A stretch of 64,000 bases of DNA from Candidatus Neomarinimicrobiota bacterium (lineage in GTDB: Bacteria; Fidelibacterota; Fidelibacteria; Fidelibacterales; Fidelibacteraceae), in contig JAGGVO010000012.1 of NCBI GenBank assembly GCA_021157965.1, forward strand, positions 1-64,000, read 5' to 3'. A program made the translations under genes and the position numbers. Each line of letters begins with the position of its first letter. The stretch's first letter is position 1. The notes beneath the pieces are model-generated. The model had not been told where the DNA came from, ran no database searches, and saw nothing but the letters and a program-made list of their open reading frames with translations. This document shows positions 1 through 64,000 of this stretch, piece by piece.

Positions 1-830
<830 letters not shown>

Positions 831-1076
831 ATTATTATTAGTATTATTATTCCTGTCTCAACAAATCATCTGTCGAGCTAAAACTCATATTCTCTTCTTC
901 TGCATACACCCTGTTTTTCAAAGATCGTTTCTTACTGCCTTTTTTGGGACAGCCTTAAATATTACCCGGATCTGCAATTAAAGTCAAGCGAATTTTATCT
1001 TTTTTTCGCTTCCACCGGCACAATTTTTTACCCATCCGCACCGGCCCGCACTCTCTCACAAATCCCTTATCAAAAA
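831..1076 (-). other. 16S rRNA leader with boxA-like site and ATT-rich tract
   Basis: This untranslated leader lies between the rRNA promoter and the mature 16S 5' end. An ATT/TTA trinucleotide tract covers about 826-851, next to the mature end. At 915-926 the complement reads GATCTTTGAAAA, similar to the boxA element of rRNA antitermination. The precursor-processing stem would normally involve this leader, but its partner lies beyond the window. No gene is seen here. Confidence 0.55.
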
Positions 1077-1083
1077 GCCTGAA

Positions 1084-1112
1084 ATAATACCCTATTCACA
1101 AGACAATGTCAA
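1084..1112 (-). promoter_or_regulatory. rRNA operon promoter (sigma-70 consensus)
   Basis: On the minus strand a perfect -35 box TTGACA (complement of 1107-1112) is followed by a 17-base spacer and the -10 box TATTAT (complement of 1084-1089). Transcription would start near 1077 and read leftward through the leader into the 16S gene. This is the strongest promoter match seen in the window, as expected for an rRNA operon. Confidence 0.85.
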
Positions 1113-1434
1113 AACATTTTTGCGGATTTTTAAGAAAAATTTGAGGGGGAGATTGGATGATATTTCACCCCTCGTTCCTTCACTCTATCTCCCCTTCTCC
1201 TCGGACTGAAATCCTGGGCCACTGTCGCCCCCTCTCCCCCTGCATCACTGCACACTCTGCATCAGGCGACCAGAACTCGTTCTGCCCAACTCAAAACTCA
1301 AACCAGCAAATTTTCTTCACTCTACTTATTTATTGTATACTATATTAATGCGCATTTCCAGTCTCCACTTTTTTCCCTTAAATATCCTCCGCAAAATTTC
1401 TTATATTAAAAGTCTGAATAACGGAGGTACATAC
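1113..1434. other. intergenic region between the rRNA promoter and pgk
   Basis: No convincing gene is seen. A pyrimidine-rich stretch covers about 1150-1330. A possible -10 box (TATACT, 1336-1341) lies about 95 bases before pgk, but no good -35 accompanies it, so the pgk promoter is not firmly placed. The short open frame at 1157-1348 has no Shine-Dalgarno site or recognisable product and is not annotated. Confidence 0.5.
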
Positions 1435-2634
1435 ATGGCAAGACTTACTGTCAACGATGTCAATTTCAAGGACCAGAAGGTGCTGGTCCGTGTTGACTTT
1501 AATGTCCCGGTGAATGATGCCGGTGAAATTACCAATGATTACCGAATCGTATCATCCCTGCCTACCATTCAAAAAATTCTGAATGACGGGGGATCTGTAA
1601 TTTGCATGAGCCATCTTGGCAGACCCAAAGGAGAATTCGATCCGGCTTTTTCCCTGAAACCGGTGCAAAAACGCTTATCCGAATTGCTGGGCCGGGAAGT
1701 CAAATTCGCTGAGGATTGTGTCGGCGAAAATGCGTCAAAGCTGGCCGCCTTTCAGAAACCGGGTGATGTTCTCCTCCTGGAAAATCTTCGTTTCCATAAA
1801 GAAGAAAAGAAAAATGATTCTGATTTTGCAAAAAAACTGGCTTCCTATGCCGATATGTATGTCAATGATGCCTTCGGAACCTCCCACAGAGCCCACGCCT
1901 CTACGGTGGGTGTGACCGAGTATTTCCCGAAGGTCATCTGCGGACTTCTCCTGGAAAAGGAACTGGTCTATCTGAAAGATAAAGTGGAAAATCCAACACG
2001 CCCCTATACAGCTATTCTGGGCGGGGCCAAAATCAGCGGAAAAATCGATACCATACAGCATTTGCTGAAAAAGGTAGATAACCTTTTGGTCGGTGGGGGA
2101 ATGATCTTCACCTTTTATAAAGCCATGGGCTACGAAATCGGAAATTCCCTGGTCGAAGAAGATAAAATTGATCTGGCAAAGGAGATTCTTGAAGCGGTCA
2201 AATCCTCAGGGGTCAATTTCCGCCTTCCTGTAGATGTTGTGGCAGCCGATGCGTTTGAAAATGATGCACCTGCCGTCACCGTCCCCGCAGATAAAATTCC
2301 GGCCGGAAAACTCGGATTGGATATCGGCCCCGAAACAGTTAAAGTTTTTTCAGATATCATTCAAAAGAGCAAAACCGTCCTTTGGAACGGTCCTATGGGT
2401 GTTTTTGAAATGCCGAACTTTGCCAAAGGGACAGAAGCTATAGCCAAAGCCCTGGCAGAGGCCACAGAAAAAGGAACCATCTCTCTGGTCGGTGGCGGCG
2501 ATTCAGTGGCTGCCGTGAATAAACTGGGTTACAGTGACAAAATCAGCCATGTTTCAACCGGTGGCGGAGCCTCTCTGGAACTGATTTCCGGACTTGAATT
2601 GCCTGCCGTAGCGAAAATCTCCGAAAAAGAATAA
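1435..2634 (+). CDS. pgk: phosphoglycerate kinase
   Basis: This glycolytic and gluconeogenic enzyme interconverts 1,3-bisphosphoglycerate plus ADP with 3-phosphoglycerate plus ATP in the cytosol. The 399-residue length is normal. The N-terminus carries the RVDFNVP substrate-binding motif, then SHLGRPKG, and the C-terminal half has the nucleotide-binding WNGPMGVFE and GGGDSVAA segments. The start is ATG 1435, behind a strong GGAGG at 1423-1427; the longer frame upstream lacks homology. It is first in a pgk-tpiA-secG cluster, an arrangement found in many bacteria, with a 9-base gap to tpiA. Confidence 0.98.
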   Translation: MARLTVNDVNFKDQKVLVRVDFNVPVNDAGEITNDYRIVSSLPTIQKILNDGGSVICMSHLGRPKGEFDPAFSLKPVQKRLSELLGREVKFAEDCVGENASKLAAFQKPGDVLLLENLRFHKEEKKNDSDFAKKLASYADMYVNDAFGTSHRAHASTVGVTEYFPKVICGLLLEKELVYLKDKVENPTRPYTAILGGAKISGKIDTIQHLLKKVDNLLVGGGMIFTFYKAMGYEIGNSLVEEDKIDLAKEILEAVKSSGVNFRLPVDVVAADAFENDAPAVTVPADKIPAGKLGLDIGPETVKVFSDIIQKSKTVLWNGPMGVFEMPNFAKGTEAIAKALAEATEKGTISLVGGGDSVAAVNKLGYSDKISHVSTGGGASLELISGLELPAVAKISEKE

Positions 2635-2643
2635 AGGATTCTT

Positions 2644-3417
2644 ATGCGACGTTTTTTGATTGCCGGAAACTGGAAAATGAATCATGGTCCTTCCGAATCC
2701 ATGAAATTCGGTCGGGATTTGAAAGCAAAAGGACTTCAGGATCTATCCCCCGAAATCCTCCTGTGTCCGCCTTATACATCCATCCGGGCATTGGGGGAAT
2801 CTTTGGAAGGAACACCGGTTCAAATCGGAGGACAAAACCTTCACCAGGAGCCAAAAGGTGCCTATACAGGTGAAATCTCCGGAGAAATGCTGAAAGAATC
2901 GGGATGTGAATACGTTTTAATCGGGCACTCCGAACGCCGGCAGTATTTTCATGAGTCAGATGAACTGGTTCATTCGAAAATCATCAGGGCACACGATGCA
3001 GGACTTATCCCGGTCGTATGTATCGGAGAGACCCTGGAAGAACGGGAAAAGGAAATCACAAAGGATGTGATCACCCATCAGTTGAAAAGAGCTTTAGAAG
3101 GATTAATCCCGGAAATCATGAACACCCTTGTTTTGGCATACGAACCGGTATGGGCCATCGGGACGGGCAAAACGGCCACTGCCGGACAGGCACAGGAAGT
3201 CCATATCCTGATCCGAAAAATCCTGAAGGAGTCCTTTGGTGCCGAAATCAGTGAAAAAACCCGCATACTATACGGGGGCAGTGCCAAACCCAATAATGCG
3301 GAAGAACTCCTGTCCGAGGCTGATATAGACGGACTCCTCATTGGTGGCGCCAGCCTGGAAACTGAAGATTTTTATACCATTATCAGTATTGCCCATCAAC
3401 TTATGAATAAAGGATAA
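2644..3417 (+). CDS. tpiA: triosephosphate isomerase
   Basis: It interconverts dihydroxyacetone phosphate and glyceraldehyde 3-phosphate. The 257-residue protein has the N-terminal GNWKMN with the catalytic Lys, IGHSERR with the electrophilic His, the AYEPVWAIGTGK active-site Glu and loop 6, and the YGGSAKPNN phosphate-binding segment. An AAGGA ribosome site precedes the ATG. It lies between pgk and secG with gaps of 9 and 5 bases, so the three are almost certainly co-transcribed. Confidence 0.98.
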   Translation: MRRFLIAGNWKMNHGPSESMKFGRDLKAKGLQDLSPEILLCPPYTSIRALGESLEGTPVQIGGQNLHQEPKGAYTGEISGEMLKESGCEYVLIGHSERRQYFHESDELVHSKIIRAHDAGLIPVVCIGETLEEREKEITKDVITHQLKRALEGLIPEIMNTLVLAYEPVWAIGTGKTATAGQAQEVHILIRKILKESFGAEISEKTRILYGGSAKPNNAEELLSEADIDGLLIGGASLETEDFYTIISIAHQLMNKG

Positions 3418-3422
3418 ACAAT

Positions 3423-3779
3423 ATGCTGACTTTTGTAATTATCATTCTTGTGATTGTCAGTCTGCTTCTGGTTTCGTCCATTCTCATGCAATCTTCCAAA
3501 GGCGGAGGCCTTGGCGGATCTGCTTTTGGCGGCGGTATGGGAGGACTTAACAGTGTATTAGGCGGACGCAACGCAGCAAGTTTTCTGGCCAAAGCCACGA
3601 AATATCTGGCCATTGTCTTTTTCATCCTCATTATTCTCATTAATTTCATGGTCCGGGGATCCAAGACCCAGAAAAGTGTGGTTCTGGAACAGGCAAAAAA
3701 AGGGGTTGTCACCCCTTCCTCCTCTCTGCCCAGACCGGCCGGAATAGATATCGAAGAGCCGAAGGTACCCGCAGAGTAA
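3423..3779 (+). CDS. secG: preprotein translocase subunit SecG
   Basis: SecG is the small, non-essential partner of SecYE in the inner-membrane translocon. The 118-residue protein has two hydrophobic segments (about residues 2-22 and 57-77). They flank a Gly-rich loop (SSKGGGLGGSAFGGGMGG) and the NSVLGGRNA motif typical of the family. The C-terminal tail is hydrophilic. It ends the pgk-tpiA-secG cluster. No T-tracted terminator is obvious after it, although an imperfect inverted repeat lies at about 3787-3823. Confidence 0.95.
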   Translation: MLTFVIIILVIVSLLLVSSILMQSSKGGGLGGSAFGGGMGGLNSVLGGRNAASFLAKATKYLAIVFFILIILINFMVRGSKTQKSVVLEQAKKGVVTPSSSLPRPAGIDIEEPKVPAE

Positions 3780-3866
3780 TAAAAAGCGGCAATTCCGACG
3801 AAAAATTTTGTAGAATTGCTGATGTAAAGAGTTTAGATTCCCACAGTTTTTTTACATGGGAACCCT

Positions 3867-3950
3867 GCCCAGGTGGTGAAACAGGCAGACACACTATCTT
3901 GAGGGGGTAGCGCCCTACCGGGCATGCGGGTTCAAATCCCGCCCTGGGCA
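3867..3950 (+). tRNA. tRNA-Leu (anticodon GAG)
   Basis: The 84-base gene folds with acceptor stem GCCCAGG/CCTGGGC, a D-arm GGTGAAACAGGCAGAC, and an anticodon stem CTATC/GGTAG holding loop TTGAGGG, which gives anticodon GAG. The long variable arm is typical of class II Leu tRNAs, and the T-arm contains GGTTCAAATCC. The discriminator base is A and CCA is not fully encoded (the gene continues CAAAAC). The downstream TPR gene starts only 38 bases later, so read-through into it is plausible. Confidence 0.95.
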
Positions 3951-3988
3951 CAAAACATTTGGAAACTGTAACAAAAACAGGAATAATG

Positions 3989-5323
3989 ATGGCTATGAAA
4001 CACAAAATACTGATCGTATCAGTTTTATTGCTGATATTTGGATTGTCCGCACCAGGACAAGATTTGGCTGCCCTCCAAAACCAGATTGATCAGGCAAAAG
4101 CTTTGCTGGAAAATAACGACCTGATGAGTGCGGAAATGTTCTTACAACAGGTATTGGTACAAGACTCAAGTTTCGCACCGGCCTACTTCCTTTTACATGA
4201 AATTGAATTGCGACGGGGAAATCTGACCGAAGCCCAACAGGCCGTCCGAAAAGCAATCGATTTTAATCCAACCGATGAAACCTACCGGGAACGTTTCGAT
4301 CAAATCCGGGATCTGGTAAATATGATCCGTGACGGCCAGCGAGAATATGATAGCGGAAAACCGGAAAACGCAAAGCGTGTATACCTCCAAATAACCGAGA
4401 AATATCCCGATTTTGCAGATACTTATTATCGTCTTGGCGTGATTGCCCTATTACAGGATGATCATGAAGCCGCTTTAAAATATTATGATAAAGCCATAGA
4501 ACTGAGTGGTGGCGATGAAAAATATACTCGAGCCAAACGGGTGATGGTGCAGAAATATTACCAGGACGGACTGAATGCCTATAAGATCAATGACCTTAAA
4601 ACAGCAGAAGAAAAGCTGAGGGTCGCTATCTCCATTGATTCCACCTTCTCGACAGCCTACCAGCTCCTTGGTGCTATCAAACGTAAGGCCGGCGATATAG
4701 AAAAAGCCATCGATTATTTGCGGCAGGGGATCGATGCCAATGCGAATGATGAGGCTCTCCGTTATAATCTGGCGATTTATTTACAGAATATCGGAGATCA
4801 TCTCAAGGCTCTGGAGCAATTGAAAGAAAGTGTCAGAATCAATCCTAATTATGTTAAAGCCTATACGGTTATGGGACGGATTTACCTCAGCAGAAAAAAC
4901 CTGAAAGAAGCCGAAGCAAGCTATGCAAAAGCGGTATCCCTCGATAAAACTTCCGCCACGGCCTGGGAAGGTTATGGCGCCGTGTTGATGGAACAAAATC
5001 GTTACGAAGAGGCTGTTGAAGCCCTGAAAAATGCCGCTAAATATTCACCGCGGAATGCTCAGGTATACTATCGCCTGGCGGAAACATACAATTATCTGAA
5101 AAAATATGAACTGGCTATTGAAGCAGCTAAAAATGCAACCAAAATTAATTCCAACTTTGGCGCGGCCTGGTATGAAATGGGTATGTCTTATGCCCTTATG
5201 GGCAATAATGATGATGCAATCAACGCCTTCAACCGGGCCCGGCTCGATGCCAAATGGCGTAAAGTAGCCGAATATGAGATTGAACAGATCCGGAAAGGCA
5301 AACCCGTCAGCCGGCAACAGTAA
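3989..5323 (+). CDS. exported tetratricopeptide-repeat protein
   Basis: The product is about 444 residues. A Lys-started hydrophobic signal peptide (KHKILIVSVLLLIFGLSAPGQ) is followed by around ten TPR units covering most of the chain, recognisable by repeated pairs such as AYFLLHEIELRRGN and ALKYYDKAIELSG. A periplasmic scaffold role is inferred; no enzymatic motif is seen. Of several in-frame ATGs (3959, 3986, 3989, 3995), 3989 has the best spacing (6 bases) from AGGA at 3979-3982. A strong terminator follows at 5342-5367. Confidence 0.85.
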   Translation: MAMKHKILIVSVLLLIFGLSAPGQDLAALQNQIDQAKALLENNDLMSAEMFLQQVLVQDSSFAPAYFLLHEIELRRGNLTEAQQAVRKAIDFNPTDETYRERFDQIRDLVNMIRDGQREYDSGKPENAKRVYLQITEKYPDFADTYYRLGVIALLQDDHEAALKYYDKAIELSGGDEKYTRAKRVMVQKYYQDGLNAYKINDLKTAEEKLRVAISIDSTFSTAYQLLGAIKRKAGDIEKAIDYLRQGIDANANDEALRYNLAIYLQNIGDHLKALEQLKESVRINPNYVKAYTVMGRIYLSRKNLKEAEASYAKAVSLDKTSATAWEGYGAVLMEQNRYEEAVEALKNAAKYSPRNAQVYYRLAETYNYLKKYELAIEAAKNATKINSNFGAAWYEMGMSYALMGNNDDAINAFNRARLDAKWRKVAEYEIEQIRKGKPVSRQQ

Positions 5324-5341
5324 AATCCGGTAAAAATTTTC

Positions 5342-5367
5342 AAGGGGAGTAAATCTCCCCTTTTTTT
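5342..5367 (+). terminator. rho-independent terminator after the TPR gene
   Basis: The stem AAGGGGAG/CTCCCCTT encloses loop TAAAT and is followed by a run of seven T. It sits 19 bases after the TPR stop codon and just before the next gene's promoter. Confidence 0.9.
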
Positions 5368-5381
5368 ATTACATTAATTTT

Positions 5382-5394
5382 TATATTTTCATAC
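5382..5394 (+). promoter_or_regulatory. -10 box of a possibly leaderless HAD/acpS operon
   Basis: TATATT at 5382-5387 lies exactly seven bases before the ATG at 5395, and no Shine-Dalgarno sequence occurs between the preceding terminator and the start. Initiation about seven bases after the -10 box would begin the transcript at the AUG. No good -35 box is seen at 17 bases. Confidence 0.4.
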
Positions 5395-6087
5395 ATGAAA
5401 GTCAAGGCAGTGATTCTGGATCTGGATAACACCCTGATGGATTTCGGCCATCTGAAAGCCAATTCCATCCGGGGAGCCATTACAGGAATGATTGAGGCCG
5501 GCATGGCCATTAATGAGGAAAAAGCTTTTGAAGAAATCATGGCCATCTATAAGGCGAAAGGCTGGGAATACCAGAAGGTTCTGGACGAATTCATCATCAA
5601 TCATGAAGGATTCCTGAATTATCAATACCTGGCTGCCGGCATTACCCACTACCGAAAAGCCCGTGAAGCCCAACTAAAACCCTATCCCACAGTTTTTTCA
5701 ACACTGATCACCCTGATTAAAAGGGGAATTAAACTAGCAATCGTGTCAGACGCACCGGCCCGGGAAGCATGGCTTCGGCTTTATCAGTTGAATCTCCATC
5801 GCCTTTTTGATGTGGTTGTGACTTTTGATGATACCGGAATGGCAAAACCGTCTCCTGATCCCTTTAAACTGGCTCTGAAAAAACTCGGACTCACTCCCCG
5901 GGATGTGATGATGGTGGGAGACTGGCCTGAAAGAGATATGGAAGGTGCCCGTCAGATGGGTATTCGTTCCATTTTTGCACGGTATGGTGATCTTTTTGAT
6001 ACCATCCATTCCGGTGCTGATTATGAAATATGCCGGTTCGATGAAATCCTTAAAATTATCGGAAAAATCGAATCAACCCATGATTGA
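5395..6087 (+). CDS. HAD-superfamily hydrolase
   Basis: This is a 230-residue haloacid dehalogenase-type phosphatase. Motif I, DLDNTLMDF (residues 9-17), supplies the nucleophilic Asp. Motif II is the Ser in IVSDAP, motif III the Lys in MAKPSPDPF, and motif IV VGDWPERDMEGA. A helical cap sits between motifs I and II. The family includes phosphoglycolate phosphatase-like and nucleotidase-like enzymes; the substrate cannot be told from sequence. It opens a long run of overlapping genes, its 3' end overlapping acpS by 8 bases. Confidence 0.88.
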   Translation: MKVKAVILDLDNTLMDFGHLKANSIRGAITGMIEAGMAINEEKAFEEIMAIYKAKGWEYQKVLDEFIINHEGFLNYQYLAAGITHYRKAREAQLKPYPTVFSTLITLIKRGIKLAIVSDAPAREAWLRLYQLNLHRLFDVVVTFDDTGMAKPSPDPFKLALKKLGLTPRDVMMVGDWPERDMEGARQMGIRSIFARYGDLFDTIHSGADYEICRFDEILKIIGKIESTHD

Positions 6088-6454
6088 AACAGGCATCGAC
6101 ATCGTTGAAGTATCACGTGTCCAGCAGGTCATTAGCCGGCATGGAGATCATTTTCTGAAAAAAATATTCCACCCCGAAGAAATCTCCTATTGTGAGTCGA
6201 GAGTCCGAAAATACGAGCACTATGCCGTGCGTTTCGCCGCCAAAGAAGCCTGCCGGAAAGCCCTCTTATCCCATTTATCTTATCATCCGGCCTGGACGGA
6301 TATGTTTGTGGTTAACGATCAGGATGGGAAACCCTTTCTTTACTTACAAGAAAAAATTATGAATGCCCTGACAATCCGTCAAATATCCGTCAGCCTGAGC
6401 CATACCCGGGATCTGGCAACAGCTGTTGTCTTTCTTGAGATTGGAGAAGAATAA
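6080..6454 (+). CDS. acpS: holo-[acyl-carrier-protein] synthase
   Basis: It transfers 4'-phosphopantetheine from CoA to the serine of acyl carrier protein. The 124-residue size is typical of the trimeric AcpS type. Motifs present are GIDIVEVSR (metal-binding Asp) near the start, HPEEISYCESR, and RFAAKEACRKAL with the second metal ligand Glu. The start at ATG 6080 is chosen because it gives the canonical N-terminus and overlaps the HAD stop; the longer frame from 5945 lies in the upstream gene. Its stop overlaps the nnr start (TAATG). Confidence 0.95.
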   Translation: MIETGIDIVEVSRVQQVISRHGDHFLKKIFHPEEISYCESRVRKYEHYAVRFAAKEACRKALLSHLSYHPAWTDMFVVNDQDGKPFLYLQEKIMNALTIRQISVSLSHTRDLATAVVFLEIGEE

Positions 6455-7995
6455 TGAAACTTCGTGTTGTATCTTCTGAAGAAGCCGGACTGATAGACCG
6501 GTATACCATGGGAACAGAGGGTGTGGACGGAAAAGTCCTGATGAAAAAAGCCGGAATGTCTGTCGCTGATGCGGTTTTTGAAATATGCCAGACACAACGC
6601 ATTTCCCGCTGTCAGATTTTTTGTGGAAAGGGAAATAACGGCGGAGATGGTGCCGTGGCTGCCCGGGAACTTCACCTGAAAGGAATGACCGTGGATGTGT
6701 TCATGACTGCCGAGCCAGACACATACATGGGAGACGCTGCCTGGCACATAAAAAATATGCTCCAATCCGGAATCAAGCCCCTTGTTGTAAAAGATGCAGA
6801 TATCCTGAAAAACCGCTTGTTTTCTGATTCTGTCTGGGTGGATGCCCTGTTGGGTACCGGACTTCGGAACACCGTACGGGGATTGAATCTTTCCATTCTT
6901 AAGATTTTAACTGACAAACACCGCAATCAGCCTGTTGTGGCTGTGGATTTGCCCTCTGGTTTAGACGGTACAAACGGCCATCCCCTCGGACCGGTGCTAC
7001 GGGCTGATAAAACCGTAACCATGGGATTTTATAAGGCCGGATTATTTCTCAATGAGGGAAAATTCCTTAGCGGGGATATATTACTCACGGACCTTGGATA
7101 TTCTGAGAAAGCCCTACAACAGGCAGCACCCACTTTTTTATGTACTGATGCGGTGATTCGCTCTCTCATGCTGCCTGTCCGGGGAACAGACCACAAATAT
7201 TCCCGTGGACAAGCTGTCTGCATCGGCGGTCATGGTGAAATGCCTGGTGCAATCACACTGGCCGTCCTGAGTGCCATCCGCGCCGGTGCAGGCATGGTCA
7301 GAGCACTCATCCCCAAAGGTGTATCACAGGTCATCTACAGTCATGCACCTGAAATTCTTTGCCATACCGGCCATAACGATCATTTGTCCCCTGAAGATAT
7401 CCACCTGTGGCATACATTGAAAAAACGGACAAAGGCTGTGCTCATCGGTCCCGGTTTGGGACGGCACGAAGAGACAAAGCACTTTGTAAAACAGATACTG
7501 AGAGAGCTCGATATCCCGGCCGTCCTGGATGCCGATGCCATAAGCAGTGTCAATTCCGGAGAAATAAACCACACAGCGGTCCCCCTTATTCTGACCCCCC
7601 ATGCCGGGGAATTTCTTGGGTTGACATCCATTCCGGAAAAACAACTTCAATCAGATCCTGTGAGTACCCTTCGGGAAACTGTTAAAAAAACGGGGAAAAT
7701 CATCCACCTGAAAGGGTCCACAAGCATGACCGGTTTCCCTGATGGGCAAATTTACATCCATCCATTCAATTCACCCGGTATGGCCACTGCAGGGTCCGGA
7801 GATGTCCTGGGAGGTATCATAACATCCCTGCTGGCTCAAGGCTTATCACCGGAAGCCGCAACCCTTTGCGGAGCCCATTTTCACGGACTTGCCGGAATAA
7901 AAGCGGCAGAAACCATGGGTTGCCGGGGTATGATTGCCGGTGATCTGATCCAATCTTTACCTAAGGTAATGAAAGAATATGAATTTATTAAATAA
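6454..7995 (+). CDS. nnr: bifunctional NAD(P)H-hydrate epimerase/dehydratase
   Basis: This metabolite-repair enzyme interconverts R- and S-NAD(P)HX (N-terminal YjeF_N domain, about residues 1-215) and dehydrates S-NAD(P)HX using ADP (C-terminal ribokinase-like domain, about 230-510). Evidence is CGKGNNGGDGAVAAREL in the epimerase, and VLDADAIS, LTPHAGEF and GSGDVLGGII in the dehydratase. The 513-residue length is normal for the fused form. A GGAGAAG site precedes the ATG, which overlaps the acpS stop. Confidence 0.96.
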   Translation: MKLRVVSSEEAGLIDRYTMGTEGVDGKVLMKKAGMSVADAVFEICQTQRISRCQIFCGKGNNGGDGAVAARELHLKGMTVDVFMTAEPDTYMGDAAWHIKNMLQSGIKPLVVKDADILKNRLFSDSVWVDALLGTGLRNTVRGLNLSILKILTDKHRNQPVVAVDLPSGLDGTNGHPLGPVLRADKTVTMGFYKAGLFLNEGKFLSGDILLTDLGYSEKALQQAAPTFLCTDAVIRSLMLPVRGTDHKYSRGQAVCIGGHGEMPGAITLAVLSAIRAGAGMVRALIPKGVSQVIYSHAPEILCHTGHNDHLSPEDIHLWHTLKKRTKAVLIGPGLGRHEETKHFVKQILRELDIPAVLDADAISSVNSGEINHTAVPLILTPHAGEFLGLTSIPEKQLQSDPVSTLRETVKKTGKIIHLKGSTSMTGFPDGQIYIHPFNSPGMATAGSGDVLGGIITSLLAQGLSPEAATLCGAHFHGLAGIKAAETMGCRGMIAGDLIQSLPKVMKEYEFIK

Positions 7996-8398
7996 TAAAT
8001 ATACAATTATTTCTATAGTTTATCTTAGTCTGATCTTTATTCAGTCTTCCATTCCTTCAGAGCGAATCCCGCACATGACAATTTTAACTTTTGACAAACT
8101 TATTCATGCAATTATCTATTTTATAGCAGCGATTCTAATCTACCTTGCCATCAGGGAACACCGTCCTTTCGATACAGGGAAAATCGCCTTGCTGACCTTT
8201 ACCATAACGGTCTTCTACGGGCTCTCCGATGAAATACACCAATACTTTGTCCCGGGCCGTCATGCCAGTTTCCGGGATTTTCTGGCTGATACAGCCGGAG
8301 TAACGGCGGGACTCCTGATAGTACATGTCATCCGGAAAAGATATTTCAACAGCAATAGTGATCATCTCAAAAACATGAACCATTCACAGGAGCTTTGA
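7979..8398 (+). CDS. VanZ-family membrane protein
   Basis: This 139-residue inner-membrane protein has about four hydrophobic segments. Conserved features are a first helix ending QSSIPSE, FDKLIHAIIYF, and the SDEIHQYFVPGRHASFRDFLADTAG signature of VanZ-like proteins. Some relatives affect glycopeptide sensitivity, but most have no known role and none is implied here. It overlaps the end of nnr by 17 bases and precedes recN by 6 bases. The ribosome site is weak (AAGG, distant), which suggests translational coupling. Confidence 0.85.
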   Translation: MNLLNNKYTIISIVYLSLIFIQSSIPSERIPHMTILTFDKLIHAIIYFIAAILIYLAIREHRPFDTGKIALLTFTITVFYGLSDEIHQYFVPGRHASFRDFLADTAGVTAGLLIVHVIRKRYFNSNSDHLKNMNHSQEL

Positions 8399-8404
8399 TC
8401 ATCC

Positions 8405-10132
8405 ATGCTTAAACAACTTCACGTGGAAAATTTTGCTATCGTTCGTGAAACGGATATCTCCCCCGGTCCGGGGTTGACTATTATGACCGGTGAAACGGGA
8501 ACGGGGAAATCCATAATCATCGATGCCCTGGGTCTGGTACTTGGGGACCGGGCAAACCTGTCCATGATTCGGAAAGGAAGCGACATGGCCGTTGTGGAAG
8601 CTGTCTTTGCACCACCGGTACTTCACAATGATTTAAAAAATTTTTTGACATCGAATGATTTGCCAGTCAATGACACGGAATGGATGTTCCGACGTGAAAT
8701 TCACCGAAACGGAAAATCCAGAGCCTTTTTTAATGACCACTATGTCTCACTTCAAATCCTGAGAGAACTGGCAGATTCTCTGGTGGAAATGCATGGACAG
8801 CATGAGCATCAGAAAATTTTGAACAGCAACAGTCATATAGATTATCTGGATGCATACGCCAACAATCCTGAACTGATCCGGAATTATACCCGTGCCCTTA
8901 TGGATTTAAAGGAGACAGTCCGGCATGAAGAGAAGCTTAAGAAGAATCAGGATCAGTTCCTGAAAGAACAGGAATTAAAATCATTCCATTATCAGGAATT
9001 AAAAAAAGTGAATCCCCGTCCCGGAGAGCTGGACGAACTTGAAGGCGAGTTAAAAATATTGGAGAATTCACAGGAGCTCGTGGATACAGCTCACAGGATT
9101 GCTGATAAGCTATATGAAAATGACGATTCCGTGATTTCCCTGCTCAGTTCATTAAAACACGATCTGGAACATCTGCTGCGTATTGATTCCACACCTTCGG
9201 AATACCTGAAGGAACTGGAATCGGCCATCATTTCCCTGGAAGAAACGGGCAGGAGTATGGCGGAATACCGGGATCACATCCCCCATGATCCGGCGCGGCT
9301 GGAAGAAATCAGAGATCGGGTGAATGTCCTGAATTTTCTTACGCAGAAATACCGTAAAAAGTATAACGAATTGTGTGCTTATTATCAGGAATTGGAAACA
9401 GAGTTATCCGGCGAACAGGATTTTTCGGCAGAACTCAGGAAAGCGCGGGAACGGACGGAAAAGGCCCGTATAGCACTTGTCGAGGCCGGTGAACGCCTGC
9501 ATAAAAAAAGGCAGGAAACTGCCCGCGTTTTTTCGGAGGCTGTGGAATCCAGACTGCACCGTCTGGGCATGGAACACGCCCGGTTCAGAGTCCGCTTTTT
9601 CTGTCAGAAAGGGACATCCCCCCTCTCTGTTACATGGCACGGCAAAACAGTGATTCCCCAACCCCATGGTTTTGACCTGCTTGAATTTGAAATCATCACA
9701 AACCCCGGTGAAGATTTTCGCTCTCTGACTCAAACAGTTTCGGGAGGTGAAGCCTCACGGATTATGCTGGGCATTAAATCGGTCCTCGCGGATGCCGATT
9801 CCATTCCCACCCTGATCTTTGATGAAGCCGATGCCGGTGTGTCCGGACGGATTGCCAGGATTGTAGGCGAACAGATAGAGGAACTCTCCCGTTATCACCA
9901 GGTGATTTGCATTACACACCTCCCGCAGATTGCCTCACTTGGAGAGCATCATGTGGTCGTGGAAAAAGAGATTTTGCAGGGACGGACAGAAACCCGGATT
10001 CGCGAACTTCAGGATGAGGACCGGATTCAGGAAATCGCCAAACTTCTTGGAGCAGGTAAAATGACCGGCGCTGCCCTGGAAAATGCCCGGGATCTTCTCA
10101 AAAAATCACATCAATTACCGAAAGAATCATGA
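8405..10132 (+). CDS. recN: DNA repair protein RecN
   Basis: RecN is an SMC-like ATPase that acts early in recombinational double-strand break repair. The 575-residue length is normal. The N-terminus has the Walker A motif GETGTGKSII (around residue 32). A long coiled-coil central part (about 150-370) is followed by the SGGEASR signature and Walker B LIFDEADAGVSG. The ribosome site AGGAG lies in the end of the VanZ gene. Its last codon overlaps the next start (ATGA). Confidence 0.97.
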   Translation: MLKQLHVENFAIVRETDISPGPGLTIMTGETGTGKSIIIDALGLVLGDRANLSMIRKGSDMAVVEAVFAPPVLHNDLKNFLTSNDLPVNDTEWMFRREIHRNGKSRAFFNDHYVSLQILRELADSLVEMHGQHEHQKILNSNSHIDYLDAYANNPELIRNYTRALMDLKETVRHEEKLKKNQDQFLKEQELKSFHYQELKKVNPRPGELDELEGELKILENSQELVDTAHRIADKLYENDDSVISLLSSLKHDLEHLLRIDSTPSEYLKELESAIISLEETGRSMAEYRDHIPHDPARLEEIRDRVNVLNFLTQKYRKKYNELCAYYQELETELSGEQDFSAELRKARERTEKARIALVEAGERLHKKRQETARVFSEAVESRLHRLGMEHARFRVRFFCQKGTSPLSVTWHGKTVIPQPHGFDLLEFEIITNPGEDFRSLTQTVSGGEASRIMLGIKSVLADADSIPTLIFDEADAGVSGRIARIVGEQIEELSRYHQVICITHLPQIASLGEHHVVVEKEILQGRTETRIRELQDEDRIQEIAKLLGAGKMTGAALENARDLLKKSHQLPKES

Positions 10133-10563
10133 ACATCTACTTTTGCGGAGCTATCAGTGCCGGCAGGAAATTGCTACCGGCATACCGAATCATCGTCAAC
10201 ATATTAAAGGAGTACGGTACTGTTTTGACAGAACATGTTGCCGACCCGAACCTGACAGCCGGCGGTGAAAAAAAACTATCCAACCGGGAAATTTTTTACC
10301 GGGATCTTGATTGGCTGAAAAAGGCGGATTGCCTTATCGCTGAAGTCACAACACCTTCTCTGGGCGTAGGATATGAAATTGCTGTCGGAGTCCGACGAAA
10401 CATTTCGGTCCATGCCCTTTTTCAACAAAAGGATGATCGCAGACTGAGTGCCCTTGTGAGCGGAAATCCCGGTGTAACCGTCCACAGTTACACCAAACCG
10501 GAAGAACTTGTTCCCCTTATCCGGTCTATTATGGAACGGAACATCCTCCAAAACAAACCGTAA
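10129..10563 (+). CDS. 2'-deoxynucleoside 5'-phosphate N-hydrolase (DNPH1/Rcl-like)
   Basis: This 144-residue protein closely resembles animal DNPH1 (Rcl), which cleaves the N-glycosidic bond of deoxynucleoside monophosphates. Landmarks are IYFCGAISAGRK (phosphate-binding loop), TEHVADPNL, DLDWLKKADCLIAEVT and PSLGVGYEIAVG with the catalytic Glu. It belongs to the nucleoside 2-deoxyribosyltransferase superfamily. Its start overlaps the recN stop, so it is probably co-expressed with that repair gene. A role in clearing damaged or unwanted dNMPs is inferred. Confidence 0.85.
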   Translation: MNIYFCGAISAGRKLLPAYRIIVNILKEYGTVLTEHVADPNLTAGGEKKLSNREIFYRDLDWLKKADCLIAEVTTPSLGVGYEIAVGVRRNISVHALFQQKDDRRLSALVSGNPGVTVHSYTKPEELVPLIRSIMERNILQNKP

Positions 10564-10571
10564 ATCTCTTT

Positions 10572-11243
10572 ATGAAGCAATGCATCCGTTTTTCAGCTAT
10601 TCTGATTTTATGTATGATCACAGTACAGGGCACAGCAGGTGAACCCCTTGTGATCGGCCGGTTGAAATACGGCGGTGGCGGGGACTGGTATGCCAATCCG
10701 GGATCTCTGGAGAACCTGGCCTCTTTTATTAATGATCATACAGACCTGGTCGTGCAGGAGACACCTGTAACTGTGGATATTGATTCACCTGATCTGTTTA
10801 ATGTGCATTTTCTGCACGTAACGGGACACGGGAATATCTTTTTGACGGATGAGCAAGCGGGCAGACTCCGGTTTTATCTGGAAAATGGAGGATTTCTGCA
10901 CGCAGATGATAATTACGGACTGGATAAATCCTTCCGCCGGGAAATGAAGAAAGTCTTCCCGGACAAAGAGCTGGTGGAACTTCCCTTTTCACACCCGATC
11001 TACCATCAGGTATATGCGTTCCCCCACGGTCTTCCCAAAGTCCATGAACATGACGGAAAACCCCCGCAGGGATTTGGTTTGTTTCATGAAGGACGCCTTG
11101 TGGTCTTTTATACTTATGAGTGCGATCTGGGCAACGGCTGGGAAGATGCCGAAGTATACGGGGATCCGGAAGAGATTCGCACTGCCGCCCTCCAAATGGG
11201 GACCAACATTTATTATTATCATATCAATCCGATCCATCCCTGA
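10572..11243 (+). CDS. exported DUF4159 protein
   Basis: This 223-residue protein has a signal peptide (KQCIRFSAILILCMITVQGTAG) and a DUF4159 domain. Evidence is the opening YGGGGDWYANP, the VTGHGNIFLTDEQAGRLRFYLENGGFLHADD segment and the closing GTNIYYYHI. DUF4159 resembles a glutamine-amidotransferase-like fold but has no established activity. Its stop codon overlaps the DUF4175 start (TGATG). In other bacteria DUF4159 proteins occur with MoxR/Bat-type genes; no MoxR ATPase is seen here. Confidence 0.82.
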   Translation: MKQCIRFSAILILCMITVQGTAGEPLVIGRLKYGGGGDWYANPGSLENLASFINDHTDLVVQETPVTVDIDSPDLFNVHFLHVTGHGNIFLTDEQAGRLRFYLENGGFLHADDNYGLDKSFRREMKKVFPDKELVELPFSHPIYHQVYAFPHGLPKVHEHDGKPPQGFGLFHEGRLVVFYTYECDLGNGWEDAEVYGDPEEIRTAALQMGTNIYYYHINPIHP

Positions 11244-14200
11244 TGCACTATCCCTTTGAAAAAATATTGCAGATCCTCCGGCGAAGACTGGCCACAGACC
11301 GGCTTAAAAACCGTCTTTTCCGGCTGATGGGTATAAACAGCCGTTATCTGCTTATCCTGATCTTATGTGAAAGTATCTGGTATCTTCCATCCACTCTCCG
11401 GTGGATTCTTCTCGTCCCCCTTTTGGCCAATGGCATCATTCTGGTATGGATCCGGGATTATTGGGTGGACAGAAATATCCATAAAAAGCCGGAAGAAAAC
11501 ACACGGTTGATGGAATCTTTGGGTCAACAGTTTCCGGAAGTACGAGACCGCCTGATCAATGCCTGGCAATTGAGCAGACAGTCAGATCCCCTGCCTCAGT
11601 TGGCTGTCCGGCGCCTGTCCGAAACCCTGCCGGCTGAACACATCCTCAAACACCTGAAGCAAAACAAATCCAAATCCTCTCATTCATCCTTACAAACAAA
11701 AACAATCATTTCTTTACTCTTGTTTCTGAGTGTTTCTCTCTTTTTAAGGGATGCATTGATCCGCGTTGCTACCCCTGGCCGGACTTATCCGGTTCCTTTT
11801 CCCTGGACATGGAGCATAGAACCGGGGAATAAAACACTGAAAGAGGGTGATTCCCTGGAAATCCGTATTGCACACACACTCCCTCGCCACTTTCCGAAAA
11901 GCGTGATGATTCAAAGTCCGAAAAAAACAGAGGTCGTCCTTCCCGAAACTATCAACGACACGCTCTCAACCCTGTTCATCCCCAATCTGCAATCTGCATT
12001 CATGTACACATTCATTGTTCGCAGACCACATCCATTTATGCCCTGGAAACAAAAATCTTCACAAACGTACTCTGTAAATGTCCTGAAACGACCTGTGCTG
12101 GAATGGCTGGAATTTGAGGTTATACCTCCGGCCTATACAGGACTGGATCGGGAAATCTATACAGGAGGCACCGACAGAATTCATATCTTGCAGGGATCTG
12201 CATTGGAAATTACAGGCCGCCTGACATGCCCCCCGGATGAAGTGACAGCAAGTCTTGGTGACCGCTATATCCAGCTTGATACCCGGAATCATAACTTCCA
12301 AGGGTCTTTGAAACCTGTACATACCGGAACACTCATCATAACGGCTAAAGATACAAACGGTACCGCGATGGAAAACGATGTGAGTTATGAAATATCATTG
12401 TACAAAGATGAGAAACCGGTTCTCACCGTCCTGGAACCTGAAGATGAACTCCTTTTGGATGAAAGCATGACAATCCCCTGGGGTGTATTTATCAGTGATG
12501 ACTTCGGCATTGTATCTCTATCATTGGAAACCCGGGCGGTAAAATCTTTCCGGTTGAAACCGGATTCAATCTGGACAGACCATCCGCTTTCTTTTGACCG
12601 GGGCCAAAAGGTGCAAACAGCAAGCGGGGTATGGTATATCAATGAACGGCTTAGTCCGGGAGATGCTTTGGAATTCCGCTTCAAAGTTGTGGACAATAAC
12701 ACCCTTACAGGGCCGGGCATCACCCGTTCAAAGATTTTCAGGGCTCGTTTCCCCTCCCTGACTGAACTTTTTATCCGCTCAGGCCGGCAACACGCTGATA
12801 CACACGGAGACCTTCAGTCACTGCAGGAACTTTCAGAAAGCATCCGGGAAAAAGCAGAATCGCTGCGGGAAAACATCCTCAAAAAGGGCAAGGCAGACTG
12901 GTCCGAGCAGGAAACCATGAAAAACCTGATTGAGCAGCAGGAAATGGTAAAGGAATCGTTGAGAGCCATCAAGGAATCCCTGGAAAAACAACTTGCGGAA
13001 ATATCTGAGCAGTCCCTTTTTTCCGATAAGGTTCTGGACAATATGGCCTATCTGCAGGAGCTGGTGAAAGATTTGGAAAAGAGTGAATTGTTCAGGGAAT
13101 TGCAAAAAATGCAGGAAAGGCTCAAAGGCAATCCGGATGCCGAAACGATAGAACACATGAGCCATGATTTGCAGGAAGAAGCGGAGAAATTTTCAAAGGC
13201 ACTGGAAAGGACAATTCGTTTACTTGAAACATTACGGGACATGGAAACCCTTGAAGAAGGGGAACGGATACTGGATGAAGCGCTCCGGAAACAGACAGAT
13301 CTGATAGAAAACGAAAAAAGCCGTACTTCCACAGAGCTGGCTAAAACTGAACATGATTTGTCGGAAACGTTACAAAATTTACAACAGAGCCTCAGTCAGA
13401 AGTCCGGAGAGGTTTCGGAAAGCCTTCAGGAAAAACTGGAGAAATTTTCAGCTCTTATGGATTCTTCGGCATTGAGCGGGATGCTTGATGAAACAGCTCA
13501 GGCCTTTGCTGAAAACAGGCGTCCTGAAGGTCTTAACAAGGCAGGTGAATCCCTGCAAAAAATGGAAGAACTCCTGAAGCAGTATCAAAACATGGCATCC
13601 GGCATGAAGCAGGCTAAGAAAGAGGAGGTTTTGCAGGATTTTCAGCAATTAATCCGCCGGGCGTTATTGATTTCAGAAATGCAGGAAAGTAATCTTCCGG
13701 GAACAAAGGATTTGAAAAACGACTCCCAGCCGTTACAAGAACGGTTTTCGGAACAGAACGCCATTCTGGAATCATTAAATCAATTGGGAGCCGGACTGGA
13801 AAATATTGCAGGAAAAACTTTTTTCATGGGTCCACAGCCCTTTCAGGAATTGCAAAAGGCCCGGTCATTATCTGCCGAAATATTAACCCATCTTTTAGAA
13901 GGACGTTTTCATCAGGCTGAACAAACCATGATACAAAATCTGGGGCAGGTCAACGAATTAACAGGGACAATACTTGGTCTTATGGGACAAGCTCAGAGCA
14001 GTGAAAGCGGTTCCGGGATGGAGCAATTTATGGAACAATTACAGGCCATGGCTGAAATGCAGGGGGCTCTTAATCAGGATTCCCGGGGAATGTCTATACC
14101 CGGCCAGGGAAATACGTCCATGGATTTGATGAGTCAACTTGCAGCCCGTCAGCAGGCCTTGCGCCGGGAATTGGGCAGATTGCAGCAGGCTATGGAACAA

Positions 14201-14557
14201 GCCGGTCAGGGAAACGGGCGCAAACTGGAACGTATCACGCAGGAAATGGAAGATGTGATCCGTGATTTACGAGAAGGACGCTATTCACGACGGACGCTGC
14301 AGCGGCAGCGCGGCATTGAACAACGGCTGCTGGACGCCAGCCGGTCCATTCGGAAGCGGGAACTGAGTCGTGAACGGGAAAGCCGTACCGGTGAGCAGAT
14401 TTCCCGAAGCGGACCAAAAGATCTGCCCCATGGCCTGGGAAACATAGAATCCCTCATCCAATCCATCCGAAAAAAAATGAAGAATACCGATCTGAGTCCT
14501 GAAGAACGGGAAGAAATGGAACGATATCTGGAAAAATTGCGGGATATTCCGGAATGA
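11243..14557 (+). CDS. DUF4175-like membrane protein with long coiled coil
   Basis: The product is a large membrane protein of 1104 residues. Hydrophobic segments lie at about 34-68 and 153-172. A beta-rich middle part is followed, from about residue 540, by a very long Glu/Gln/Leu/Lys-rich coiled coil running to the C-terminus, including a Gln/Met/Gly-rich stretch (QAMAEMQGALNQDSRG). Size and layout match DUF4175-family proteins of unknown function. ATG 11243 overlaps the DUF4159 stop and gives the natural N-terminus MHYPFEKILQ; the earlier frame at 11120 lies inside DUF4159. Confidence 0.75.
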   Translation: MHYPFEKILQILRRRLATDRLKNRLFRLMGINSRYLLILILCESIWYLPSTLRWILLVPLLANGIILVWIRDYWVDRNIHKKPEENTRLMESLGQQFPEVRDRLINAWQLSRQSDPLPQLAVRRLSETLPAEHILKHLKQNKSKSSHSSLQTKTIISLLLFLSVSLFLRDALIRVATPGRTYPVPFPWTWSIEPGNKTLKEGDSLEIRIAHTLPRHFPKSVMIQSPKKTEVVLPETINDTLSTLFIPNLQSAFMYTFIVRRPHPFMPWKQKSSQTYSVNVLKRPVLEWLEFEVIPPAYTGLDREIYTGGTDRIHILQGSALEITGRLTCPPDEVTASLGDRYIQLDTRNHNFQGSLKPVHTGTLIITAKDTNGTAMENDVSYEISLYKDEKPVLTVLEPEDELLLDESMTIPWGVFISDDFGIVSLSLETRAVKSFRLKPDSIWTDHPLSFDRGQKVQTASGVWYINERLSPGDALEFRFKVVDNNTLTGPGITRSKIFRARFPSLTELFIRSGRQHADTHGDLQSLQELSESIREKAESLRENILKKGKADWSEQETMKNLIEQQEMVKESLRAIKESLEKQLAEISEQSLFSDKVLDNMAYLQELVKDLEKSELFRELQKMQERLKGNPDAETIEHMSHDLQEEAEKFSKALERTIRLLETLRDMETLEEGERILDEALRKQTDLIENEKSRTSTELAKTEHDLSETLQNLQQSLSQKSGEVSESLQEKLEKFSALMDSSALSGMLDETAQAFAENRRPEGLNKAGESLQKMEELLKQYQNMASGMKQAKKEEVLQDFQQLIRRALLISEMQESNLPGTKDLKNDSQPLQERFSEQNAILESLNQLGAGLENIAGKTFFMGPQPFQELQKARSLSAEILTHLLEGRFHQAEQTMIQNLGQVNELTGTILGLMGQAQSSESGSGMEQFMEQLQAMAEMQGALNQDSRGMSIPGQGNTSMDLMSQLAARQQALRRELGRLQQAMEQAGQGNGRKLERITQEMEDVIRDLREGRYSRRTLQRQRGIEQRLLDASRSIRKRELSRERESRTGEQISRSGPKDLPHGLGNIESLIQSIRKKMKNTDLSPEEREEMERYLEKLRDIPE

Positions 14558-16383
14558 AAAGATTGCTTTCTCTCATCCTTATCATTATAACGAGCACCGC
14601 TCTCTATGGGAATATCTCTTCTCAAGATGCGAACGCCTTATTTAACCTGGCCCGGTCAGCGGAGTCGGCAGGAGATCTTTCAGAAGCCCAAACATTGTAT
14701 GATTCTCTCTGTACTGCTTATCCACCAAACCCCCGCTATCTAAGCCGCTACAAATCTGTTCTGATCCGTGCCGGGAGCCTGGAAAAAGCGGCGGAAATCA
14801 CTGAAACCCTATATCGGATGAATCCCGGTAACATCAATTATCTTGCCGAATGGGGTGTTCTTTTAATGGCAAACGGCCGGCATGAAGAAGCCTTTCGCTT
14901 ATGGGAACCTCATCTTCGCCCCAAGGGCCGGCAAACCCGCTTGCCCAGACTGGCCATGATGTATCTGACAGCTTATAACAACGGCAGCGGACTTCCGGAC
15001 ATGATCGCCTTTTTCAGGAAGAAAACAGGTAAAGCACTCCTGCAATCCCAACCCTATTTTACCGATCTAATCCGAAGGCAGATGTGGCAACCTGCTCTGG
15101 AGGAATTTCTTTTGCACCGCAAGCTCTCTCCTTCAACACTCTCTGCACTCACCGGGGAACTTAAATCATTACCTGCTGAAGTGCCCCTGTACGGCATGAT
15201 TATTGATACTTTACAAGATCTGGCAACCGGTGCGGAAGATTACCGGCTCATAACTGATTTGGCTTTTGCTTCGGAAAGATACGGCCTGGCGGTACGGATT
15301 CTCATGGAAAACACCCCGCTCTTTGAGACAGACGAGCTTCTGCAAACTGCCCGGCAATTATACAATGTATCACAGCATCAATTAAGCCTGACATTATTAA
15401 GGAATATGGAGAACTTTGTCAACAACAGGACAAAGAGGGAAATTTGGCTTTTTCTGAGAGCACTTAATTATGATGCCCTTTCTTACAGGCAAATTCAGTA
15501 TGGTCCGGAAATTTCGCCCCCTTATCAATCTGTTTTTCTTGCCCTTCCGGTCCGTCCGGTTTATACAATCAACAAAGTATACACCGACAGTGCTTATATA
15601 CTTTTCGAAACATTGTCTGAAGCCAAAAATTCCGAGATCCGGCACGAAACACGGATCAGACTGGCCCGGATACACCTTAACATCACGGGAGATCTTGATA
15701 AGGCGGCAGCATTGCTGGAGGAGATCCCACCAAACATCCCTGCCAATATCCGGGATAGATTGCTTTCAGAATATATTACCTGCAAAATTTTACAAAAGGA
15801 TGAAGAAGGTGCCCGGCGGAAAGTTTGGGAAGCTCCGGCCACATATCATCTGGATGCATCTGAAGAAGATCGTCTCAGACTGAATCTCCTCTTTGTGGAT
15901 CTGGCCTTTAACCGGCCGGATTCCCTGGAAAAGCACATAAACGAAGCCCTTGCCCTGATCAGCAGCCGTGATGAATACAGCAATGATATTCTTGCTTTGG
16001 CATCTTATCTGCAAATCGGGGCTCAAGAGGCGGGTATGATTGAGCTCGAATCCCACATCCGAAAAAGGGAATGGATCAAGGGGTTGGAAAAAGCCGGAGC
16101 GTTAATGCAGCAAACCCCACCGGTCCGGACTCTTGCAGCCTTACGGCTTGAACAGATTCTTTTTCAAACGGGACGGAGGGATGAACTGAAGCATTTCTGG
16201 GAACAGTTTGGCAATATTTTAAAAGAGGACCCTGTCATGGGTGACTATTTTTGTCTGCGGCAGGCAGCTTATTTTCGTTTCGCCGGTAATCCGGACCGGG
16301 AAAAAGAGTTGCTTCTGCACTTCTTAAGCAACTGGCCTGAAAGCCCCTATATCGAAAGCGTACGGACCTATATCCGCCGTTGA
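14554..16383 (+). CDS. exported TPR-rich protein
   Basis: This 609-residue protein has a signal peptide (KRLLSLILIIITSTALYGN). It then has helical repeats of TPR type throughout, clearest at ALFNLARSAESAGDLSEAQTLYDSL and near residues 420-480. No catalytic motif is seen. Its start overlaps the DUF4175 stop (ATGA), which ties DUF4159, DUF4175 and this gene into one translationally coupled unit. A periplasmic scaffolding role is inferred. Its stop codon directly abuts that of the convergent dehydrogenase gene. Confidence 0.8.
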   Translation: MKRLLSLILIIITSTALYGNISSQDANALFNLARSAESAGDLSEAQTLYDSLCTAYPPNPRYLSRYKSVLIRAGSLEKAAEITETLYRMNPGNINYLAEWGVLLMANGRHEEAFRLWEPHLRPKGRQTRLPRLAMMYLTAYNNGSGLPDMIAFFRKKTGKALLQSQPYFTDLIRRQMWQPALEEFLLHRKLSPSTLSALTGELKSLPAEVPLYGMIIDTLQDLATGAEDYRLITDLAFASERYGLAVRILMENTPLFETDELLQTARQLYNVSQHQLSLTLLRNMENFVNNRTKREIWLFLRALNYDALSYRQIQYGPEISPPYQSVFLALPVRPVYTINKVYTDSAYILFETLSEAKNSEIRHETRIRLARIHLNITGDLDKAAALLEEIPPNIPANIRDRLLSEYITCKILQKDEEGARRKVWEAPATYHLDASEEDRLRLNLLFVDLAFNRPDSLEKHINEALALISSRDEYSNDILALASYLQIGAQEAGMIELESHIRKREWIKGLEKAGALMQQTPPVRTLAALRLEQILFQTGRRDELKHFWEQFGNILKEDPVMGDYFCLRQAAYFRFAGNPDREKELLLHFLSNWPESPYIESVRTYIRR

Positions 16384-17382
16384 TCACGATTTGCAGGTCA
16401 CCTGATTGCTTAACGGTTTACCTCCCGACAGTTCCCGGATATTGTTCAGGGTAGTCCGGGCAATACTATCCAAAGCTTCACGGGTGAAAAAACCCTGATG
16501 GGATGTAATTACCACATTGTTGAAAGTCAGAAGCCGGGCGAGGATATCATCCGTCAGAATCATATCCGATTGATCCTCAAAAAAGAAATCCCGTTCCTCT
16601 TCATAAACATCCAGTCCCGCAAATCCCACTTTCCCCATTTTCAATCCTTTGATAAGAGCCCGGGTATCTACGAGTTTACCCCTGCCGGTGTTAATAATCA
16701 TCACACCGTCTTGCATGAGGGCCAGTGATTTATCATTGATCAGGTATTCGGTTTCTTTAGTTAACGGGCAATGGAGGGAAATAATCTGTGATTTCCTGTA
16801 CAGAGTTTTCAGGTCCGTATACTCCAAACCATATTCTTCTGCAGCCTGGGGATTGGGATAGGGATCGTAGGCCAGAACACGCATTCCGAAACCTTTCAGA
16901 ATTCCGCCGGCCAACATACCAATTTTGCCCGTTCCGATAATACCGGCTGTTTTACCGTACATATCAAAGCCCATAAGGCCATTGAGGGAAAAATTATTTT
17001 CACGGGTGCGCTGGTAGGCCCGATAAATCTTTCGGTTCAGTGCCAGAATTAAGGCAACAGTATGCTCGGCAATGGCGTGAGGTGAGTAGGCAGGCACCCG
17101 GACCACCGGGATTTTACACCGGGTGGCTTCAATATCTACATTGTTGAAACCGGCACATCGTAAAGCAATCATTTGAATGTCATATTCAATTAATTCGCGA
17201 ATAACTTTCTTGTTTACGGTGTCGTTCACAAACACACAGACCACATCATAACCCCGGGCCAATGCCACACTATCGGGCGTAAGTTTTGTTTCAAAGTATT
17301 TAATTTTATAGCCATACTCGCGGTTTATGGAATCAAACACTTCCCGGTCGTAAGGTTTTGCATCAAAAAAAGCGATTTTCAT
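16384..17382 (-). CDS. ldhA: D-lactate dehydrogenase (2-hydroxyacid dehydrogenase)
   Basis: This NAD-dependent enzyme reduces pyruvate to D-lactate in fermentation. The 332-residue chain has the Rossmann motif GTGKIG, the catalytic Arg in NTGRGKLVD, the Glu in LDVYEEERDFFFEDQS and the His in SHQGFF. The EERDFFFEDQS segment closely matches the LdhA type rather than general hydroxyacid dehydrogenases. The start is ATG 17382, behind AGGAG at suitable spacing; an in-frame ATG 30 bases upstream lacks one. It stands alone and is convergent with the TPR gene. Confidence 0.92.
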   Translation of the reverse strand: MKIAFFDAKPYDREVFDSINREYGYKIKYFETKLTPDSVALARGYDVVCVFVNDTVNKKVIRELIEYDIQMIALRCAGFNNVDIEATRCKIPVVRVPAYSPHAIAEHTVALILALNRKIYRAYQRTRENNFSLNGLMGFDMYGKTAGIIGTGKIGMLAGGILKGFGMRVLAYDPYPNPQAAEEYGLEYTDLKTLYRKSQIISLHCPLTKETEYLINDKSLALMQDGVMIINTGRGKLVDTRALIKGLKMGKVGFAGLDVYEEERDFFFEDQSDMILTDDILARLLTFNNVVITSHQGFFTREALDSIARTTLNNIRELSGGKPLSNQVTCKS

Positions 17383-17496
17383 TGATTTTTCTCCTGATTG
17401 CGATAACGACATAAACCGGGGAAAACCATTCCCCTAATCCTCAGGTGATCCGTTCCCGGGTTCATTCGGTGAATGATATGAAAAATCACAGAAGGA

Positions 17497-17526
17497 TTCA
17501 CAGGTTTACCTAATTTATGGTAAAAT
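17497..17526 (+). promoter_or_regulatory. promoter of asnA
   Basis: The -35 box TTCACA (17497-17502, five of six consensus bases) is followed by an 18-base spacer and the -10 box TAAAAT (17521-17526). Transcription would start near 17533, which gives a leader of about 80 bases before asnA. Confidence 0.6.
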
Positions 17527-17612
17527 AAGGGATTCTGAAGAGGGTGGCAAACTTTCTCTTTTTCCGTTTAATAGATATTTGTAGGTTTTGCGCTGACAAA
17601 CAGAACAAAGAG

Positions 17613-18686
17613 ATGCTGAAACAAAAGAAAAAACATATTGATCTGACGACAGATTTTCTAACCATCCCCGAGCATTATGAAAGTCCGTTAGATCTGAAAA
17701 AAACACAGGAAGCCATAGATCTTATCAAGGAAACATTCCGGAGAGGTCTGGCAAAGGCATTGAATCTCAGCAGGGTATCAGCTCCCATCATGGTCTATGC
17801 CAATTCGGGAATCAATGATGATCTGAATGGTATCGAGCGCCCGGTATCCTTTCCTCTGGGTGCCACCGGTGAAACAGGTGAAATTGTCCAATCGCTTGCA
17901 AAATGGAAACGAATGGCTCTGGCTGATTACGATTTCGAACCGGGGGAAGGTCTTTACGCGAACATGAATGCCGTACGTCCTGATGAACTACCGGATAAAT
18001 TTCACTCCCTTTACGTTGATCAGTGGGATTGGGAACGCATCATGGGGGAGGATGAAAGAAACAGTAAATTTTTAGAATATATCGTTCAGGAAATCTATAC
18101 CGTTATTCGGGATACGGAAAAAATTGTCTGTGAACACTATCCCGGATTGCCTGAGCCTTATTTACCGGAAAAAATCCATTTTATCACGGCAGAAGCCTTG
18201 TTACAGCGTTATCCGGACAAATGTCCGAAAGAAAGGGAAACCGCCCTGGCCAAAGAATTCGGAGCCATTTTCATCCGGGGAATTGGTGCTCCTTTGAGCA
18301 ATGGTAAACCCCATGACGGGCGGGCAGCAGATTATGACGACTGGTCCACACCGGCTGAGGACGGGCATCCCGGACTAAACGGGGATATCATCATTTATAA
18401 CCGGATTCTGGATACCGCTATGGAACTCTCATCTATGGGCATCCGGGTAAACCGGGAAGCTCTGTTACGCCAGTTGAAGCAAAAAAAGGAAATGCATAAG
18501 ACAAAACTCTATTTCCATAAACGCTTGCTGAATGGAGAACTTCCACAAACCATTGGCGGAGGCATTGGTCAATCCCGCCTTTGCATGTTTTTCCTCAGAA
18601 AAGTCCATATCGGAGAAGTCCATTCATCTATATGGCCGGATGAAATCCGTAAAATCTGTAGAGATCATAACATCCATTTATTGTGA
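17613..18686 (+). CDS. asnA: asparagine synthetase A (aspartate-ammonia ligase)
   Basis: It makes asparagine from aspartate, ammonia and ATP, and is related to class II aminoacyl-tRNA synthetases. The sequence follows E. coli AsnA closely: VHSLAKWKR-like SLAKWKRMAL, GEGLYANMNAVRPDE, SLYVDQWDWERIMG, DYDDWSTP, GLNGDIIIYN, ELSSMGIRV and PQTIGGGIGQSRLCMF. From ATG 17613 it has 357 residues, slightly longer than the roughly 330 of E. coli. The upstream extension from 17544 is not homologous. The CpXC gene follows after 6 bases. Confidence 0.96.
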   Translation: MLKQKKKHIDLTTDFLTIPEHYESPLDLKKTQEAIDLIKETFRRGLAKALNLSRVSAPIMVYANSGINDDLNGIERPVSFPLGATGETGEIVQSLAKWKRMALADYDFEPGEGLYANMNAVRPDELPDKFHSLYVDQWDWERIMGEDERNSKFLEYIVQEIYTVIRDTEKIVCEHYPGLPEPYLPEKIHFITAEALLQRYPDKCPKERETALAKEFGAIFIRGIGAPLSNGKPHDGRAADYDDWSTPAEDGHPGLNGDIIIYNRILDTAMELSSMGIRVNREALLRQLKQKKEMHKTKLYFHKRLLNGELPQTIGGGIGQSRLCMFFLRKVHIGEVHSSIWPDEIRKICRDHNIHLL

Positions 18687-18692
18687 GACATT

Positions 18693-19133
18693 ATGACTAA
18701 AACAACCATGTTGCTGGCCTGTCCGGAGTGTGGCGCTGAAAGTCCATACGACGTCTGGCAAAGCATTAATACGGCCGAAAATCCCCAAGCACGCGAAGAT
18801 GTTTTAAACGGGAAAATAAACGTCTTTGAATGCCCCAAATGCGGGACCCGCTCCATGGTCCCCTCATCCCTTTTATATCACGATCCTGACCGGAAAATTA
18901 TTGCCCAGTATTACCCGCCGGAGAGCATGAAAGAGACTCATTTTTTCGATCAATTCGATGCTGAAGGACGTATTACGCTTCCCATTCCAGAAAAACAACG
19001 GGAAAATATGCCCGCATATTTGAATAATATTCATGTAACTTTCACCATGCCGGAACTGATCCTTTACATTCGTTTCCGTGAACAATTATTCATTGAACAG
19101 CGTCAAAAAAAAGTGGACGCGTCAAAGCGGTAA
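18693..19133 (+). CDS. CpXC-domain zinc-binding protein
   Basis: This 146-residue protein has an N-terminal CPECG and a later CPKCG, the paired CPxC motifs that define the CpXC domain and probably bind one zinc. The rest is a mixed alpha/beta domain of unknown role. It follows asnA by 6 bases and is probably co-transcribed. No enzymatic function can be assigned. Confidence 0.8.
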   Translation: MTKTTMLLACPECGAESPYDVWQSINTAENPQAREDVLNGKINVFECPKCGTRSMVPSSLLYHDPDRKIIAQYYPPESMKETHFFDQFDAEGRITLPIPEKQRENMPAYLNNIHVTFTMPELILYIRFREQLFIEQRQKKVDASKR

Positions 19134-19225
19134 ACACTTCCAGGCGCCACATGAAATGATGAATCAGATCTTTTAAACAATCTTAATGGATTTGATATAT
19201 TATTTCATTCGAATATTTTTGAGTA

Positions 19226-19248
19226 TTGCCCCCCACCCCGGGGGGTAA
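19226..19248. repeat. GC-only hairpin between convergent genes
   Basis: Six C (19229-19234) pair with six G (19240-19245) around loop ACCCC. The stem is extended by a G-T and two T-A pairs to nine base pairs. No T-run follows on either strand, so it is not a classic intrinsic terminator. It lies between the 3' ends of the CpXC and DUF697-like genes in an otherwise AT-rich spacer. Confidence 0.6.
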
Positions 19249-19346
19249 GATACACTGTTCGGAGAAAAACGTCAAGATTATATTATTATTTATATAATTT
19301 AATGTGAATAAATAGCTGCTGAACAGACAAATTATTTATCGTTATA

Positions 19347-20426
19347 TTATTTATTTAAGTCTAATGTTGCATGCATGTTATCCTGCTTATCCAGATCTTT
19401 CTTCTTAAAACTCAGGATGAGTTTCTGGAATCCATAGCGAAAGGATGTGTTCCCATATCCTGACGGGATTTCCAAAGCATATTGATTGTCAGGGTCGATT
19501 TCTTTCGGACTGATCCATTCCAGTGTTTTCTGAAACATATCGGTGACAGGGGTTATGGCTTTGGACAGTTTTTCCCCTGCTTTCCGCCTGAGTGCTCCGA
19601 ATATTTTATCCCGGATATCTTTGGTAATATTTTTTGCAGAGTTAAAGACAAAGTGCGGATCCGGAGACAACTCCTTATCAGAAGCTATCACCGTTTTCTT
19701 ACAATAGTTTTCTGTTATATAAGAAATCCGTGTCAACATCACGGCATTGACATATCCGTCAATCAGGGAGGCAGAGACTTTATTGAAAAAGGGAATTGCT
19801 TTCATTCCATCCGTAGCAAATCGGGAAAAAATTTCCTGTGTGGCATATTCCGCCGCTTCGGAACCTCCGACAGCCATTGCCAGGTAAATCTTTTTCAGAA
19901 TAATCAGAAGGTCTTTATTAGATACCCGGCCATTATACAGAATAAAGATTTCCTTAATATGATGGATAGATGAAGAAATAATCAACAGGGAATCCAGGAA
20001 ACCGTTCTGGGCAATTGTCGTTGAATAAAACAGTTGTGGGATATGTTTTCTCCGAAGCTGATCCACTCCCTTTTCCATTTCCCGTATGATCCGGTTATAA
20101 CTTTCCTTATCATTTTTCAAGGCGGATAAATCAATGCCGTTGTGTATCAGATATTTGTTCTTGCGAAAACGCTCCATCCGTTTGGCAATCAGTCGTGTTT
20201 CCTGACGCGGATCATATACCGGACCGTAAGCAGCAGGTATACTGAGTATCCGGAAGAGGGGAATTAGCATAAAGTAGATAAAAAATGCAGCGATAACGAA
20301 CATAAATACCCAAGCCGCGGCGGGATGTACTGAATACAGCATGGTATAAAGATGAAGAAATTCCTTAAAAATAATATAAAGGACAAAGAGAGAGAAAAAT
20401 ATCACTATTCGTTTAATGAGTTTCAT
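19347..20426 (-). CDS. DUF697/YcjF-like inner-membrane protein
   Basis: This 359-residue protein starts with two strong hydrophobic segments (about residues 7-27 and 37-60). A mainly helical region follows. It includes NGFLDSLLIISSSIHHIKEIFILYNGRVSNKDLLIILKKI, reminiscent of DUF697 (YcjF-type) proteins that often accompany GTPases. No GTPase gene is adjacent, so it stands alone. Function is unknown, and the family call comes from pattern similarity only. Confidence 0.6.
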   Translation of the reverse strand: MKLIKRIVIFFSLFVLYIIFKEFLHLYTMLYSVHPAAAWVFMFVIAAFFIYFMLIPLFRILSIPAAYGPVYDPRQETRLIAKRMERFRKNKYLIHNGIDLSALKNDKESYNRIIREMEKGVDQLRRKHIPQLFYSTTIAQNGFLDSLLIISSSIHHIKEIFILYNGRVSNKDLLIILKKIYLAMAVGGSEAAEYATQEIFSRFATDGMKAIPFFNKVSASLIDGYVNAVMLTRISYITENYCKKTVIASDKELSPDPHFVFNSAKNITKDIRDKIFGALRRKAGEKLSKAITPVTDMFQKTLEWISPKEIDPDNQYALEIPSGYGNTSFRYGFQKLILSFKKKDLDKQDNMHATLDLNK

Positions 20427-20633
20427 TATGATCTCCGTTTACAGGATATACCGGCATGCGCTGATAAACAATTCAAGGTTGAGTGAAAATTAATTGTTAT
20501 AATTTAAAGTGTTCATTCTTTTTAGAAAATAAAAAAATGTATTCAAACATTCAGATGTGTCCCAACCTGAAGATTTGGGTAAAGATTCAATTCTCCTCGA
20601 TTAATCGTTTATAAACTGTTAATTTCCGGCTGT

Positions 20634-21725
20634 ATGACAAAAATATTGTATATCTCACCGGAAAACATAGTCGGTTTGCTCAGCACCTGGAAAAAGGCCC
20701 ATGAAACGGTGGGGAACAGCTGCCGTTATGTGACCATGTTTCACACGATTTTGGATTTTCCGGAGGATATCTGTCTTGACCTTCCTTTAATTACCAATCA
20801 GAACTGGTATCTGAAAATTCGCAGGAAGCTCCAAACCCGCTGGTATCAACGGGATCCGGATGTGGAAAGGCCGGGGAATCCACCCTGGTGGACACCGGCC
20901 AACAAAGTTGAAGCCTTGTATTTCAAGATGCGTGACCGTCTGTGGCAGAGACGAATTGAAAAAGCCATCCGGCTTCACGGGCTGGAAGATTTTGACATCT
21001 ACCATTTTGAATGGGGATTGGATCTTTACCGGGATTGCCGTTTCGCCGAGCGTCTGAAAAGGGCCGGAAAACACATTGTGACCCACTATCATGGCATAGA
21101 TTTAAGAAACCGGGGGGTCCTGCCCAAAATGGATGAATTAAGCGACCTTGTTTTGACCAATGAACTGGATCTCCTTCCCCGTTATCCCGGGATGAAATAT
21201 CTTTTCTTACCCTACGACACGGAACAATTTCATCAGAAAGAAAGTGTAAATACGCCTCTCCGAATCCTTCACATGACCATGAACCGGTATTTCAAGGGAA
21301 CGGAGCGCATTATTGAAGTCTGCAGACAACTTGAAAAAGATTTCAATGTGGAATTCATTCTACTGGAAAGAGTTCCCCACGATCAGGCCATGGCAATTAA
21401 GGCGACATGCGATATCAATATAGACCAGATTTCCAATACCGGGGGATGGGGATACGGCATGAACTCCGTAGAGTCCCTCAGTATGGGAATCTGCACCTGT
21501 ACCAATATGCTGCCGGAGTATGAAGCTTTTATTCCCGATCATCCTTTTGTGAATATCAACAGCGAAAACCTTTATGAACAATTGGCAGATCTTATTCGAA
21601 ATCCGGAAAAAATCCTGAAAAAGGGTGCGGAGGGAAAAGCCTGGGTCCGTAAAACACACGGTGTAAACAGCGTCAGGGAAAAACTGTATCAATATTACCG
21701 GGAAGCCGGTTTTATCGGAGATTGA
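20634..21725 (+). CDS. glycosyltransferase, GT4-like (first of pair)
   Basis: This 363-residue cytosolic protein is likely a GT-B glycosyltransferase. The N-terminal half has DIYHFEWGLDLYRDCRFAERLKRAGKHIVTHYHGID. The C-terminal half has NRYFKGTERIIEVCRQLEKDFNVEFILLE and NSVESLSMGICTCTNMLPEYEAF, in the place of the family's sugar-nucleotide-binding E-x7-E element. No SD site is seen before the ATG. A second glycosyltransferase starts 2 bases after its stop. Surface polysaccharide or glycolipid synthesis is inferred. Confidence 0.8.
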   Translation: MTKILYISPENIVGLLSTWKKAHETVGNSCRYVTMFHTILDFPEDICLDLPLITNQNWYLKIRRKLQTRWYQRDPDVERPGNPPWWTPANKVEALYFKMRDRLWQRRIEKAIRLHGLEDFDIYHFEWGLDLYRDCRFAERLKRAGKHIVTHYHGIDLRNRGVLPKMDELSDLVLTNELDLLPRYPGMKYLFLPYDTEQFHQKESVNTPLRILHMTMNRYFKGTERIIEVCRQLEKDFNVEFILLERVPHDQAMAIKATCDINIDQISNTGGWGYGMNSVESLSMGICTCTNMLPEYEAFIPDHPFVNINSENLYEQLADLIRNPEKILKKGAEGKAWVRKTHGVNSVREKLYQYYREAGFIGD

Positions 21726-21727
21726 TC

Positions 21728-22897
21728 ATGCGCATTGCTTTCAACATGGTAAGTCTGCACACGGGTGGCGGGAACAGAATTGCCAAAAATCTGCTTCTGA
21801 GTCTTGAAAACCACCCCGAACATGATTACCTGATTATCATTCCGGCAGACAAAGGTTTTGATTATATCCTGGAAAGAAGTCATATCCCTTTTACCGTCAT
21901 CCGGAAACCACATCGGAAAACATCTTTCCTCAGTCGCCTTTGGTTTGACAATATCCTGCTTCCCCGGTACATCCGATCATTCAAAGCAGATGTACTGATC
22001 AGCCTGACCAATATCAGCACTTTTTTCCCGCCAGTACCCCATCTCCTCCTTTTCCACCATCCTCACTTTGTTTATCCTGAATCGGCTTACTACCGCATGA
22101 TCGGAAAGGCGGAAAAATTCCGGAAAATCCTGGAAAAAATCTGTTTCCGGATGACCCTGAGAGGATCAGCAATGACCGTGGTACAAACACCGGTTTCAAA
22201 AGACAGACTGATTAAATACCATGCACGATACATCAAACCCGAAGCAGTTCACGTGATTCCCCACTCAGCCATACCCATCACACCGGAACCGGCACGCTCA
22301 TTTCCCTATCCCTATGAAAAAGATACACTCTACCTGTTCAGTCCTACCCGATATTACCCTCATAAAAATCTTGAATTGCTGGAAAAGATTGCCCACAATT
22401 TGTTTAAAATAAACGTTTCAAAGGTCAAATTTTTAATAACACTCGACCCGTCCCATGATGTACGCGGGGCACGTTTTTTGAAAAAAATCTCCCAGGCTCC
22501 CGTTTCAGAATACTTTGATAATCTTGGCTTTGTTCCCACGGAATGCCTGGAGGATATTTATCACCACAGCCAGGCAGTGATCGTCCAATCCATTCTGGAA
22601 AGTCAGAGTTTTTCCTATCTGGAAGCTTTGCATTTTCACAAACCCATTCTGACGACGGACATGGATTTTGCCCATGTGGTATGTGGCTCTGCTGCCCGTT
22701 ATTTTTCACCGGATAAACCGGAAGATTGGGCGAATTTTATAGCCGAACTGAAAAAAAATCCTCAAAAACTGGAAGAGATGAAACAAGCTTCTGCAGCACG
22801 TGCAGTAAAATATTTGGTTACATCTGAGCAGGTTTGCCAGGCTTATCTTAAACTCGCGGAAAAAATATCTCTCCCATCAATAAAGACCAAAACATAA
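21728..22897 (+). CDS. glycosyltransferase, GT4 family (second of pair)
   Basis: This 389-residue GT-B enzyme begins with the donor-side motif NMVSLHTGGGNRIAKNLL. It carries FSPTRYYPHKNLELLEKIA and VIVQSILESQSFSYLEALHFHKPILTTD, the usual EsFgl.-type nucleotide-sugar site. The start is ATG 21728, since the frame extension upstream uses a TTG overlapping the previous stop. Paired with the preceding gene, it probably adds consecutive sugars to the same glycan; acceptor and donor are unknown. Confidence 0.85.
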   Translation: MRIAFNMVSLHTGGGNRIAKNLLLSLENHPEHDYLIIIPADKGFDYILERSHIPFTVIRKPHRKTSFLSRLWFDNILLPRYIRSFKADVLISLTNISTFFPPVPHLLLFHHPHFVYPESAYYRMIGKAEKFRKILEKICFRMTLRGSAMTVVQTPVSKDRLIKYHARYIKPEAVHVIPHSAIPITPEPARSFPYPYEKDTLYLFSPTRYYPHKNLELLEKIAHNLFKINVSKVKFLITLDPSHDVRGARFLKKISQAPVSEYFDNLGFVPTECLEDIYHHSQAVIVQSILESQSFSYLEALHFHKPILTTDMDFAHVVCGSAARYFSPDKPEDWANFIAELKKNPQKLEEMKQASAARAVKYLVTSEQVCQAYLKLAEKISLPSIKTKT

Positions 22898-23015
22898 TTT
22901 AAAATTTACAAGTTAAGATTGAAGGACAGTGATTATTACAGAATTTAAAAACATAATACTTTAAAATTTTTCTCATTGGTCCTTGTTATGAAAAGAATAT
23001 AAAAAGAGGCAGCAT

Positions 23016-23046
23016 AAAAAAAAGAGGGCGACAATTGTCGCCCTCC
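23016..23046 (-). terminator. groEL rho-independent terminator
   Basis: A perfect 22-base palindrome (23024-23045; arms GAGGGCGACAA and TTGTCGCCCTC) is followed, reading leftward, by eight T (complement of 23016-23023). It acts in the groEL direction only. Confidence 0.9.
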
Positions 23047-23055
23047 AAACAAATC

Positions 23056-23083
23056 AGTACTCAGTACTCAATACTCAGCACTT
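23056..23083. repeat. four tandem 7-base repeats after groEL
   Basis: The sequence reads CAGTACT, CAGTACT, CAATACT, CAGCACT in direct succession between the groEL stop and its terminator. Two copies are exact and two differ by one base. No role is apparent. Confidence 0.7.
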
Positions 23084-23092
23084 ATAACTCTA

Positions 23093-24775
<1,683 letters not shown>

Positions 24776-24891
24776 CTACTCGTTCCTCCTCATTTTAATT
24801 CGTAGGTTTTCCCGAATGATTAGTGCTTAAGCCCTTTTTTTGTTACATTTGGTTTTGACAGACCGAATTTCTTCTTCTTTTTTTTCATTTT

Positions 24892-24918
24892 TTAGCACTC
24901 TTATCATTCGAGTGCTAA
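24892..24918. promoter_or_regulatory. CIRCE operator (HrcA-binding site)
   Basis: A perfect inverted repeat, TTAGCACTC, nine bases, GAGTGCTAA, matches the CIRCE consensus. It overlaps the edge of the groEL -10 box and the expected start point, so HrcA binding would block groEL transcription until heat or folding stress. No hrcA gene is in the window. Confidence 0.95.
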
Positions 24919-24947
24919 TTTTACGAAAATAAAAAAAAAAGTTTCAA
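24918..24947 (-). promoter_or_regulatory. groEL promoter
   Basis: On the minus strand, -35 TTGAAA (complement of 24942-24947), an 18-base spacer dominated by ten T, and -10 TAAAAT (complement of 24918-24923). The start point would be near 24911, inside CIRCE, with a leader of about 135 bases before the ATG. Confidence 0.75.
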
Positions 24948-25057
24948 GCATTTTCCTAAATTTTTCCTAAAAGACATAAAAAATATCCTTAAGTTCATTT
25001 TTGAACACTTGTCAGTATATCAAAAAAGGTGTAACAACCATCAGAGGAGTTTTTCCA

Positions 25058-27523
25058 ATGATCAGACAGTTAAACAAACCGGCACTTATTTATAAAGAAG
25101 AAACCATTTTATATTCCGAGCTCATGGGACGGATCGGAGCTGTTTCGCAACGACTTGCTGAGATAAATCCTGAAAAGGTTGTGATTTTTATGGAAAACAG
25201 GCCGGAATGGATTTATGCTTTTTACGCCGCCTGGATGCACGGGAGCATTGCCGTACCCGTGGATTATTTATCCACCGCCGATGAAGTCCGGTATATCCTT
25301 GAAGATTGTGAGCCGGAAGTTCTTTTTTATAGTGATGAAACCCGTAAAACGGTGAATAAAGCGGTAAAAGGTTTAAAGAAACAACCGCAATTAATCCACG
25401 CAAAGGAAACCGTGGCAGAAACTCTTCCGGAAATACGGACATTTCCGGATCAGGATGGCGATAAAGTGGCCCTGCTGATTTATACTTCGGGCACTACAGG
25501 GTCTCCAAAAGGTGTGATGCTGACTTTTGATAATGTCTTAGCCAATATCGAAAGCGTTGCAGTAGGTATCCCCATTTACAAAGAAGAGGAATCCATTCTT
25601 GTCCTCTTACCCCTCCACCACACATTTCCCCTGATGGGAACTCTGATTGCCCCTCTCTATTCCGGAATGACCTGCGTTTTCAGTCCTTCGTTGAACAGTG
25701 AGGATATTTTGGAAACCCTTCAGAAAAACCGGGTAACCATGATTTTAGGGGTCCCCCGTTTTTATACCCTGCTGCATAAAGGTATCATGAACAAAATCAA
25801 CAGCAGCGGTGTGGCAAAAAAAATCTTCGCCCTGGCAAAGAAGATTAAGTCTCCCAGTCTTTCCAGAAAACTCTTCAAGAAGGTTCACGAGCGTTTTGGA
25901 GGAAATATCAAATATCTTATCAGCGGTGGAGCAGCCCTTGATAAAAGCATTGATGAAGATTTCCGGGCATTGGGATTTGAAATCCTGAGCGGATACGGCA
26001 TGACGGAATGCGGTCCCCTTATCAGTTTTCCTCATCCCGGAAAATCCAAACCGGGAACCACGGGTTTTGTGACCAGCACCCTGACATTGAAGATCACAGA
26101 AGATAATGAGATCATAGTTCGGGGCCGGAATGTCATGAAAGGGTACTATAAAAATCCGGAAGCAACTGCAAAGGTCATCCGGGATGGATGGCTTCACACC
26201 GGAGATATGGGGCATGTGGACAAAAAAGGATACTTATACATTACAGGCAGACTGAAAGAAATTATTGTCTTACCCAATGGAAAAAACATTAATCCGGAGG
26301 TTATTGAAAAGAAAATTCTGGAAGCCTCTGACCTGATTAAAGATGTGGGTGTTTTTATGGCGGATGACAAGCTGCAGGCCGTGATATATCCGGATTTTGA
26401 GCGCCTGAAGAATGTTAATGCCGTAAATATTGAAGAGCAGATTCGATGGGAAGCCATTGATCTGTATAACAGGAATGCATCTCCGGCTAAACGCATCAGT
26501 GGTTTCACCATCATTCAGGAAGAAATTCCCCGCACCCGTCTGGGTAAAATTAAGCGTTTCGTTCTTGAATCCCTGGCCAAAGCCCGGAAAACTCTTGAGA
26601 GGAAGCCGGAGGGTGAGGAACCGGATTTTCACGAGTACCAGCTTGTCAAAGAGTTTTTAATGCAACAGAAAGAACGCCGGGACATCTATCCCGGAGACCA
26701 TCTGGAGCTGGATCTGGGAATGGATTCATTGGATAAGGTCAGCCTCCAAGCCTGGATAAAAAACACTTTTGGAGTGGATATTCAGGAAGACCGCCTTGTT
26801 CGTCTTCCTACTGTTAAACAACTTTCGGATTACATACGAGAAAAGCGAACCCGTATAAACACCCGGACAACGGACTGGGGACATATTCTCCGGGAAAAAG
26901 TGGATTTAACCCTCCCGAAAACAGGTTCCACCCACGGAATTATCCGGAACTCGGCAAACTTGCTTTTTAAATTTTATTTTCACCTTCATGCATCCGGAAT
27001 AGAAAATCTGCCCGACCCTCCCTTTATTATTGCTCCCAATCACCAGAGTTTTCTGGACGGGATGTTTGTCAGTGTCTTTCTTTCCGATTACATTTCCCGG
27101 AAAACTTATTTTTATGCCACGGAAAAGCATGTCCGCAAGAATTGGGTTAAGAAACTGGCCGATACAAACAATATCATTGTGGTGGATATCAACAAAGATC
27201 TGAAAGGATCCATCCAAAAAATGGCGGAAGTTATTCGTCAGGGTAATAATATCATTATCTTTCCTGAAGGAGCCCGTACCCGGGACGGGAAACTGATGGA
27301 ATTCAAGAAAACCTTTGCCATCCTCGCCTGTGAAATGGGGGTCCCGGTCGTTCCCGTGGCAATCAGCGGAGCCTACGAAGCTTTTCCAACCGGTACAAAA
27401 ATTCCAAAATTGTTTAAGGAAATCCATGTGGATTTTCTCCCGCCGATATATCCCGAAAATTATAAATATGACGAATTGGCCCAAACGGTGAAAAATAAAA
27501 TTGCCGATGCATTAAAATCCTGA
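25058..27523 (+). CDS. acyl-activating enzyme / ACP / 1-acylglycerol-phosphate acyltransferase fusion
   Basis: This 821-residue fusion has three parts. An AMP-forming acyl-CoA/acyl-ACP synthetase (about 1-510) has IYTSGTTGSPKGV at 141-153, SGYGMTECGP and LHTGDMGHVDKKGYLYITGR. An acyl carrier domain (about 530-590) has LGMDSLDKVS with the phosphopantetheine Ser at 557. A PlsC acyltransferase (about 620-821) has NHQSFLD, with His 662 and Asp 667, and FPEGART. It probably activates free fatty acids, holds them on its own ACP and acylates lysophospholipid. ATG 25058 follows GAGGAG; the frame open from 25001 lacks a site. Confidence 0.9.
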   Translation: MIRQLNKPALIYKEETILYSELMGRIGAVSQRLAEINPEKVVIFMENRPEWIYAFYAAWMHGSIAVPVDYLSTADEVRYILEDCEPEVLFYSDETRKTVNKAVKGLKKQPQLIHAKETVAETLPEIRTFPDQDGDKVALLIYTSGTTGSPKGVMLTFDNVLANIESVAVGIPIYKEEESILVLLPLHHTFPLMGTLIAPLYSGMTCVFSPSLNSEDILETLQKNRVTMILGVPRFYTLLHKGIMNKINSSGVAKKIFALAKKIKSPSLSRKLFKKVHERFGGNIKYLISGGAALDKSIDEDFRALGFEILSGYGMTECGPLISFPHPGKSKPGTTGFVTSTLTLKITEDNEIIVRGRNVMKGYYKNPEATAKVIRDGWLHTGDMGHVDKKGYLYITGRLKEIIVLPNGKNINPEVIEKKILEASDLIKDVGVFMADDKLQAVIYPDFERLKNVNAVNIEEQIRWEAIDLYNRNASPAKRISGFTIIQEEIPRTRLGKIKRFVLESLAKARKTLERKPEGEEPDFHEYQLVKEFLMQQKERRDIYPGDHLELDLGMDSLDKVSLQAWIKNTFGVDIQEDRLVRLPTVKQLSDYIREKRTRINTRTTDWGHILREKVDLTLPKTGSTHGIIRNSANLLFKFYFHLHASGIENLPDPPFIIAPNHQSFLDGMFVSVFLSDYISRKTYFYATEKHVRKNWVKKLADTNNIIVVDINKDLKGSIQKMAEVIRQGNNIIIFPEGARTRDGKLMEFKKTFAILACEMGVPVVPVAISGAYEAFPTGTKIPKLFKEIHVDFLPPIYPENYKYDELAQTVKNKIADALKS

Positions 27524-27971
27524 TGTCGTTTAAATATACCTGCGTTTCCGGATAATCTCATTCGGTCATATCCCGGGTCAGTGTTTTAAACATAAAAATC
27601 CGGACAGACAGGAGAGTCGCTGTCAGGAGCAGAATAAATCGCAATAATTCATGTTATACAACATAAAAGACTGAATAAGTAACAGTTGCCCGGATAAGAG
27701 AGAGGAAAATCACTTTGGCTCGTAAACTGATAGCCTGGTGCTACATGTAATTCCGGAGGTATGCACTATCTATCAACTACAAAAAATACAAATGTCGCGT
27801 ACTCCTGAGGGAACAGGCTGCGGCCAGATCCCATGTGATAAGCAATATTTTACGGATATCTTATGATGCCATAATGAACTGCTTTTTTACAGAGAATGAA
27901 ATTGCAATGCTGTTCCTTTAAAGAGCAATGCCTGATATATAAAATGACGAAGCCATTTCACGTGACATCTT

Positions 27972-28005
27972 AATCAATAATTTTTAATATATTAAACTAT
28001 TGATT
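27972..28005. repeat. AT-rich interrupted dyad, possible operator
   Basis: Outer arms AATCAATA and TATTGATT (8 of 8 complementary) flank a perfect inner palindrome, TTTAATATATTAAA (27983-27996). It ends 21 bases before the -35 box of the HemC-like gene, a position suited to a regulator-binding site. Confidence 0.5.
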
Positions 28006-28026
28006 TTGTCAGTCTGGGAAATTATA

Positions 28027-28055
28027 TTTAGACTCAGTTAATAACGCAGTATAAT
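28027..28055 (+). promoter_or_regulatory. promoter of the HemC-like gene
   Basis: -35 TTTAGA (28027-28032, four of six), a 17-base spacer and a perfect -10 TATAAT (28050-28055). The start point would be about 28062, leaving a leader of around 87 bases; a ribosome site AAAAGGAG lies just before the ATG at 28149. Confidence 0.65.
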
Positions 28056-28148
28056 ACATTTCACGCCCATGACAAGACGAAAATATGATGAAGGCCCGAT
28101 TCAAGTACCCATTTATTATTATGCTATCTTTTATAAAAAGGAGTATCG

Positions 28149-29054
28149 ATGGATGAATTAATCATTGGAACTCGGGGTGACCGTCTGTCCATCTGGCAGG
28201 CAAATCACATCAAGCAGCTCTTAAAGGATCATTATCCTGAATTGAATATCCGGATGAAGATCATCAAGACGCGTGGAGACCAGTTAAGTGAATATCCTTT
28301 ATCCAATCTTGACCGCAGGGGTTTATTTACAGCCGAACTTGAGCAGCAGTTATTGAATGATCAGATTCAGATGGCGGTACACAATGCACTGAACATCGAC
28401 ATTTCCCTGGCGCCGGGACTCATCCTGGCCGGATATCCCAAACGTCAGTCTGCCGAGGAAGCTTTCGTCAGCTACAAATGGTCCGACCTGGAAGAGCTTC
28501 CCGCTTCGCCTGTCATTGCTACAAGCAATATCCTCCGCCGAATCCAATTCCATGAAAAATATCCCAAAACCCGTTTTGTTGGTTTACAGGGACATTTCAA
28601 CTCCCGGATTTTTAAATTAAAAAACCAGAAATGGGACGGATTGATTACAGAGTATGTGAATATTGAGCGAACAACTGTTCAAAAGATTCACGTGGTTACC
28701 TTTGATGTGGAATCCTTTGTTCCTTCGATCGGACAGGGAGCCATTGGCATTGAAATCTCCAGCTATAACGACAAAATCCGTGAACTGCTGGAACCTATCC
28801 TTGATACGGAGACCAATACCTGTGTAAGCCTGGAACGGAAAATCTACCGGGATTTATACCGGTTAAACGACCGGCTGATCATCGGAGCCAATGTCCGGAT
28901 GGAAGATAAAGACATGAAAATGGTGGTTTTTGTTGCTTCTCCGGAAGGGGAACATTCATTGAAAAAAACTGAAAAGGGGAACCCGGAAGAAGCAGAAAAA
29001 ATGATCACAGATCTGGTGGACTCATTTAAAAGCGAAAAGGTTACAGACTGGTAA
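28149..29054 (+). CDS. HemC-like protein lacking catalytic residues
   Basis: This 301-residue homologue of hydroxymethylbilane synthase retains TRG (8-10), RRGLFTAELEQQLL (56-69), LRR (129-131) and PSIGQGAIGIE (192-202). The catalytic HSxKDvP motif reads HNALNID (78-84), so the active-site Lys and Asp are Leu 81 and Asn 82. The dipyrromethane-binding Cys region reads RLNDRLIIG, with no Cys; the only Cys, 225, lies elsewhere. The third domain is divergent and short. It cannot plausibly work as a normal HemC. No other haem gene is nearby. A binding or regulatory role is inferred. Confidence 0.8.
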   Translation: MDELIIGTRGDRLSIWQANHIKQLLKDHYPELNIRMKIIKTRGDQLSEYPLSNLDRRGLFTAELEQQLLNDQIQMAVHNALNIDISLAPGLILAGYPKRQSAEEAFVSYKWSDLEELPASPVIATSNILRRIQFHEKYPKTRFVGLQGHFNSRIFKLKNQKWDGLITEYVNIERTTVQKIHVVTFDVESFVPSIGQGAIGIEISSYNDKIRELLEPILDTETNTCVSLERKIYRDLYRLNDRLIIGANVRMEDKDMKMVVFVASPEGEHSLKKTEKGNPEEAEKMITDLVDSFKSEKVTDW

Positions 29055-29080
29055 ATCACTGAAACAAAACACAAGCATAC

Positions 29081-29109
29081 AAAAAAGGGCTTCAATTGAA
29101 GCCCTTTTT
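29081..29109. terminator. bidirectional terminator between HemC-like and barrel genes
   Basis: The perfect palindrome GGGCTTCAATTGAAGCCC (29087-29104) is preceded by six A and followed by five T, so it can terminate both convergent transcripts. Confidence 0.9.
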
Positions 29110-29130
29110 CGTCATGACTCTTATTAACCG

Positions 29131-29775
29131 CTAGAAAGGAAAAACCTCTGGCAGCTTATATTCCACTCCAAGGCGGACATCCAGCCATTCCATGGTGCCG
29201 TCGGCATCTTTGGAAGGACCGGTCAAAATTTCATGACCGCCCAGTTTTACAACAACTCCCAGATTTTCAACCACATCATTCAGATCATATCCTGCCACTA
29301 CGGCACCATTGATACCGGCACCGGCATAGCTGTCTGTCCGGGTTAAAAAGTAACCGCCTACACCCAGTTCAACAGCCAATTTCATATTGGCAGGCATAAA
29401 TTTGGACATATCCAGGCCGCCGTAGGGGGCTACAACAATACCACTCAGGTCATCGCCCACATCTGCAGCAGCCATAAAATAACCCAGATTCAAGCCGGCA
29501 TACACACAAAGGTCCTGAATATTCACCAGTTTAGGAATCTGTGCATTCAAGGATACAGGAATACCCATACCAAACACGTCTTTAATATTCTGCCCAAAAG
29601 GAATCATGGCTCCGCCATTCAAGCCCAAAACCAGGTCATGGCCCATATTGCCCCCAACCTCTTCTTCAACAGCTTCTACAACCTCTTCAACTTCTTCAGC
29701 AACTACATCCTGTGCTGATAGCAGTGTAAAGGATGCAAAAAGCACACCAAGTAAAACTACGAGCATTCGTTTCAT
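29131..29775 (-). CDS. small exported protein, probable outer-membrane beta-barrel
   Basis: This 214-residue protein starts with a signal peptide (KRMLVVLLGVLFASFTLLSAQ). An acidic linker, EEVEEVVEAVEEEV, follows, then a beta-rich domain with alternating hydrophobic strands such as LVLGLNGGAMIPFG, VYAGLNLGYFMAA and LAVELGVGGYFL, ending VEYKLPEVFPF with a C-terminal aromatic residue. This fits an eight-strand OmpA/OmpX-like barrel. The function is unknown. GGAGGTG precedes the ATG and it has its own promoter. Confidence 0.7.
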   Translation of the reverse strand: MKRMLVVLLGVLFASFTLLSAQDVVAEEVEEVVEAVEEEVGGNMGHDLVLGLNGGAMIPFGQNIKDVFGMGIPVSLNAQIPKLVNIQDLCVYAGLNLGYFMAAADVGDDLSGIVVAPYGGLDMSKFMPANMKLAVELGVGGYFLTRTDSYAGAGINGAVVAGYDLNDVVENLGVVVKLGGHEILTGPSKDADGTMEWLDVRLGVEYKLPEVFPF

Positions 29776-29836
29776 TTTATATACACCTCCAACTTTGATT
29801 TGCTACTTTTCATGATTTTTTACCATGATTCATAGA

Positions 29837-29865
29837 AACATATTGAATATTAAGAGTTCAGTCAA
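29837..29865 (-). promoter_or_regulatory. promoter of the barrel protein gene
   Basis: On the minus strand, -35 TTGACT (complement of 29860-29865), a 17-base spacer and -10 TATGTT (complement of 29837-29842). The ATG at 29775 lies about 55 bases after the expected start point. Confidence 0.6.
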
Positions 29866-29920
29866 CAGAAAATTTATATTTATGCTTCTTTTTTCCATCT
29901 TTTCTGTGATTTAAATCAAA

Positions 29921-31288
29921 TCAGAGGGTCATTTCACACATGAATGACCGGGCAGACATCATCTCACAGGAAAAAATGGCCTGGGTTATTTTATTAATTT
30001 TTGTTTCGCCGGCTACAGGCTTTGCTAACGCGGCAAATTTGTTTTTCAGATCCTGTACCGTCATGGGTTCCCGGGGATCCCCTTTGGGATACTCCAGGTA
30101 TTGCTCAAAGACACGTCCGTCCTTCAGGGTAATCCGGACTTTAGACGGTTGTTTCGCAGGGAACATCTTCTCAAATTCAACCGAGGCTTCACCTTTGATT
30201 TTGTCAATCACTTCCCACAATCTTGGATCTTTCAATTTTTCGTCAGAAAAACTCTCTGTTGTGATTTTTTTATCGATTAAAGCCCTGGCTATGCAGTACG
30301 GCAGGCTGTGATCTGCCGTTTCCCTGCTTTCCGGTCTGTATTTATGGGGGTCAAACAAAATATCGCAGGCTCTGGCAATCGTTGTGATAACCACATCACT
30401 GATTCGGTCATAAGAAATATCATTTTCAGTGACAATTTTAATCGCGGCAGATAAGTGGGTATGGGTCAGCGCTTCGGTTGGAAAGGCTTTCATGCTGCAT
30501 TCCATAATCCGGTAAGATTCCCCCAGCCCTTCCGTCAGAACTGCATCATCCCAGGAAGGTCCGTACACATCCCGAAAACCTTCTTTCCCTTCGAAGATAG
30601 CTTCAGTACCCGTATACCCTTTTTGAGCCATCAGGGCGGCAAACACGCCCGATTGCACAGCCATGGGATCAACCGTATTCTTCATCATCGTCAGTTTTCC
30701 TGCAGTCGGACATCCGATGGTATGGTTGTGACATGCATTAATCCCAATGGCATGTACCATCTGATCCTCGGTGAGTCCCAGAATTTTTCCTGCTACAACA
30801 GGTGATACGAGCTGAGTCAGTGTGGCATGGTGCCATTTCCGTTCACGGACTCCCGGTTTTGCCCACTCACACAGGCGTTGCTCAAACTCATAGGCCAGGA
30901 TAATGGCAACAATAACATCCTGCATTGAAGCATCTACTTTTTCCGCCAATCCCAAGGCTGCCGGGATCAGATCTGAGGGGTGGGACGGATCTTCTTTCCA
31001 GTATATGTCATTGAAATCCAGGGCCCGGATCATGAGTGAGTTGAGCAATGTACTATTGACAGCCGGCAGCTTATCCCCAAACCCCAATACCGTCGATTCG
31101 GGTTCTCCTTCCATCTCAAGAAAAAGATCCCGTATGATATTTACATCACGTGTTTTCATGCTGCCAAGGGCACATCCCACAGAATCATAAATAAACCGTT
31201 TGGCCTGCCCGACCACTTCTTCCGGAAGGTCTTCATACTTAAGGTTTACTGCAAAGCGTGCAATCCTGCGACTGATCACGTCGGTCAT
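29921..31288 (-). CDS. MmgE/PrpD family protein
   Basis: This 455-residue protein belongs to the family that includes 2-methylcitrate dehydratase (PrpD) and cis-aconitate decarboxylase. Shared features are RFIYDSVGCALGS near the start, LDFNDIYWKEDPSHPSDLIPAALGLAE (the DfdD-like catalytic region), the HHATLTQLVSPVVAGKILGL helix and KAFPTEALTHTHLSAA. The prpB/prpC partners of the methylcitrate cycle are absent, so the substrate is uncertain. It starts 29 bases after the M16-like lipoprotein stop and may share that transcript. Confidence 0.85.
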   Translation of the reverse strand: MTDVISRRIARFAVNLKYEDLPEEVVGQAKRFIYDSVGCALGSMKTRDVNIIRDLFLEMEGEPESTVLGFGDKLPAVNSTLLNSLMIRALDFNDIYWKEDPSHPSDLIPAALGLAEKVDASMQDVIVAIILAYEFEQRLCEWAKPGVRERKWHHATLTQLVSPVVAGKILGLTEDQMVHAIGINACHNHTIGCPTAGKLTMMKNTVDPMAVQSGVFAALMAQKGYTGTEAIFEGKEGFRDVYGPSWDDAVLTEGLGESYRIMECSMKAFPTEALTHTHLSAAIKIVTENDISYDRISDVVITTIARACDILFDPHKYRPESRETADHSLPYCIARALIDKKITTESFSDEKLKDPRLWEVIDKIKGEASVEFEKMFPAKQPSKVRITLKDGRVFEQYLEYPKGDPREPMTVQDLKNKFAALAKPVAGETKINKITQAIFSCEMMSARSFMCEMTL

Positions 31289-31317
31289 AGAAAATACCCC
31301 TTCTTTTTAGTCTTTAA

Positions 31318-32820
31318 TTAACGTTTCTGTAAAAAATCCAGAGTCCCATACCGTTCTATCACACCAGGCGGTAAAAGAAATGCTTCAATTTCCTGATCCC
31401 GTTTTAAAACATCCACGGCAGGCCGGGTTGTATACAAGGGGGAAGCCGGCAGATTTCCAGTCAGGATTTTCTGAAGTAAATCCGTATCACCACCAACCAC
31501 AACAACAACCATCCTATGGAGATCTATGGCATTCTTTATCATTTCCCGTCCCGTACGATAATCCGTGGAATCCAGCCATTGAATGGCTGAAGCCGGAAAA
31601 TCATCAAGTCCATAATATGCATAATCCTGGGAAAAACTCAGGTAATCCGCCTGGTTTCGGGCATATAAATTGATATATGATTTGAGAAATTCCTTCGTTT
31701 GACAGTAAGCAAGGCTGTCCAAACCTTTCTCCTGGAAGGTTTTCAGATCATTGAGGACCAATCGGAGTGCAAAGGGGACATTCTGATTTTTCAGGGGACG
31801 AATCCAAATACTGAAATACTGATACATGCGGGGATGTCCCGGCTGGGGAAATACTGAGTAATGATTCTGAACGAAGTGCTCGCCATAGGCATAATCCCCG
31901 TAATTAAATCCCCGTTTGACACGCAGTTCTTTCATCAAATGCCCGTAAAAGGTCCTGTGTTCTCCCAAATGGGAGCTAAAAATCCAGAAAGGATAAAATT
32001 CCCTGTCGGAACGGTTAAAAGGCAGAAGCCATCCAAGAGAAACAGCCGAAACATCCGATCCGTTATCGATAAGAATATAGTGGATTGTATCAGGGAGGAC
32101 AGGCCGGGGGAGTTCAGGTACGGGCGGATGAGTCCGGGGATGAAATCCCGAAAGGATTTCAATCAATCTATCCTGCTGATCAGGGTTGATTGGTCCGGAA
32201 ACGGCGATTTGCATATTGTTCACGGAAAATGACCGTTCCCACCACGTTTTCAAATCCTCTCCGGAAAGTTTCTTCAGGGTGTAAGGATAACCGCCAGGCA
32301 AGCCGGCATAAGGATGCCCGCTGAAAAGCTTTTCCACCAACACATCTTTCGAAAAATCCTCACTCCGGTACAGTATTTTATTTTCCAGTCGCTCTTTTTC
32401 CTGACGGATGAGAAGACCCACCTCATGTTCCGCAAACGCCGGAAAACGAAACCGTTGTTCAAGCAGTGAAAGCCATGCATCCACATGATCCTTGTGCAAA
32501 CGGAAAAGAAAGGTTGATACATCAGTATCTACAATGATCTGTTCCGAAATGGCCCGTTCGTTTATTTCTTTCAGAATCTCGCTTCTGGGAGTCTGTTTTG
32601 TAGAATGTTCCAGTACCGACATCATGGTCAGGCGTGAAATGCCCTTTTTATCCTCAGGCTCTATGGCTGAACCGGTGTCAAAACGGAGACTGATGGATAC
32701 CACCGGACTGTTTTCATGGGGGATATATGTATACCACGCCGGTATTTCCCGGGCACAGCCGGCAATCAGGATAAGGAATAACCCGGAGAGCAGGATTTTT
32801 TTTACCGAGCGAACATCCAT
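31318..32820 (-). CDS. M16-family peptidase homologue, inactive, lipoprotein
   Basis: This 500-residue protein has a lipoprotein signal ending LILIAGC (acylated Cys about residue 22) and two M16-like domains. The zinc motif HxxEH is missing: the aligned segment reads GISRLTMMSVLEH, so the ligand positions are R, M and M. It is presumably the non-catalytic partner of the upstream active M16 peptidase, as in M16B heterodimers. Its ATG lies 19 bases inside the end of that gene, which implies coupled translation. Anchored periplasmic location is inferred. Confidence 0.8.
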   Translation of the reverse strand: MDVRSVKKILLSGLFLILIAGCAREIPAWYTYIPHENSPVVSISLRFDTGSAIEPEDKKGISRLTMMSVLEHSTKQTPRSEILKEINERAISEQIIVDTDVSTFLFRLHKDHVDAWLSLLEQRFRFPAFAEHEVGLLIRQEKERLENKILYRSEDFSKDVLVEKLFSGHPYAGLPGGYPYTLKKLSGEDLKTWWERSFSVNNMQIAVSGPINPDQQDRLIEILSGFHPRTHPPVPELPRPVLPDTIHYILIDNGSDVSAVSLGWLLPFNRSDREFYPFWIFSSHLGEHRTFYGHLMKELRVKRGFNYGDYAYGEHFVQNHYSVFPQPGHPRMYQYFSIWIRPLKNQNVPFALRLVLNDLKTFQEKGLDSLAYCQTKEFLKSYINLYARNQADYLSFSQDYAYYGLDDFPASAIQWLDSTDYRTGREMIKNAIDLHRMVVVVVGGDTDLLQKILTGNLPASPLYTTRPAVDVLKRDQEIEAFLLPPGVIERYGTLDFLQKR

Positions 32821-34133
32821 AATTCGGATTGGTTCCTCCGTGTCAGATAGTTTTCTTTGAACTGGCGGACATCCAGAATTTCAAGTCGTTCAAGAGCCAG
32901 AAAATAGTGGTTAATTTCCTGTGGATCCCCTTTGATATGTGCATAACCGGTTAGCACCCCCAGAATAGAAGCAGGCGAACTTAATTGCATGTGGGTCCTG
33001 TAGAACTGCCTTTTTTTCAGGCTTTCGAGTTCTCCGGCTTTCAAAGTATACCGGCTGTCCTGAAAAATGCCGAGAATATAGTCACCCACGGCAGCACCCA
33101 CACCTTCTTCGGTCAGCACGAGATCCAGGGAAATCCAATAGGGATCAACAGTGAAGGGCACACTGTAACTCCCCGAGGAAATCCACTTTTTCTCATCCCT
33201 GAGTTTAATCATCAGGGGGGAATTGTCGGAAAAATAGTGTTCAGCCAAAATCCGGGCTGCAATGTGGGCCAGACGATCCTGTGAATAGCCGGGAATTTTC
33301 CAGGCGATTTTTACTCTCGGAGCAGGGATGGATGCATCATACAGGGTGTCCTGACAACTGACGGGTGTCAGGGAAGCCCTGACTGATGGAAGGGGTGCAG
33401 ATTCATAAGCCCATCCGGAAAAAAGATCTCCGGCTTTAGACAGAACATCACCCGGTCTGTCAATTTTTCCGGCAATGAACATGATGGTTTTATCCGGCCT
33501 GTATTCCTTCTTATAGAAATCCCGGATATATTCAAACTCATCCGGCATATTCATCACATCTTCCCGATATCCGATCACCGAATGTTCATAGGCATGTCCC
33601 TGAAACATGCAGGCCTGCAGAGCATTATCCATACGATTATTCGGATATTTTTCGGATATATTGAATTCACCGATGACGGCACCGGTTTCAGCTTTAAAAT
33701 CCTCCTTTTTCAGGGAGAGCCGCATCAAGCGATCTGCTTCAAGAGCCAGGACATCTTCCCAGCCGGCCGGATCGCAACTGACAGTATAACATGTATAATC
33801 CATGGATGTATAAGCGTTACTGTCCCCACCGTACCGATACAAAATATTCACCCGGTCTTCAGTAGAATAATTTTCCGATCCCCGGAACATCATGTGTTCC
33901 AGCAGGTGGGCATATCCGGTATATCCTTTATCTGTTTCATTCCTTGATCCGGTTCGAATCAGGGTGGCAAAACTCACCGTGTGTGCATCCCGGATGGGAA
34001 TCACAACAATCCGCATTTGATTCGGCAACTGTTTTTCATACATAAGATAGGGGAAAAAAGTGGCATTCAACGGCAAGACCGTGAAACAGAGTCCAAAAAG
34101 AATTGCTATGCTTAGTTTGCAGTTTTTTTTCAT
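32802..34133 (-). CDS. M16-family zinc peptidase, exported
   Basis: This 443-residue protein has a signal peptide (KKNCKLSIAILFGLCFTVLPLNA) and an intact M16 active site. HLLEH in GYAHLLEHMMFRG supplies two His and the catalytic Glu, and a later Glu in ETGAVIGEF fits the third ligand. The second domain is the usual inactive repeat. The frame opens with TTG-ATG; ATG 34133 is chosen. There is no ribosome site, and a -10-like TATTTT ends seven bases before the ATG, so it may be leaderless. Confidence 0.88.
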   Translation of the reverse strand: MKKNCKLSIAILFGLCFTVLPLNATFFPYLMYEKQLPNQMRIVVIPIRDAHTVSFATLIRTGSRNETDKGYTGYAHLLEHMMFRGSENYSTEDRVNILYRYGGDSNAYTSMDYTCYTVSCDPAGWEDVLALEADRLMRLSLKKEDFKAETGAVIGEFNISEKYPNNRMDNALQACMFQGHAYEHSVIGYREDVMNMPDEFEYIRDFYKKEYRPDKTIMFIAGKIDRPGDVLSKAGDLFSGWAYESAPLPSVRASLTPVSCQDTLYDASIPAPRVKIAWKIPGYSQDRLAHIAARILAEHYFSDNSPLMIKLRDEKKWISSGSYSVPFTVDPYWISLDLVLTEEGVGAAVGDYILGIFQDSRYTLKAGELESLKKRQFYRTHMQLSSPASILGVLTGYAHIKGDPQEINHYFLALERLEILDVRQFKENYLTRRNQSELWMFAR

Positions 34134-34183
34134 CAATTGAAAAATACAAGCTGTTAAAATAAAAAGAAAGATTTTCCGGTATT

Positions 34184-34207
34184 AAAAGGGACGGTTAGAT
34201 CCCTTTT
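34184..34207 (-). terminator. probable terminator after sdhB
   Basis: Arms AAAAGGGA (minus strand) and TCCCTTTT around an 8-base loop form a stem that starts at the sdhB stop codon; a short T-rich tail follows in the leftward direction. Confidence 0.55.
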
Positions 34208-34926
34208 TTGGAAAACTTTGGATTGAGTTGCCGGGCAATAATCTGCCGTTTGAGATTGGCAATATTCGCCGTGGGGTCCACATTTTTAGGACACACCGTC
34301 TGACAGTTAAAAAGAGTATGGCAGCGAAAAACACCGTGTTCATCGCAAACCAGTGCCAGCCGTTGTTCATCGGCCTTATCCCGTGAATCCATTAAAAAAC
34401 GGTTTGCCTTGGCCAGAGCTGCCGGCCCGAGATATTCATCATCATACCCATTGACGGCACAGGAGGCATAACAGGCACCGCAGAGAATGCAATCTACTAT
34501 ATAATCAAGATAAGCGCGTTCATCCTGTGTCTGAATCCGTTCCGCCCCCTCATCGGGATCTCCGGGGATCAAATAGGGTTTTATGGCCTTGAGCTTTTCA
34601 AAAAAAGGTGTCATATCCACAACCAGATCCCGAATGATGTCCATGTGCGCCATGGGACGAATCGTTATGGAAGAACCTAAATGGCTCACCTGTGTTTCAC
34701 AGGCCAGGCGGTATTTCCCGTTGATATGCATGGCACAGGATCCACAGATACCTTCCCGGCAGGATGAACGGTAAGCCAGGGAACCGTCCAGATTCTCCTG
34801 AATATAGTTCAAAGCCTGCAGAACCGTCATACCCGGGCGGCAGGGGACTTTAAATGTATCAAAACGGTGTTTTTTGTCCGTTTGCGGGTTAAAACGAAAT
34901 ATTTTAAATATCTTTGAATCAGCCAT
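34195..34926 (-). CDS. sdhB: succinate dehydrogenase/fumarate reductase iron-sulfur subunit
   Basis: It is the electron-transfer subunit of complex II. The 243-residue protein carries the [2Fe-2S] motif SCREGICGSC with a distal Cys, and the [4Fe-4S]/[3Fe-4S] motifs CILCGACYASC and CHTLFNCQTVCPKNVDP. All expected Cys are present. The direction (succinate oxidation or fumarate reduction) cannot be told from sequence. It starts 21 bases after sdhA, behind a GGAG site, and ends the operon. Confidence 0.95.
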   Translation of the reverse strand: MADSKIFKIFRFNPQTDKKHRFDTFKVPCRPGMTVLQALNYIQENLDGSLAYRSSCREGICGSCAMHINGKYRLACETQVSHLGSSITIRPMAHMDIIRDLVVDMTPFFEKLKAIKPYLIPGDPDEGAERIQTQDERAYLDYIVDCILCGACYASCAVNGYDDEYLGPAALAKANRFLMDSRDKADEQRLALVCDEHGVFRCHTLFNCQTVCPKNVDPTANIANLKRQIIARQLNPKFSKKGI

Positions 34927-34947
34927 GCTTATCTCCGGTAAGATCTA

Positions 34948-36675
34948 CTAATAATGACGTTTTTTTGCTTTATACAGGGATAAGTCCACAGAGGAATAAC
35001 CAAGGTGCACCGTCCCGTCTTTCCAGCTTGCAATGGTATGTTTCATCCAATTTTTATCATCCCGCATGGGATAGTCGGTCCGGAACTGTGCACCGCGGCT
35101 TTCCTGACGGTTGATAGCGCCACGGAGAATCACTTCTGCCAGATCCAGGCTTCCTTTAAGCTGTAGTGCCCATAACAAATCAAAGTTGGCAATCCGTCCG
35201 CTGCTGTTCAAACCGATATGCCGATATCTTTCCTTGAGTTCTTTTACTTTTTCCAATGAAGCGTTCATCGTCCGGGCTTCCCGGAAAATGCCGGCGCCGG
35301 AATCCATTGCTTCGCCCAGTTCATGCTTGATGGCGGAATGTTTTTCTTTTCCTTTGGATTTAAGAAGCTGTTCTATTTTATCTTCTTCTTCCCTGAGAAT
35401 TTGATTCAGGAAACTTACCGGGACATCCTCTCCGCCCCCGTCTTTGAAATAAGCGGAAGCATACTCGCCGGCAATTTTCCCGAAAACGACTGTTTCCAGG
35501 AGTGAATTTCCTCCCAGGCGGTTTGATCCATGCACACTGACACATGCGCATTCACCTGCAGCAAAAAATCCCTTGATTTTCGATTCGGTGTTGAGATTTA
35601 CATCCAGCCCGCCCATGGTATAATGCTGTCCCGGTGCGACGGGAATGGGTTCGTCAATAGGATCCACGCCGGCAAAATGGATGGCATGCATACGAATACC
35701 CGGAAGCCTTTCGAGAATTTTCTTTTTCCCCAGGTGCCGGAGATCCAGGTGAATATATTTCCCTTCAACACCCCGGCCTGCCAGAATTTCACGCTGCATA
35801 TTCCGGGCAACAATATCCCTGGGTGCCATTTCCATGGCCTTTGCCGAATCCTCGTAGTTCGCCAGAAAACGTTCTTTCTTGTTGTTCAGGAGAAAGCCTC
35901 CCTCTCCCCTGGCGCCTTCGGTTATAAGTACATTATTGGTGTAGAGTTCAGTGGGATGAAATTGAATAAATTCCATATCTTTAAGGGGAACACCCTCATA
36001 AAAGGGGACACACATTCCCCAGCCTGTATTGATGTAAGCATTGCTGGTCCGACCGAAGACGCGTCCAGATCCACCTGTAGCCCAGATCACGGCCTGACCG
36101 GCAAATATTTCAAATTCACCGGTATTAATATTCAGGGCAATCACACCCTTTGCCGTGCCGTTATGCACAATCAAACGGGTAACAAACCACTCATCAAAAA
36201 TCTGCATATCCGCCCGTTCACTGGCGGCTTCAAACTTCAATGCCTGTTCATAAAGGGTATGAAGAAGCACGTGCCCGGTTTTATCCGTTGCATAACAGGT
36301 CCGGGGAAAACCAGCTCCTCCAAAAGGTCTTTGAGCGATACGCCCGTCTTCCGTACGGCTGAAAGGTGCCCCCCAGTGTTCCAGCTCGTATATCCGTTCA
36401 ATACCCTCAGTGGTCATTTTCAATACGGCTTTCTGATCGGCCAGATAATCACTGCCTTTGATTGTGTCGAAAGCATGGAGCTCGGGGCTGTCAAACTTTC
36501 CGCGGGGATGATTGCTCAAAGCGGCGTTGATTCCTCCCTGGGCTGCCACACTATGGGAGCGAACCGGGTGGACTTTCGTCACCACGGCAACTTTCACGTT
36601 ATGACGATTCAATTCTAAAGCCGCCCGTAATCCTGCCAATCCGGCTCCAACCACAATAACATCAGATGTAATCAT
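34948..36675 (-). CDS. sdhA: succinate dehydrogenase/fumarate reductase flavoprotein subunit
   Basis: It is the catalytic subunit that interconverts succinate and fumarate. The 575-residue chain has the FAD-binding GAGLAGLRAALE, RSHSVAAQGG with the His that binds FAD covalently, QFHPTEL, TEGARGEGG, and a C-terminal RTDYP-containing end (RGAQFRTDYPMRDDKNWMKH). GGAGG lies in the overlapping end of the SdhC gene. It functions with the iron-sulfur and membrane subunits flanking it. Confidence 0.97.
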   Translation of the reverse strand: MITSDVIVVGAGLAGLRAALELNRHNVKVAVVTKVHPVRSHSVAAQGGINAALSNHPRGKFDSPELHAFDTIKGSDYLADQKAVLKMTTEGIERIYELEHWGAPFSRTEDGRIAQRPFGGAGFPRTCYATDKTGHVLLHTLYEQALKFEAASERADMQIFDEWFVTRLIVHNGTAKGVIALNINTGEFEIFAGQAVIWATGGSGRVFGRTSNAYINTGWGMCVPFYEGVPLKDMEFIQFHPTELYTNNVLITEGARGEGGFLLNNKKERFLANYEDSAKAMEMAPRDIVARNMQREILAGRGVEGKYIHLDLRHLGKKKILERLPGIRMHAIHFAGVDPIDEPIPVAPGQHYTMGGLDVNLNTESKIKGFFAAGECACVSVHGSNRLGGNSLLETVVFGKIAGEYASAYFKDGGGEDVPVSFLNQILREEEDKIEQLLKSKGKEKHSAIKHELGEAMDSGAGIFREARTMNASLEKVKELKERYRHIGLNSSGRIANFDLLWALQLKGSLDLAEVILRGAINRQESRGAQFRTDYPMRDDKNWMKHTIASWKDGTVHLGYSSVDLSLYKAKKRHY

Positions 36676-36678
36676 AAC

Positions 36679-37080
36679 TCAGCTTCCTCCAAACAGGACT
36701 TTCAATTCGGGAATAAAACGAAAAAGGGAAGCCAGTGCAATCGCACCGCTAAATATAAACACCCAGAGAATTAACACTTTTTGTTTATGGGAAAAACGAA
36801 GAAAATCTGTAACTGTAATACGGATCCCGTTGAACATGTGCCATAAAACGGCCAGAAGCAGAAAGTATTCCAGTACATGCCCGACTGGTGTATTATATCC
36901 TTCCATCATTTGGTTAAAGGAATCACCGCCTTCCAGGGAATGCCCCACACTGTAGATGTGTAAAATAATATAAAGGACCAAGGCCAGACCCGTAATCCGA
37001 TGGAAGACAAAGGCAAGCATGCCCCAATTGAAATTCAGTATCCACTCTTTCAGAAAACCCGGTTTCCGGTTGGGCATCAT
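36679..37080 (-). CDS. sdhC: succinate dehydrogenase cytochrome b subunit (SdhC)
   Basis: This 133-residue membrane anchor has three hydrophobic segments. The family signature HRITGLALVLYIILHIYSVGHSL includes candidate haem and quinone-site residues. It binds haem b together with the partner anchor and passes electrons to or from quinone. The start ATGATG overlaps the upstream SdhD stop, with GGAGGTG as ribosome site; the first ATG is taken. Confidence 0.88.
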   Translation of the reverse strand: MMPNRKPGFLKEWILNFNWGMLAFVFHRITGLALVLYIILHIYSVGHSLEGGDSFNQMMEGYNTPVGHVLEYFLLLAVLWHMFNGIRITVTDFLRFSHKQKVLILWVFIFSGAIALASLFRFIPELKVLFGGS

Positions 37081-37442
37081 ACACCTCCCTGCCGTGTAAA
37101 GGGTAAGATGGCCAGTATACCGTAAAAGACAATGACGGCACCTGCAATGGTTAATGTCCAGGCGATGATTTTTTTCAATACCGGCCGGGGATTATAATCG
37201 CTGATTACATTGTACAATCCGTTGAAAGCGTGATAAATGACGGCTGTTAACAACACAATATCAAAAAAAACCCAACCGGGCGATAAGAGTCTGTCCTGAA
37301 CTTTTTCAAAAGTGACCGGTCTTTCTATGGCAAAATGCAATACCCAGAAATGAATAAAGAGTCCTGCCACCAGAATCATGGCGGAGATTCTTTGCATGTA
37401 CCAGTGAAAAGCCGGACTGATGTTTCGAATGAGTTTCCCCAC
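37077..37442 (-). CDS. sdhD: succinate dehydrogenase membrane anchor (SdhD-like)
   Basis: This 121-residue protein has three hydrophobic helices. It includes HWYMQRISAMILVAGLFIHFWVLHF and LLTAVIYHAFNGLYNVISDY, whose His in IYHAFNG is the usual second haem ligand in SdhD. The gene starts with GTG at 37442, behind AAGGGG, and is first in the order sdhD-sdhC-sdhA-sdhB. Naming the two anchors C and D is by motif and could be swapped. Confidence 0.82.
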   Translation of the reverse strand: MGKLIRNISPAFHWYMQRISAMILVAGLFIHFWVLHFAIERPVTFEKVQDRLLSPGWVFFDIVLLTAVIYHAFNGLYNVISDYNPRPVLKKIIAWTLTIAGAVIVFYGILAILPFTRQGGV

Positions 37443-37586
37443 GATTTTTCCCCTTTTTGATAGCCGGTTCCAACTTTGTTTAGCTGTTTATAAAGTACAA
37501 AGTTTCTCAGAAAGAATCATGGAAAAGCTCTTTAATACTGAAAAAACATAAAGCAAGAATCTATATCAGAATATTTGGAAACATGC

Positions 37587-39407
37587 TTAATTCTGGTTTA
37601 TCAGCGTTTTAAGGCGATTCAGGAAGTCGTCGGGTTTTTCATAACCCAGGAGCCGGAAATCCCGGAGCTCACGTCCGTCGGGATCCAGAAACACGACAGT
37701 GGGAAATCCTTTGATATCATACGCTTCAATGAGATTTTCACCCCCGCGCGTGAGATCGACCTTGACAACGGTAAAACCATTTAACACCTCAACGACCCCT
37801 GGATGCCGGAATGTAATGGCATCCAGCTCTTTACAGGGAATACAACTATCCGAATAAAAATCGATCATCACATAGCGATCCTCTTCGTCGGCCTGTGCCA
37901 GGACAGTATCCGTGTAAGGCTGCCAGTCCGGAATTGTTTGTGCACCTGCATCCGGTTTAATCATCCATGTACCCGTCATAACAGCTATCAGGCTAAGAAT
38001 CAACTTGATTTTCCGGAACCCGGTAGATGTTTCGCCTGCCTGGTTAAATACTGCATAATAAATCCCTGCCAGAATCAGGTACAACGGCAGCAGAATCCGG
38101 GAAAAGGGCGGGTTCAGCAGGGGATGAATAAACCAGATCGCCATACCGATCAGAACCAGACCAAAAAAGATGCGAACACCATTCAGCCATTCTCCGGACC
38201 GGGGAAGGGCGTCCAGTTTTGCCGAAAACATGGCCAGGAAGATATAGGGAATCCCCAGGCCAAGAGACATGGTAAAAAAGAGGAGGAATCCGGTAAGGGC
38301 ACTGCCTGAAGCTGCCACATAGGTGAGCAGGCTAATCACAAAAGGACCGATACATGGAGCAGCAACAATACCCATGGTGAGTCCCATCATCAGAGAACCT
38401 GCATAACCGGATCGGCTTCCGCCTCCCAGCCGGGTCAAAGCATAGGGCAGCCGGAATTCATAAAAACCAAACATGCTCAACGAGAGAACCAGCATCAGCA
38501 GTGCCAGCAGGATAAGGACAACAGGACTGGTCATCAGGGAACCGAACAGGCTTCCGGAAAGGGCCGCAGCAGTCCCCAGAACCGAGTAGGTAACAGCCAT
38601 ACCCAATACATAGAGAAGTGCCAGGATAAGAACATTTCCTTTTGCCTTCTGAGATCCGAAATAACTGATTGTCACCGGTATCAGCGGATATACACAGGGC
38701 GTCAGGTTCAAAGCCAGTCCACCTAAAAACACCAGGACCAATACCCAGAAAAAATTCCGCGAAGCAAGGGGATTAACTTTTCCGATTGCTTTAAAATCAC
38801 TATCTGTCATAACAGATTCAGTTTCGGCAGTCCGTTTCCCGGTGTTTTGCACAGGTTCCGAATCCTTTGCAGCATCCTCTTTATTTGCCTGGGGTTGAAC
38901 AGTTATTTCAGATTCAACAGGAATCGCCCTGCTCAGAACTTCGGGGTCCAGTGACACAGTAAATGTAGATTCCATGGGGATAAGGCACATTTCATTATCA
39001 CAACCCTGGTAGGAAAGGGTTCCTGTCAGTGTGGTTTTGTTCGACAAAGGCTGCTTTTCTTTCAGGTGCAATCCAATGACAAGCGTCCCGTCATAAACAG
39101 AGCTTTTTCCACCCAGGGATTCAAGATTAACCAGGTGGGCTTCAGGGTACTGCACGCTCACTAATGAAAAATAAGGATTATCTTGCAAAGTCATACGGGC
39201 CGGGATGGAATAATTATCCAGAGGATCGTGGCTGTTAATATGCCAGCCTTGTTCAATCAAAAAATGAAGCGCCACAAAAGCCGTCCCATCCTCCTGCCCC
39301 GGATGCACCTCATGTTTCTGCAGGCGGACTAATTTATCCGGAACAGCTGAAAACAGCACTGTCGTGATGAATAAGAGAGGAAAAAATATGCGCAATACCC
39401 TTTTCAT
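37587..39407 (-). CDS. dsbD: thiol:disulfide interchange protein DsbD
   Basis: This protein carries reducing power from cytosolic thioredoxin across the inner membrane. The 606-residue chain has a signal peptide, an N-terminal DsbD-alpha domain with Cys 136/141 (GCDNEMC), and an eight-helix transmembrane domain with Cys 238 (NLTPCVYP) and Cys 352 (APCIGP). A C-terminal thioredoxin-like domain has SCIPC (522/525) and the cis-Pro in GFPTVVF. All six redox Cys are present. ATG 39407 follows GAGG at good spacing; the upstream in-frame ATG lacks one. Confidence 0.94.
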   Translation of the reverse strand: MKRVLRIFFPLLFITTVLFSAVPDKLVRLQKHEVHPGQEDGTAFVALHFLIEQGWHINSHDPLDNYSIPARMTLQDNPYFSLVSVQYPEAHLVNLESLGGKSSVYDGTLVIGLHLKEKQPLSNKTTLTGTLSYQGCDNEMCLIPMESTFTVSLDPEVLSRAIPVESEITVQPQANKEDAAKDSEPVQNTGKRTAETESVMTDSDFKAIGKVNPLASRNFFWVLVLVFLGGLALNLTPCVYPLIPVTISYFGSQKAKGNVLILALLYVLGMAVTYSVLGTAAALSGSLFGSLMTSPVVLILLALLMLVLSLSMFGFYEFRLPYALTRLGGGSRSGYAGSLMMGLTMGIVAAPCIGPFVISLLTYVAASGSALTGFLLFFTMSLGLGIPYIFLAMFSAKLDALPRSGEWLNGVRIFFGLVLIGMAIWFIHPLLNPPFSRILLPLYLILAGIYYAVFNQAGETSTGFRKIKLILSLIAVMTGTWMIKPDAGAQTIPDWQPYTDTVLAQADEEDRYVMIDFYSDSCIPCKELDAITFRHPGVVEVLNGFTVVKVDLTRGGENLIEAYDIKGFPTVVFLDPDGRELRDFRLLGYEKPDDFLNRLKTLINQN

Positions 39408-39543
39408 GAAAACCTCGTTTTTGGATTTTTTGTCAGTTTCCGGCAAAAAACGTTACAGAAAATATGGAGTCTCTTTTTGAGATTCATGTAAAAAGCATGT
39501 AGATTTCAAAAATATTGATCCACTAAAGAAAGGATACAAAATC

Positions 39544-40854
39544 ATGACAGCAAAAAAAATGAAAGATCTGAACCTTATACAGTTTATGAACGAATCTCCC
39601 ACGGCTTCCCATGCTGTGAATGAACTGAAAAAAATCGCAAAACAAAAAGGGTATCGGGAAATCCGGGAAGATGAGCGCTGGTCTCTGGAGCCCGGAGAAG
39701 GCTTTTATCTGATCCGTGAGGATACAGGATTTATTGCAGGTATGATAGGTAAAAAAGCGATTGAAAAACAACGATGGAATATTGCCGCGGCCCATACCGA
39801 TTCCCCCGGTTTTCGTCTGAAGCCCAATGCGGTACATGTAAAACAGGGAACTGTTCTTCTGGGCGCCGAAGTCTATGGCGGCCCTTTGCTGTCCAGCTGG
39901 ACGGACCGGGATTTATCCCTGGCAGGCAGAATTCTTTTGAGGGAGACATCAGGCAAAATAATCACCCGTTTATGGCGGTGTCAAAAACCGGTACTCCGTA
40001 TACCCTCGGCAGCCATTCATTTGAATCGCCAGGTAAATGATGAGGGATTGAAACTAAATAAGCAGACTCAGCTTGTACCCCTTTTCAAAATGGATGATCC
40101 GAATCAGGTATTTGACGGACCGGCATTTATCCGCTGGCTTGGGCGGGAAATCGGGGAAGATCCCCGGTCCATCGTGGATTTCCAACTTGAGTTGTATGAT
40201 ACCCAACCTGCCCTGCTTGGCGGTCCTGATGAAGAATTTCTGCTCTCCGGGAGGATTGACAATCTGACCATGTGCTATGCAACCGCCCAGGCTCTGCCTG
40301 ATACGGGGACAGTCCCTGAATACAATGCACTTGTCGTGTGTTTCGACAACGAAGAAACCGGATCTAAAACACTTAAAGGCGGAGATTCTTTTTTTCTGGG
40401 ATCCATACTGGAACGTCTGGGGCTGAGTTGCGGCATGGATCGTGAATCCTTTTTGCGAAGTCTGTCGGAATCCATTCTTTTTTCAGCCGACGGCGTGCAT
40501 GCCATTCACCCCAATTATGCCGAACTGTATGAACCGGCCCATCCGGTATACATGAACCGGGGACCGGCATTAAAAGTGAATGCCCAAAACCGTTATGCCA
40601 CCTCATTGTATACATCCGCCCTCTTCAGGGAAATTGCCCGGGACGCCGGTGTGCCGGTCCAAACCTATGTCCACCGGTCCGACCTCCCTTGCGGTTCAAC
40701 AATCGGCCCCCTGGTCTCTGCCCGGCTTGGCTTAAAAACCCTGGATGCCGGCATCGGTATGCTTTCCATGCATTCTGTCCGTGAAATGGCCGGCATTGAT
40801 GATATCCACGGCATAACGGCAATTCTGTCAAAGTTTTTGATCTATAGCGGATGA
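39544..40854 (+). CDS. M18-family aspartyl aminopeptidase
   Basis: This cytosolic zinc aminopeptidase removes N-terminal acidic residues. The 436-residue protein has the M18 metal and active-site segments AAHTDSPGFRLKP, SGRIDNLTMCYA (bridging Asp), FDNEETGSKT (Glu-Glu) and the C-terminal His in MLSMHSVREMAG. Length is normal. The AAAGGA site sits before ATG 39544. It stands alone between dsbD (divergent) and the CpoB-like gene. Confidence 0.94.
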   Translation: MTAKKMKDLNLIQFMNESPTASHAVNELKKIAKQKGYREIREDERWSLEPGEGFYLIREDTGFIAGMIGKKAIEKQRWNIAAAHTDSPGFRLKPNAVHVKQGTVLLGAEVYGGPLLSSWTDRDLSLAGRILLRETSGKIITRLWRCQKPVLRIPSAAIHLNRQVNDEGLKLNKQTQLVPLFKMDDPNQVFDGPAFIRWLGREIGEDPRSIVDFQLELYDTQPALLGGPDEEFLLSGRIDNLTMCYATAQALPDTGTVPEYNALVVCFDNEETGSKTLKGGDSFFLGSILERLGLSCGMDRESFLRSLSESILFSADGVHAIHPNYAELYEPAHPVYMNRGPALKVNAQNRYATSLYTSALFREIARDAGVPVQTYVHRSDLPCGSTIGPLVSARLGLKTLDAGIGMLSMHSVREMAGIDDIHGITAILSKFLIYSG

Positions 40855-40944
40855 ACCAGATTGTCCCGCTTTTTCATTGTTCTTTTAATCAGAATAATTT
40901 AAATTATTTAAGTGGAATAACATCTATATAAAAAAGGGCTTATT

Positions 40945-41784
40945 ATGAAAGGCAGAACTGTTATCATCATGAGTGCCATCCTATCTGCACTCTTTGTTTT
41001 CGGCTGTTCAGGCCCGAAAAACCTGACGGATGAGGCAGCACATGAAAAGATTGATGCTCTAACCAAGGATCTCGAACTGGTCAAGAGCAAAGTAGAAGGA
41101 ATTGAGACCGGTCCCGGTACGCCCGTATCCCGGAGTGATCTGGAAACAGTAATCAAAGAAGTCAAAAAACTGAATTCTCAAATTGAAGCCTTGAATATCC
41201 GCCAGAATAGTCTGGCAGCAGAGCTGAAGCAGCTTAAATCGAGTGAAATGAACTTTCAGCAGAGTGCTGCTTTCATCGACAGTGTCAATTACAGCATTCT
41301 GGAAGACATCCAATACCTGAAAAACAAAATCAATGAATTAAAAGAAACGCTGAAGTCGGCGCCTGCTCCAGCCCTTGCCGCGGCAGCGGCTCATCCGGGG
41401 CGAAGGACATCCGAAGTCTTTAAAGAAGACTATGTGAGAAGCCTCAGTAATTTTCAGAATAAACAGTACGACAAAGCCATCGAAATGTTTTCAGATCTGT
41501 TGCGGACCAATCCGGATCATGAACTGGCAGACAATGCCCAGTACTGGCTTGCGGAAACGTATTATATGAAAGGCGACTACCAACGGGCACTTGTGGAATT
41601 TGAAAAAGTATTCACCTTCACACAAAAAGGAAAATATGACGACGCCCAGTTGAAATTGGGTTACTGTTATCTGAAACTGGGACAGAAAGAAAAAGCCAAA
41701 GAGGAATTTGAACGGCTTATTTCTCATTATCCCTACAGTGAATACTACCAAAAAGCACAGGAAATGTTAACACAATTACAATAA
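40945..41784 (+). CDS. CpoB/YbgF-like TPR lipoprotein
   Basis: This 279-residue lipoprotein has a signal ending LFVFGC, a coiled-coil N-terminal region (about 35-145), a short Ala/Pro linker, and C-terminal TPR repeats (about 150-279). This is the layout of CpoB (YbgF), which coordinates Tol-Pal function with peptidoglycan synthesis. No tol or pal genes are adjacent, so the exact role is inferred. A GT5-like gene follows within 8 bases. Confidence 0.8.
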   Translation: MKGRTVIIMSAILSALFVFGCSGPKNLTDEAAHEKIDALTKDLELVKSKVEGIETGPGTPVSRSDLETVIKEVKKLNSQIEALNIRQNSLAAELKQLKSSEMNFQQSAAFIDSVNYSILEDIQYLKNKINELKETLKSAPAPALAAAAAHPGRRTSEVFKEDYVRSLSNFQNKQYDKAIEMFSDLLRTNPDHELADNAQYWLAETYYMKGDYQRALVEFEKVFTFTQKGKYDDAQLKLGYCYLKLGQKEKAKEEFERLISHYPYSEYYQKAQEMLTQLQ

Positions 41785-41792
41785 GAGTGATT

Positions 41793-42626
41793 ATGACATT
41801 ACGCATTTATGCCTCGACACGAAAAATAACGCCTTTCACCGAGTCTTCCCTGACCGGTGATTTCCTTCAGGCCGTATCAACCATCTACAATGAAAGCAAG
41901 ATTGATATCCGCCTTTACATGCCAAAATACGGGTTTATTTCAGACAGAAAATATATCCTGCGGGAAGTGATCCGTCTCAAAGAAATTCCTGTCCCCTATA
42001 AAGACGGAGAAATTGTCCCCTCAGTGAAATCGGCGTTTATCCCCGAAACACGGGTTCAGGTTTACTTTTTGGTATACCCTGAATTATTTAAAAAAATCAC
42101 TCGTCCCATCGCCGAATCACATGATTTGAGCCCGTATGAACAATGGGAAGGGTGCATTGCAATTTTTGACCATACGGCCATCCAAACACTGGAATACCTG
42201 TACTGGCAACCGGACATCATGCTCTGTTGCAATACAGAATCAGCCCTTATTCCCTATCTGCTAAAGAAGTCCTATCATGATAACGAATGGTACAAACCCA
42301 CAAAACCCGTCCTTCTTTTAAGCCAGGATATGGTTTTTAAAGGCATCAGCAAAGAGATTCTTGACGAATACCACATCGATACAACGGATGAAGATTTGAG
42401 TGATCCGGTGGGATTATTGAAATCTGCCATTAAACATTCCCATGCCGTTATCCTGCTGGACCATCCTGAGATGTCGCACCTGGATGACATCCTTTCCGAT
42501 GCTTCTGTTGACAAGCTGCTGAAACAAAAAGGGGAACAATATCTGAAGCTCTCCATAGAAAATCCTGATGAAAACACTTGGAATGAAATGGCGAAACAGG
42601 TATACAACTTTCTCGAAAGTATCTGA
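41793..42626 (+). CDS. glycogen/starch synthase N-domain-like protein (truncated GT5)
   Basis: This 277-residue protein matches only the N-terminal half of glycogen synthase (GT5 catalytic-domain region): TPFTESSLTGDFLQAVSTIY, LYMPKYGFI, VYFLVYPELF and an ALIPYLLK helix. The glycine-rich KTGGL motif is absent, as is the whole C-terminal ADP-glucose-binding domain. Similar short proteins occur in Bacteroidetes. A catalytic role is doubtful. The start is ATG 41793, the GTG six bases earlier being less likely. A terminator follows. Confidence 0.7.
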   Translation: MTLRIYASTRKITPFTESSLTGDFLQAVSTIYNESKIDIRLYMPKYGFISDRKYILREVIRLKEIPVPYKDGEIVPSVKSAFIPETRVQVYFLVYPELFKKITRPIAESHDLSPYEQWEGCIAIFDHTAIQTLEYLYWQPDIMLCCNTESALIPYLLKKSYHDNEWYKPTKPVLLLSQDMVFKGISKEILDEYHIDTTDEDLSDPVGLLKSAIKHSHAVILLDHPEMSHLDDILSDASVDKLLKQKGEQYLKLSIENPDENTWNEMAKQVYNFLESI

Positions 42627-42652
42627 TAATATTTTCAAAAACTCATGGTATA

Positions 42653-42688
42653 TTCCCGGGTGGTTCTGAACACCCCCGGGATTTTTTT
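42653..42688 (+). terminator. terminator after the GT5-like gene
   Basis: Arms TCCCGGGTG and CACCC-CCGGGA (with a small bulge) around loop GTTCTGAA are followed by seven T. It lies 27 bases past the stop codon and just before the next lipoprotein gene. Confidence 0.8.
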
Positions 42689-42699
42689 CAGGAAGGCTT

Positions 42700-43857
42700 A
42701 TGCACAAACTTTGGTTCTTTCTTTCATTACTGATCCTGATGTCATCTTGTGAAAAGGATCAGGTACAGCTTCCGTTCGGACCGGGAACGGCAACGGTGGA
42801 TTCTGTTCTGTTGTCACGTGATGACTTCGATTCATTAACGGTAAAATACAACTCCTCTTCTTCGTCATCCTCCATTTACAATTATGTTGGTGGCTACCGG
42901 GATGCAGATTGTAAAACCGTTTTGATTTTTACGAATTTCACTCCGCTGCATGATACGGATGCAGACGCAGATTCCCTTGTTGTCAATAATGCCAGGATTA
43001 TTCTCAGTGAATATCAAACATGGGGAAGTCCGGAATCTTTCACCTTTCAAACGTTCCTTATTCCCCAGACAGAAGAATACACCTGGTCCGATACCAGTGA
43101 TTTCGATACATACTGGCAATCCGTCAGTCCTCAACTGGCACCTTTGAATGCATTCCCCTATACCCCCGATTCTCTCATCATTCCAATAGGTACAGATATT
43201 GCCGACAGCTGGTGGGATCCTGAAGAAGATGTAACAAATAACGGTATTGTCCTTAATTATGACGCGGGCGGACAAGAAGGAATGGCCGGTTATTATTCTT
43301 CCGACTACAACTCGGTTTCGAACTGGCCCCGCCTGGAACTTAACTGTACGGTTTTTGATTCATCCGGGACAAAAGACAGCACTTTTACTGTTTACGCAAA
43401 TCGGGATTTTACGTATTCCGAACTAAGAAATACAGAAAGTGCACCTCCTTTCTTTGTCTCTCAGGGAGCTATTCGCCGGGCTTTTATCACCTCATCCCGC
43501 TTTCTGCCTGCTGTTCAGGGAAAATCCATCAACTACGCCGAACTCTCTCTCACCGTCAATCAATCGGAATCCCATTTCGACGAAGATTCCCTTACCGTTT
43601 ATATCGGTCTTTTTACTTCTGAAGACTGGGAAACAAAAAACTTCCTTTTCAGCAGTTATCAAAATCCGGCAAAAATCTATAAAGACCACCTGAATGTATC
43701 CATACCCATCACCGAAGTGATAATGGATTTACAGGATAACAGTGGAGCGGCCGTGAGCGGACTCTTTATCCGGCTCGGCAGTGAATTGTATGGTTTTAAC
43801 CAAATTGCCTTTGATCCCGATTCGGTTAAGATGAAAATTGTAAGCACCGAGTTTTAA
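42700..43857 (+). CDS. lipoprotein of unknown function (DUF4270-like position)
   Basis: This 385-residue protein has a lipoprotein signal (HKLWFFLSLLILMSSC) and a beta-rich, Ser/Asp/Tyr-rich body, with a run of Ser at about 52-58 (NSSSSSSSIYNY). No enzymatic motif is visible. In Bacteroidetes a short glycogen-synthase-like gene is often followed by a DUF4270 lipoprotein, and this gene occupies that place, but sequence similarity to DUF4270 is not certain. It probably sits in the outer membrane. It ends 10 bases before the next gene. Confidence 0.6.
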   Translation: MHKLWFFLSLLILMSSCEKDQVQLPFGPGTATVDSVLLSRDDFDSLTVKYNSSSSSSSIYNYVGGYRDADCKTVLIFTNFTPLHDTDADADSLVVNNARIILSEYQTWGSPESFTFQTFLIPQTEEYTWSDTSDFDTYWQSVSPQLAPLNAFPYTPDSLIIPIGTDIADSWWDPEEDVTNNGIVLNYDAGGQEGMAGYYSSDYNSVSNWPRLELNCTVFDSSGTKDSTFTVYANRDFTYSELRNTESAPPFFVSQGAIRRAFITSSRFLPAVQGKSINYAELSLTVNQSESHFDEDSLTVYIGLFTSEDWETKNFLFSSYQNPAKIYKDHLNVSIPITEVIMDLQDNSGAAVSGLFIRLGSELYGFNQIAFDPDSVKMKIVSTEF

Positions 43858-43867
43858 CAGGAGATTC

Positions 43868-45073
43868 ATGATACGTAATTATAAAATCATTCTTACGATT
43901 CTGTTTGCGCTCACATCAGGACTGAGTGGTGGCATATTTGAACTCTACGGCACGGGAACATACGGAACAGATTATTCCGCGTCAGCTTTCGGCCGGGGAG
44001 GGGTATCCACTGCTTATACAGACACGATGACCGGCAGTATCAACCCTGCCCAACTGGCCCATATTCGATTTACCGAACTGGAGGTAGGGATGAATTCCCG
44101 CATTTCCCATATTTCCGATTTCGGATATAATGAATCTTCCGTTCGCTTCGATTATGCCAACTTGATCATTCCGGTAGGTAAAAAAGGCGGCCTGCAGCTG
44201 GGAATTTATCCCATTTCATCCGCACAGGCTGAATATCAGATTAAAACATCCTATATTACGGAAGTTCTCAAAACCACAGGGGATATCTATTCTCTTTCAC
44301 TGGGATTTGGATATAAGATTGCTCCCCGGTTTTATGGCGGTGTTGCCTTTGAATTAATTACCGGCGGTTATACCCTCAGCAATGAAATCCGCTTTTCAAA
44401 CGACGCGTATTACAGCTCTGAAAAGTATTATTCCAAAGGGATTGACGGAAGACGAATCACGCTGGGGACTATCGTAAGCATGGACAATCTGACTCTCGGT
44501 TTACGGTATGTCCATCCTTTCAGCATGAAATATAAGACACTGGAATACAACAGCTACAGCGAATATATATACAACGAACCGGTTGACACCACCTTAACAC
44601 ATCACATTGTCATCCCCCGTGAACTTTCGGCAGGTATTGCCTGGAGAATCGGGCGCCGTCATTACCTTATGTCAGATTACACCTACCGGAATATTCAGCA
44701 TGCCTCACTGCTGAAAGTATTCAACCCGGTCAATGTTGATTATACCTCTTCGACATCACATCATCTGGCTGCCGGATACGAAAGACGAGGTGCCGTAGGA
44801 TTATTTGTCCCCTTTTTTCAAAGCCTGACTTACCGCACAGGCGTTTTTTATGACAAACACAGGCTTGGCACGGACTATCAGAGTTACGGAATCAGTGCCG
44901 GATTTGGCATTCCCTTTAATAATTTTAAAAGTCGTATTGACGTTGGCTTTAATTACGGTTTAAATTCAGGGGATATTTTTGAAGATATTGAAATGAACGA
45001 AACATTTTTTCAAATTAAAATATCGATAAATTCCATTGAGCGATGGTTTAACACCCGGGGAAAATATCGATGA
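43868..45073 (+). CDS. outer-membrane beta-barrel protein
   Basis: This 401-residue protein has a signal peptide (IRNYKIILTILFALTSGLSGG) and a long beta-barrel body rich in Tyr/Gly strands. It contains the ARGGVSTAYTDT-like AFGRGGVSTAYTDTMTGSINPAQLA segment, seen near the start of FadL/PorV-like barrel proteins that carry an N-P-A motif. A transport role is possible but not shown. It follows a lipoprotein gene and overlaps the possible early start of the next TPR gene. Confidence 0.75.
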   Translation: MIRNYKIILTILFALTSGLSGGIFELYGTGTYGTDYSASAFGRGGVSTAYTDTMTGSINPAQLAHIRFTELEVGMNSRISHISDFGYNESSVRFDYANLIIPVGKKGGLQLGIYPISSAQAEYQIKTSYITEVLKTTGDIYSLSLGFGYKIAPRFYGGVAFELITGGYTLSNEIRFSNDAYYSSEKYYSKGIDGRRITLGTIVSMDNLTLGLRYVHPFSMKYKTLEYNSYSEYIYNEPVDTTLTHHIVIPRELSAGIAWRIGRRHYLMSDYTYRNIQHASLLKVFNPVNVDYTSSTSHHLAAGYERRGAVGLFVPFFQSLTYRTGVFYDKHRLGTDYQSYGISAGFGIPFNNFKSRIDVGFNYGLNSGDIFEDIEMNETFFQIKISINSIERWFNTRGKYR

Positions 45074-45099
45074 TAACAAAAATCAGGAGATATGATACG

Positions 45100-46374
45100 A
45101 TGAAAAAACTTCAGAACCAAATCCTCATTCTTGGGATATCTTTGTTGTTGGGAGGACTCTTTTTAACAAACTGTGTCCCCCATGAACAAAGATCTCCGGA
45201 AGAAATTGCAGCCATACAGCGTGCCAAGCGGGATTCCATCCGGAAAGCAAATTACAACCGTTGTCTTTTTAAAATGAGTAATGCTGATCAGTATAAAATT
45301 CAGGAAAACTGGACCGCTGCCATCCGGAATTATAAGGATGTTATTGAACTGGGATGCGTGGAAGATTTTGCAGACCCCTTATTTAAAGATCTGGCTCATT
45401 GTTACTACCGGAACGACCAGCCGGATTCGGCAGCCTGGGCGATTGAAGAGGGACTGATTTACAAACCGACCGATCTTCACATGCTGAAGCTCATGGCATA
45501 TTACAACCGTGGTAATCTGGACAAGACCCTTGAAGCCTGGACACGTATTAACAACCTGTACCCGGGCAATACAGAATATATGTTTGAGCTGGCAGATCTC
45601 TATTTTAAAGCAGGTCACTATGACGAACAGATTACCCTGCTTGAAGAGATTCTTGAAATCGAACCGGATAACAAAAAAGCCGAATTATCCATTATTGCAG
45701 CTTATGAAGCCAAAGGGGTAGATCCTATTGAACTCTATGCCAAGAATTTTGAGACAGATAAATCCCATCCCCAGTATGCCTATCAGTATGCCCAGCGTTT
45801 GATTGACAGTAATAATTACGTGAAAGCTGTTACGGTCCTTGAGGAAGCTTTGAAGTACAATGCCTCAAATAAAAATTTAACCGAAATGCTGGCAGAATCA
45901 TATGTGAATACAGGGCAACGGGACAAAGCAGTTCTTGTTTACGAGGAATTGGCTCAAAAAAATCCGACAGACAATGAACTGTTTATTAAAATTTCCAGTC
46001 TGTACCGGGAAATGGGACAATATCAAAAAGCCCTTCAGTTTGCAGACAAAGCTGTGGAAATCCCGCCGCATAACGGCCGGGCCATGGCGGAACGCGGGGA
46101 AGTCTACCTGGCAATTGCCCAGGCAAATACCATGAACCTGAACCTGAACGATAAACTGGTTTACCACATGGCCTATGAAGATTTCAAAGAAGCCCTGAAG
46201 CAGGGAAACGGCAATGTCCGCAGCAAAATTAATTTTCTGGAAAATAATAAATTAATAATAACCGGACAGAGTGACTATTTTCTGGCAACTGAGGCCAATA
46301 AAGTAGGGCCCAATGAATTCAAGCCTGTAGGAGAAGGTTACGCTTGGATTACACGAACCGTCAAAGTACAGTAG
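45100..46374 (+). CDS. TPR lipoprotein
   Basis: This protein of about 424 residues has a signal peptide ending LLGGLFLTNC; the Asn before the putative lipid Cys is unusual for a lipobox, so lipidation is probable but not certain. TPR units cover most of the rest (for example EMLAESYVNTGQRDKAVLVYEELAQKNP). ATG 45100 is chosen because AGGAGA lies nine bases before it; the alternative ATG 45070 overlaps the previous stop. The rpiB start lies inside its last 31 bases. Confidence 0.8.
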   Translation: MKKLQNQILILGISLLLGGLFLTNCVPHEQRSPEEIAAIQRAKRDSIRKANYNRCLFKMSNADQYKIQENWTAAIRNYKDVIELGCVEDFADPLFKDLAHCYYRNDQPDSAAWAIEEGLIYKPTDLHMLKLMAYYNRGNLDKTLEAWTRINNLYPGNTEYMFELADLYFKAGHYDEQITLLEEILEIEPDNKKAELSIIAAYEAKGVDPIELYAKNFETDKSHPQYAYQYAQRLIDSNNYVKAVTVLEEALKYNASNKNLTEMLAESYVNTGQRDKAVLVYEELAQKNPTDNELFIKISSLYREMGQYQKALQFADKAVEIPPHNGRAMAERGEVYLAIAQANTMNLNLNDKLVYHMAYEDFKEALKQGNGNVRSKINFLENNKLIITGQSDYFLATEANKVGPNEFKPVGEGYAWITRTVKVQ

Positions 46375-46808
46375 TCTATATCGGCTCCGACCATGCCGGT
46401 TTTTCTATGAAAGAGAAAACGGCGGAATACATAAGATCTTTGGGATATACCGTCCGGGATATGGGGACTGATTCTGAAAAATCGGTGGATTATCCCGACT
46501 ATGGTGTAAAAGTTGCGCGTATGGTACGGAAAAACAATGGTTCCTGCGGGGTCATATTTTGCGGAACGGGCATCGGTATCAGCATTGCCGCGAATAAGGT
46601 CCCTGAGATCCGTGCTGCCCTTTGTACCAGTGAATTTCATGCGGAAATGGCACGAAGGCATAATGATGCCAATATACTGGCCATGGGTGCCCGGGTTTCA
46701 TCATTCGATGAAGTAAAAAAAATGGTAAACAAATGGTTTTCGACCCCTTTTGACGGAGGCCGTCATGAAAAGCGGGTCAAAAAAATTCATTCACTAACGG
46801 GGTGTTGA
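46344..46808 (+). CDS. rpiB: ribose-5-phosphate isomerase B
   Basis: It interconverts ribose 5-phosphate and ribulose 5-phosphate in the pentose phosphate pathway. The 154-residue protein has [47 protein letters not shown] and [15 protein letters not shown], all typical of RpiB. No ATG precedes the conserved region; TTG 46344 follows a strong GGAGAAGG at 46330-46337 and is taken as start, so the gene overlaps the TPR gene by 31 bases. glyA follows after one base. Confidence 0.94.
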
Positions 46809-46809
46809 T

Positions 46810-48123
46810 ATGTTTGAAATACTGAAAAAACAAGATCCGGAATTGTTTCAAACGATAACCCGTGAAATCCGGCGACAGAACGAGACCCTCGAAATGATTG
46901 CCTCGGAAAATTTTGTCAGTCCGGCAGTCCTGGAAACAGCCGGTAACGTTATGACGAACAAATATGCCGAAGGATATCCGGGACACCGTTATTATGGCGG
47001 ATGCGAGTATGTTGATGAGGCAGAAAACCTTGCCCGGGACAGGGCGAAAAAGCTCTTTGGTGCCGATTATGCCAATGTACAGCCCCACTCCGGCAGCCAA
47101 GCCAATATGGCTGTCTATTTTACCTATTGCCAACCCGGGGACACGGTCCTTGGAATGGATTTATCCCATGGCGGTCATCTGACCCATGGAAGCCCGGTCA
47201 ATTTTTCCGGTAAACTCTACAATATTGTCAGTTATGGAGTAAAGGCAGATACCGGCCGTATAGATTACGATGATGTGGTTCGTAAAGCACGGGAACATAA
47301 ACCAAAGCTCATTATCGTAGGCGCCAGTGCCTATCCCCGGTTTTACAATTTTGCCCGTTTCCGGGAAATCGCCGATGAGGTCGGTGCCTATCTCATGGCG
47401 GATGTAGCTCATCCTGCCGGACTCATTGCCGCCGGCGTGCACCCGGATCCCATTCCCTGGTGTGATGTGGTAACTACCACAACCCATAAAACACTTCGGG
47501 GGCCCCGGGGTGGAATGATCCTTATGGGGAAAGACAAGGAAAATCCCTTCGGATTGAAAGCCGCCAAAAGCGGACGGACAAAAATGATGTCCGAAATTAT
47601 GAATTCTACCGTAATGCCTGGTATTCAGGGCGGTCCCCTTATGCATATCATTGCTGCCAAGGCTGTAGCCTTTGGTGAAGCATTAAAACCTGAATTTAAA
47701 TCGTATAGCAAACAGATTATCCAAAACACGAAAGTCCTGGCCGATTCCCTGTTAAGTCTGGATTTTAACCTTGTCTCCGGGGGATCTGATAATCACCTTG
47801 TTCTAATCGACCTGAGGAATAAGGGCATCAGCGGTAAAAAAGCAGAAAACGCTCTGGAACAGGCGGGCATTACCGTGAATAAAAATATGGTTCCTTTTGA
47901 TACCCGGAGCCCCTTTGTCACCAGCGGTATCCGTGTGGGTACACCAGCCCTGACAACCCGGGGATTTAAAGAAACTGAAATGAAGGAGATTGCCGGATTT
48001 ATCAACCGGGTGATTTCCGATCCTGATAACGAGAAAAACCTCAGGACCGTCCGAGAGGAAATTAAAGTCCTCTCAGAAAAATACCCGCTGTATCCGGAAC
48101 TTCTGAGTCGATATGTATCATGA
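46810..48123 (+). CDS. glyA: serine hydroxymethyltransferase
   Basis: This PLP enzyme converts serine and tetrahydrofolate to glycine and methylene-THF. The 437-residue protein has [38 protein letters not shown] and [14 protein letters not shown]. The PLP-Lys segment is [19 protein letters not shown]. Length is slightly above the usual 415-420. It lies between rpiB and nrdR in a tight cluster, overlapping nrdR by 4 bases. Confidence 0.98.
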
Positions 48124-48575
48124 AATGTCCCCAATGTGGCCTGCCCGATACACGGGTTATTGACAGCCGTCCTCTGACAAAAGAGATCGGCATCCGTCGC
48201 CGCAGAGAATGTCCTGCCTGCGGGTATCGTTTTACTACCTATGAATATGTCGCACTGAGCCCGGTCCTTGTCATTAAATCCAATGGTACGCGGGAAGAAT
48301 TTAACCGGGAAAAACTGATGCATAGCATTCAACTTTCCTGTACGAAACGACCTGTCTCTTTAAAGACCATTCAGAATGTTGCCCGGGAAATTGAACAAAA
48401 AATCGAACAATTGAGCCTGTCCGAAGTTAAGTCCTCCTTTATCGGTGAAGAAGTCATCCACAGACTTCGCCAAATCGATAAAGTTGCCTATATCCGTTTT
48501 GCGTCCGTCTATCATGAATTTCAGGATGTGACCGAATTCAAAGAAGAAATCAAGGTTTTGGAAGAGAATTCATGA
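48120..48575 (+). CDS. nrdR: transcriptional repressor NrdR
   Basis: NrdR represses ribonucleotide reductase genes according to ATP/dATP levels. The 151-residue protein has an N-terminal zinc ribbon ([17 protein letters not shown] and [17 protein letters not shown]) and an ATP-cone domain ([16 protein letters not shown]). It overlaps the glyA stop (ATGA), a common glyA-nrdR pairing. No terminator is seen directly after it. Confidence 0.97.
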
Positions 48576-48697
48576 CAGGCATCACGGAACCGTCAACCCC
48601 TTCTGTCGTATATAAGTAAAGATAGAGAAATGTTGACATTCTGAATCCAAGGGTATTAACTTTCAACGCAAAAATTCGAGAGGTGAGCATCAGAAAC

Positions 48698-48794
48698 GTT
48701 CGTTAAAGGATTATTTGAAAAAAGTGACCCCGACAAATATGTCCTTTGAACGAACAATCAGGCCGAGCGTGTCATTGTCGTTCGGTTTTTTTTT
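48698..48794 (+). promoter_or_regulatory. candidate attenuator leader before porV
   Basis: Three overlapping hairpins can be drawn. Arm 48698-48710 pairs with 48742-48755. Arm 48748-48757 (GAACGAACAA) pairs with 48775-48783 (TTGTCGTTC). A terminator stem CCGAGCG/CGTTCGG (48763-48769/48779-48785) is followed by nine T (48786-48794). The middle hairpin excludes both others, as in an antiterminator. The T-run ends just before the porV ribosome site GAAGGAG. What it would sense is unknown. A weak promoter candidate lies at 48633-48659. Confidence 0.5.
48763..48794 (+). terminator. intrinsic terminator immediately before porV
   Basis: The seven-pair stem CCGAGCG/CGTTCGG (one G-T pair), with a nine-base loop, is followed by nine T. 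It could end nrdR transcripts or act as the off-state of the leader described for 48698-48794. Confidence 0.75.
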
Positions 48795-48811
48795 GAAGGA
48801 GACCCAAAATT

Positions 48812-50167
48812 ATGCTGAGACGATTCATATTACTTCTCATGATTATTTTCATTGCATCCACCGGTTCGTTGATGGCTCAGGGGGATGCCGGTGCAATCTT
48901 TTTACTGATAGCTCCCGGTGCCCGGGCAGAAGCCATGGGAGAAGCCCAGGTGGCTGATGCCAGCGATGCCTATTCTTCTTACTGGAATCCGGCCGGACTG
49001 GCCTATATGGATAAAAATGAAGTGGGACTTATGTATGTAAAATGGCTCCCTAACCTGGTCGATGATATGTATTACAACTTCCTCACAACCGGCTACCGGA
49101 TTCCCGGCTTTGGCACCGTGGGTGGACATATCATCTACCTGAATTTAGGCGAACAACAACGAAGGGATGAAAACAACAATGACCTGGGAACCTTCGTATC
49201 GTATATGGCCGCCGTGACCATCTCTTTCGGGACTAAGATTTCTGAAAACCAGGCCTTCGGCGTCAATGCGAAAATTGTATATCAGATGCTGAGTCCTTAT
49301 GGAACCATTCAGGAAAAAGGAAAAGGGTCCTCCACAAGTTTTGCCTTTGATTTTGGTTATTTGTACAAAGGTCTTCTTTGGAACAAGATCGATTTTGGTA
49401 TGAATCTTTCAAACCTGGGCCCCAAGGTGGCTTTCATCGATGTTGCCCAGGCAGATCCCATGCCGACCAACATGAAACTGGGAATCAATCTGAAGGTTCT
49501 GGAAAAACAACATAATAAATTCTCGATTGTTTTCGACGTGAATAAAATGCTTGTTGCCAGTTACCAGCCGATGGACCGGAACGGAAACCTTATTATCGAT
49601 AAAAATACAAAAGAAGAAGCGTATGCCGATCCCTGGTACAAAGCCATTTTTACATCCTGGATCAACGATTGGAAGTATGAAGGCGATATCGACTATTCGG
49701 GAGATGGTGTGATTGGCGGATACGATGCCGAAGGAAAACCACAGGGTGGTTATGACGCATACGGAAATGAAGTAGTCGGTGGCGACTATGATGAAAACGG
49801 CAACCTGGCTGTCAGCTATCACCCGGATACGGGAGAAGAGATGGTGGGCTGGGGCGTTTTTGGCGGACATCCCACCAATAAGGTGATGAATAAGATTGAA
49901 GTGGGATCCGTTAATGACGGCAGTGTTCAAAACGAAATTGATCAAATGATTTTCAACATCGGTGCCGAATATGTGTATAACGGTCTGATTGCCCTGAGAG
50001 CGGGATATATTTACGATAAAGCCGGAAAAATCAACAATCCGACACTGGGTTTCGGACTCATGTACCACAATCTCGGATTCGATTTCGGATATACTGCCGG
50101 AGCCGAAAACCATCCTCTGACCAATACGATGCGTATCAGTCTCAGGTACCGCTTCGGAAAAGATTAA
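48812..50167 (+). CDS. porV: PorV/PorQ-family outer-membrane protein
   Basis: This 451-residue protein has a signal peptide ending SLMAQ and the family N-terminus IFLLIAPGARAEAMGEAQVADASDAYSSYWNPAGLAY. A 14-stranded FadL-like barrel and a C-terminal strand pair ending ISLRYRFGKD follow. PorV helps release T9SS cargo at the outer membrane. An insertion of about 115 residues (about 250-365) contains an EF-hand/dockerin-like DIDYSGDG (292-299) and three Gly-Tyr-Asp repeats. GAAGGAG precedes the ATG. The next gene encodes a T9SS-sorted protein. Confidence 0.85.
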   Translation: MLRRFILLLMIIFIASTGSLMAQGDAGAIFLLIAPGARAEAMGEAQVADASDAYSSYWNPAGLAYMDKNEVGLMYVKWLPNLVDDMYYNFLTTGYRIPGFGTVGGHIIYLNLGEQQRRDENNNDLGTFVSYMAAVTISFGTKISENQAFGVNAKIVYQMLSPYGTIQEKGKGSSTSFAFDFGYLYKGLLWNKIDFGMNLSNLGPKVAFIDVAQADPMPTNMKLGINLKVLEKQHNKFSIVFDVNKMLVASYQPMDRNGNLIIDKNTKEEAYADPWYKAIFTSWINDWKYEGDIDYSGDGVIGGYDAEGKPQGGYDAYGNEVVGGDYDENGNLAVSYHPDTGEEMVGWGVFGGHPTNKVMNKIEVGSVNDGSVQNEIDQMIFNIGAEYVYNGLIALRAGYIYDKAGKINNPTLGFGLMYHNLGFDFGYTAGAENHPLTNTMRISLRYRFGKD

Positions 50168-50174
50168 TTAAACT

Positions 50175-53105
50175 ATGAACAGGCTGCGATTATCAACGAT
50201 TGTGGCGGCGATCTTTGTCGCCACTTTTTATACAACGATCTATGCCCTTCCCACCAGAACCCCGTCACAATTTAGCCGGCCGGTGCTGGTTCCTCAGCAC
50301 TGGAATGTGATTTTAGTGGAATTTGAGGAGGATAATACACCGGTTACAACCGGAAACGGTTCCTTTCTTCAATCCTGGGATGAGAGTGATTATAGATATG
50401 CATTGGACCCGCCCCCCCATAACAAGGCTTATTTTCAATCCCACCTGAAGGCGATCAGCAATTACTGGCGCCATGTGACCAATCAAGCCCTCCGGATTGA
50501 TACAAGCGCATCTGTGATTTTACCCACCGGCGCAGAATCTATACGTCTCCCCCGGAATATCCGCTATTACCATCCGGCAGATAAACCGGACAGCGTGGAT
50601 TACCGCCTGGCAGAACTGGTTTATGAAACATTCAGAATCCTTAAAGAAAATCACGGAGAAAGTTCCCTCTTCGAAACCGTTATCCTCTTTCACGCCGGAG
50701 TGGGACAAGATTTCGACTTTTCCAACATGTATGACCCCACCCCTTTTGATATCCCTTCCTTCTATTTTGATGAAACATTTCTCTCTGAATACCTCAGTCC
50801 CGAAGCAGTTGCACTGATACAATCCCTGGGTGTCAAACAGGGAATCGTTCTGCCGGAAATGCAAAATCAACTGAAACTCAATGTGGCTCTGAACGGGACA
50901 GCTCTCCTTATGTCAGGTTTTCTCCTTGGTCTCCCTCCTCTTTATAATACAGAGACAGGCAAATCGGGAACGGGTATCTTTGGGTTTATGGATCAGGGAT
51001 CCAATAATGCAAACGGACTCCTCCCCATTGGCCTTTCTGCTTTCGAGCGAATCATCATGGGTATCCAATCGCCACAAACGGCAGAACATGCAAACCGCTA
51101 CTCCCTGCTTCCGGGAGAAATCCTGAAAATCCCTGTCAGCAGCCGGGAATACTTCCTTGTTGAATATCGTAAAAATGCCGGAATCCGCCTGGATTCCCTT
51201 TATCAAAATCATTTGGATGATATCCTGCCGGATTCGGAACGCTACGAAACCTATCTGGATGCCCTGGAAAAAGTCAGAGACATGGGACTTGCAGATTACT
51301 CGCTGAATCCTTCTACGGGCGTGCTGGAATCCGTTGAAAACTACGATATCACTCTACCTGCTTCCGGTTTGCTTATCTGGCATGTCTATGACCCTGATAA
51401 AGCTCTCTTTGAGTACCCGGAAAATCCCAACGGCCAGGCAATTCCCATGGTTCGCCTGGAAGAGGCAGACGGCGCCTACGATATCGGGAAAAATTACGGT
51501 CCCCTGAGCGGCTCGGTAAACCAAGGCTGGAAATGGGATATGTGGTTTTCGAAAAACATGGGATTTCTGGATAACAATTCCCATATCTACAATATTAAGA
51601 ATATTGAATTTTCCGACAGGACCCATCCCGATACCCGGAGTTTTTCCGGCATTGAAACCGGAATACGGTTGAAACAATTCACTTTTACGGCAGATTCAGC
51701 CTCCTTCACACTGGACTTCCTCAAAGAACGCCCGGAACAATTCGTTGGATTTGAAGCCCTGGGAACATGGGATTTTCACAACACAGAAACACACATCCCT
51801 TACGGATTGCGGGAAAACCATCTGGTCTGCCTGGAGGATACGGGTTTTGTCTCCCTTGCGGATTTAAGCCCACTCTCTGCCCGGGCCGAAAACACGGCGA
51901 TTCTCCCCTATGAAAACAAACTCATCGTTATCCACACACAAAATGCCCAAAGTGTCGTCAGACAGTATGATATCCTGGACAATCCATTACGAGCTGTTCT
52001 CACCACTTCCCGTTCTCTTTCGTATGCACTCAGAATTGGTTCTCTTTTGCTGTATGATAATACACTTTTTCTTCCTCACGGCGACTCAGACAATTCTGCA
52101 TTCAGTTTTTATCATCTGGACCGGGATTTTCTATCCGGACCCTTTTCAACCGTTACCGATATAGGCGGAACCGTTGTATATAACCATTCTCTCCTGGTGA
52201 GTTCCGGTAAATTCCTGCATTATCCCGATAAAGGCCAAGTGGAACAATTGTCTTTTACCATAGGAAGCATGGTCTCATACTCAGACACACTGATTGTAAC
52301 AGATTCGGATCATGGAGGATTTTATTTTTATGACGTTTCTGAAGGAAGGCTGATCAATTCCCGGGGATATCAGCAGGATCTAATCATTGACGAGATCATC
52401 CCCCTGGATCTGCCCGAAACCCGGGGACCGGATTTTCTACTTCTGGGAACAAGCGGAACGGAGAAATATTTGATCCTGACAGACAGTGACGGTCACCCCT
52501 GGAATGGTTTTCCTGTCAGGAATAACTACGATGCTATACGTGTCTATTTTGATAGGAACGAGCTCCGGATCATCGCTTTAAAACCTGACGGACGGATAGA
52601 TATTTTTGATAAAACAGGTACACGACTTACATCTTATACAATCACCCCAAAACCTTTCTCCTTTTTCCTGACCCATCATAGACAGGGTTTAGCCCTTTTT
52701 TCTGAGGGCGACCGCCTGCTGTTGGAGGGAGATTCTCTGCACTGGGCATATCCCAACGGAGACCTGTGGAGTACCCGTCATATCCGGATAAATACAACAA
52801 CACCGGATTATCCCAGGGGGATGTTAATAGCCAAAGACCTGATTTATAACTATCCAAATCCTGTTTCGGATGAAAAAACCTGCTTCCGGTATTTTGCCGT
52901 CGAAGCAGAATTTGTGGATATTAAGATCTACGATTTACAGGGTAAATTTGTGGAACATCTGCAACAAACCCCCATTCAACAGCAGTGGAATGAAATCCCG
53001 TGGGATATTCGTTCACTCGATTCGGGTGTGTACATTGCAAAAATTACAATCAACGGATCCGGAAGTGAAAAAACCTTTATCATTAAACCGGCGATACTTA
53101 AATAA
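50175..53105 (+). CDS. T9SS-sorted M6-peptidase-like protein without zinc motif
   Basis: This 976-residue protein has a signal peptide (about 1-24). An M6-like domain follows, then a beta-propeller-like region (about 520-850) and a C-terminal type A sorting domain (NYPNPVSDEK ... IYDLQGKFVEHL ... SGVYIAKI). M6 context is clear in GLPPLYNTETGKSGTGIFGFMDQGS and PIGLSAFERIIMG. The HExGH site reads LMSGF (245-249), so zinc cannot bind in the normal way. It is probably a secreted, surface-anchored pseudoprotease. It starts 7 bases after porV. Confidence 0.8.
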   Translation: MNRLRLSTIVAAIFVATFYTTIYALPTRTPSQFSRPVLVPQHWNVILVEFEEDNTPVTTGNGSFLQSWDESDYRYALDPPPHNKAYFQSHLKAISNYWRHVTNQALRIDTSASVILPTGAESIRLPRNIRYYHPADKPDSVDYRLAELVYETFRILKENHGESSLFETVILFHAGVGQDFDFSNMYDPTPFDIPSFYFDETFLSEYLSPEAVALIQSLGVKQGIVLPEMQNQLKLNVALNGTALLMSGFLLGLPPLYNTETGKSGTGIFGFMDQGSNNANGLLPIGLSAFERIIMGIQSPQTAEHANRYSLLPGEILKIPVSSREYFLVEYRKNAGIRLDSLYQNHLDDILPDSERYETYLDALEKVRDMGLADYSLNPSTGVLESVENYDITLPASGLLIWHVYDPDKALFEYPENPNGQAIPMVRLEEADGAYDIGKNYGPLSGSVNQGWKWDMWFSKNMGFLDNNSHIYNIKNIEFSDRTHPDTRSFSGIETGIRLKQFTFTADSASFTLDFLKERPEQFVGFEALGTWDFHNTETHIPYGLRENHLVCLEDTGFVSLADLSPLSARAENTAILPYENKLIVIHTQNAQSVVRQYDILDNPLRAVLTTSRSLSYALRIGSLLLYDNTLFLPHGDSDNSAFSFYHLDRDFLSGPFSTVTDIGGTVVYNHSLLVSSGKFLHYPDKGQVEQLSFTIGSMVSYSDTLIVTDSDHGGFYFYDVSEGRLINSRGYQQDLIIDEIIPLDLPETRGPDFLLLGTSGTEKYLILTDSDGHPWNGFPVRNNYDAIRVYFDRNELRIIALKPDGRIDIFDKTGTRLTSYTITPKPFSFFLTHHRQGLALFSEGDRLLLEGDSLHWAYPNGDLWSTRHIRINTTTPDYPRGMLIAKDLIYNYPNPVSDEKTCFRYFAVEAEFVDIKIYDLQGKFVEHLQQTPIQQQWNEIPWDIRSLDSGVYIAKITINGSGSEKTFIIKPAILK

Positions 53106-53109
53106 ATTC

Positions 53110-56100
53110 ATGAAATATCTGAAACGATGCTTCTCTTTCCCGATTATTTTCCTTTTCTTAGCAGTATCCCTTTGGGGAAGCCCCAATCACCCCGAACTGA
53201 ACTGGCATACTTTTGAATCGGAACACTTTATTTATCACTATCATGACGGTACGGAACAGACAGCCCGGATGGTGATGAAAGTGGCGGAGGAAATGTATCC
53301 CCATGTTACCGGTCTGTACCAATACGAGCCTGCTACCAAAACACAGATTGTCATACAGGATACCGATGATTATGCCAACGGGGGCGCCTACTATTTTGAA
53401 AACAAAATCCTGCTTTGGGCATCACCCCTTCAATTTGACCTGAGGGGGAACCACAGCTGGATCCGGAATGTTTTTACTCATGAGTTTTCCCATATCGTTT
53501 CCCTGGGGAAGGCCATGAAATTTCCCATCACATTTCCTGCCGGCTATATTCAGGTCCTGGATCGTGAAAAACCCTATAAAGACAACATCATCATGGAGTA
53601 CCCCAAAGGAATCGGTGCCATGCCGGTGGCTAATGTGGTTGTGCCCATGTGGTGGGCTGAAGGAGTTGCCCAGTTTCAGTTTGCCGAAAGCATGGGGGAT
53701 TTGTGGGATTCACACAGAGATATGCTTCTGAGAGACAGAGCCCTGCACGGCAATTTATTCAGCTGGAATGAAGCAGCCTATTTTGACAAAAAGGGAACGG
53801 GAAATGAGTCGGTATACAACACCGGTTTTGCCTTTGTGCGTTACCTGAATCATACTTATGGTCCCTCAATAAACCGCCAAATTGCCGAAACCGCCGCTTC
53901 GGCCCGTCACTGGTCCTTTAACAAAGTTTTCAGGGCCATCCTTGGAAAAACAGGCCGTGAAATATACAATGAATGGCGGGATACGCTAACCGCCGCTTAT
54001 CTCCGGGACACGGAAACTATCCGTCGGCACGAAAAAAAGGGGGAAATCCTCCTGCAAAAAGGACCTGCTTATTTTAACGTTTCTGTATCTCCGGATGGTG
54101 AGAAAACCGTATTATCTGCTGCGGAAAACCGGGATTATCTGGGACAGACATATCTATTCAGACTCACTGAAAACGGAGATTTGGAACAATTGGATAAACA
54201 ATCCCGCATTCGGGGAAATATCGCCTGGAGTCCCGACAGCCGATATATCTACTACGTGAAACAGCGCCTCCCCAATATTTACGGCTCTATCTATTTTGAT
54301 TTGGCTAAATACGACTTTAAAAGCGACAAAACAGAATTTATAACGAAAAATGACCGGGTGTATTCCGTTGCCGTTTCAGGAGATGGCGAGATTTATGTGA
54401 TTACCGTTCATGACGGGAGTCATAACCTGGCCCGCGTTGCTCAGGATGGTACAATTGAACCGTTGACCCACTTTAATCACGGTGAACAGGTTTATGATCT
54501 GGATGTATCTCCCGACGGAACATCCATTATCTTCGACATGGCCTTGTTGCACGGGAGAAATATTTACAGTCTGGACACTCAAAACGGTGAGATACAAAGT
54601 GTTTTAGCCACAGAGAACTGTGACAACCGCCACCCCGTCTTTACGCGAGACGGGAAATCCGTCATTTTCGCCTCAGACCGGACAGGGATTTTCAATCTTT
54701 ATTCCCTGAACCTGGAAACCGGTCATGTATCCCTTCTGACCAACGTGACGGGAGCTGCCTTTTATCCTGAAACCACACCAGATGGAAATATTTTGTATAC
54801 CCTGTTTGAAAACGGCATTTTTAAACTGGCAGAACTCACACAAACGGGAACTGTCAATCCTGATTATGCAACGTACCGGCCTTACACTCTGCCAAATAAC
54901 GATTACGATCCCACCCAATTGCCCCATATCAAATCCGAGCCATACACATCCCAATTTTCCCGTTTTTTTGTCATGCCCTATCTGATGATTGATTACAACA
55001 AACCTAAACTGGGTTTTGCCGCCTTTCAGAATGAAGTCTTAAATAAATATAATTTGTATACATCCATGGGGATAGCAACCAATAAGGACATGGATATCTA
55101 TGCCCGGCTGGATTTCAACTTTCTCCTGCCGACCTTATATCTGGAAGGATATTACGTAACCTACCATCTGGATTCCCAGTCAGAACGCCTGTATGAATTA
55201 ACGGATCTCGAACGGGATATCTCATTCAGACTCTGGGAAGCTATCGGCGGCATGGAATACCGGTGGATGAATCACCTCTTTCACGTGTCCGTTAATCATC
55301 ACCAGTACTCTGCTTCCATCACTGATTATGACAAAACACGGAGAATATTGTATGACCCCTTTGGTTATACATATTTCAAAGGGACTTCCATTCAATCGGA
55401 CTGGACTCTGGATTTTATTGTTCCTGACTGGCACAGTGATATCAATCCCCGTCGTGGTTTTTCCACAAAATTCAGTATTGCTTACGATTTCAACCGGTAT
55501 CTTCAGGATTTTGGCATCAGTGAAGAATACAGCACCCTTCAGGAAATCTACAGTCGTGAAAATACCTTCCGGCTGGAATTGAACTCTGAACTTTTTCTCC
55601 CTGTATCCTTTCCGGACCGGAGCGCACTGAGTGTGGCCATCAACAGCGGTTGGCAGGAAAACACGAAAATCGACAGTTTTTTCCATTACTACGGTGGCGG
55701 CCGTCCGGGGCTGAAAGGATATCCTTTTTATTCCATTGAAGGGACCCAGAAAATGGTTTTAACAGGCATATACCGCTTCCCTGTCATTCCTGACATGCAC
55801 ATTGGATTGGAACCCTTCTTTTTTAACCGTTTGTATGCCGGTATCTATTACCAGGCCGGGGATGCCTGGCGGGGCGGATTGGGAGATCTTGACATAAAAC
55901 AAAATGTGGGCATCGAACTGCGCCTGGGCGGACACTCCTTTTATGCCTATCCCCTGGCCATCTCACTGGATGCCGTTTACGGCCTGGATTCTTTCAGCCG
56001 GCTGGATGAAGCCAATGGAAAGATGGTCACTTTCGGAAAAGAGTGGCGGTTTTATTGGTCCGTTCTCTTTAACTTTCCCAACAGAACCGATCCGTTATAA
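53110..56100 (+). CDS. metalloprotease / beta-propeller / outer-membrane barrel fusion
   Basis: This 996-residue protein has a signal peptide followed by a peptidase MA-like (gluzincin) domain. HEFSH lies at 124-128 and a third-ligand Glu 184 in WWAEGVAQF. PD40/WD40-type propeller repeats follow (about 305-600; for example VSPDGEKTVLSA, WSPDSRYIYYV, FTRDGKSVIFASDRTG). The C-terminal BamA/D15-like barrel (about 620-996) contains PGLKGYPFYSIEG near 868. This predicts a periplasmic or surface protease tethered by its own barrel. ATG 53110 gives the signal peptide; the longer frame overlaps the upstream gene. Confidence 0.85.
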   Translation: MKYLKRCFSFPIIFLFLAVSLWGSPNHPELNWHTFESEHFIYHYHDGTEQTARMVMKVAEEMYPHVTGLYQYEPATKTQIVIQDTDDYANGGAYYFENKILLWASPLQFDLRGNHSWIRNVFTHEFSHIVSLGKAMKFPITFPAGYIQVLDREKPYKDNIIMEYPKGIGAMPVANVVVPMWWAEGVAQFQFAESMGDLWDSHRDMLLRDRALHGNLFSWNEAAYFDKKGTGNESVYNTGFAFVRYLNHTYGPSINRQIAETAASARHWSFNKVFRAILGKTGREIYNEWRDTLTAAYLRDTETIRRHEKKGEILLQKGPAYFNVSVSPDGEKTVLSAAENRDYLGQTYLFRLTENGDLEQLDKQSRIRGNIAWSPDSRYIYYVKQRLPNIYGSIYFDLAKYDFKSDKTEFITKNDRVYSVAVSGDGEIYVITVHDGSHNLARVAQDGTIEPLTHFNHGEQVYDLDVSPDGTSIIFDMALLHGRNIYSLDTQNGEIQSVLATENCDNRHPVFTRDGKSVIFASDRTGIFNLYSLNLETGHVSLLTNVTGAAFYPETTPDGNILYTLFENGIFKLAELTQTGTVNPDYATYRPYTLPNNDYDPTQLPHIKSEPYTSQFSRFFVMPYLMIDYNKPKLGFAAFQNEVLNKYNLYTSMGIATNKDMDIYARLDFNFLLPTLYLEGYYVTYHLDSQSERLYELTDLERDISFRLWEAIGGMEYRWMNHLFHVSVNHHQYSASITDYDKTRRILYDPFGYTYFKGTSIQSDWTLDFIVPDWHSDINPRRGFSTKFSIAYDFNRYLQDFGISEEYSTLQEIYSRENTFRLELNSELFLPVSFPDRSALSVAINSGWQENTKIDSFFHYYGGGRPGLKGYPFYSIEGTQKMVLTGIYRFPVIPDMHIGLEPFFFNRLYAGIYYQAGDAWRGGLGDLDIKQNVGIELRLGGHSFYAYPLAISLDAVYGLDSFSRLDEANGKMVTFGKEWRFYWSVLFNFPNRTDPL

Positions 56101-56108
56101 GGAAAACC

Positions 56109-56924
56109 ATGAAACGCATTATCCTGCTTTTTCTGATCCTGAGTGCCTCGCTGTCAGGACAAAAAATTGAAAAAATTCAGATGGGAGAGCCGGAAAAAAA
56201 TCCCCGAAAAGCCATGCTGATGTCCGCCGTTCTTCCGGGGACCGGACAGTTTTATTCACAATCTGTTTCATGGGGAATTGTATATTCGGTTCTTGAACTG
56301 GCCGGAATCAGTGGTACTGTATATTACAACCAGGCCGGAAATGCCAAAACCGATGACTATACATCCTTTGCGGATAATCACTGGAATGTCATCCGCTGGT
56401 TGGATGACTACTACGGAGAGTATGAAAAGCCATGGGCTAACCCCGCTGCAGAGAAAACACACAATGTCTATCTCTATGTCGGGACACACAGGTATACTTT
56501 CACTGAATTTATTCAGACCTTTGAAACATGGAAAGACTGGCAGGCTTACCGGGACCAGATCGAGCTGGAAAAAGAGTACCACTTTTACGAAAACATCAGC
56601 AAGTACAAACAGTTTAAACAGGGTTGGGATGACTGGCAGGAATACAAGGATGATCCCGACTATCAGGTTATCCGGCGTTCTTCTCCCAATCAGGAACACT
56701 ATGCCGACATGCGAAAAGACGCCAATGACCTGTTGAAAAGGTCCACCTATTTTACATCCGCCCTTATGTTCAATCATCTGATCTCTGCCTTTGATGCATT
56801 TTTTCGCACATCCCGATGGAACAAACACTTTGCTCACCGTGTACACATGAACATGGTGCCCAATCTGTCTTTCCGAAATCAGGGCTTAACTTTTCACATG
56901 CAAATTGATTTGGAAGGCTTATGA
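56109..56924 (+). CDS. DUF5683-like exported protein
   Basis: This 271-residue protein has a signal peptide (KRIILLFLILSASLSGQ). The segment PRKAMLMSAVLPGTGQFYSQSVSWGIVYSVLELAGISG is the DUF5683-type membrane motif (PGxGQ-Y followed by a hydrophobic stretch). A Trp/Tyr/Lys/Asp-rich helical middle (WKDWQAYRDQIELEKEYHFYENISKYKQF) and a second hydrophobic stretch (STYFTSALMFNHLISAFDAFF) follow. The function is unknown. It overlaps bamD by 4 bases. Confidence 0.65.
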   Translation: MKRIILLFLILSASLSGQKIEKIQMGEPEKNPRKAMLMSAVLPGTGQFYSQSVSWGIVYSVLELAGISGTVYYNQAGNAKTDDYTSFADNHWNVIRWLDDYYGEYEKPWANPAAEKTHNVYLYVGTHRYTFTEFIQTFETWKDWQAYRDQIELEKEYHFYENISKYKQFKQGWDDWQEYKDDPDYQVIRRSSPNQEHYADMRKDANDLLKRSTYFTSALMFNHLISAFDAFFRTSRWNKHFAHRVHMNMVPNLSFRNQGLTFHMQIDLEGL

Positions 56925-57679
56925 AATCTTACAAGTATAGCTTTATCCTTACCACCATTACACTTTTCGTCCTATGGGGTTGCTCCGGCTCCAAAACCGT
57001 TGAAACCGGTTCCTTTATGCAACGTTATGAAAAAGGAAACCAGCTTTATGACGATGAAAAATATTATAAAGCCATCGATCACTTTACTTTTGTCGTATAC
57101 AACGCCCCGGGGAGTGATATTGCTGATGACGCCCAGTTCAAGCTGGCTAAATCCCATTACCAATTAAAAGAATATCTTGTAGCCATTGACGAGTTTCAAC
57201 GGCTATTACTCCGCTGGCCTGCCAGCGACCTGGCTGAAGAGGCAGATTTTATGATTGGCGAGTGCTATTTTGAACTATCCCCCATTTATCAAAGGGATCA
57301 GACCTATACATATCATGCTATTCAGCAGTATCAGGATTTCATCGACACCTATCCCCACAGCAAATTCCGGAAACCGGCTGAAGATCGTATCCAAACATGT
57401 CGCATGAAACTGGCCAAGAAAATCTTCGATGCCGGTGAACTTTACATGATTTTACGGGAGTGGAAAGCAGCTATTATTACCTTTGAAGAAATCATCAATA
57501 AATATTACGATACCCCCCTTTATCAACCAACCCTGCTGAACATGGCTGAGTGCTATAAGAAAATTGGGGATATGGAGAAACTGTCTGAAATATTCGGTGA
57601 AATCGACAAATCCAAGCTAAAATCCCCCCAGGACAAAATCCGTTACAATTCCCTGACAGGCGACCCTGACCGGAAGTAA
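56921..57679 (+). CDS. bamD: outer-membrane assembly lipoprotein BamD
   Basis: This 252-residue lipoprotein has a signal ending FVLWGC. TPR repeats of BamD type begin YEKGNQLYDDEKYYKAIDHFTFVVYNAPGSDIADDAQFKLAKSHY and include a DTYPHSKF segment. BamD works with BamA in inserting beta-barrel proteins. It overlaps the upstream gene (ATGA) and precedes nadD by 5 bases. bamA itself is not in the window. Confidence 0.9.
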   Translation: MKSYKYSFILTTITLFVLWGCSGSKTVETGSFMQRYEKGNQLYDDEKYYKAIDHFTFVVYNAPGSDIADDAQFKLAKSHYQLKEYLVAIDEFQRLLLRWPASDLAEEADFMIGECYFELSPIYQRDQTYTYHAIQQYQDFIDTYPHSKFRKPAEDRIQTCRMKLAKKIFDAGELYMILREWKAAIITFEEIINKYYDTPLYQPTLLNMAECYKKIGDMEKLSEIFGEIDKSKLKSPQDKIRYNSLTGDPDRK

Positions 57680-57684
57680 ATTCC

Positions 57685-58272
57685 ATGAAACTCTGTTTAT
57701 ACGGCGGATCTTTTGATCCCGTTCATAACGGTCACCTCTTTTATGCCCGTAAGGCTCTGGAGCAACTTGCGCCGGATCAAATGATCCTTATGCCCGTGAA
57801 CCGCTCTCCTTTTAAAAAGGAAAATCCCGCAGCAGGGAAACACCGGCTGGCAATGCTCAGACGGGCTTTTGCGGAGATGGAAAACGTCCATATCAGCACC
57901 TGGGAGCTGGAAAAACCCGGCCCGTCCTATACAATTGACACAGTTTACTATCTTATATCCCTTTATGATGCCGTAGAAAAATTATACATTCTTGCCGGTA
58001 TGGATCAGATGGCAGCAATTCAAAAATGGAAGGATATCGATAAGATGCTGACTTTGGGCGTATCTTTTGCCGTCTTTCCCAGAAAAGGCTATTCTTTTTC
58101 AGATATCCATCCCGATTTTCGTCCCCATTGTGTAACAATTGACGGGCCCGTTGTGGATATCAGCGCCTCTGCCTTGCGGGAGAAAATCCGCAAGGGAGAA
58201 AATGTGGCAAATCTGATTCCTGAATCTGTTCTGAACTATATTCAAGAAAACAACCTGTATTCTCATGCCTGA
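57685..58272 (+). CDS. nadD: nicotinate-nucleotide adenylyltransferase
   Basis: It makes nicotinic acid adenine dinucleotide from NaMN and ATP in NAD biosynthesis. The 195-residue protein has GGSFDPVHNGHLFYARKAL (nucleotidyltransferase HxGH region), PVNRSPFK, SYTIDTVYYL and a C-terminal ISASALREKIRKGE. Length is normal. It overlaps the antiporter start by 8 bases. Confidence 0.96.
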   Translation: MKLCLYGGSFDPVHNGHLFYARKALEQLAPDQMILMPVNRSPFKKENPAAGKHRLAMLRRAFAEMENVHISTWELEKPGPSYTIDTVYYLISLYDAVEKLYILAGMDQMAAIQKWKDIDKMLTLGVSFAVFPRKGYSFSDIHPDFRPHCVTIDGPVVDISASALREKIRKGENVANLIPESVLNYIQENNLYSHA

Positions 58273-59215
58273 ACTTGTCCACCAACTGATACTTTTTGTT
58301 ATCGGCATCGTGCTGCTCTATTACGGAGCAGATTTCTTGGTCCGTGGCGGAGCCAATATTGCCCGGATTTACGGGGTGAAACCCATGATCATCGGGCTTA
58401 CCATTGTTGCATTCGGGACATCCATGCCTGAATTCCTGGTTGGAACTGTGGCTTCTATCAAGGGACAGTCGGATATTGCCATCGGCAATGTTGTAGGCAG
58501 CAATATTGCCAACATTGCACTGATTCTGGGACTTTCGGCGCTTTTCTCGCCACTGGTGATCCACTATAAGATGATCCGTAAAGAACTCATATTCCTCCTT
58601 ATATCATCCCTGGTTTTTATATACTTTATTCGGGACGGCGTGAATTTCCGGGAAGGAGTCCTCTTTATATCTATTCTTGTAGGATATACCACTTATCTGG
58701 TCTTGCACCCCGAAGAGGTGCCGGTTGTAGAAAAGCTGCCGGAAAAAACGAATTCAATACTGATAAACTTATTCTTCATCATAATCGGTATCACAGGACT
58801 TACCTTCGGTTCGGACTGGCTGGTAAGCTCTGCAGTTTACATTGCACAGCTTATTAAAATCCCGGATATCGTCATCGGGATGACCATAGTGGCTGTGGGG
58901 ACATCCCTTCCGGAACTGGCGGCCAGTGTGATGGCTGCGGTGAAGAAAGAGACAGATATTTCCGTTGGAAATATCATCGGTTCTAATTTATTCAATATGT
59001 TTTTTGTCATCGGCGGAATCGGGCTCTTCAAATATGTTCCCGTAAACCCGGTGATATTTACTTTTGAAATCCCGGTCATGCTGGGACTTGTAATTATACT
59101 CTTTCCCATGATTATCTTGCGAAAAGGATTAAACCGGTATTGCGGCATTATTCTTTTGCTGATTTATTTTACTTTCAACTTCTATCTTTATATGACCCGG
59201 CATCTCTCCCTATGA
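58265..59215 (+). CDS. calcium/sodium antiporter (CaCA family, YrbG-like)
   Basis: This 316-residue inner-membrane protein has about ten hydrophobic helices in two inverted halves. Each half carries the alpha-repeat motifs: GTSMPEFLVG with GSNIANIALILG, and GTSLPELAASV with GSNLFNMFFVIGG. The conserved Glu residues form the cation site. Ca2+ or another cation is exchanged for Na+ or H+; specificity is not evident. Stop and next start overlap (ATGA). Confidence 0.92.
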   Translation: MPELVHQLILFVIGIVLLYYGADFLVRGGANIARIYGVKPMIIGLTIVAFGTSMPEFLVGTVASIKGQSDIAIGNVVGSNIANIALILGLSALFSPLVIHYKMIRKELIFLLISSLVFIYFIRDGVNFREGVLFISILVGYTTYLVLHPEEVPVVEKLPEKTNSILINLFFIIIGITGLTFGSDWLVSSAVYIAQLIKIPDIVIGMTIVAVGTSLPELAASVMAAVKKETDISVGNIIGSNLFNMFFVIGGIGLFKYVPVNPVIFTFEIPVMLGLVIILFPMIILRKGLNRYCGIILLLIYFTFNFYLYMTRHLSL

Positions 59216-59955
59216 GCCACCCACTTCATATCATTCCGCCTTACAGCCGGTCTGCAGATTTTTATGACGAGCTCATGGCGGATATTGATTATAAAGGATG
59301 GGCGGAGTATTTACTGGATCTTTCAGCGGAACTCAATATTCAAACGGATGCCATCATTGATTTCTCCTGCGGTACGGGCACCCTTTTGCACCACCTGTCC
59401 GCCGGGGCCCGGCGAATCCGTGGATTGGATATCTCAAAATCCATGATCCGTCAAGCGAAAGAGAAATACCCTGAAAATGAATGGTTTGTCGGTAATATGA
59501 TGACAACCTTCATGCCGGACAATTTTACCCTGGGGCTTAATCTCCATGACTCCCTGAATTATATTAAAGACACGGATGTTTTGAAACATTACATCCATCG
59601 CATGCAAAAATCTTGTAAACCGGGACAAAGTTTGTTTTTTGATTTTGCTCTGCCGGCTCTGATAAAGCGTTACTTCATCAATCAGGATGAAATAAAAAAA
59701 ATGGGGAACGGTGACATTGTCCACCGACACCATGACTATTTGGAATCAGAAAATCTTTGCCTTACATATCTGGAAATCACGCACATGGGCCGACAGGTTA
59801 TTGAAATCCATCAACAGCGGATCTGGCCATTTCATGAATTAAAAGAAATGTTCATTGGATTACCGGGTCAGAATCTCTTATTTTTAGAGGAATTTTCATA
59901 CCTGGAGGCACATGAACAATCTGAACGCTTACTGGTGGTAATCACCCATGATTGA
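59212..59955 (+). CDS. class I SAM-dependent methyltransferase
   Basis: This 247-residue protein has the SAM-binding motif I DFSCGTGTLLHHL, motif II-like IRGLDISKSMIRQAKEKYP and LNLHDSLNYI, typical of small class I methyltransferases. The substrate is unknown. ATG 59212 overlaps the antiporter stop; a longer frame from 59140 lies inside that gene. Its own end overlaps ftsE by 8 bases. Confidence 0.87.
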   Translation: MSHPLHIIPPYSRSADFYDELMADIDYKGWAEYLLDLSAELNIQTDAIIDFSCGTGTLLHHLSAGARRIRGLDISKSMIRQAKEKYPENEWFVGNMMTTFMPDNFTLGLNLHDSLNYIKDTDVLKHYIHRMQKSCKPGQSLFFDFALPALIKRYFINQDEIKKMGNGDIVHRHHDYLESENLCLTYLEITHMGRQVIEIHQQRIWPFHELKEMFIGLPGQNLLFLEEFSYLEAHEQSERLLVVITHD

Positions 59956-60601
59956 GTGCAGCAAGCTGACTGTCAATTTCGGAAACGGTGAAGGTATACG
60001 GAATATCACAACCCAATTTTACGAGGGGGATTTCACGCTTCTCCTGGGACCTACGGGGTGTGGTAAATCCACCCTGATGCGTGTGATATACATGGATATT
60101 CAGCCAACCAAAGGTTATATCAGAATCCGGAACTGGGACAGCCGGAAAATCAGCAAGCGGCAGATTCTGAAACTCCGCCGGGGCATTGGAATTATCTTTC
60201 AGGATTTTCGCCTGATTGAAAATCTGAATGTTTTTGAAAATGTGGCTTTGCCCCTGATCATGACCGGTCATTCCCGAAAATCCATCCATGAAAGAGTAAG
60301 TGTGATCCTTGACGAAGTGGGCCTTCTGGGAACATGGCGTCAGAAAGCCGGATCTCTGAGCGGCGGTGAGAAACAACGGGTTGCCATCGCCCGGGCAATT
60401 GTAAAAAACCCTTTTCTCGTCCTTGCCGACGAACCGACGGGCAATCTGGACCCGGAAGCCGCCAATACCGTTTTTGAATTATTGAAGAAAATAAATGCCC
60501 TGGGAACGTCGGTGATCATGGCCACCCATAATTACACCCTCATTGAAGATACGGATTACCGCCGAATTTATATGGAAAATGGAAGTCTGGTGGATTTGTA
60601 A
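59948..60601 (+). CDS. ftsE: cell-division ATP-binding protein FtsE
   Basis: It is the ABC ATPase of FtsEX, which activates peptidoglycan hydrolases at division. The 217-residue protein has Walker [11 protein letters not shown]-loop [21 protein letters not shown], signature [15 protein letters not shown], Walker [14 protein letters not shown] and switch His in ATHNY. The stop overlaps the ftsX start (TAATG). Confidence 0.95.
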
Positions 60602-61485
60602 TGCGCCTATCATTTATTTTGAAACAAACCTTCATCAATTTGTGGACCGCCCGCCTGCCGGCACTGGTAGCAATATTCACTATCGGCATATCTTTGAGCA
60701 TTGTCATTGGTATGGGACTTCTGGGATACAAGGCCTTTACATCTTTTGATTTATTCCAGGACAAATTTGAAATCGAGGTTTTTTTATATCCCAATCTGAA
60801 AAGAGATGAAATCACACGCATTCAGAACGAACTGGCGGAAATCCATCAAATAAAAATGATTAATTACATTTCCAAGGATGAGGCTGCCCGGATTTTCAAG
60901 GAAGAGTTCGGGGAGGATATTCATGATATTCTGGACGAAAACCCTCTTCCCCCTTCTTTTCACATTAAGCTCTATAAACAAATGACTCATCCGGATATTG
61001 TTGAAAATGTGGCCAAACGCATTTCAGAACTCCGGGGCGTTGATGATGTAAAATATCATAAAGAAATTTTAATCCTGATGGAAAAGTATTTTCGCCTGAT
61101 GACACTTGTGGGGACAGGAATTATCATTTCCCTGATTATTGCCATGAATATCCTTATCCGAAACACCATTAAACTTTCCGTCTATGCCCGGAGAAAACAG
61201 ATTGCCATTCTACAACAGTTGGGAGCCGGCGGTTTGTTTATCCGTCTGCCCTATATTTTCGAAGGAATTCTTGAAGGAGCTCTGGGAGGAGCTTTTGCCG
61301 GCGTTCTCCTCCATCTTTCCTTTCAGGTTATCAATTTTTCTGTCCAGTATATTTTTGACATTTCCCTGGCCTTTTCACCCTTTATCTGGACCTTTTCCAT
61401 CAGTGTCGGAGCCCTCATGGGCATGTTCTCCAGCAGTCGGGCTGCCAAAAGCTTCATGTACCTCTTCGCCAGAGAAGACTATTAG
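60601..61485 (+). CDS. ftsX: cell-division protein FtsX
   Basis: This 294-residue permease-like partner of FtsE has an N-terminal helix (about 20-42), a periplasmic domain (about 50-165) with FEIEVFLYPNLKRDEI and FGEDIHDILDENPLPPSFHIKL, and three C-terminal helices. The periplasmic loop controls murein hydrolases. It is translated from an ATG overlapping the ftsE stop. A bidirectional terminator follows. Confidence 0.94.
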   Translation: MRLSFILKQTFINLWTARLPALVAIFTIGISLSIVIGMGLLGYKAFTSFDLFQDKFEIEVFLYPNLKRDEITRIQNELAEIHQIKMINYISKDEAARIFKEEFGEDIHDILDENPLPPSFHIKLYKQMTHPDIVENVAKRISELRGVDDVKYHKEILILMEKYFRLMTLVGTGIIISLIIAMNILIRNTIKLSVYARRKQIAILQQLGAGGLFIRLPYIFEGILEGALGGAFAGVLLHLSFQVINFSVQYIFDISLAFSPFIWTFSISVGALMGMFSSSRAAKSFMYLFAREDY

Positions 61486-61507
61486 TTCAGAACTCAATTC
61501 ATCATTT

Positions 61508-61539
61508 AAAAAAAAAGGGTGCTTCAGCACCCTTTTTTT
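61508..61539. terminator. bidirectional terminator between ftsX and groES
   Basis: Stem GGGTGC/GCACCC with loop TTCA (61517-61532) has nine A before and seven T after, serving both convergent transcripts. Confidence 0.92.
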
Positions 61540-61552
61540 GTTCATCCTAAGA

Positions 61553-61825
61553 TCAGTCCTCTATGATTGCAAGAATATCACTCCGCTGGAGAAGAATATA
61601 TTCCTTATCATCCAACTTGATCTCTTCTCCCGCATACTTTCCATAGAGCACCTTGTCACCGGGTTTGACGAGTTCTTTCAGCTCTTCGTCTGTCCCCACT
61701 TCAATAACGGTCCCCAGATGCTTTTTTTCTTTTGCCGTATCAGGGATGATAATCCCGCTGGCTGTCTTTTCTTCCTGGGGTGCTGTTTCTACAAGCACGC
61801 GATCATCAAGTGGTTTGATTTTCAT
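61553..61825 (-). CDS. groES: co-chaperonin GroES
   Basis: It forms the heptameric lid of the GroEL cage. The 90-residue protein begins KIKPLDDRVLVETAPQEEKTASGIIIPDTAKEKKHLGTVIEVG, with the mobile loop and GKYAGEEIKLDDKEY typical of the family. GGAGG precedes the ATG. It lies 16 bases after the glutaredoxin gene and shares its promoter, about 37 kb from groEL, with no CIRCE. Confidence 0.97.
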   Translation of the reverse strand: MKIKPLDDRVLVETAPQEEKTASGIIIPDTAKEKKHLGTVIEVGTDEELKELVKPGDKVLYGKYAGEEIKLDDKEYILLQRSDILAIIED

Positions 61826-61841
61826 GAATTTCCTCCGACTC

Positions 61842-62087
61842 TCATGTTTTGAGATTTAACATTTTATTTATTTTCGGTCTGTCAAAACCTACAATGGGTC
61901 TGTTGTTTATCCATAACTGGGGCACTCCCTGTTGCCCGCTTTTCCGCATCATATCCTGGGCTGCCTTTGTGTTGCGGCTTACATCCACTTCCTTGAACCG
62001 AATCTTCTTCTCCATGAGATACCGCTTCACCTGTTTGCAATAGGTACATGTCGGGGTTGTAAAGACAATCACTCGCTTTTGTTCCAT
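61842..62087 (-). CDS. glutaredoxin
   Basis: This 81-residue thiol-redox protein has active site TPTCTYCKQVKRYL, the GVPQLWINN cis-Pro segment and GFDRPKI. It could reduce disulfides of ribonucleotide reductase or other partners; whether glutathione is the donor is unknown. ATG 62087 follows AGGAG. The upstream extension in frame lacks a site. It is co-transcribed with groES. Confidence 0.9.
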   Translation of the reverse strand: MEQKRVIVFTTPTCTYCKQVKRYLMEKKIRFKEVDVSRNTKAAQDMMRKSGQQGVPQLWINNRPIVGFDRPKINKMLNLKT

Positions 62088-62135
62088 AGCACTCCTACAA
62101 TCCGGTCCTGTCAAATAGCATGGTATTAACTACAA

Positions 62136-62164
62136 AATATAACAAGGACCATGTTTTTTTTCAA
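62136..62164 (-). promoter_or_regulatory. promoter of the glutaredoxin-groES operon
   Basis: On the minus strand, -35 TTGAAA (complement of 62159-62164), a 17-base spacer and -10 TATATT (complement of 62136-62141). The start would be near 62129, about 42 bases before the glutaredoxin ATG. Confidence 0.7.
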
Positions 62165-62170
62165 TTTTTT

Positions 62171-62428
62171 TCACTCCCTGAAATCCTCGAGTTTCAGGAC
62201 ATTTAGAAGCCGCAATTCCATCTCTTCGTCCATATCCTTCTCATTGTCCACTTCACGGTACATTTCAATGGTTTTTTCCACAGAATTGTAGAAGAAATGG
62301 CAATCGGGACACTTTTCCAATTCGACGGCAATTTCCTTACAGACTTCTTCATCCATATCCTGGGACAGGCCGAGACAGAGTTTTTCGAAGGGTGTTAACT
62401 GTTTTTTTTCGGTTTTTTCATTTTCCAT
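62171..62428 (-). CDS. putative anti-sigma factor (atypical zinc motif)
   Basis: This 85-residue acidic protein is encoded directly after, and overlapping by 11 bases, an ECF sigma factor gene. It has Cys 30 and the pair Cys 40/Cys 43 in VCKEIAVELEKCPDC, similar to the zinc-containing anti-sigma H-x3-C-x2-C motif. Glu 36 stands where His is usual. No transmembrane segment is visible, so it would be a soluble anti-sigma factor. The role is inferred mainly from gene position. Confidence 0.65.
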   Translation of the reverse strand: MENEKTEKKQLTPFEKLCLGLSQDMDEEVCKEIAVELEKCPDCHFFYNSVEKTIEMYREVDNEKDMDEEMELRLLNVLKLEDFRE

Positions 62429-63005
62429 TGAACTGACCTTCCTGAAAATATTTTTGCAGATTCTGTCTGAGATAATAGCGGGCCCTCATCAGGCGGACTT
62501 TGACATTGGATTCGGTAAGATCCAGAAGTTTTTGGGTCTCGATGGTGGAAAGGCCCTCCAAATCCCTCAGAATGAAAACGGAGCGGTAAATGGCCGGGAG
62601 CTCCTTTACGGCATTGTCAAGCAATTTCCGGAACTCTTCATTGGACATGAGCTTGCGATTGAAAGCCGGCCATTCTGACAGGTGTTGTCCGTGAATCGAT
62701 TCTATATCCGGATCGGACAAGGACACCATGGCATTCCCCTTGTTCCTGTCCCTGAGTTTCTGAAGAGAAATATTCATGGTGATCCTGTACAGCCAGGTAA
62801 AAAACTGGGACCGCCCTTCGAAGGTATGAAGTTTCCGCAGGGCTGTAAGAAAGGTTTCCTGCATCACGTCTTCAGCATCTTCTTTATCCCGCATCATCCG
62901 CAAGGCCAGATTGAAAATTTTTTTTTCATACCTCAGGACAAGCCGGGCCTGGGCTTTCCGGTCTCCGTTCTGTGCTTTTTCAATGAGCTCAAGTTCGTTT
63001 TCCAC
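62418..63005 (-). CDS. ECF-type RNA polymerase sigma factor
   Basis: This 195-residue sigma-70-family factor of the extracytoplasmic group has region 2 at about 20-90 (RYEKKIFNLALRMMRDKEDAEDVMQETFLTALRKLHTFEGRSQFFTWLYRITMN). Region 4 lies at about 130-185 (LLDNAVKELPAIYRSVFILRDLEGLSTIETQKLLDLTESNVKVRLMRARYYLR). The start is GTG 63005 behind AAGGA. The overlapping downstream gene is its probable antagonist. The signal it responds to is unknown. Confidence 0.93.
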   Translation of the reverse strand: MENELELIEKAQNGDRKAQARLVLRYEKKIFNLALRMMRDKEDAEDVMQETFLTALRKLHTFEGRSQFFTWLYRITMNISLQKLRDRNKGNAMVSLSDPDIESIHGQHLSEWPAFNRKLMSNEEFRKLLDNAVKELPAIYRSVFILRDLEGLSTIETQKLLDLTESNVKVRLMRARYYLRQNLQKYFQEGQFNGK

Positions 63006-63048
63006 ATTTCATCCTTTTTAGATGATTTTTATCAGGGAGGTTACAGGC

Positions 63049-63918
63049 TTATAAAAGGCTTAACACAATAGAGTTTAATTTTGTTTCGGCTGTATCGGAA
63101 CGGGACAGTACAATCACGGGGACAGACGCATTGAGAATAAGTCCGCCGGCTTTTGCTTTCTCCAGAAAGATCATTTGTTTGATCATAAAATTTGCCGGAG
63201 TGATATCGGGAAAAATGATGACATCCACCTTTCCGGAAATTTGTGATTGAATTCCTTTCTTCCGGGCGGCATTTTCGGATAATATGACATCCAATGCAAT
63301 AGGTCCCTCAGCCAGATATCCCTTTTCCGTATATTCCCGGGCCAGTTCAAAGGCATCGCCTGTAGCCGGGATTTTGGGATTAACTTTTTCAATGACTGCC
63401 GCAAAGGCGATTCTGGGCTTACGTCCCAGAACCTTTTCAGCATAAGCAACCGTACTTGCTGTAATCTCTCGTTTGGTTTCCAGATCCGGCGCAATATTTA
63501 TGCCGCCATCCGCCGCAAAGAGCAGCCGGGGATAAGCCGGTGTGTCGCAAACCGCCACATGGGATAAAACTTTCCCGATCCGGAGGCCTTTTTCCTTGTC
63601 CAGAAGAGGTTTCATGAAATCCGCCGTGGGAATATCCCCTTTCATAATCAAATCCCCCCCGCCTCTACGGATATCCTCTACCGCAGCTGCTGCTGCTTCA
63701 ACCGGCGACAGGGAATGATATACGGCAGAAACCTCCAGCTTGTGCTGTTCCGACTTCTTCTCAATCAGTGCGCGGTTTCCGAAAAGACGCAGTCGGATAA
63801 ATCCTTGCTCAACTGCCTGTTTGAGCCCTTCAAAAACAGAATCCGCCTCCGGATTCACCACATTGCAGTTTTTTGGTTCCCGGGTTGACACCCGTTGATA
63901 TAAATCGTTAAATCTCAT
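63049..63918 (-). CDS. ptb: phosphate butyryltransferase
   Basis: It converts butyryl-CoA (or branched acyl-CoA) and phosphate to acyl phosphate, the step before butyrate kinase. The 289-residue length fits Ptb rather than the longer Pta. Segments include AAAAVEDIRRGGGDLIMKGDIPTADFMKPLLDKEKGLR, AVCDTPAYPRLLFAADGGINIAPDL and KVDVIIFPDITPANFMIKQMIFL. It follows the buk-like gene by 7 bases (GAGG site). It indicates fermentation to short-chain acids or their use. Confidence 0.9.
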   Translation of the reverse strand: MRFNDLYQRVSTREPKNCNVVNPEADSVFEGLKQAVEQGFIRLRLFGNRALIEKKSEQHKLEVSAVYHSLSPVEAAAAAVEDIRRGGGDLIMKGDIPTADFMKPLLDKEKGLRIGKVLSHVAVCDTPAYPRLLFAADGGINIAPDLETKREITASTVAYAEKVLGRKPRIAFAAVIEKVNPKIPATGDAFELAREYTEKGYLAEGPIALDVILSENAARKKGIQSQISGKVDVIIFPDITPANFMIKQMIFLEKAKAGGLILNASVPVIVLSRSDTAETKLNSIVLSLL

Positions 63919-63925
63919 GATATCC

Positions 63926-64000
63926 TCACATGTAATCCTGAACAGGAATATCTCCCTTCAGTGCTCTGAATCCTCCGTCTGCCATCGCTTCCAATTCATT
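63926..64000 (-). CDS. buk: butyrate kinase, C-terminal end (partial)
   Basis: Only the last 24 codons are present, encoding NELEAMADGGFRALKGDIPV followed by QDYM and TGA. This matches the end of butyrate kinase-type acetokinase proteins, where an E-x-EA(L/M) helix leads to a short tail. The tight spacing to ptb supports the call. The 5' part lies beyond base 64000. Confidence 0.75.
   Translation of the reverse strand, partial: NELEAMADGGFRALKGDIPVQDYM

Follow-up and report, generated by a model that had tools for sequence, protein, structure and literature searches.

The locus analyzed here raises the question of what a homologue of HemC (hydroxymethylbilane synthase, or porphobilinogen deaminase) is kept for when its catalytic residues, and apparently the pathway around it, have gone. 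The window, a stretch of 64,000 nucleotides, belongs to a 2.3-Mb Marinimicrobia genome (Fidelibacterota, formerly Neomarinimicrobiota) that is 96% complete and assembled in 61 contigs. Within the window lies a gene that we call degenerate hemC (Table 1). Its product is homologous to HemC over nearly its full length, matching the NCBIfam model TIGR00212 at 203.7 bits (cut-off 164) and PF01379 at 164 bits (cut-off 22.1), and a comparison with the sequences of solved structures pairs it with E. coli HemC (E 3e-40). The AlphaFold2 model (mean pLDDT 92.5, pTM 0.90) finds its best Foldseek match in E. coli HemC 1ah5 (E 1.2e-29, TM 0.86, rmsd 2.3 Å), and the predicted three-domain fold is that of the HemC structures 1ah5, 1pda and 4htg (TM 0.86-0.89). 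A preliminary description of this DNA had recognized HemC by the signatures TRGD (residues 41-44), RRGLFTAELE and PSIGQGAIGIE; all three are present, and the HMMs and the predicted fold agree with the assignment. Residues shared with HemC, such as His80, Gln19, Arg176 and Gln198-Gly199, are retained (in ORF numbering, His78 and Arg174 are kept). No signal peptide is apparent, and a genome search found no second, complete hemC in the source genome, so that the degenerate gene is its sole copy. Nor do any haem-synthesis genes lie near it, as had been stated, while a succinate dehydrogenase cytochrome operon does lie in the window.

Table 1. Features of the degenerate hemC locus, in window positions
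Feature	Position	Strand	Basis or remark
Degenerate hemC (degenerate HemC homologue, 301 aa)	28149..29054	+	ORF call, HMMs, AlphaFold2, Foldseek
H78-N79-A80-L81-N82, replacing H-S-x-K-D (Ser81, Lys83, catalytic Asp84)	28380..28394	+	alignment
N127-I-L-R-R131, replacing S129-L-R131-R132 (Ser to Asn; Arg131 to Leu, or Arg pair shifted by one)	28527..28541	+	alignment
Q147, replacing Arg149 (human Arg167)	28587..28589	+	alignment; residue equivalence from PMC8561815
L239-N240-D241, replacing Gly-Gly-Cys242 (dipyrromethane attachment loop)	28863..28871	+	alignment
Promoter-like block AATATATTAAAnnATTGATTTT ... TATATTT (TTGATT-17-TATATT)	27988..28029	+	conserved in five g1 species; sole exact match in window
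Palindromic terminator GGGCTTCAATTGAAGCCC + T run	29087..29109	.	common to convergent neighbour; similar hairpin in other g1 species
Convergent neighbour, exported outer-membrane-like protein, 214 aa	29131..29775	-	g3: OMP_b-brl protein, same place and orientation
MmgE/PrpD-family protein, second convergent gene	29921..31288	-	g3 orthologue in same place beside degenerate hemC
DsbD-sdhD-sdhC-sdhA-sdhB block	34195-39446		PrpD-linked, common to g1 and g2
Partial 16S rRNA gene, at window edge	1-830	-	

In what follows, g1 is the window's own genus, g3 the second genus bearing degenerate hemC and g2 a third genus of the family; lost residues are numbered as in E. coli HemC, and ORF numbering is used for the residues of the window protein. 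The proteins were aligned with the HemC proteins of the whole phylum, among which 44 canonical HemCs defined conservation. Of the 31 positions conserved in at least 95% of these, 14 are lost in all six g1 proteins, 16 in all three g3 proteins and 10 in both genera, and the lost positions centre on the active site. The H-S-x-K-D motif is kept in 44/44 canonical HemCs, where degenerate HemC has H78-N-A-L-N82, which bears out the preliminary description's reading that HSxKDvP had become HNALNID and Lys-Asp Leu-Asn. Likewise, Asp84 and Cys242 are each present in all 44, and D241 aligns with Cys242, so that the dipyrromethane site indeed has no Cys. The window protein thus carries the changes S81N, K83L, D84N, S129N, R131L, R149Q and Cys242 to Asp, at positions where all 44 canonical HemCs keep the usual residue. 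The losses of S81, S129, R149 and R131 (or a shift by one, since residues 129-133 can be aligned only to within one position) had not been noted in the preliminary description.

These changes recur throughout both genera. Ser81 and Ser129 are each replaced by Asn in 9/9 proteins. Asp84 has become Asn in 6/6 g1 proteins and Asn, His or Tyr among the three of g3, and Arg149 is Gln in g1 and Asn or Tyr in g3. The Gly-Gly-Cys242 loop reads LND, IND or INP in g1 and INN or ISN in g3, placing Asp or Pro (g1) or Asn (g3) at the Cys242 position. Lys83 is Leu in g1, and Arg131 is Leu or Ile there unless the Arg pair has slid by one residue. Of the six cleft arginines (R11, R131, R132, R149, R155, R176), g1 retains four, Arg11, Arg132, Arg155 and Arg176; these, and position 59, where g1 keeps a basic residue, lie in the cofactor cleft or close to it. 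In g3, Arg11, Lys59 and Arg132 are lost; R131 and R176 are always kept, and R155 is kept in one of three proteins.

These residues have established roles. Cys242 bears the dipyrromethane cofactor (PMC7242693; PMC8561815), Asp84 serves in catalysis, and the pyrrole carboxylates are held by the arginines (PMC7907807). The Bacillus megaterium D82N enzyme, equivalent to D84N, is inactive according to the passage of PMC8561815 that quotes Guo et al. 2017, and human D99N, D99H, R149L and R149Q (E. coli positions 84 and 131) are porphyria mutations (PMC7907807). Two HemC mutants of known structure, B. megaterium D82N (5ov6) and human R167Q (8pnd), have the same single changes as the D84N and R149Q fixed in degenerate HemC; however, those are single laboratory or patient changes with the cofactor Cys retained, whereas degenerate HemC has several such losses together, fixed throughout a clade. 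From the residue losses, the residue roles, the dead D82N enzyme and the porphyria mutations, we strongly infer that porphobilinogen deaminase activity has been lost.

The surrounding pathway is missing as well. HemA, HemB and HemD were absent from all family genomes searched, including a g1 genome assembled as one contig, and so was ferrochelatase (HemH); the same searches found HemA, HemB and HemD in relatives with canonical HemC. Matches to hemA in family f1 were weak and below the cut-off. Canonical HemE is absent too: the remaining UroD-family proteins are weaker matches, and in the source genome their best scores are to MtaA/CmuA-type methyltransferases, while they fall far short of the hemE cut-off. 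A genome of the same order carries an ordinary hemA-hemC-hemD-hemE run. Of the steps covered by the searches, which run from GluTR to ferrochelatase, g1 and g3 keep a protein for only one, namely a HemC that has lost its catalytic residues. With no HemA, HemB, HemD or ferrochelatase, and only UroD-like methyltransferases, neither the substrate nor the product of HemC is expected. This also bears on whether the protein could still be a working deaminase that uses another cofactor anchor and another acid, as its score above the equivalog cut-off, the Cys225 invariant in g1 and an Asp two residues past the Asn that replaces Asp84 might suggest. Such an enzyme is scarcely credible, because g3 has no Cys225, the single D82N change already kills the real enzyme, at least as quoted in that source, and there is neither HemB to supply the substrate nor HemD or HemE to take the product.

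Three observations concern tetrapyrrole metabolism more broadly. On contig C59 of the source genome (9000-20000), two UroD-family methyltransferases (MtaA/CmuA-like, below cut-offs) lie beside a B12-binding protein. This cluster resembles those of corrinoid methyltransferases; the organism itself appears incapable of corrinoid synthesis. Across the phylum, a HemC match was found in only 59 of 245 Marinimicrobia genomes, and tetrapyrrole auxotrophy seems common there. In families f12 and f26, HemC is about 510 aa long, with intact catalytic residues and a C-terminal extension of about 200 residues, which had no Pfam match at 0.001 and was not HEM4 in the two proteins tested.

Degenerate hemC was found in 6/6 g1 genomes (70-90% protein identity) and in 3/3 g3 genomes, whose version is 35% identical to that of g1, while none of ten g2 genomes gave a hemC match. 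In the four g2 genomes checked, no hemC remnant was found at the equivalent locus; the DsbD-sdh-PrpD-OMP block remains, and a phosphomannomutase-like gene (named from the start of its sequence) stands after OMP in the place of degenerate hemC. The genomes are mostly MAGs, so that a lone absence could be a gap, but repeated absences, one of them in a single-contig genome, are hard to explain in this way. In the phylum tree, the nine degenerate proteins form one clade with support of 100/100, and the degenerate copies are therefore a conserved group spanning two genera. Given that both stems are long, the tree was rebuilt without g3 and without g1, and each version was placed in or beside the same Marinimicrobia HemC group. 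These separate placements fit a single vertical origin; outside the phylum, the search reached close relatives only.

The coding sequences were compared by the Nei-Gojobori method, with g1 values taken from close pairs. The dN/dS of degenerate hemC in g1 is 0.036-0.085, which exceeds that of GroEL (0.02-0.03) and is much like that of neighbouring genes for a glycosyltransferase and an acyl-ACP synthetase; in g3 it is 0.14-0.22. None of the nine frames contains an internal stop. As judged from these ratios, degenerate hemC is under strong purifying selection. The preliminary description had allowed that the gene might be a single-strain decaying copy; instead, it is present and constrained in every g1 and g3 genome. 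A relic left behind by the lost pathway and on its way out could account for the missing pathway, the complete loss of the gene from g2 and the faster evolution in g3. That reading is already disfavoured and very improbable in our estimate, since the frames are open, the g1 ratios are low, the promoter block and terminator are conserved (see below), and the gene was long retained while the other hem genes searched for vanished.

The preliminary description had also assigned the gene its own promoter and terminator, and a promoter-like block and a terminator can indeed be seen. The promoter-like block is kept in 5/5 g1 species with available upstream DNA, the remaining upstream DNA having diverged, and the promoter in use is most likely its TTGATT/TATATT pair (28000-28028). 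An alternative pair, TTTAGA/TATAAT at 28027-28055, scores better but was set aside for its lack of conservation. The palindromic terminator is absent from the mechanical scan, which requires a loop of 3-8. No riboswitch or other known RNA was found upstream of degenerate hemC. In g3, where the gene follows dnaK, a hairpin with a T run lies between the two; this disfavours their co-transcription, and degenerate hemC is thus probably its own transcription unit there too.

Downstream, both genera share the order degenerate hemC (+), small exported outer-membrane-like gene (-), PrpD (-). The PrpD proteins of g1 and g3 are clearly orthologous (67% identity), while no sequence similarity was detectable between the two outer-membrane-like neighbours, whose homology is thus unsupported. 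Both linked genes are convergent to degenerate hemC, and g2 has PrpD without it. In genome G007, PrpD next to degenerate hemC has shrunk to a 91-aa ORF (~8451-8726 of its locus), while in G011 it is full length. Within g1, G002 has only short ORFs in place of two downstream M16 peptidase genes (11364-13650) that the other species carry intact.

This neighbourhood is relevant to the possibility that the protein acts through its surface rather than its cleft, as a protein-binding or regulatory scaffold. The segment SxIFKLKNxK (152-161) is invariant in 9/9 proteins, although canonical HemC varies at several of these positions. However, there is no clear excess of such positions over the number that two incompletely diverged clades would share, and the only partner gene linked in both genera is the convergent PrpD, which leaves a scaffold role decidedly unlikely.

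Since the pathway appears to be lost, a role in handling imported tetrapyrroles was also considered, in which the polypyrrole cleft would hold imported haem, a precursor or a cobamide for the haem and B12 proteins of an auxotroph, as a chaperone or scavenger. The four arginines and the basic residue at 59 retained in g1 are compatible with this idea, and g1 has SdhC/SdhD-type cytochrome subunits and B12-binding proteins while showing no tetrapyrrole synthesis. Yet g2 has Sdh cytochromes and B12 proteins without degenerate hemC, g3 has degenerate hemC without a Sdh_cyt match, and the arginines and lysine lost from the g3 cleft (Arg155 in two of three proteins) make polypyrrole binding there unlikely. 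Haem supply for succinate dehydrogenase was accordingly rejected as a general explanation, and a link to B12 use does not discriminate, because B12-binding domains occur in all genomes. The distribution of the gene argues against the simplest haem-for-Sdh or cobamide roles, and we regard a chaperone or scavenger as unlikely overall. Somewhat less likely still is a new enzyme whose cleft would catalyse another reaction without the dipyrromethane cofactor. It would explain why a well-folded cleft protein is under strong selection and why His78 and the remodelled group of Asn residues in the pocket never vary among the nine proteins; on the other hand, His78 is the only invariant acid/base candidate in the pocket, residue 84 may be N, H or Y, and no metabolic gene is consistently in the same operon.

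We consider it probable that degenerate HemC is a HemC that lost catalysis once and was then kept for a non-enzymatic, or at least a non-HMBS, job. Catalysis would have been lost in the common ancestor of g1 and g3, when or after the lineage ceased to make tetrapyrroles, and the protein would since have been retained in the cytosol, most likely to bind a ligand. The two-lobed, hinge-closing cleft may still bind a small molecule in a pocket reshaped by the two Ser-to-Asn replacements, and by closing on this ligand the protein could serve as a sensor, carrier or buffer in the cytosol. That the HemC fold has been reused for another job in both genera is very probable; binding of a small molecule in the old cleft, with closure, is the most likely form of that job, given the retention of a two-lobed cleft that is predicted to fold and whose pocket is altered consistently, the lack of a plausible catalytic set and a distant structural kinship to class II binding proteins and effector domains. 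The g3 protein likewise gives a confident predicted fold. For the window protein, Foldseek also matched binding proteins of the PBP type and the effector domain of BenM, but weakly (E 1e-9 to 1e-7, TM ~0.4). Class II periplasmic-binding-like proteins and LysR-type effector domains (BenM, 2f78) have a similar two-lobed cleft, an analogy of how the protein may work only: the structural match is weak, there is no sequence relation, and degenerate HemC has neither a signal peptide nor a DNA-binding domain. Against ligand binding, no functional neighbour is conserved, the linked genes are convergent, and PBP-like folds also occur in catalytic proteins. The erosion of the g3 cleft means that a ligand common to g1 and g3 is not assured, and a tetrapyrrole, whose binding or sensing the preliminary description had suggested, is only one candidate.

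Taken together, the missing Asp and Cys, the conserved clade, the purifying selection, the single hemC copy and the absent pathway strongly support the pseudoenzyme proposed in the preliminary description. Its author had known of no described family of this kind, and in the open literature searched we found no report of a non-catalytic HemC or HemC pseudoenzyme; degenerate HemC is possibly the first to be described. TIGR00212 scores both degenerate versions above its 164-bit cut-off (192.7 bits for the version outside g1), and annotation pipelines will therefore call them active HemC, crediting haem auxotrophs with an enzyme that they lack. HemC is among the most constrained enzymes of primary metabolism, and a conserved clade without its Asp and Cys can reveal what this fold is capable of once the chemistry has gone, offering a natural cofactor-free scaffold for study. 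Tentatively, degenerate HemC may represent a new family of cytosolic ligand sensors or carriers that arose from HemC and that tetrapyrrole-auxotrophic Marinimicrobia would keep for a ligand relevant to their lifestyle.

Follow-up and report, generated by a model that had tools for sequence, protein, structure and literature searches.

The porV gene of a Ca. Marinimicrobia genome is preceded by an intrinsic terminator that ends directly at its ribosome binding site, which raises the question of how this gene is transcribed and what might control it. We analysed the 236-base gap between nrdR and porV (48575 to 48812) in a window of 64,000 nucleotides (C12:1-64000 of the genome) and compared it with the leaders of related genomes. 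Our answer is that the porV leader is probably a cis-acting transcription attenuator, OFF by default and induced to the ON state.

Anatomy of the porV leader

The features of the locus, all on the forward strand, are as follows.

48120..48575, +, nrdR, the upstream gene (TIGR00244, E 3.1e-53)
48633..48661, +, putative porV promoter, TTGACA (48633-48638) with a -10-like TATTAA/TTAACT (48654-48661), by eye
48678..48705, +, 5' element: SD-like GAGAGG (48678-48683), AUC-bearing spacer and CGUUA (48701-48705)
48698..48755, +, hairpin P1, arms 48698-48717 and 48734-48755 (fold, covariation, permutation)
48746..48784, +, antiterminator pairing, 48746-48758 with 48773-48784 (duplex energy, blocked-arm fold, permutation)
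48760..48794, +, intrinsic terminator, stem 48760-48769/48779-48788, T-run 48786-48794 (fold)
48795..48801, +, porV Shine-Dalgarno (SD) sequence GAAGGAG (sequence)
48812..50167, +, porV (PorV/PorQ family), ATG at 48812 (PF19572, E 8.4e-31)

The porV product scored 273.9 bits against the NCBIfam PorV_fam model (cut-off 90) and 210 bits against the PorV equivalog, which is under the cut-off of 250. The gene after porV (50175-53105) bears a type IX secretion C-terminal sorting domain (PF18962).

A sequence-only reading had proposed three overlapping pairings in this gap with the logic of a riboswitch or attenuator, and all three are present by sequence and fold energies. The upstream hairpin, read as 48698-48710/48742-48755, is longer than claimed: P1 has 20 pairs (-18.3 kcal/mol for 48690-48757), and its 5' arm is part of the 5' element. 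The middle hairpin, placed at 48748-48757/48775-48783, extends to the full antiterminator span with one bulge and a duplex energy of -10.5; its strand 48746-48758 is common to P1 and the antiterminator, and the pairing competes with both P1 and the terminator. The T-tailed terminator, whose stem had been placed at 48763-48785, has a stem of -12.5 kcal/mol and a loop of 9, and its T-run adjoins the porV SD sequence directly (48794 to 48795), as proposed. When the window leader was folded freely, P1 and the terminator formed together (-37.2). Holding 48676-48712 open gave the antiterminator, without the terminator, as the minimum-energy fold (-21.2).

Since the terminator abuts the porV SD sequence, any porV promoter must lie upstream of the terminator. 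The putative -35 sequence TTGACA is followed by TATTAA 15 nt and TTAACT 17 nt downstream, and TTGACA-N17 recurs at the equivalent position in genera g1, g2 and g3. This conserved TTGACA places the transcription start before the terminator, so that porV transcripts should contain it. A generic scan of this strand called neither the terminator of the porV leader nor a sigma-70 promoter; the terminator was passed over because the scan has a loop limit of 8 and the loop here is 9. As a single sequence the leader folds only modestly better than expected (z = -2.18, with 7 of 200 shuffles folding equally well), and therefore the weight rests on the comparison with relatives. An Rfam search of the leader at the gathering score gave no match and a permissive scan gave two chance-level matches, which ruled out a known RNA class and agreed with the earlier view that none is recognised.

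Conservation across Ca. Marinimicrobia

Relatives of porV were found in 197 of the 199 genomes searched. A total of 130 upstream regions were read, and the start codon was placed in 122. Three regions were kept that gave no start or element (L120, from the wrong side of the gene; L122, mostly N; L108, cut short), and the element position was set by hand in 8 leaders. Tests by genus used the first leader per genus, and the statistics ignore kinship. A terminator precedes the porV SD sequence in 46 of the 122 leaders, one of which (L061) is probably spurious and was left out of the pairing permutation test (no room). By family, it is present in 15/17 leaders of f1, 8/8 of f5, 5/5 of f16 and 6/8 of f9, with 0/27 in f12 and 0/7 in f18. 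In f8, the porV terminator seems decayed in L088, where the U-run is broken, and intact in L089.

Both competing pairings were conserved more strongly than exchanged partners would be. Across 25 genera, kinship ignored, the pairing energies of the own P1 arms summed to -314.6 vs -213.8 for permuted partners, and those of the antiterminator to -282.5 vs -231.2; in each case none of 5000 between-genus permutations did as well. The two pairings share a strand in 19 of the 25 genera, and P1 is weak in f9, f13 and f14. Several alignments were built, with A2 taking 13 of the 16 leaders of A1, A3 taking 29 of 48 and A4 taking 9 of 10. Alignment A6 contains 25 rows from f1 porV, uppP and a few other leaders, including two spurious partial rows (second matches, L003 and L009). 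Over P1 and the terminator, 32 cells of A6 are altered on both sides in 8 of 15 pairs, and the covariation score is 0.280 vs 0.148 for shuffled alignments (0/500 reached it), although the fitting of A5 and A6 to their own models tilts these counts toward the structure. The middle pairing covaries within the window's own genus as well, where L005 has AUAAG/CUUA and the window ACAAU/AUUGU, the antiterminator of L005 being the weaker. Compensatory changes in related leaders, together with the conserved promoter-like sequence upstream of the terminator, thus support the attenuator logic first read from the window.

The blocking test was repeated on 45 terminator-bearing leaders with a fall in P(terminator) of > 0.3 as the criterion. 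Blocking the P1 arm had this effect in 12 of 14 f1g1/f1g2 leaders (g1 4/5, g2 8/9), whereas blocking the P1 loop as a control did so in 2 of 14. The terminator also melted in f16g27, f16g49 and f5g7. No terminator melted in the f5g12, f9, f11, f13, f14 and f1g3 leaders, f6 responded in the opposite direction, and L005 kept its terminator under the block (0.98). In these folding models the full three-way switch appears to have good support close to the window and in two further families, but not throughout, because blocking melts the terminator in only 5 of 25 genera (first leader each; 1 of 24 with the P1-loop control).

The 5' element, GGAG-N(about 15)-YGYUAA, is shared across the phylum and lies just 3' of the promoter in the porV leaders of most families. 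It has a short, seemingly single-stranded core with nearly fixed spacing. Of 61 genus representatives, 37 contain the fixed pattern of GGAG or GAGG, then 11-17 bases, then YGYTA, while shuffled leaders gave a mean of 1.24 and a maximum of 5 over 300 rounds; in the f10, f17, f23 and f27 leaders no convincing element was found. Genomes G158 (L044, L116) and G153 (L045, L162) each have two porV copies, every copy with its own element.

Where a family has no terminator, its element can often pair with porV codons 2-5, always in the same register. A permutation test over all grouped non-terminator families (f12, f18-f22, f24-f26, f28 and f29; 29 genera, kinship ignored) gave 0 of 3000 permutations as good. 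Among 33 distinct rows, whose families were picked after seeing the pairing so that the counts are descriptive and no test of it, standard pairs are formed in 30 to 33 rows at four central positions, with one of these positions swapping between C-G (18 rows) and U-A (11 rows). One position further out, 27 of the 33 rows are paired (A-U in 16, U-A in 10). Some of the bases that partner the element fall at synonymous positions of Lys-Arg codons. In f12g20, g29, g33, g56, f19, f25, f26 and f28 the start pairing is missing or covers little.

Other target genes of the element

Three models were used to search for further copies of the leader. R1, a sequence model of the promoter and element, found 55 sites in the 199 genomes with E of 3.2e-5 or lower, of which 53 belong to porV or a second porV copy and 2 are exopolysaccharide leaders. 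R2, the f1 model, matched porV leaders and also a leader copy before uppP/bacA (undecaprenyl-diphosphatase) in 3 of the 4 g2 genomes searched (L181, L182 and L183 in G006, G012 and G010); P1, the terminator and the antiterminator were recognised there by eye and the gene by PF02673. R3, the exopolysaccharide-leader model, gave 25 places in 24 of the 199 genomes and 10 genera, including its 9 building leaders. In all 24 readable R3 leaders (L198 unread) the next ORF lies 73-147 bases downstream and resembles an exopolysaccharide sugar transferase or a polysaccharide export protein; one of each was identified by Pfam/NCBIfam and the rest were judged by N-terminal likeness.

P1 of the exopolysaccharide leaders covaries (0.189 vs 0.110 shuffled, 0/500). 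L155-L161, L165, L166, L170 and L191-L215 carry the element and a strong P1, several with a conserved UGUGAUCCAGCACA, and by eye the 3' arm of P1 often runs into the beginning of a small ORF (about 10-30 codons). A pattern that includes this 3' arm matched 5 exopolysaccharide leaders only. With an early pattern, 17 of 35 matches were porV leaders and the rest were chance-like, and a reversed-pattern control scored about as high. The idea that the element belongs to porV only was overturned by the later models, which matched uppP and exopolysaccharide genes. In the window genome, R2 found the porV copy and one chance-like match, and R3 found no match. The chance-like R2 match, G000:C28 (E 0.16), was rejected as a target, since it is apparently an intergenic terminator matched by chance.

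Proposed mechanism, rival explanations and known systems

We infer the direction of control, and the occupancy of the 5' element, as follows. In the OFF state, the emerging element (GAGG...CGUUAAAGGA) would fold onto 48734-48755 to give P1, the middle strand would be consumed, and the terminator would form and halt transcription before the porV ribosome site. In the ON state, an occupied element would block P1, and the freed middle strand would pair with the terminator strand, allowing RNA polymerase to read into porV. One sensor element would serve the phylum with a varying output: the terminator, clear in f1, f16 and f5g7, or the pairing with porV codons 2-5, in f12 in part and in f18, f20, f21, f22, f24 and f29. 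The trigger is the weakest step of this proposal. We weakly favour a 30S subunit that would be caught by the SD-like GGAG, cover YGYUAA and prevent P1, in which case the leader would report ribosome supply or transcription-translation coupling. True start codons 3-9 bases after GGAG are rarer than expected (3 vs 13 expected, 59 genera), and we therefore read GGAG as an SD-like site that may bind 30S without ordinary initiation.

The rival explanations concern either the structure or the trigger. The locus could be an ordinary nrdR-operon terminator beside an unrelated hairpin, with the middle pairing a chance product of shared CGTTCG-like words; the position of the terminator after nrdR and the modest single-sequence fold would agree with this. 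However, the terminator abuts the porV SD sequence and leaves the porV promoter upstream, the promoter and leader stay with porV while the sequence further upstream differs between families, and the middle pairing is kept with differing sequences, which makes this explanation very unlikely. A trans-acting RNA or RNA-binding protein on the 5' element is possible, though not likely: the short conserved sequence, single-stranded and almost constant in its spacing, would suit it, but the GGAG spacing fits a ribosome as well. The ribosome could also act through a leader peptide, with GGAG as the SD sequence of a mini-ORF that begins at AUC, AUA or AUU and ends in Arg-stop (CGY UAA), where a stalled ribosome would block P1. 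Indeed, the codon at SD+3..9 is AUA in 27, AUC in 18, AUU in 9 and AUG in 0 of 54 genera, an in-frame stop follows within 7 codons in 40 of the 54 compared with 35 (inflated by ATAG/ATAA overlaps) and 21 in the other frames, and family f26 reads AUG ACA UAU CGC UAA. Yet 13 genera have no AU there, some exopolysaccharide leaders have no stop (CGUUAU in L199 and L212-L214), the frame is lost in L208 and L210, and near-cognate starts are weak, so we consider a leader peptide unlikely. As a universal feature, the non-AUG mini-ORF was rejected: it fits most porV leaders, is broken in several exopolysaccharide leaders and is absent in f5g12, f18 and f8.

The set of target genes bears on two further rivals. 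The leader would be a metabolite riboswitch if the 5' element and P1 together made up a small aptamer, whose ligand might be an envelope precursor; riboswitches typically join one conserved sensor to outputs that vary and to a coherent set of genes, here those of the envelope, and the other targets include uppP and undecaprenyl-phosphate sugar transferases. Against it, the conserved core is short, looks single-stranded, has no conserved multi-helix pocket and matches no Rfam class, and we regard an aptamer as unlikely. Processive antitermination by a NusG paralog of the RfaH/UpxY/LoaP type, recruited by the element, would suit the exopolysaccharide operons among the targets and the two NusG-domain proteins of the window genome, and LoaP uses a leader RNA hairpin (PMC12691694). 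But f16, f18, f3 and f5g12 have the element and one NusG (e.g. G054, G080, G066 and G020), f10, f17 and f23 have two NusG and no recognisable element, and the start-codon pairing is left unexplained, so that this mechanism is highly improbable. NusG-paralog recruitment as a general mechanism was rejected, as the paralogs do not track the element across families. One NusG-domain protein is encoded at G000:C12:126193-126459, outside the window, and across the phylum such proteins number mostly 1 or 2 per genome, varying by family.

Beyond the attenuator itself, a wider reading is conceivable but doubtful, in which a regulon spanning the phylum Ca. Marinimicrobia (Fidelibacterota) would use the SD-like element to read free 30S or a cell-wall signal and would co-ordinate porV, undecaprenyl recycling (uppP) and exopolysaccharide assembly. 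Its outputs would be interchangeable, namely a terminator, a start-codon mask and a small-ORF mask. A cultured member of the phylum relies on outside muropeptides (PMC11652737), and therefore muropeptide or undecaprenyl status is a possible signal.

The attenuator that we favour resembles classical attenuators and riboswitches in its three overlapping pairings with a terminator right before the gene, and in an output that shifts between transcription and translation among relatives. Unlike them, its sensor is an SD-like element with YGYUAA, not a folded aptamer or a known leader peptide, and the family has no Rfam match and targets porV, uppP and exopolysaccharide genes. A ribosome standby site has SD-like sequence free of structure, lying ahead of a folded start region. 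The porV leader shares this arrangement, but its site also supplies the P1-closing strand and in some families controls a terminator. RfaH/ops and JUMPstart are known for a conserved leader element before polysaccharide operons (PMC12691694). The Marinimicrobia element likewise stands ahead of polysaccharide genes, although no ops-like sequence was noticed by eye and RNA pairing is conserved here with compensatory changes. LoaP, a specialised NusG, also has a leader hairpin followed by an intrinsic terminator (PMC12691694), whereas the porV-leader element has no consistent co-occurrence with NusG paralogs and its hairpin is one partner in a strand exchange.

A search of the open-licence literature found nothing on these leaders. 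They appear to be a new family of a known kind, attenuator- or riboswitch-like leaders, and the sequence comparison suggests that the porV leader belongs to undescribed RNA controls on envelope-building genes. A little-studied phylum would then possess a family of regulatory leader RNAs that had not been described, with an envelope regulon that is coherent and a sensor that does not resemble a folded aptamer, and the exchange of outputs on one sensor would offer a natural series for RNA-switch evolution. The leader is probably present in the cultured Fidelibacter multiformis IA91, which is likely a member of the window's own genus and would make the leader testable.
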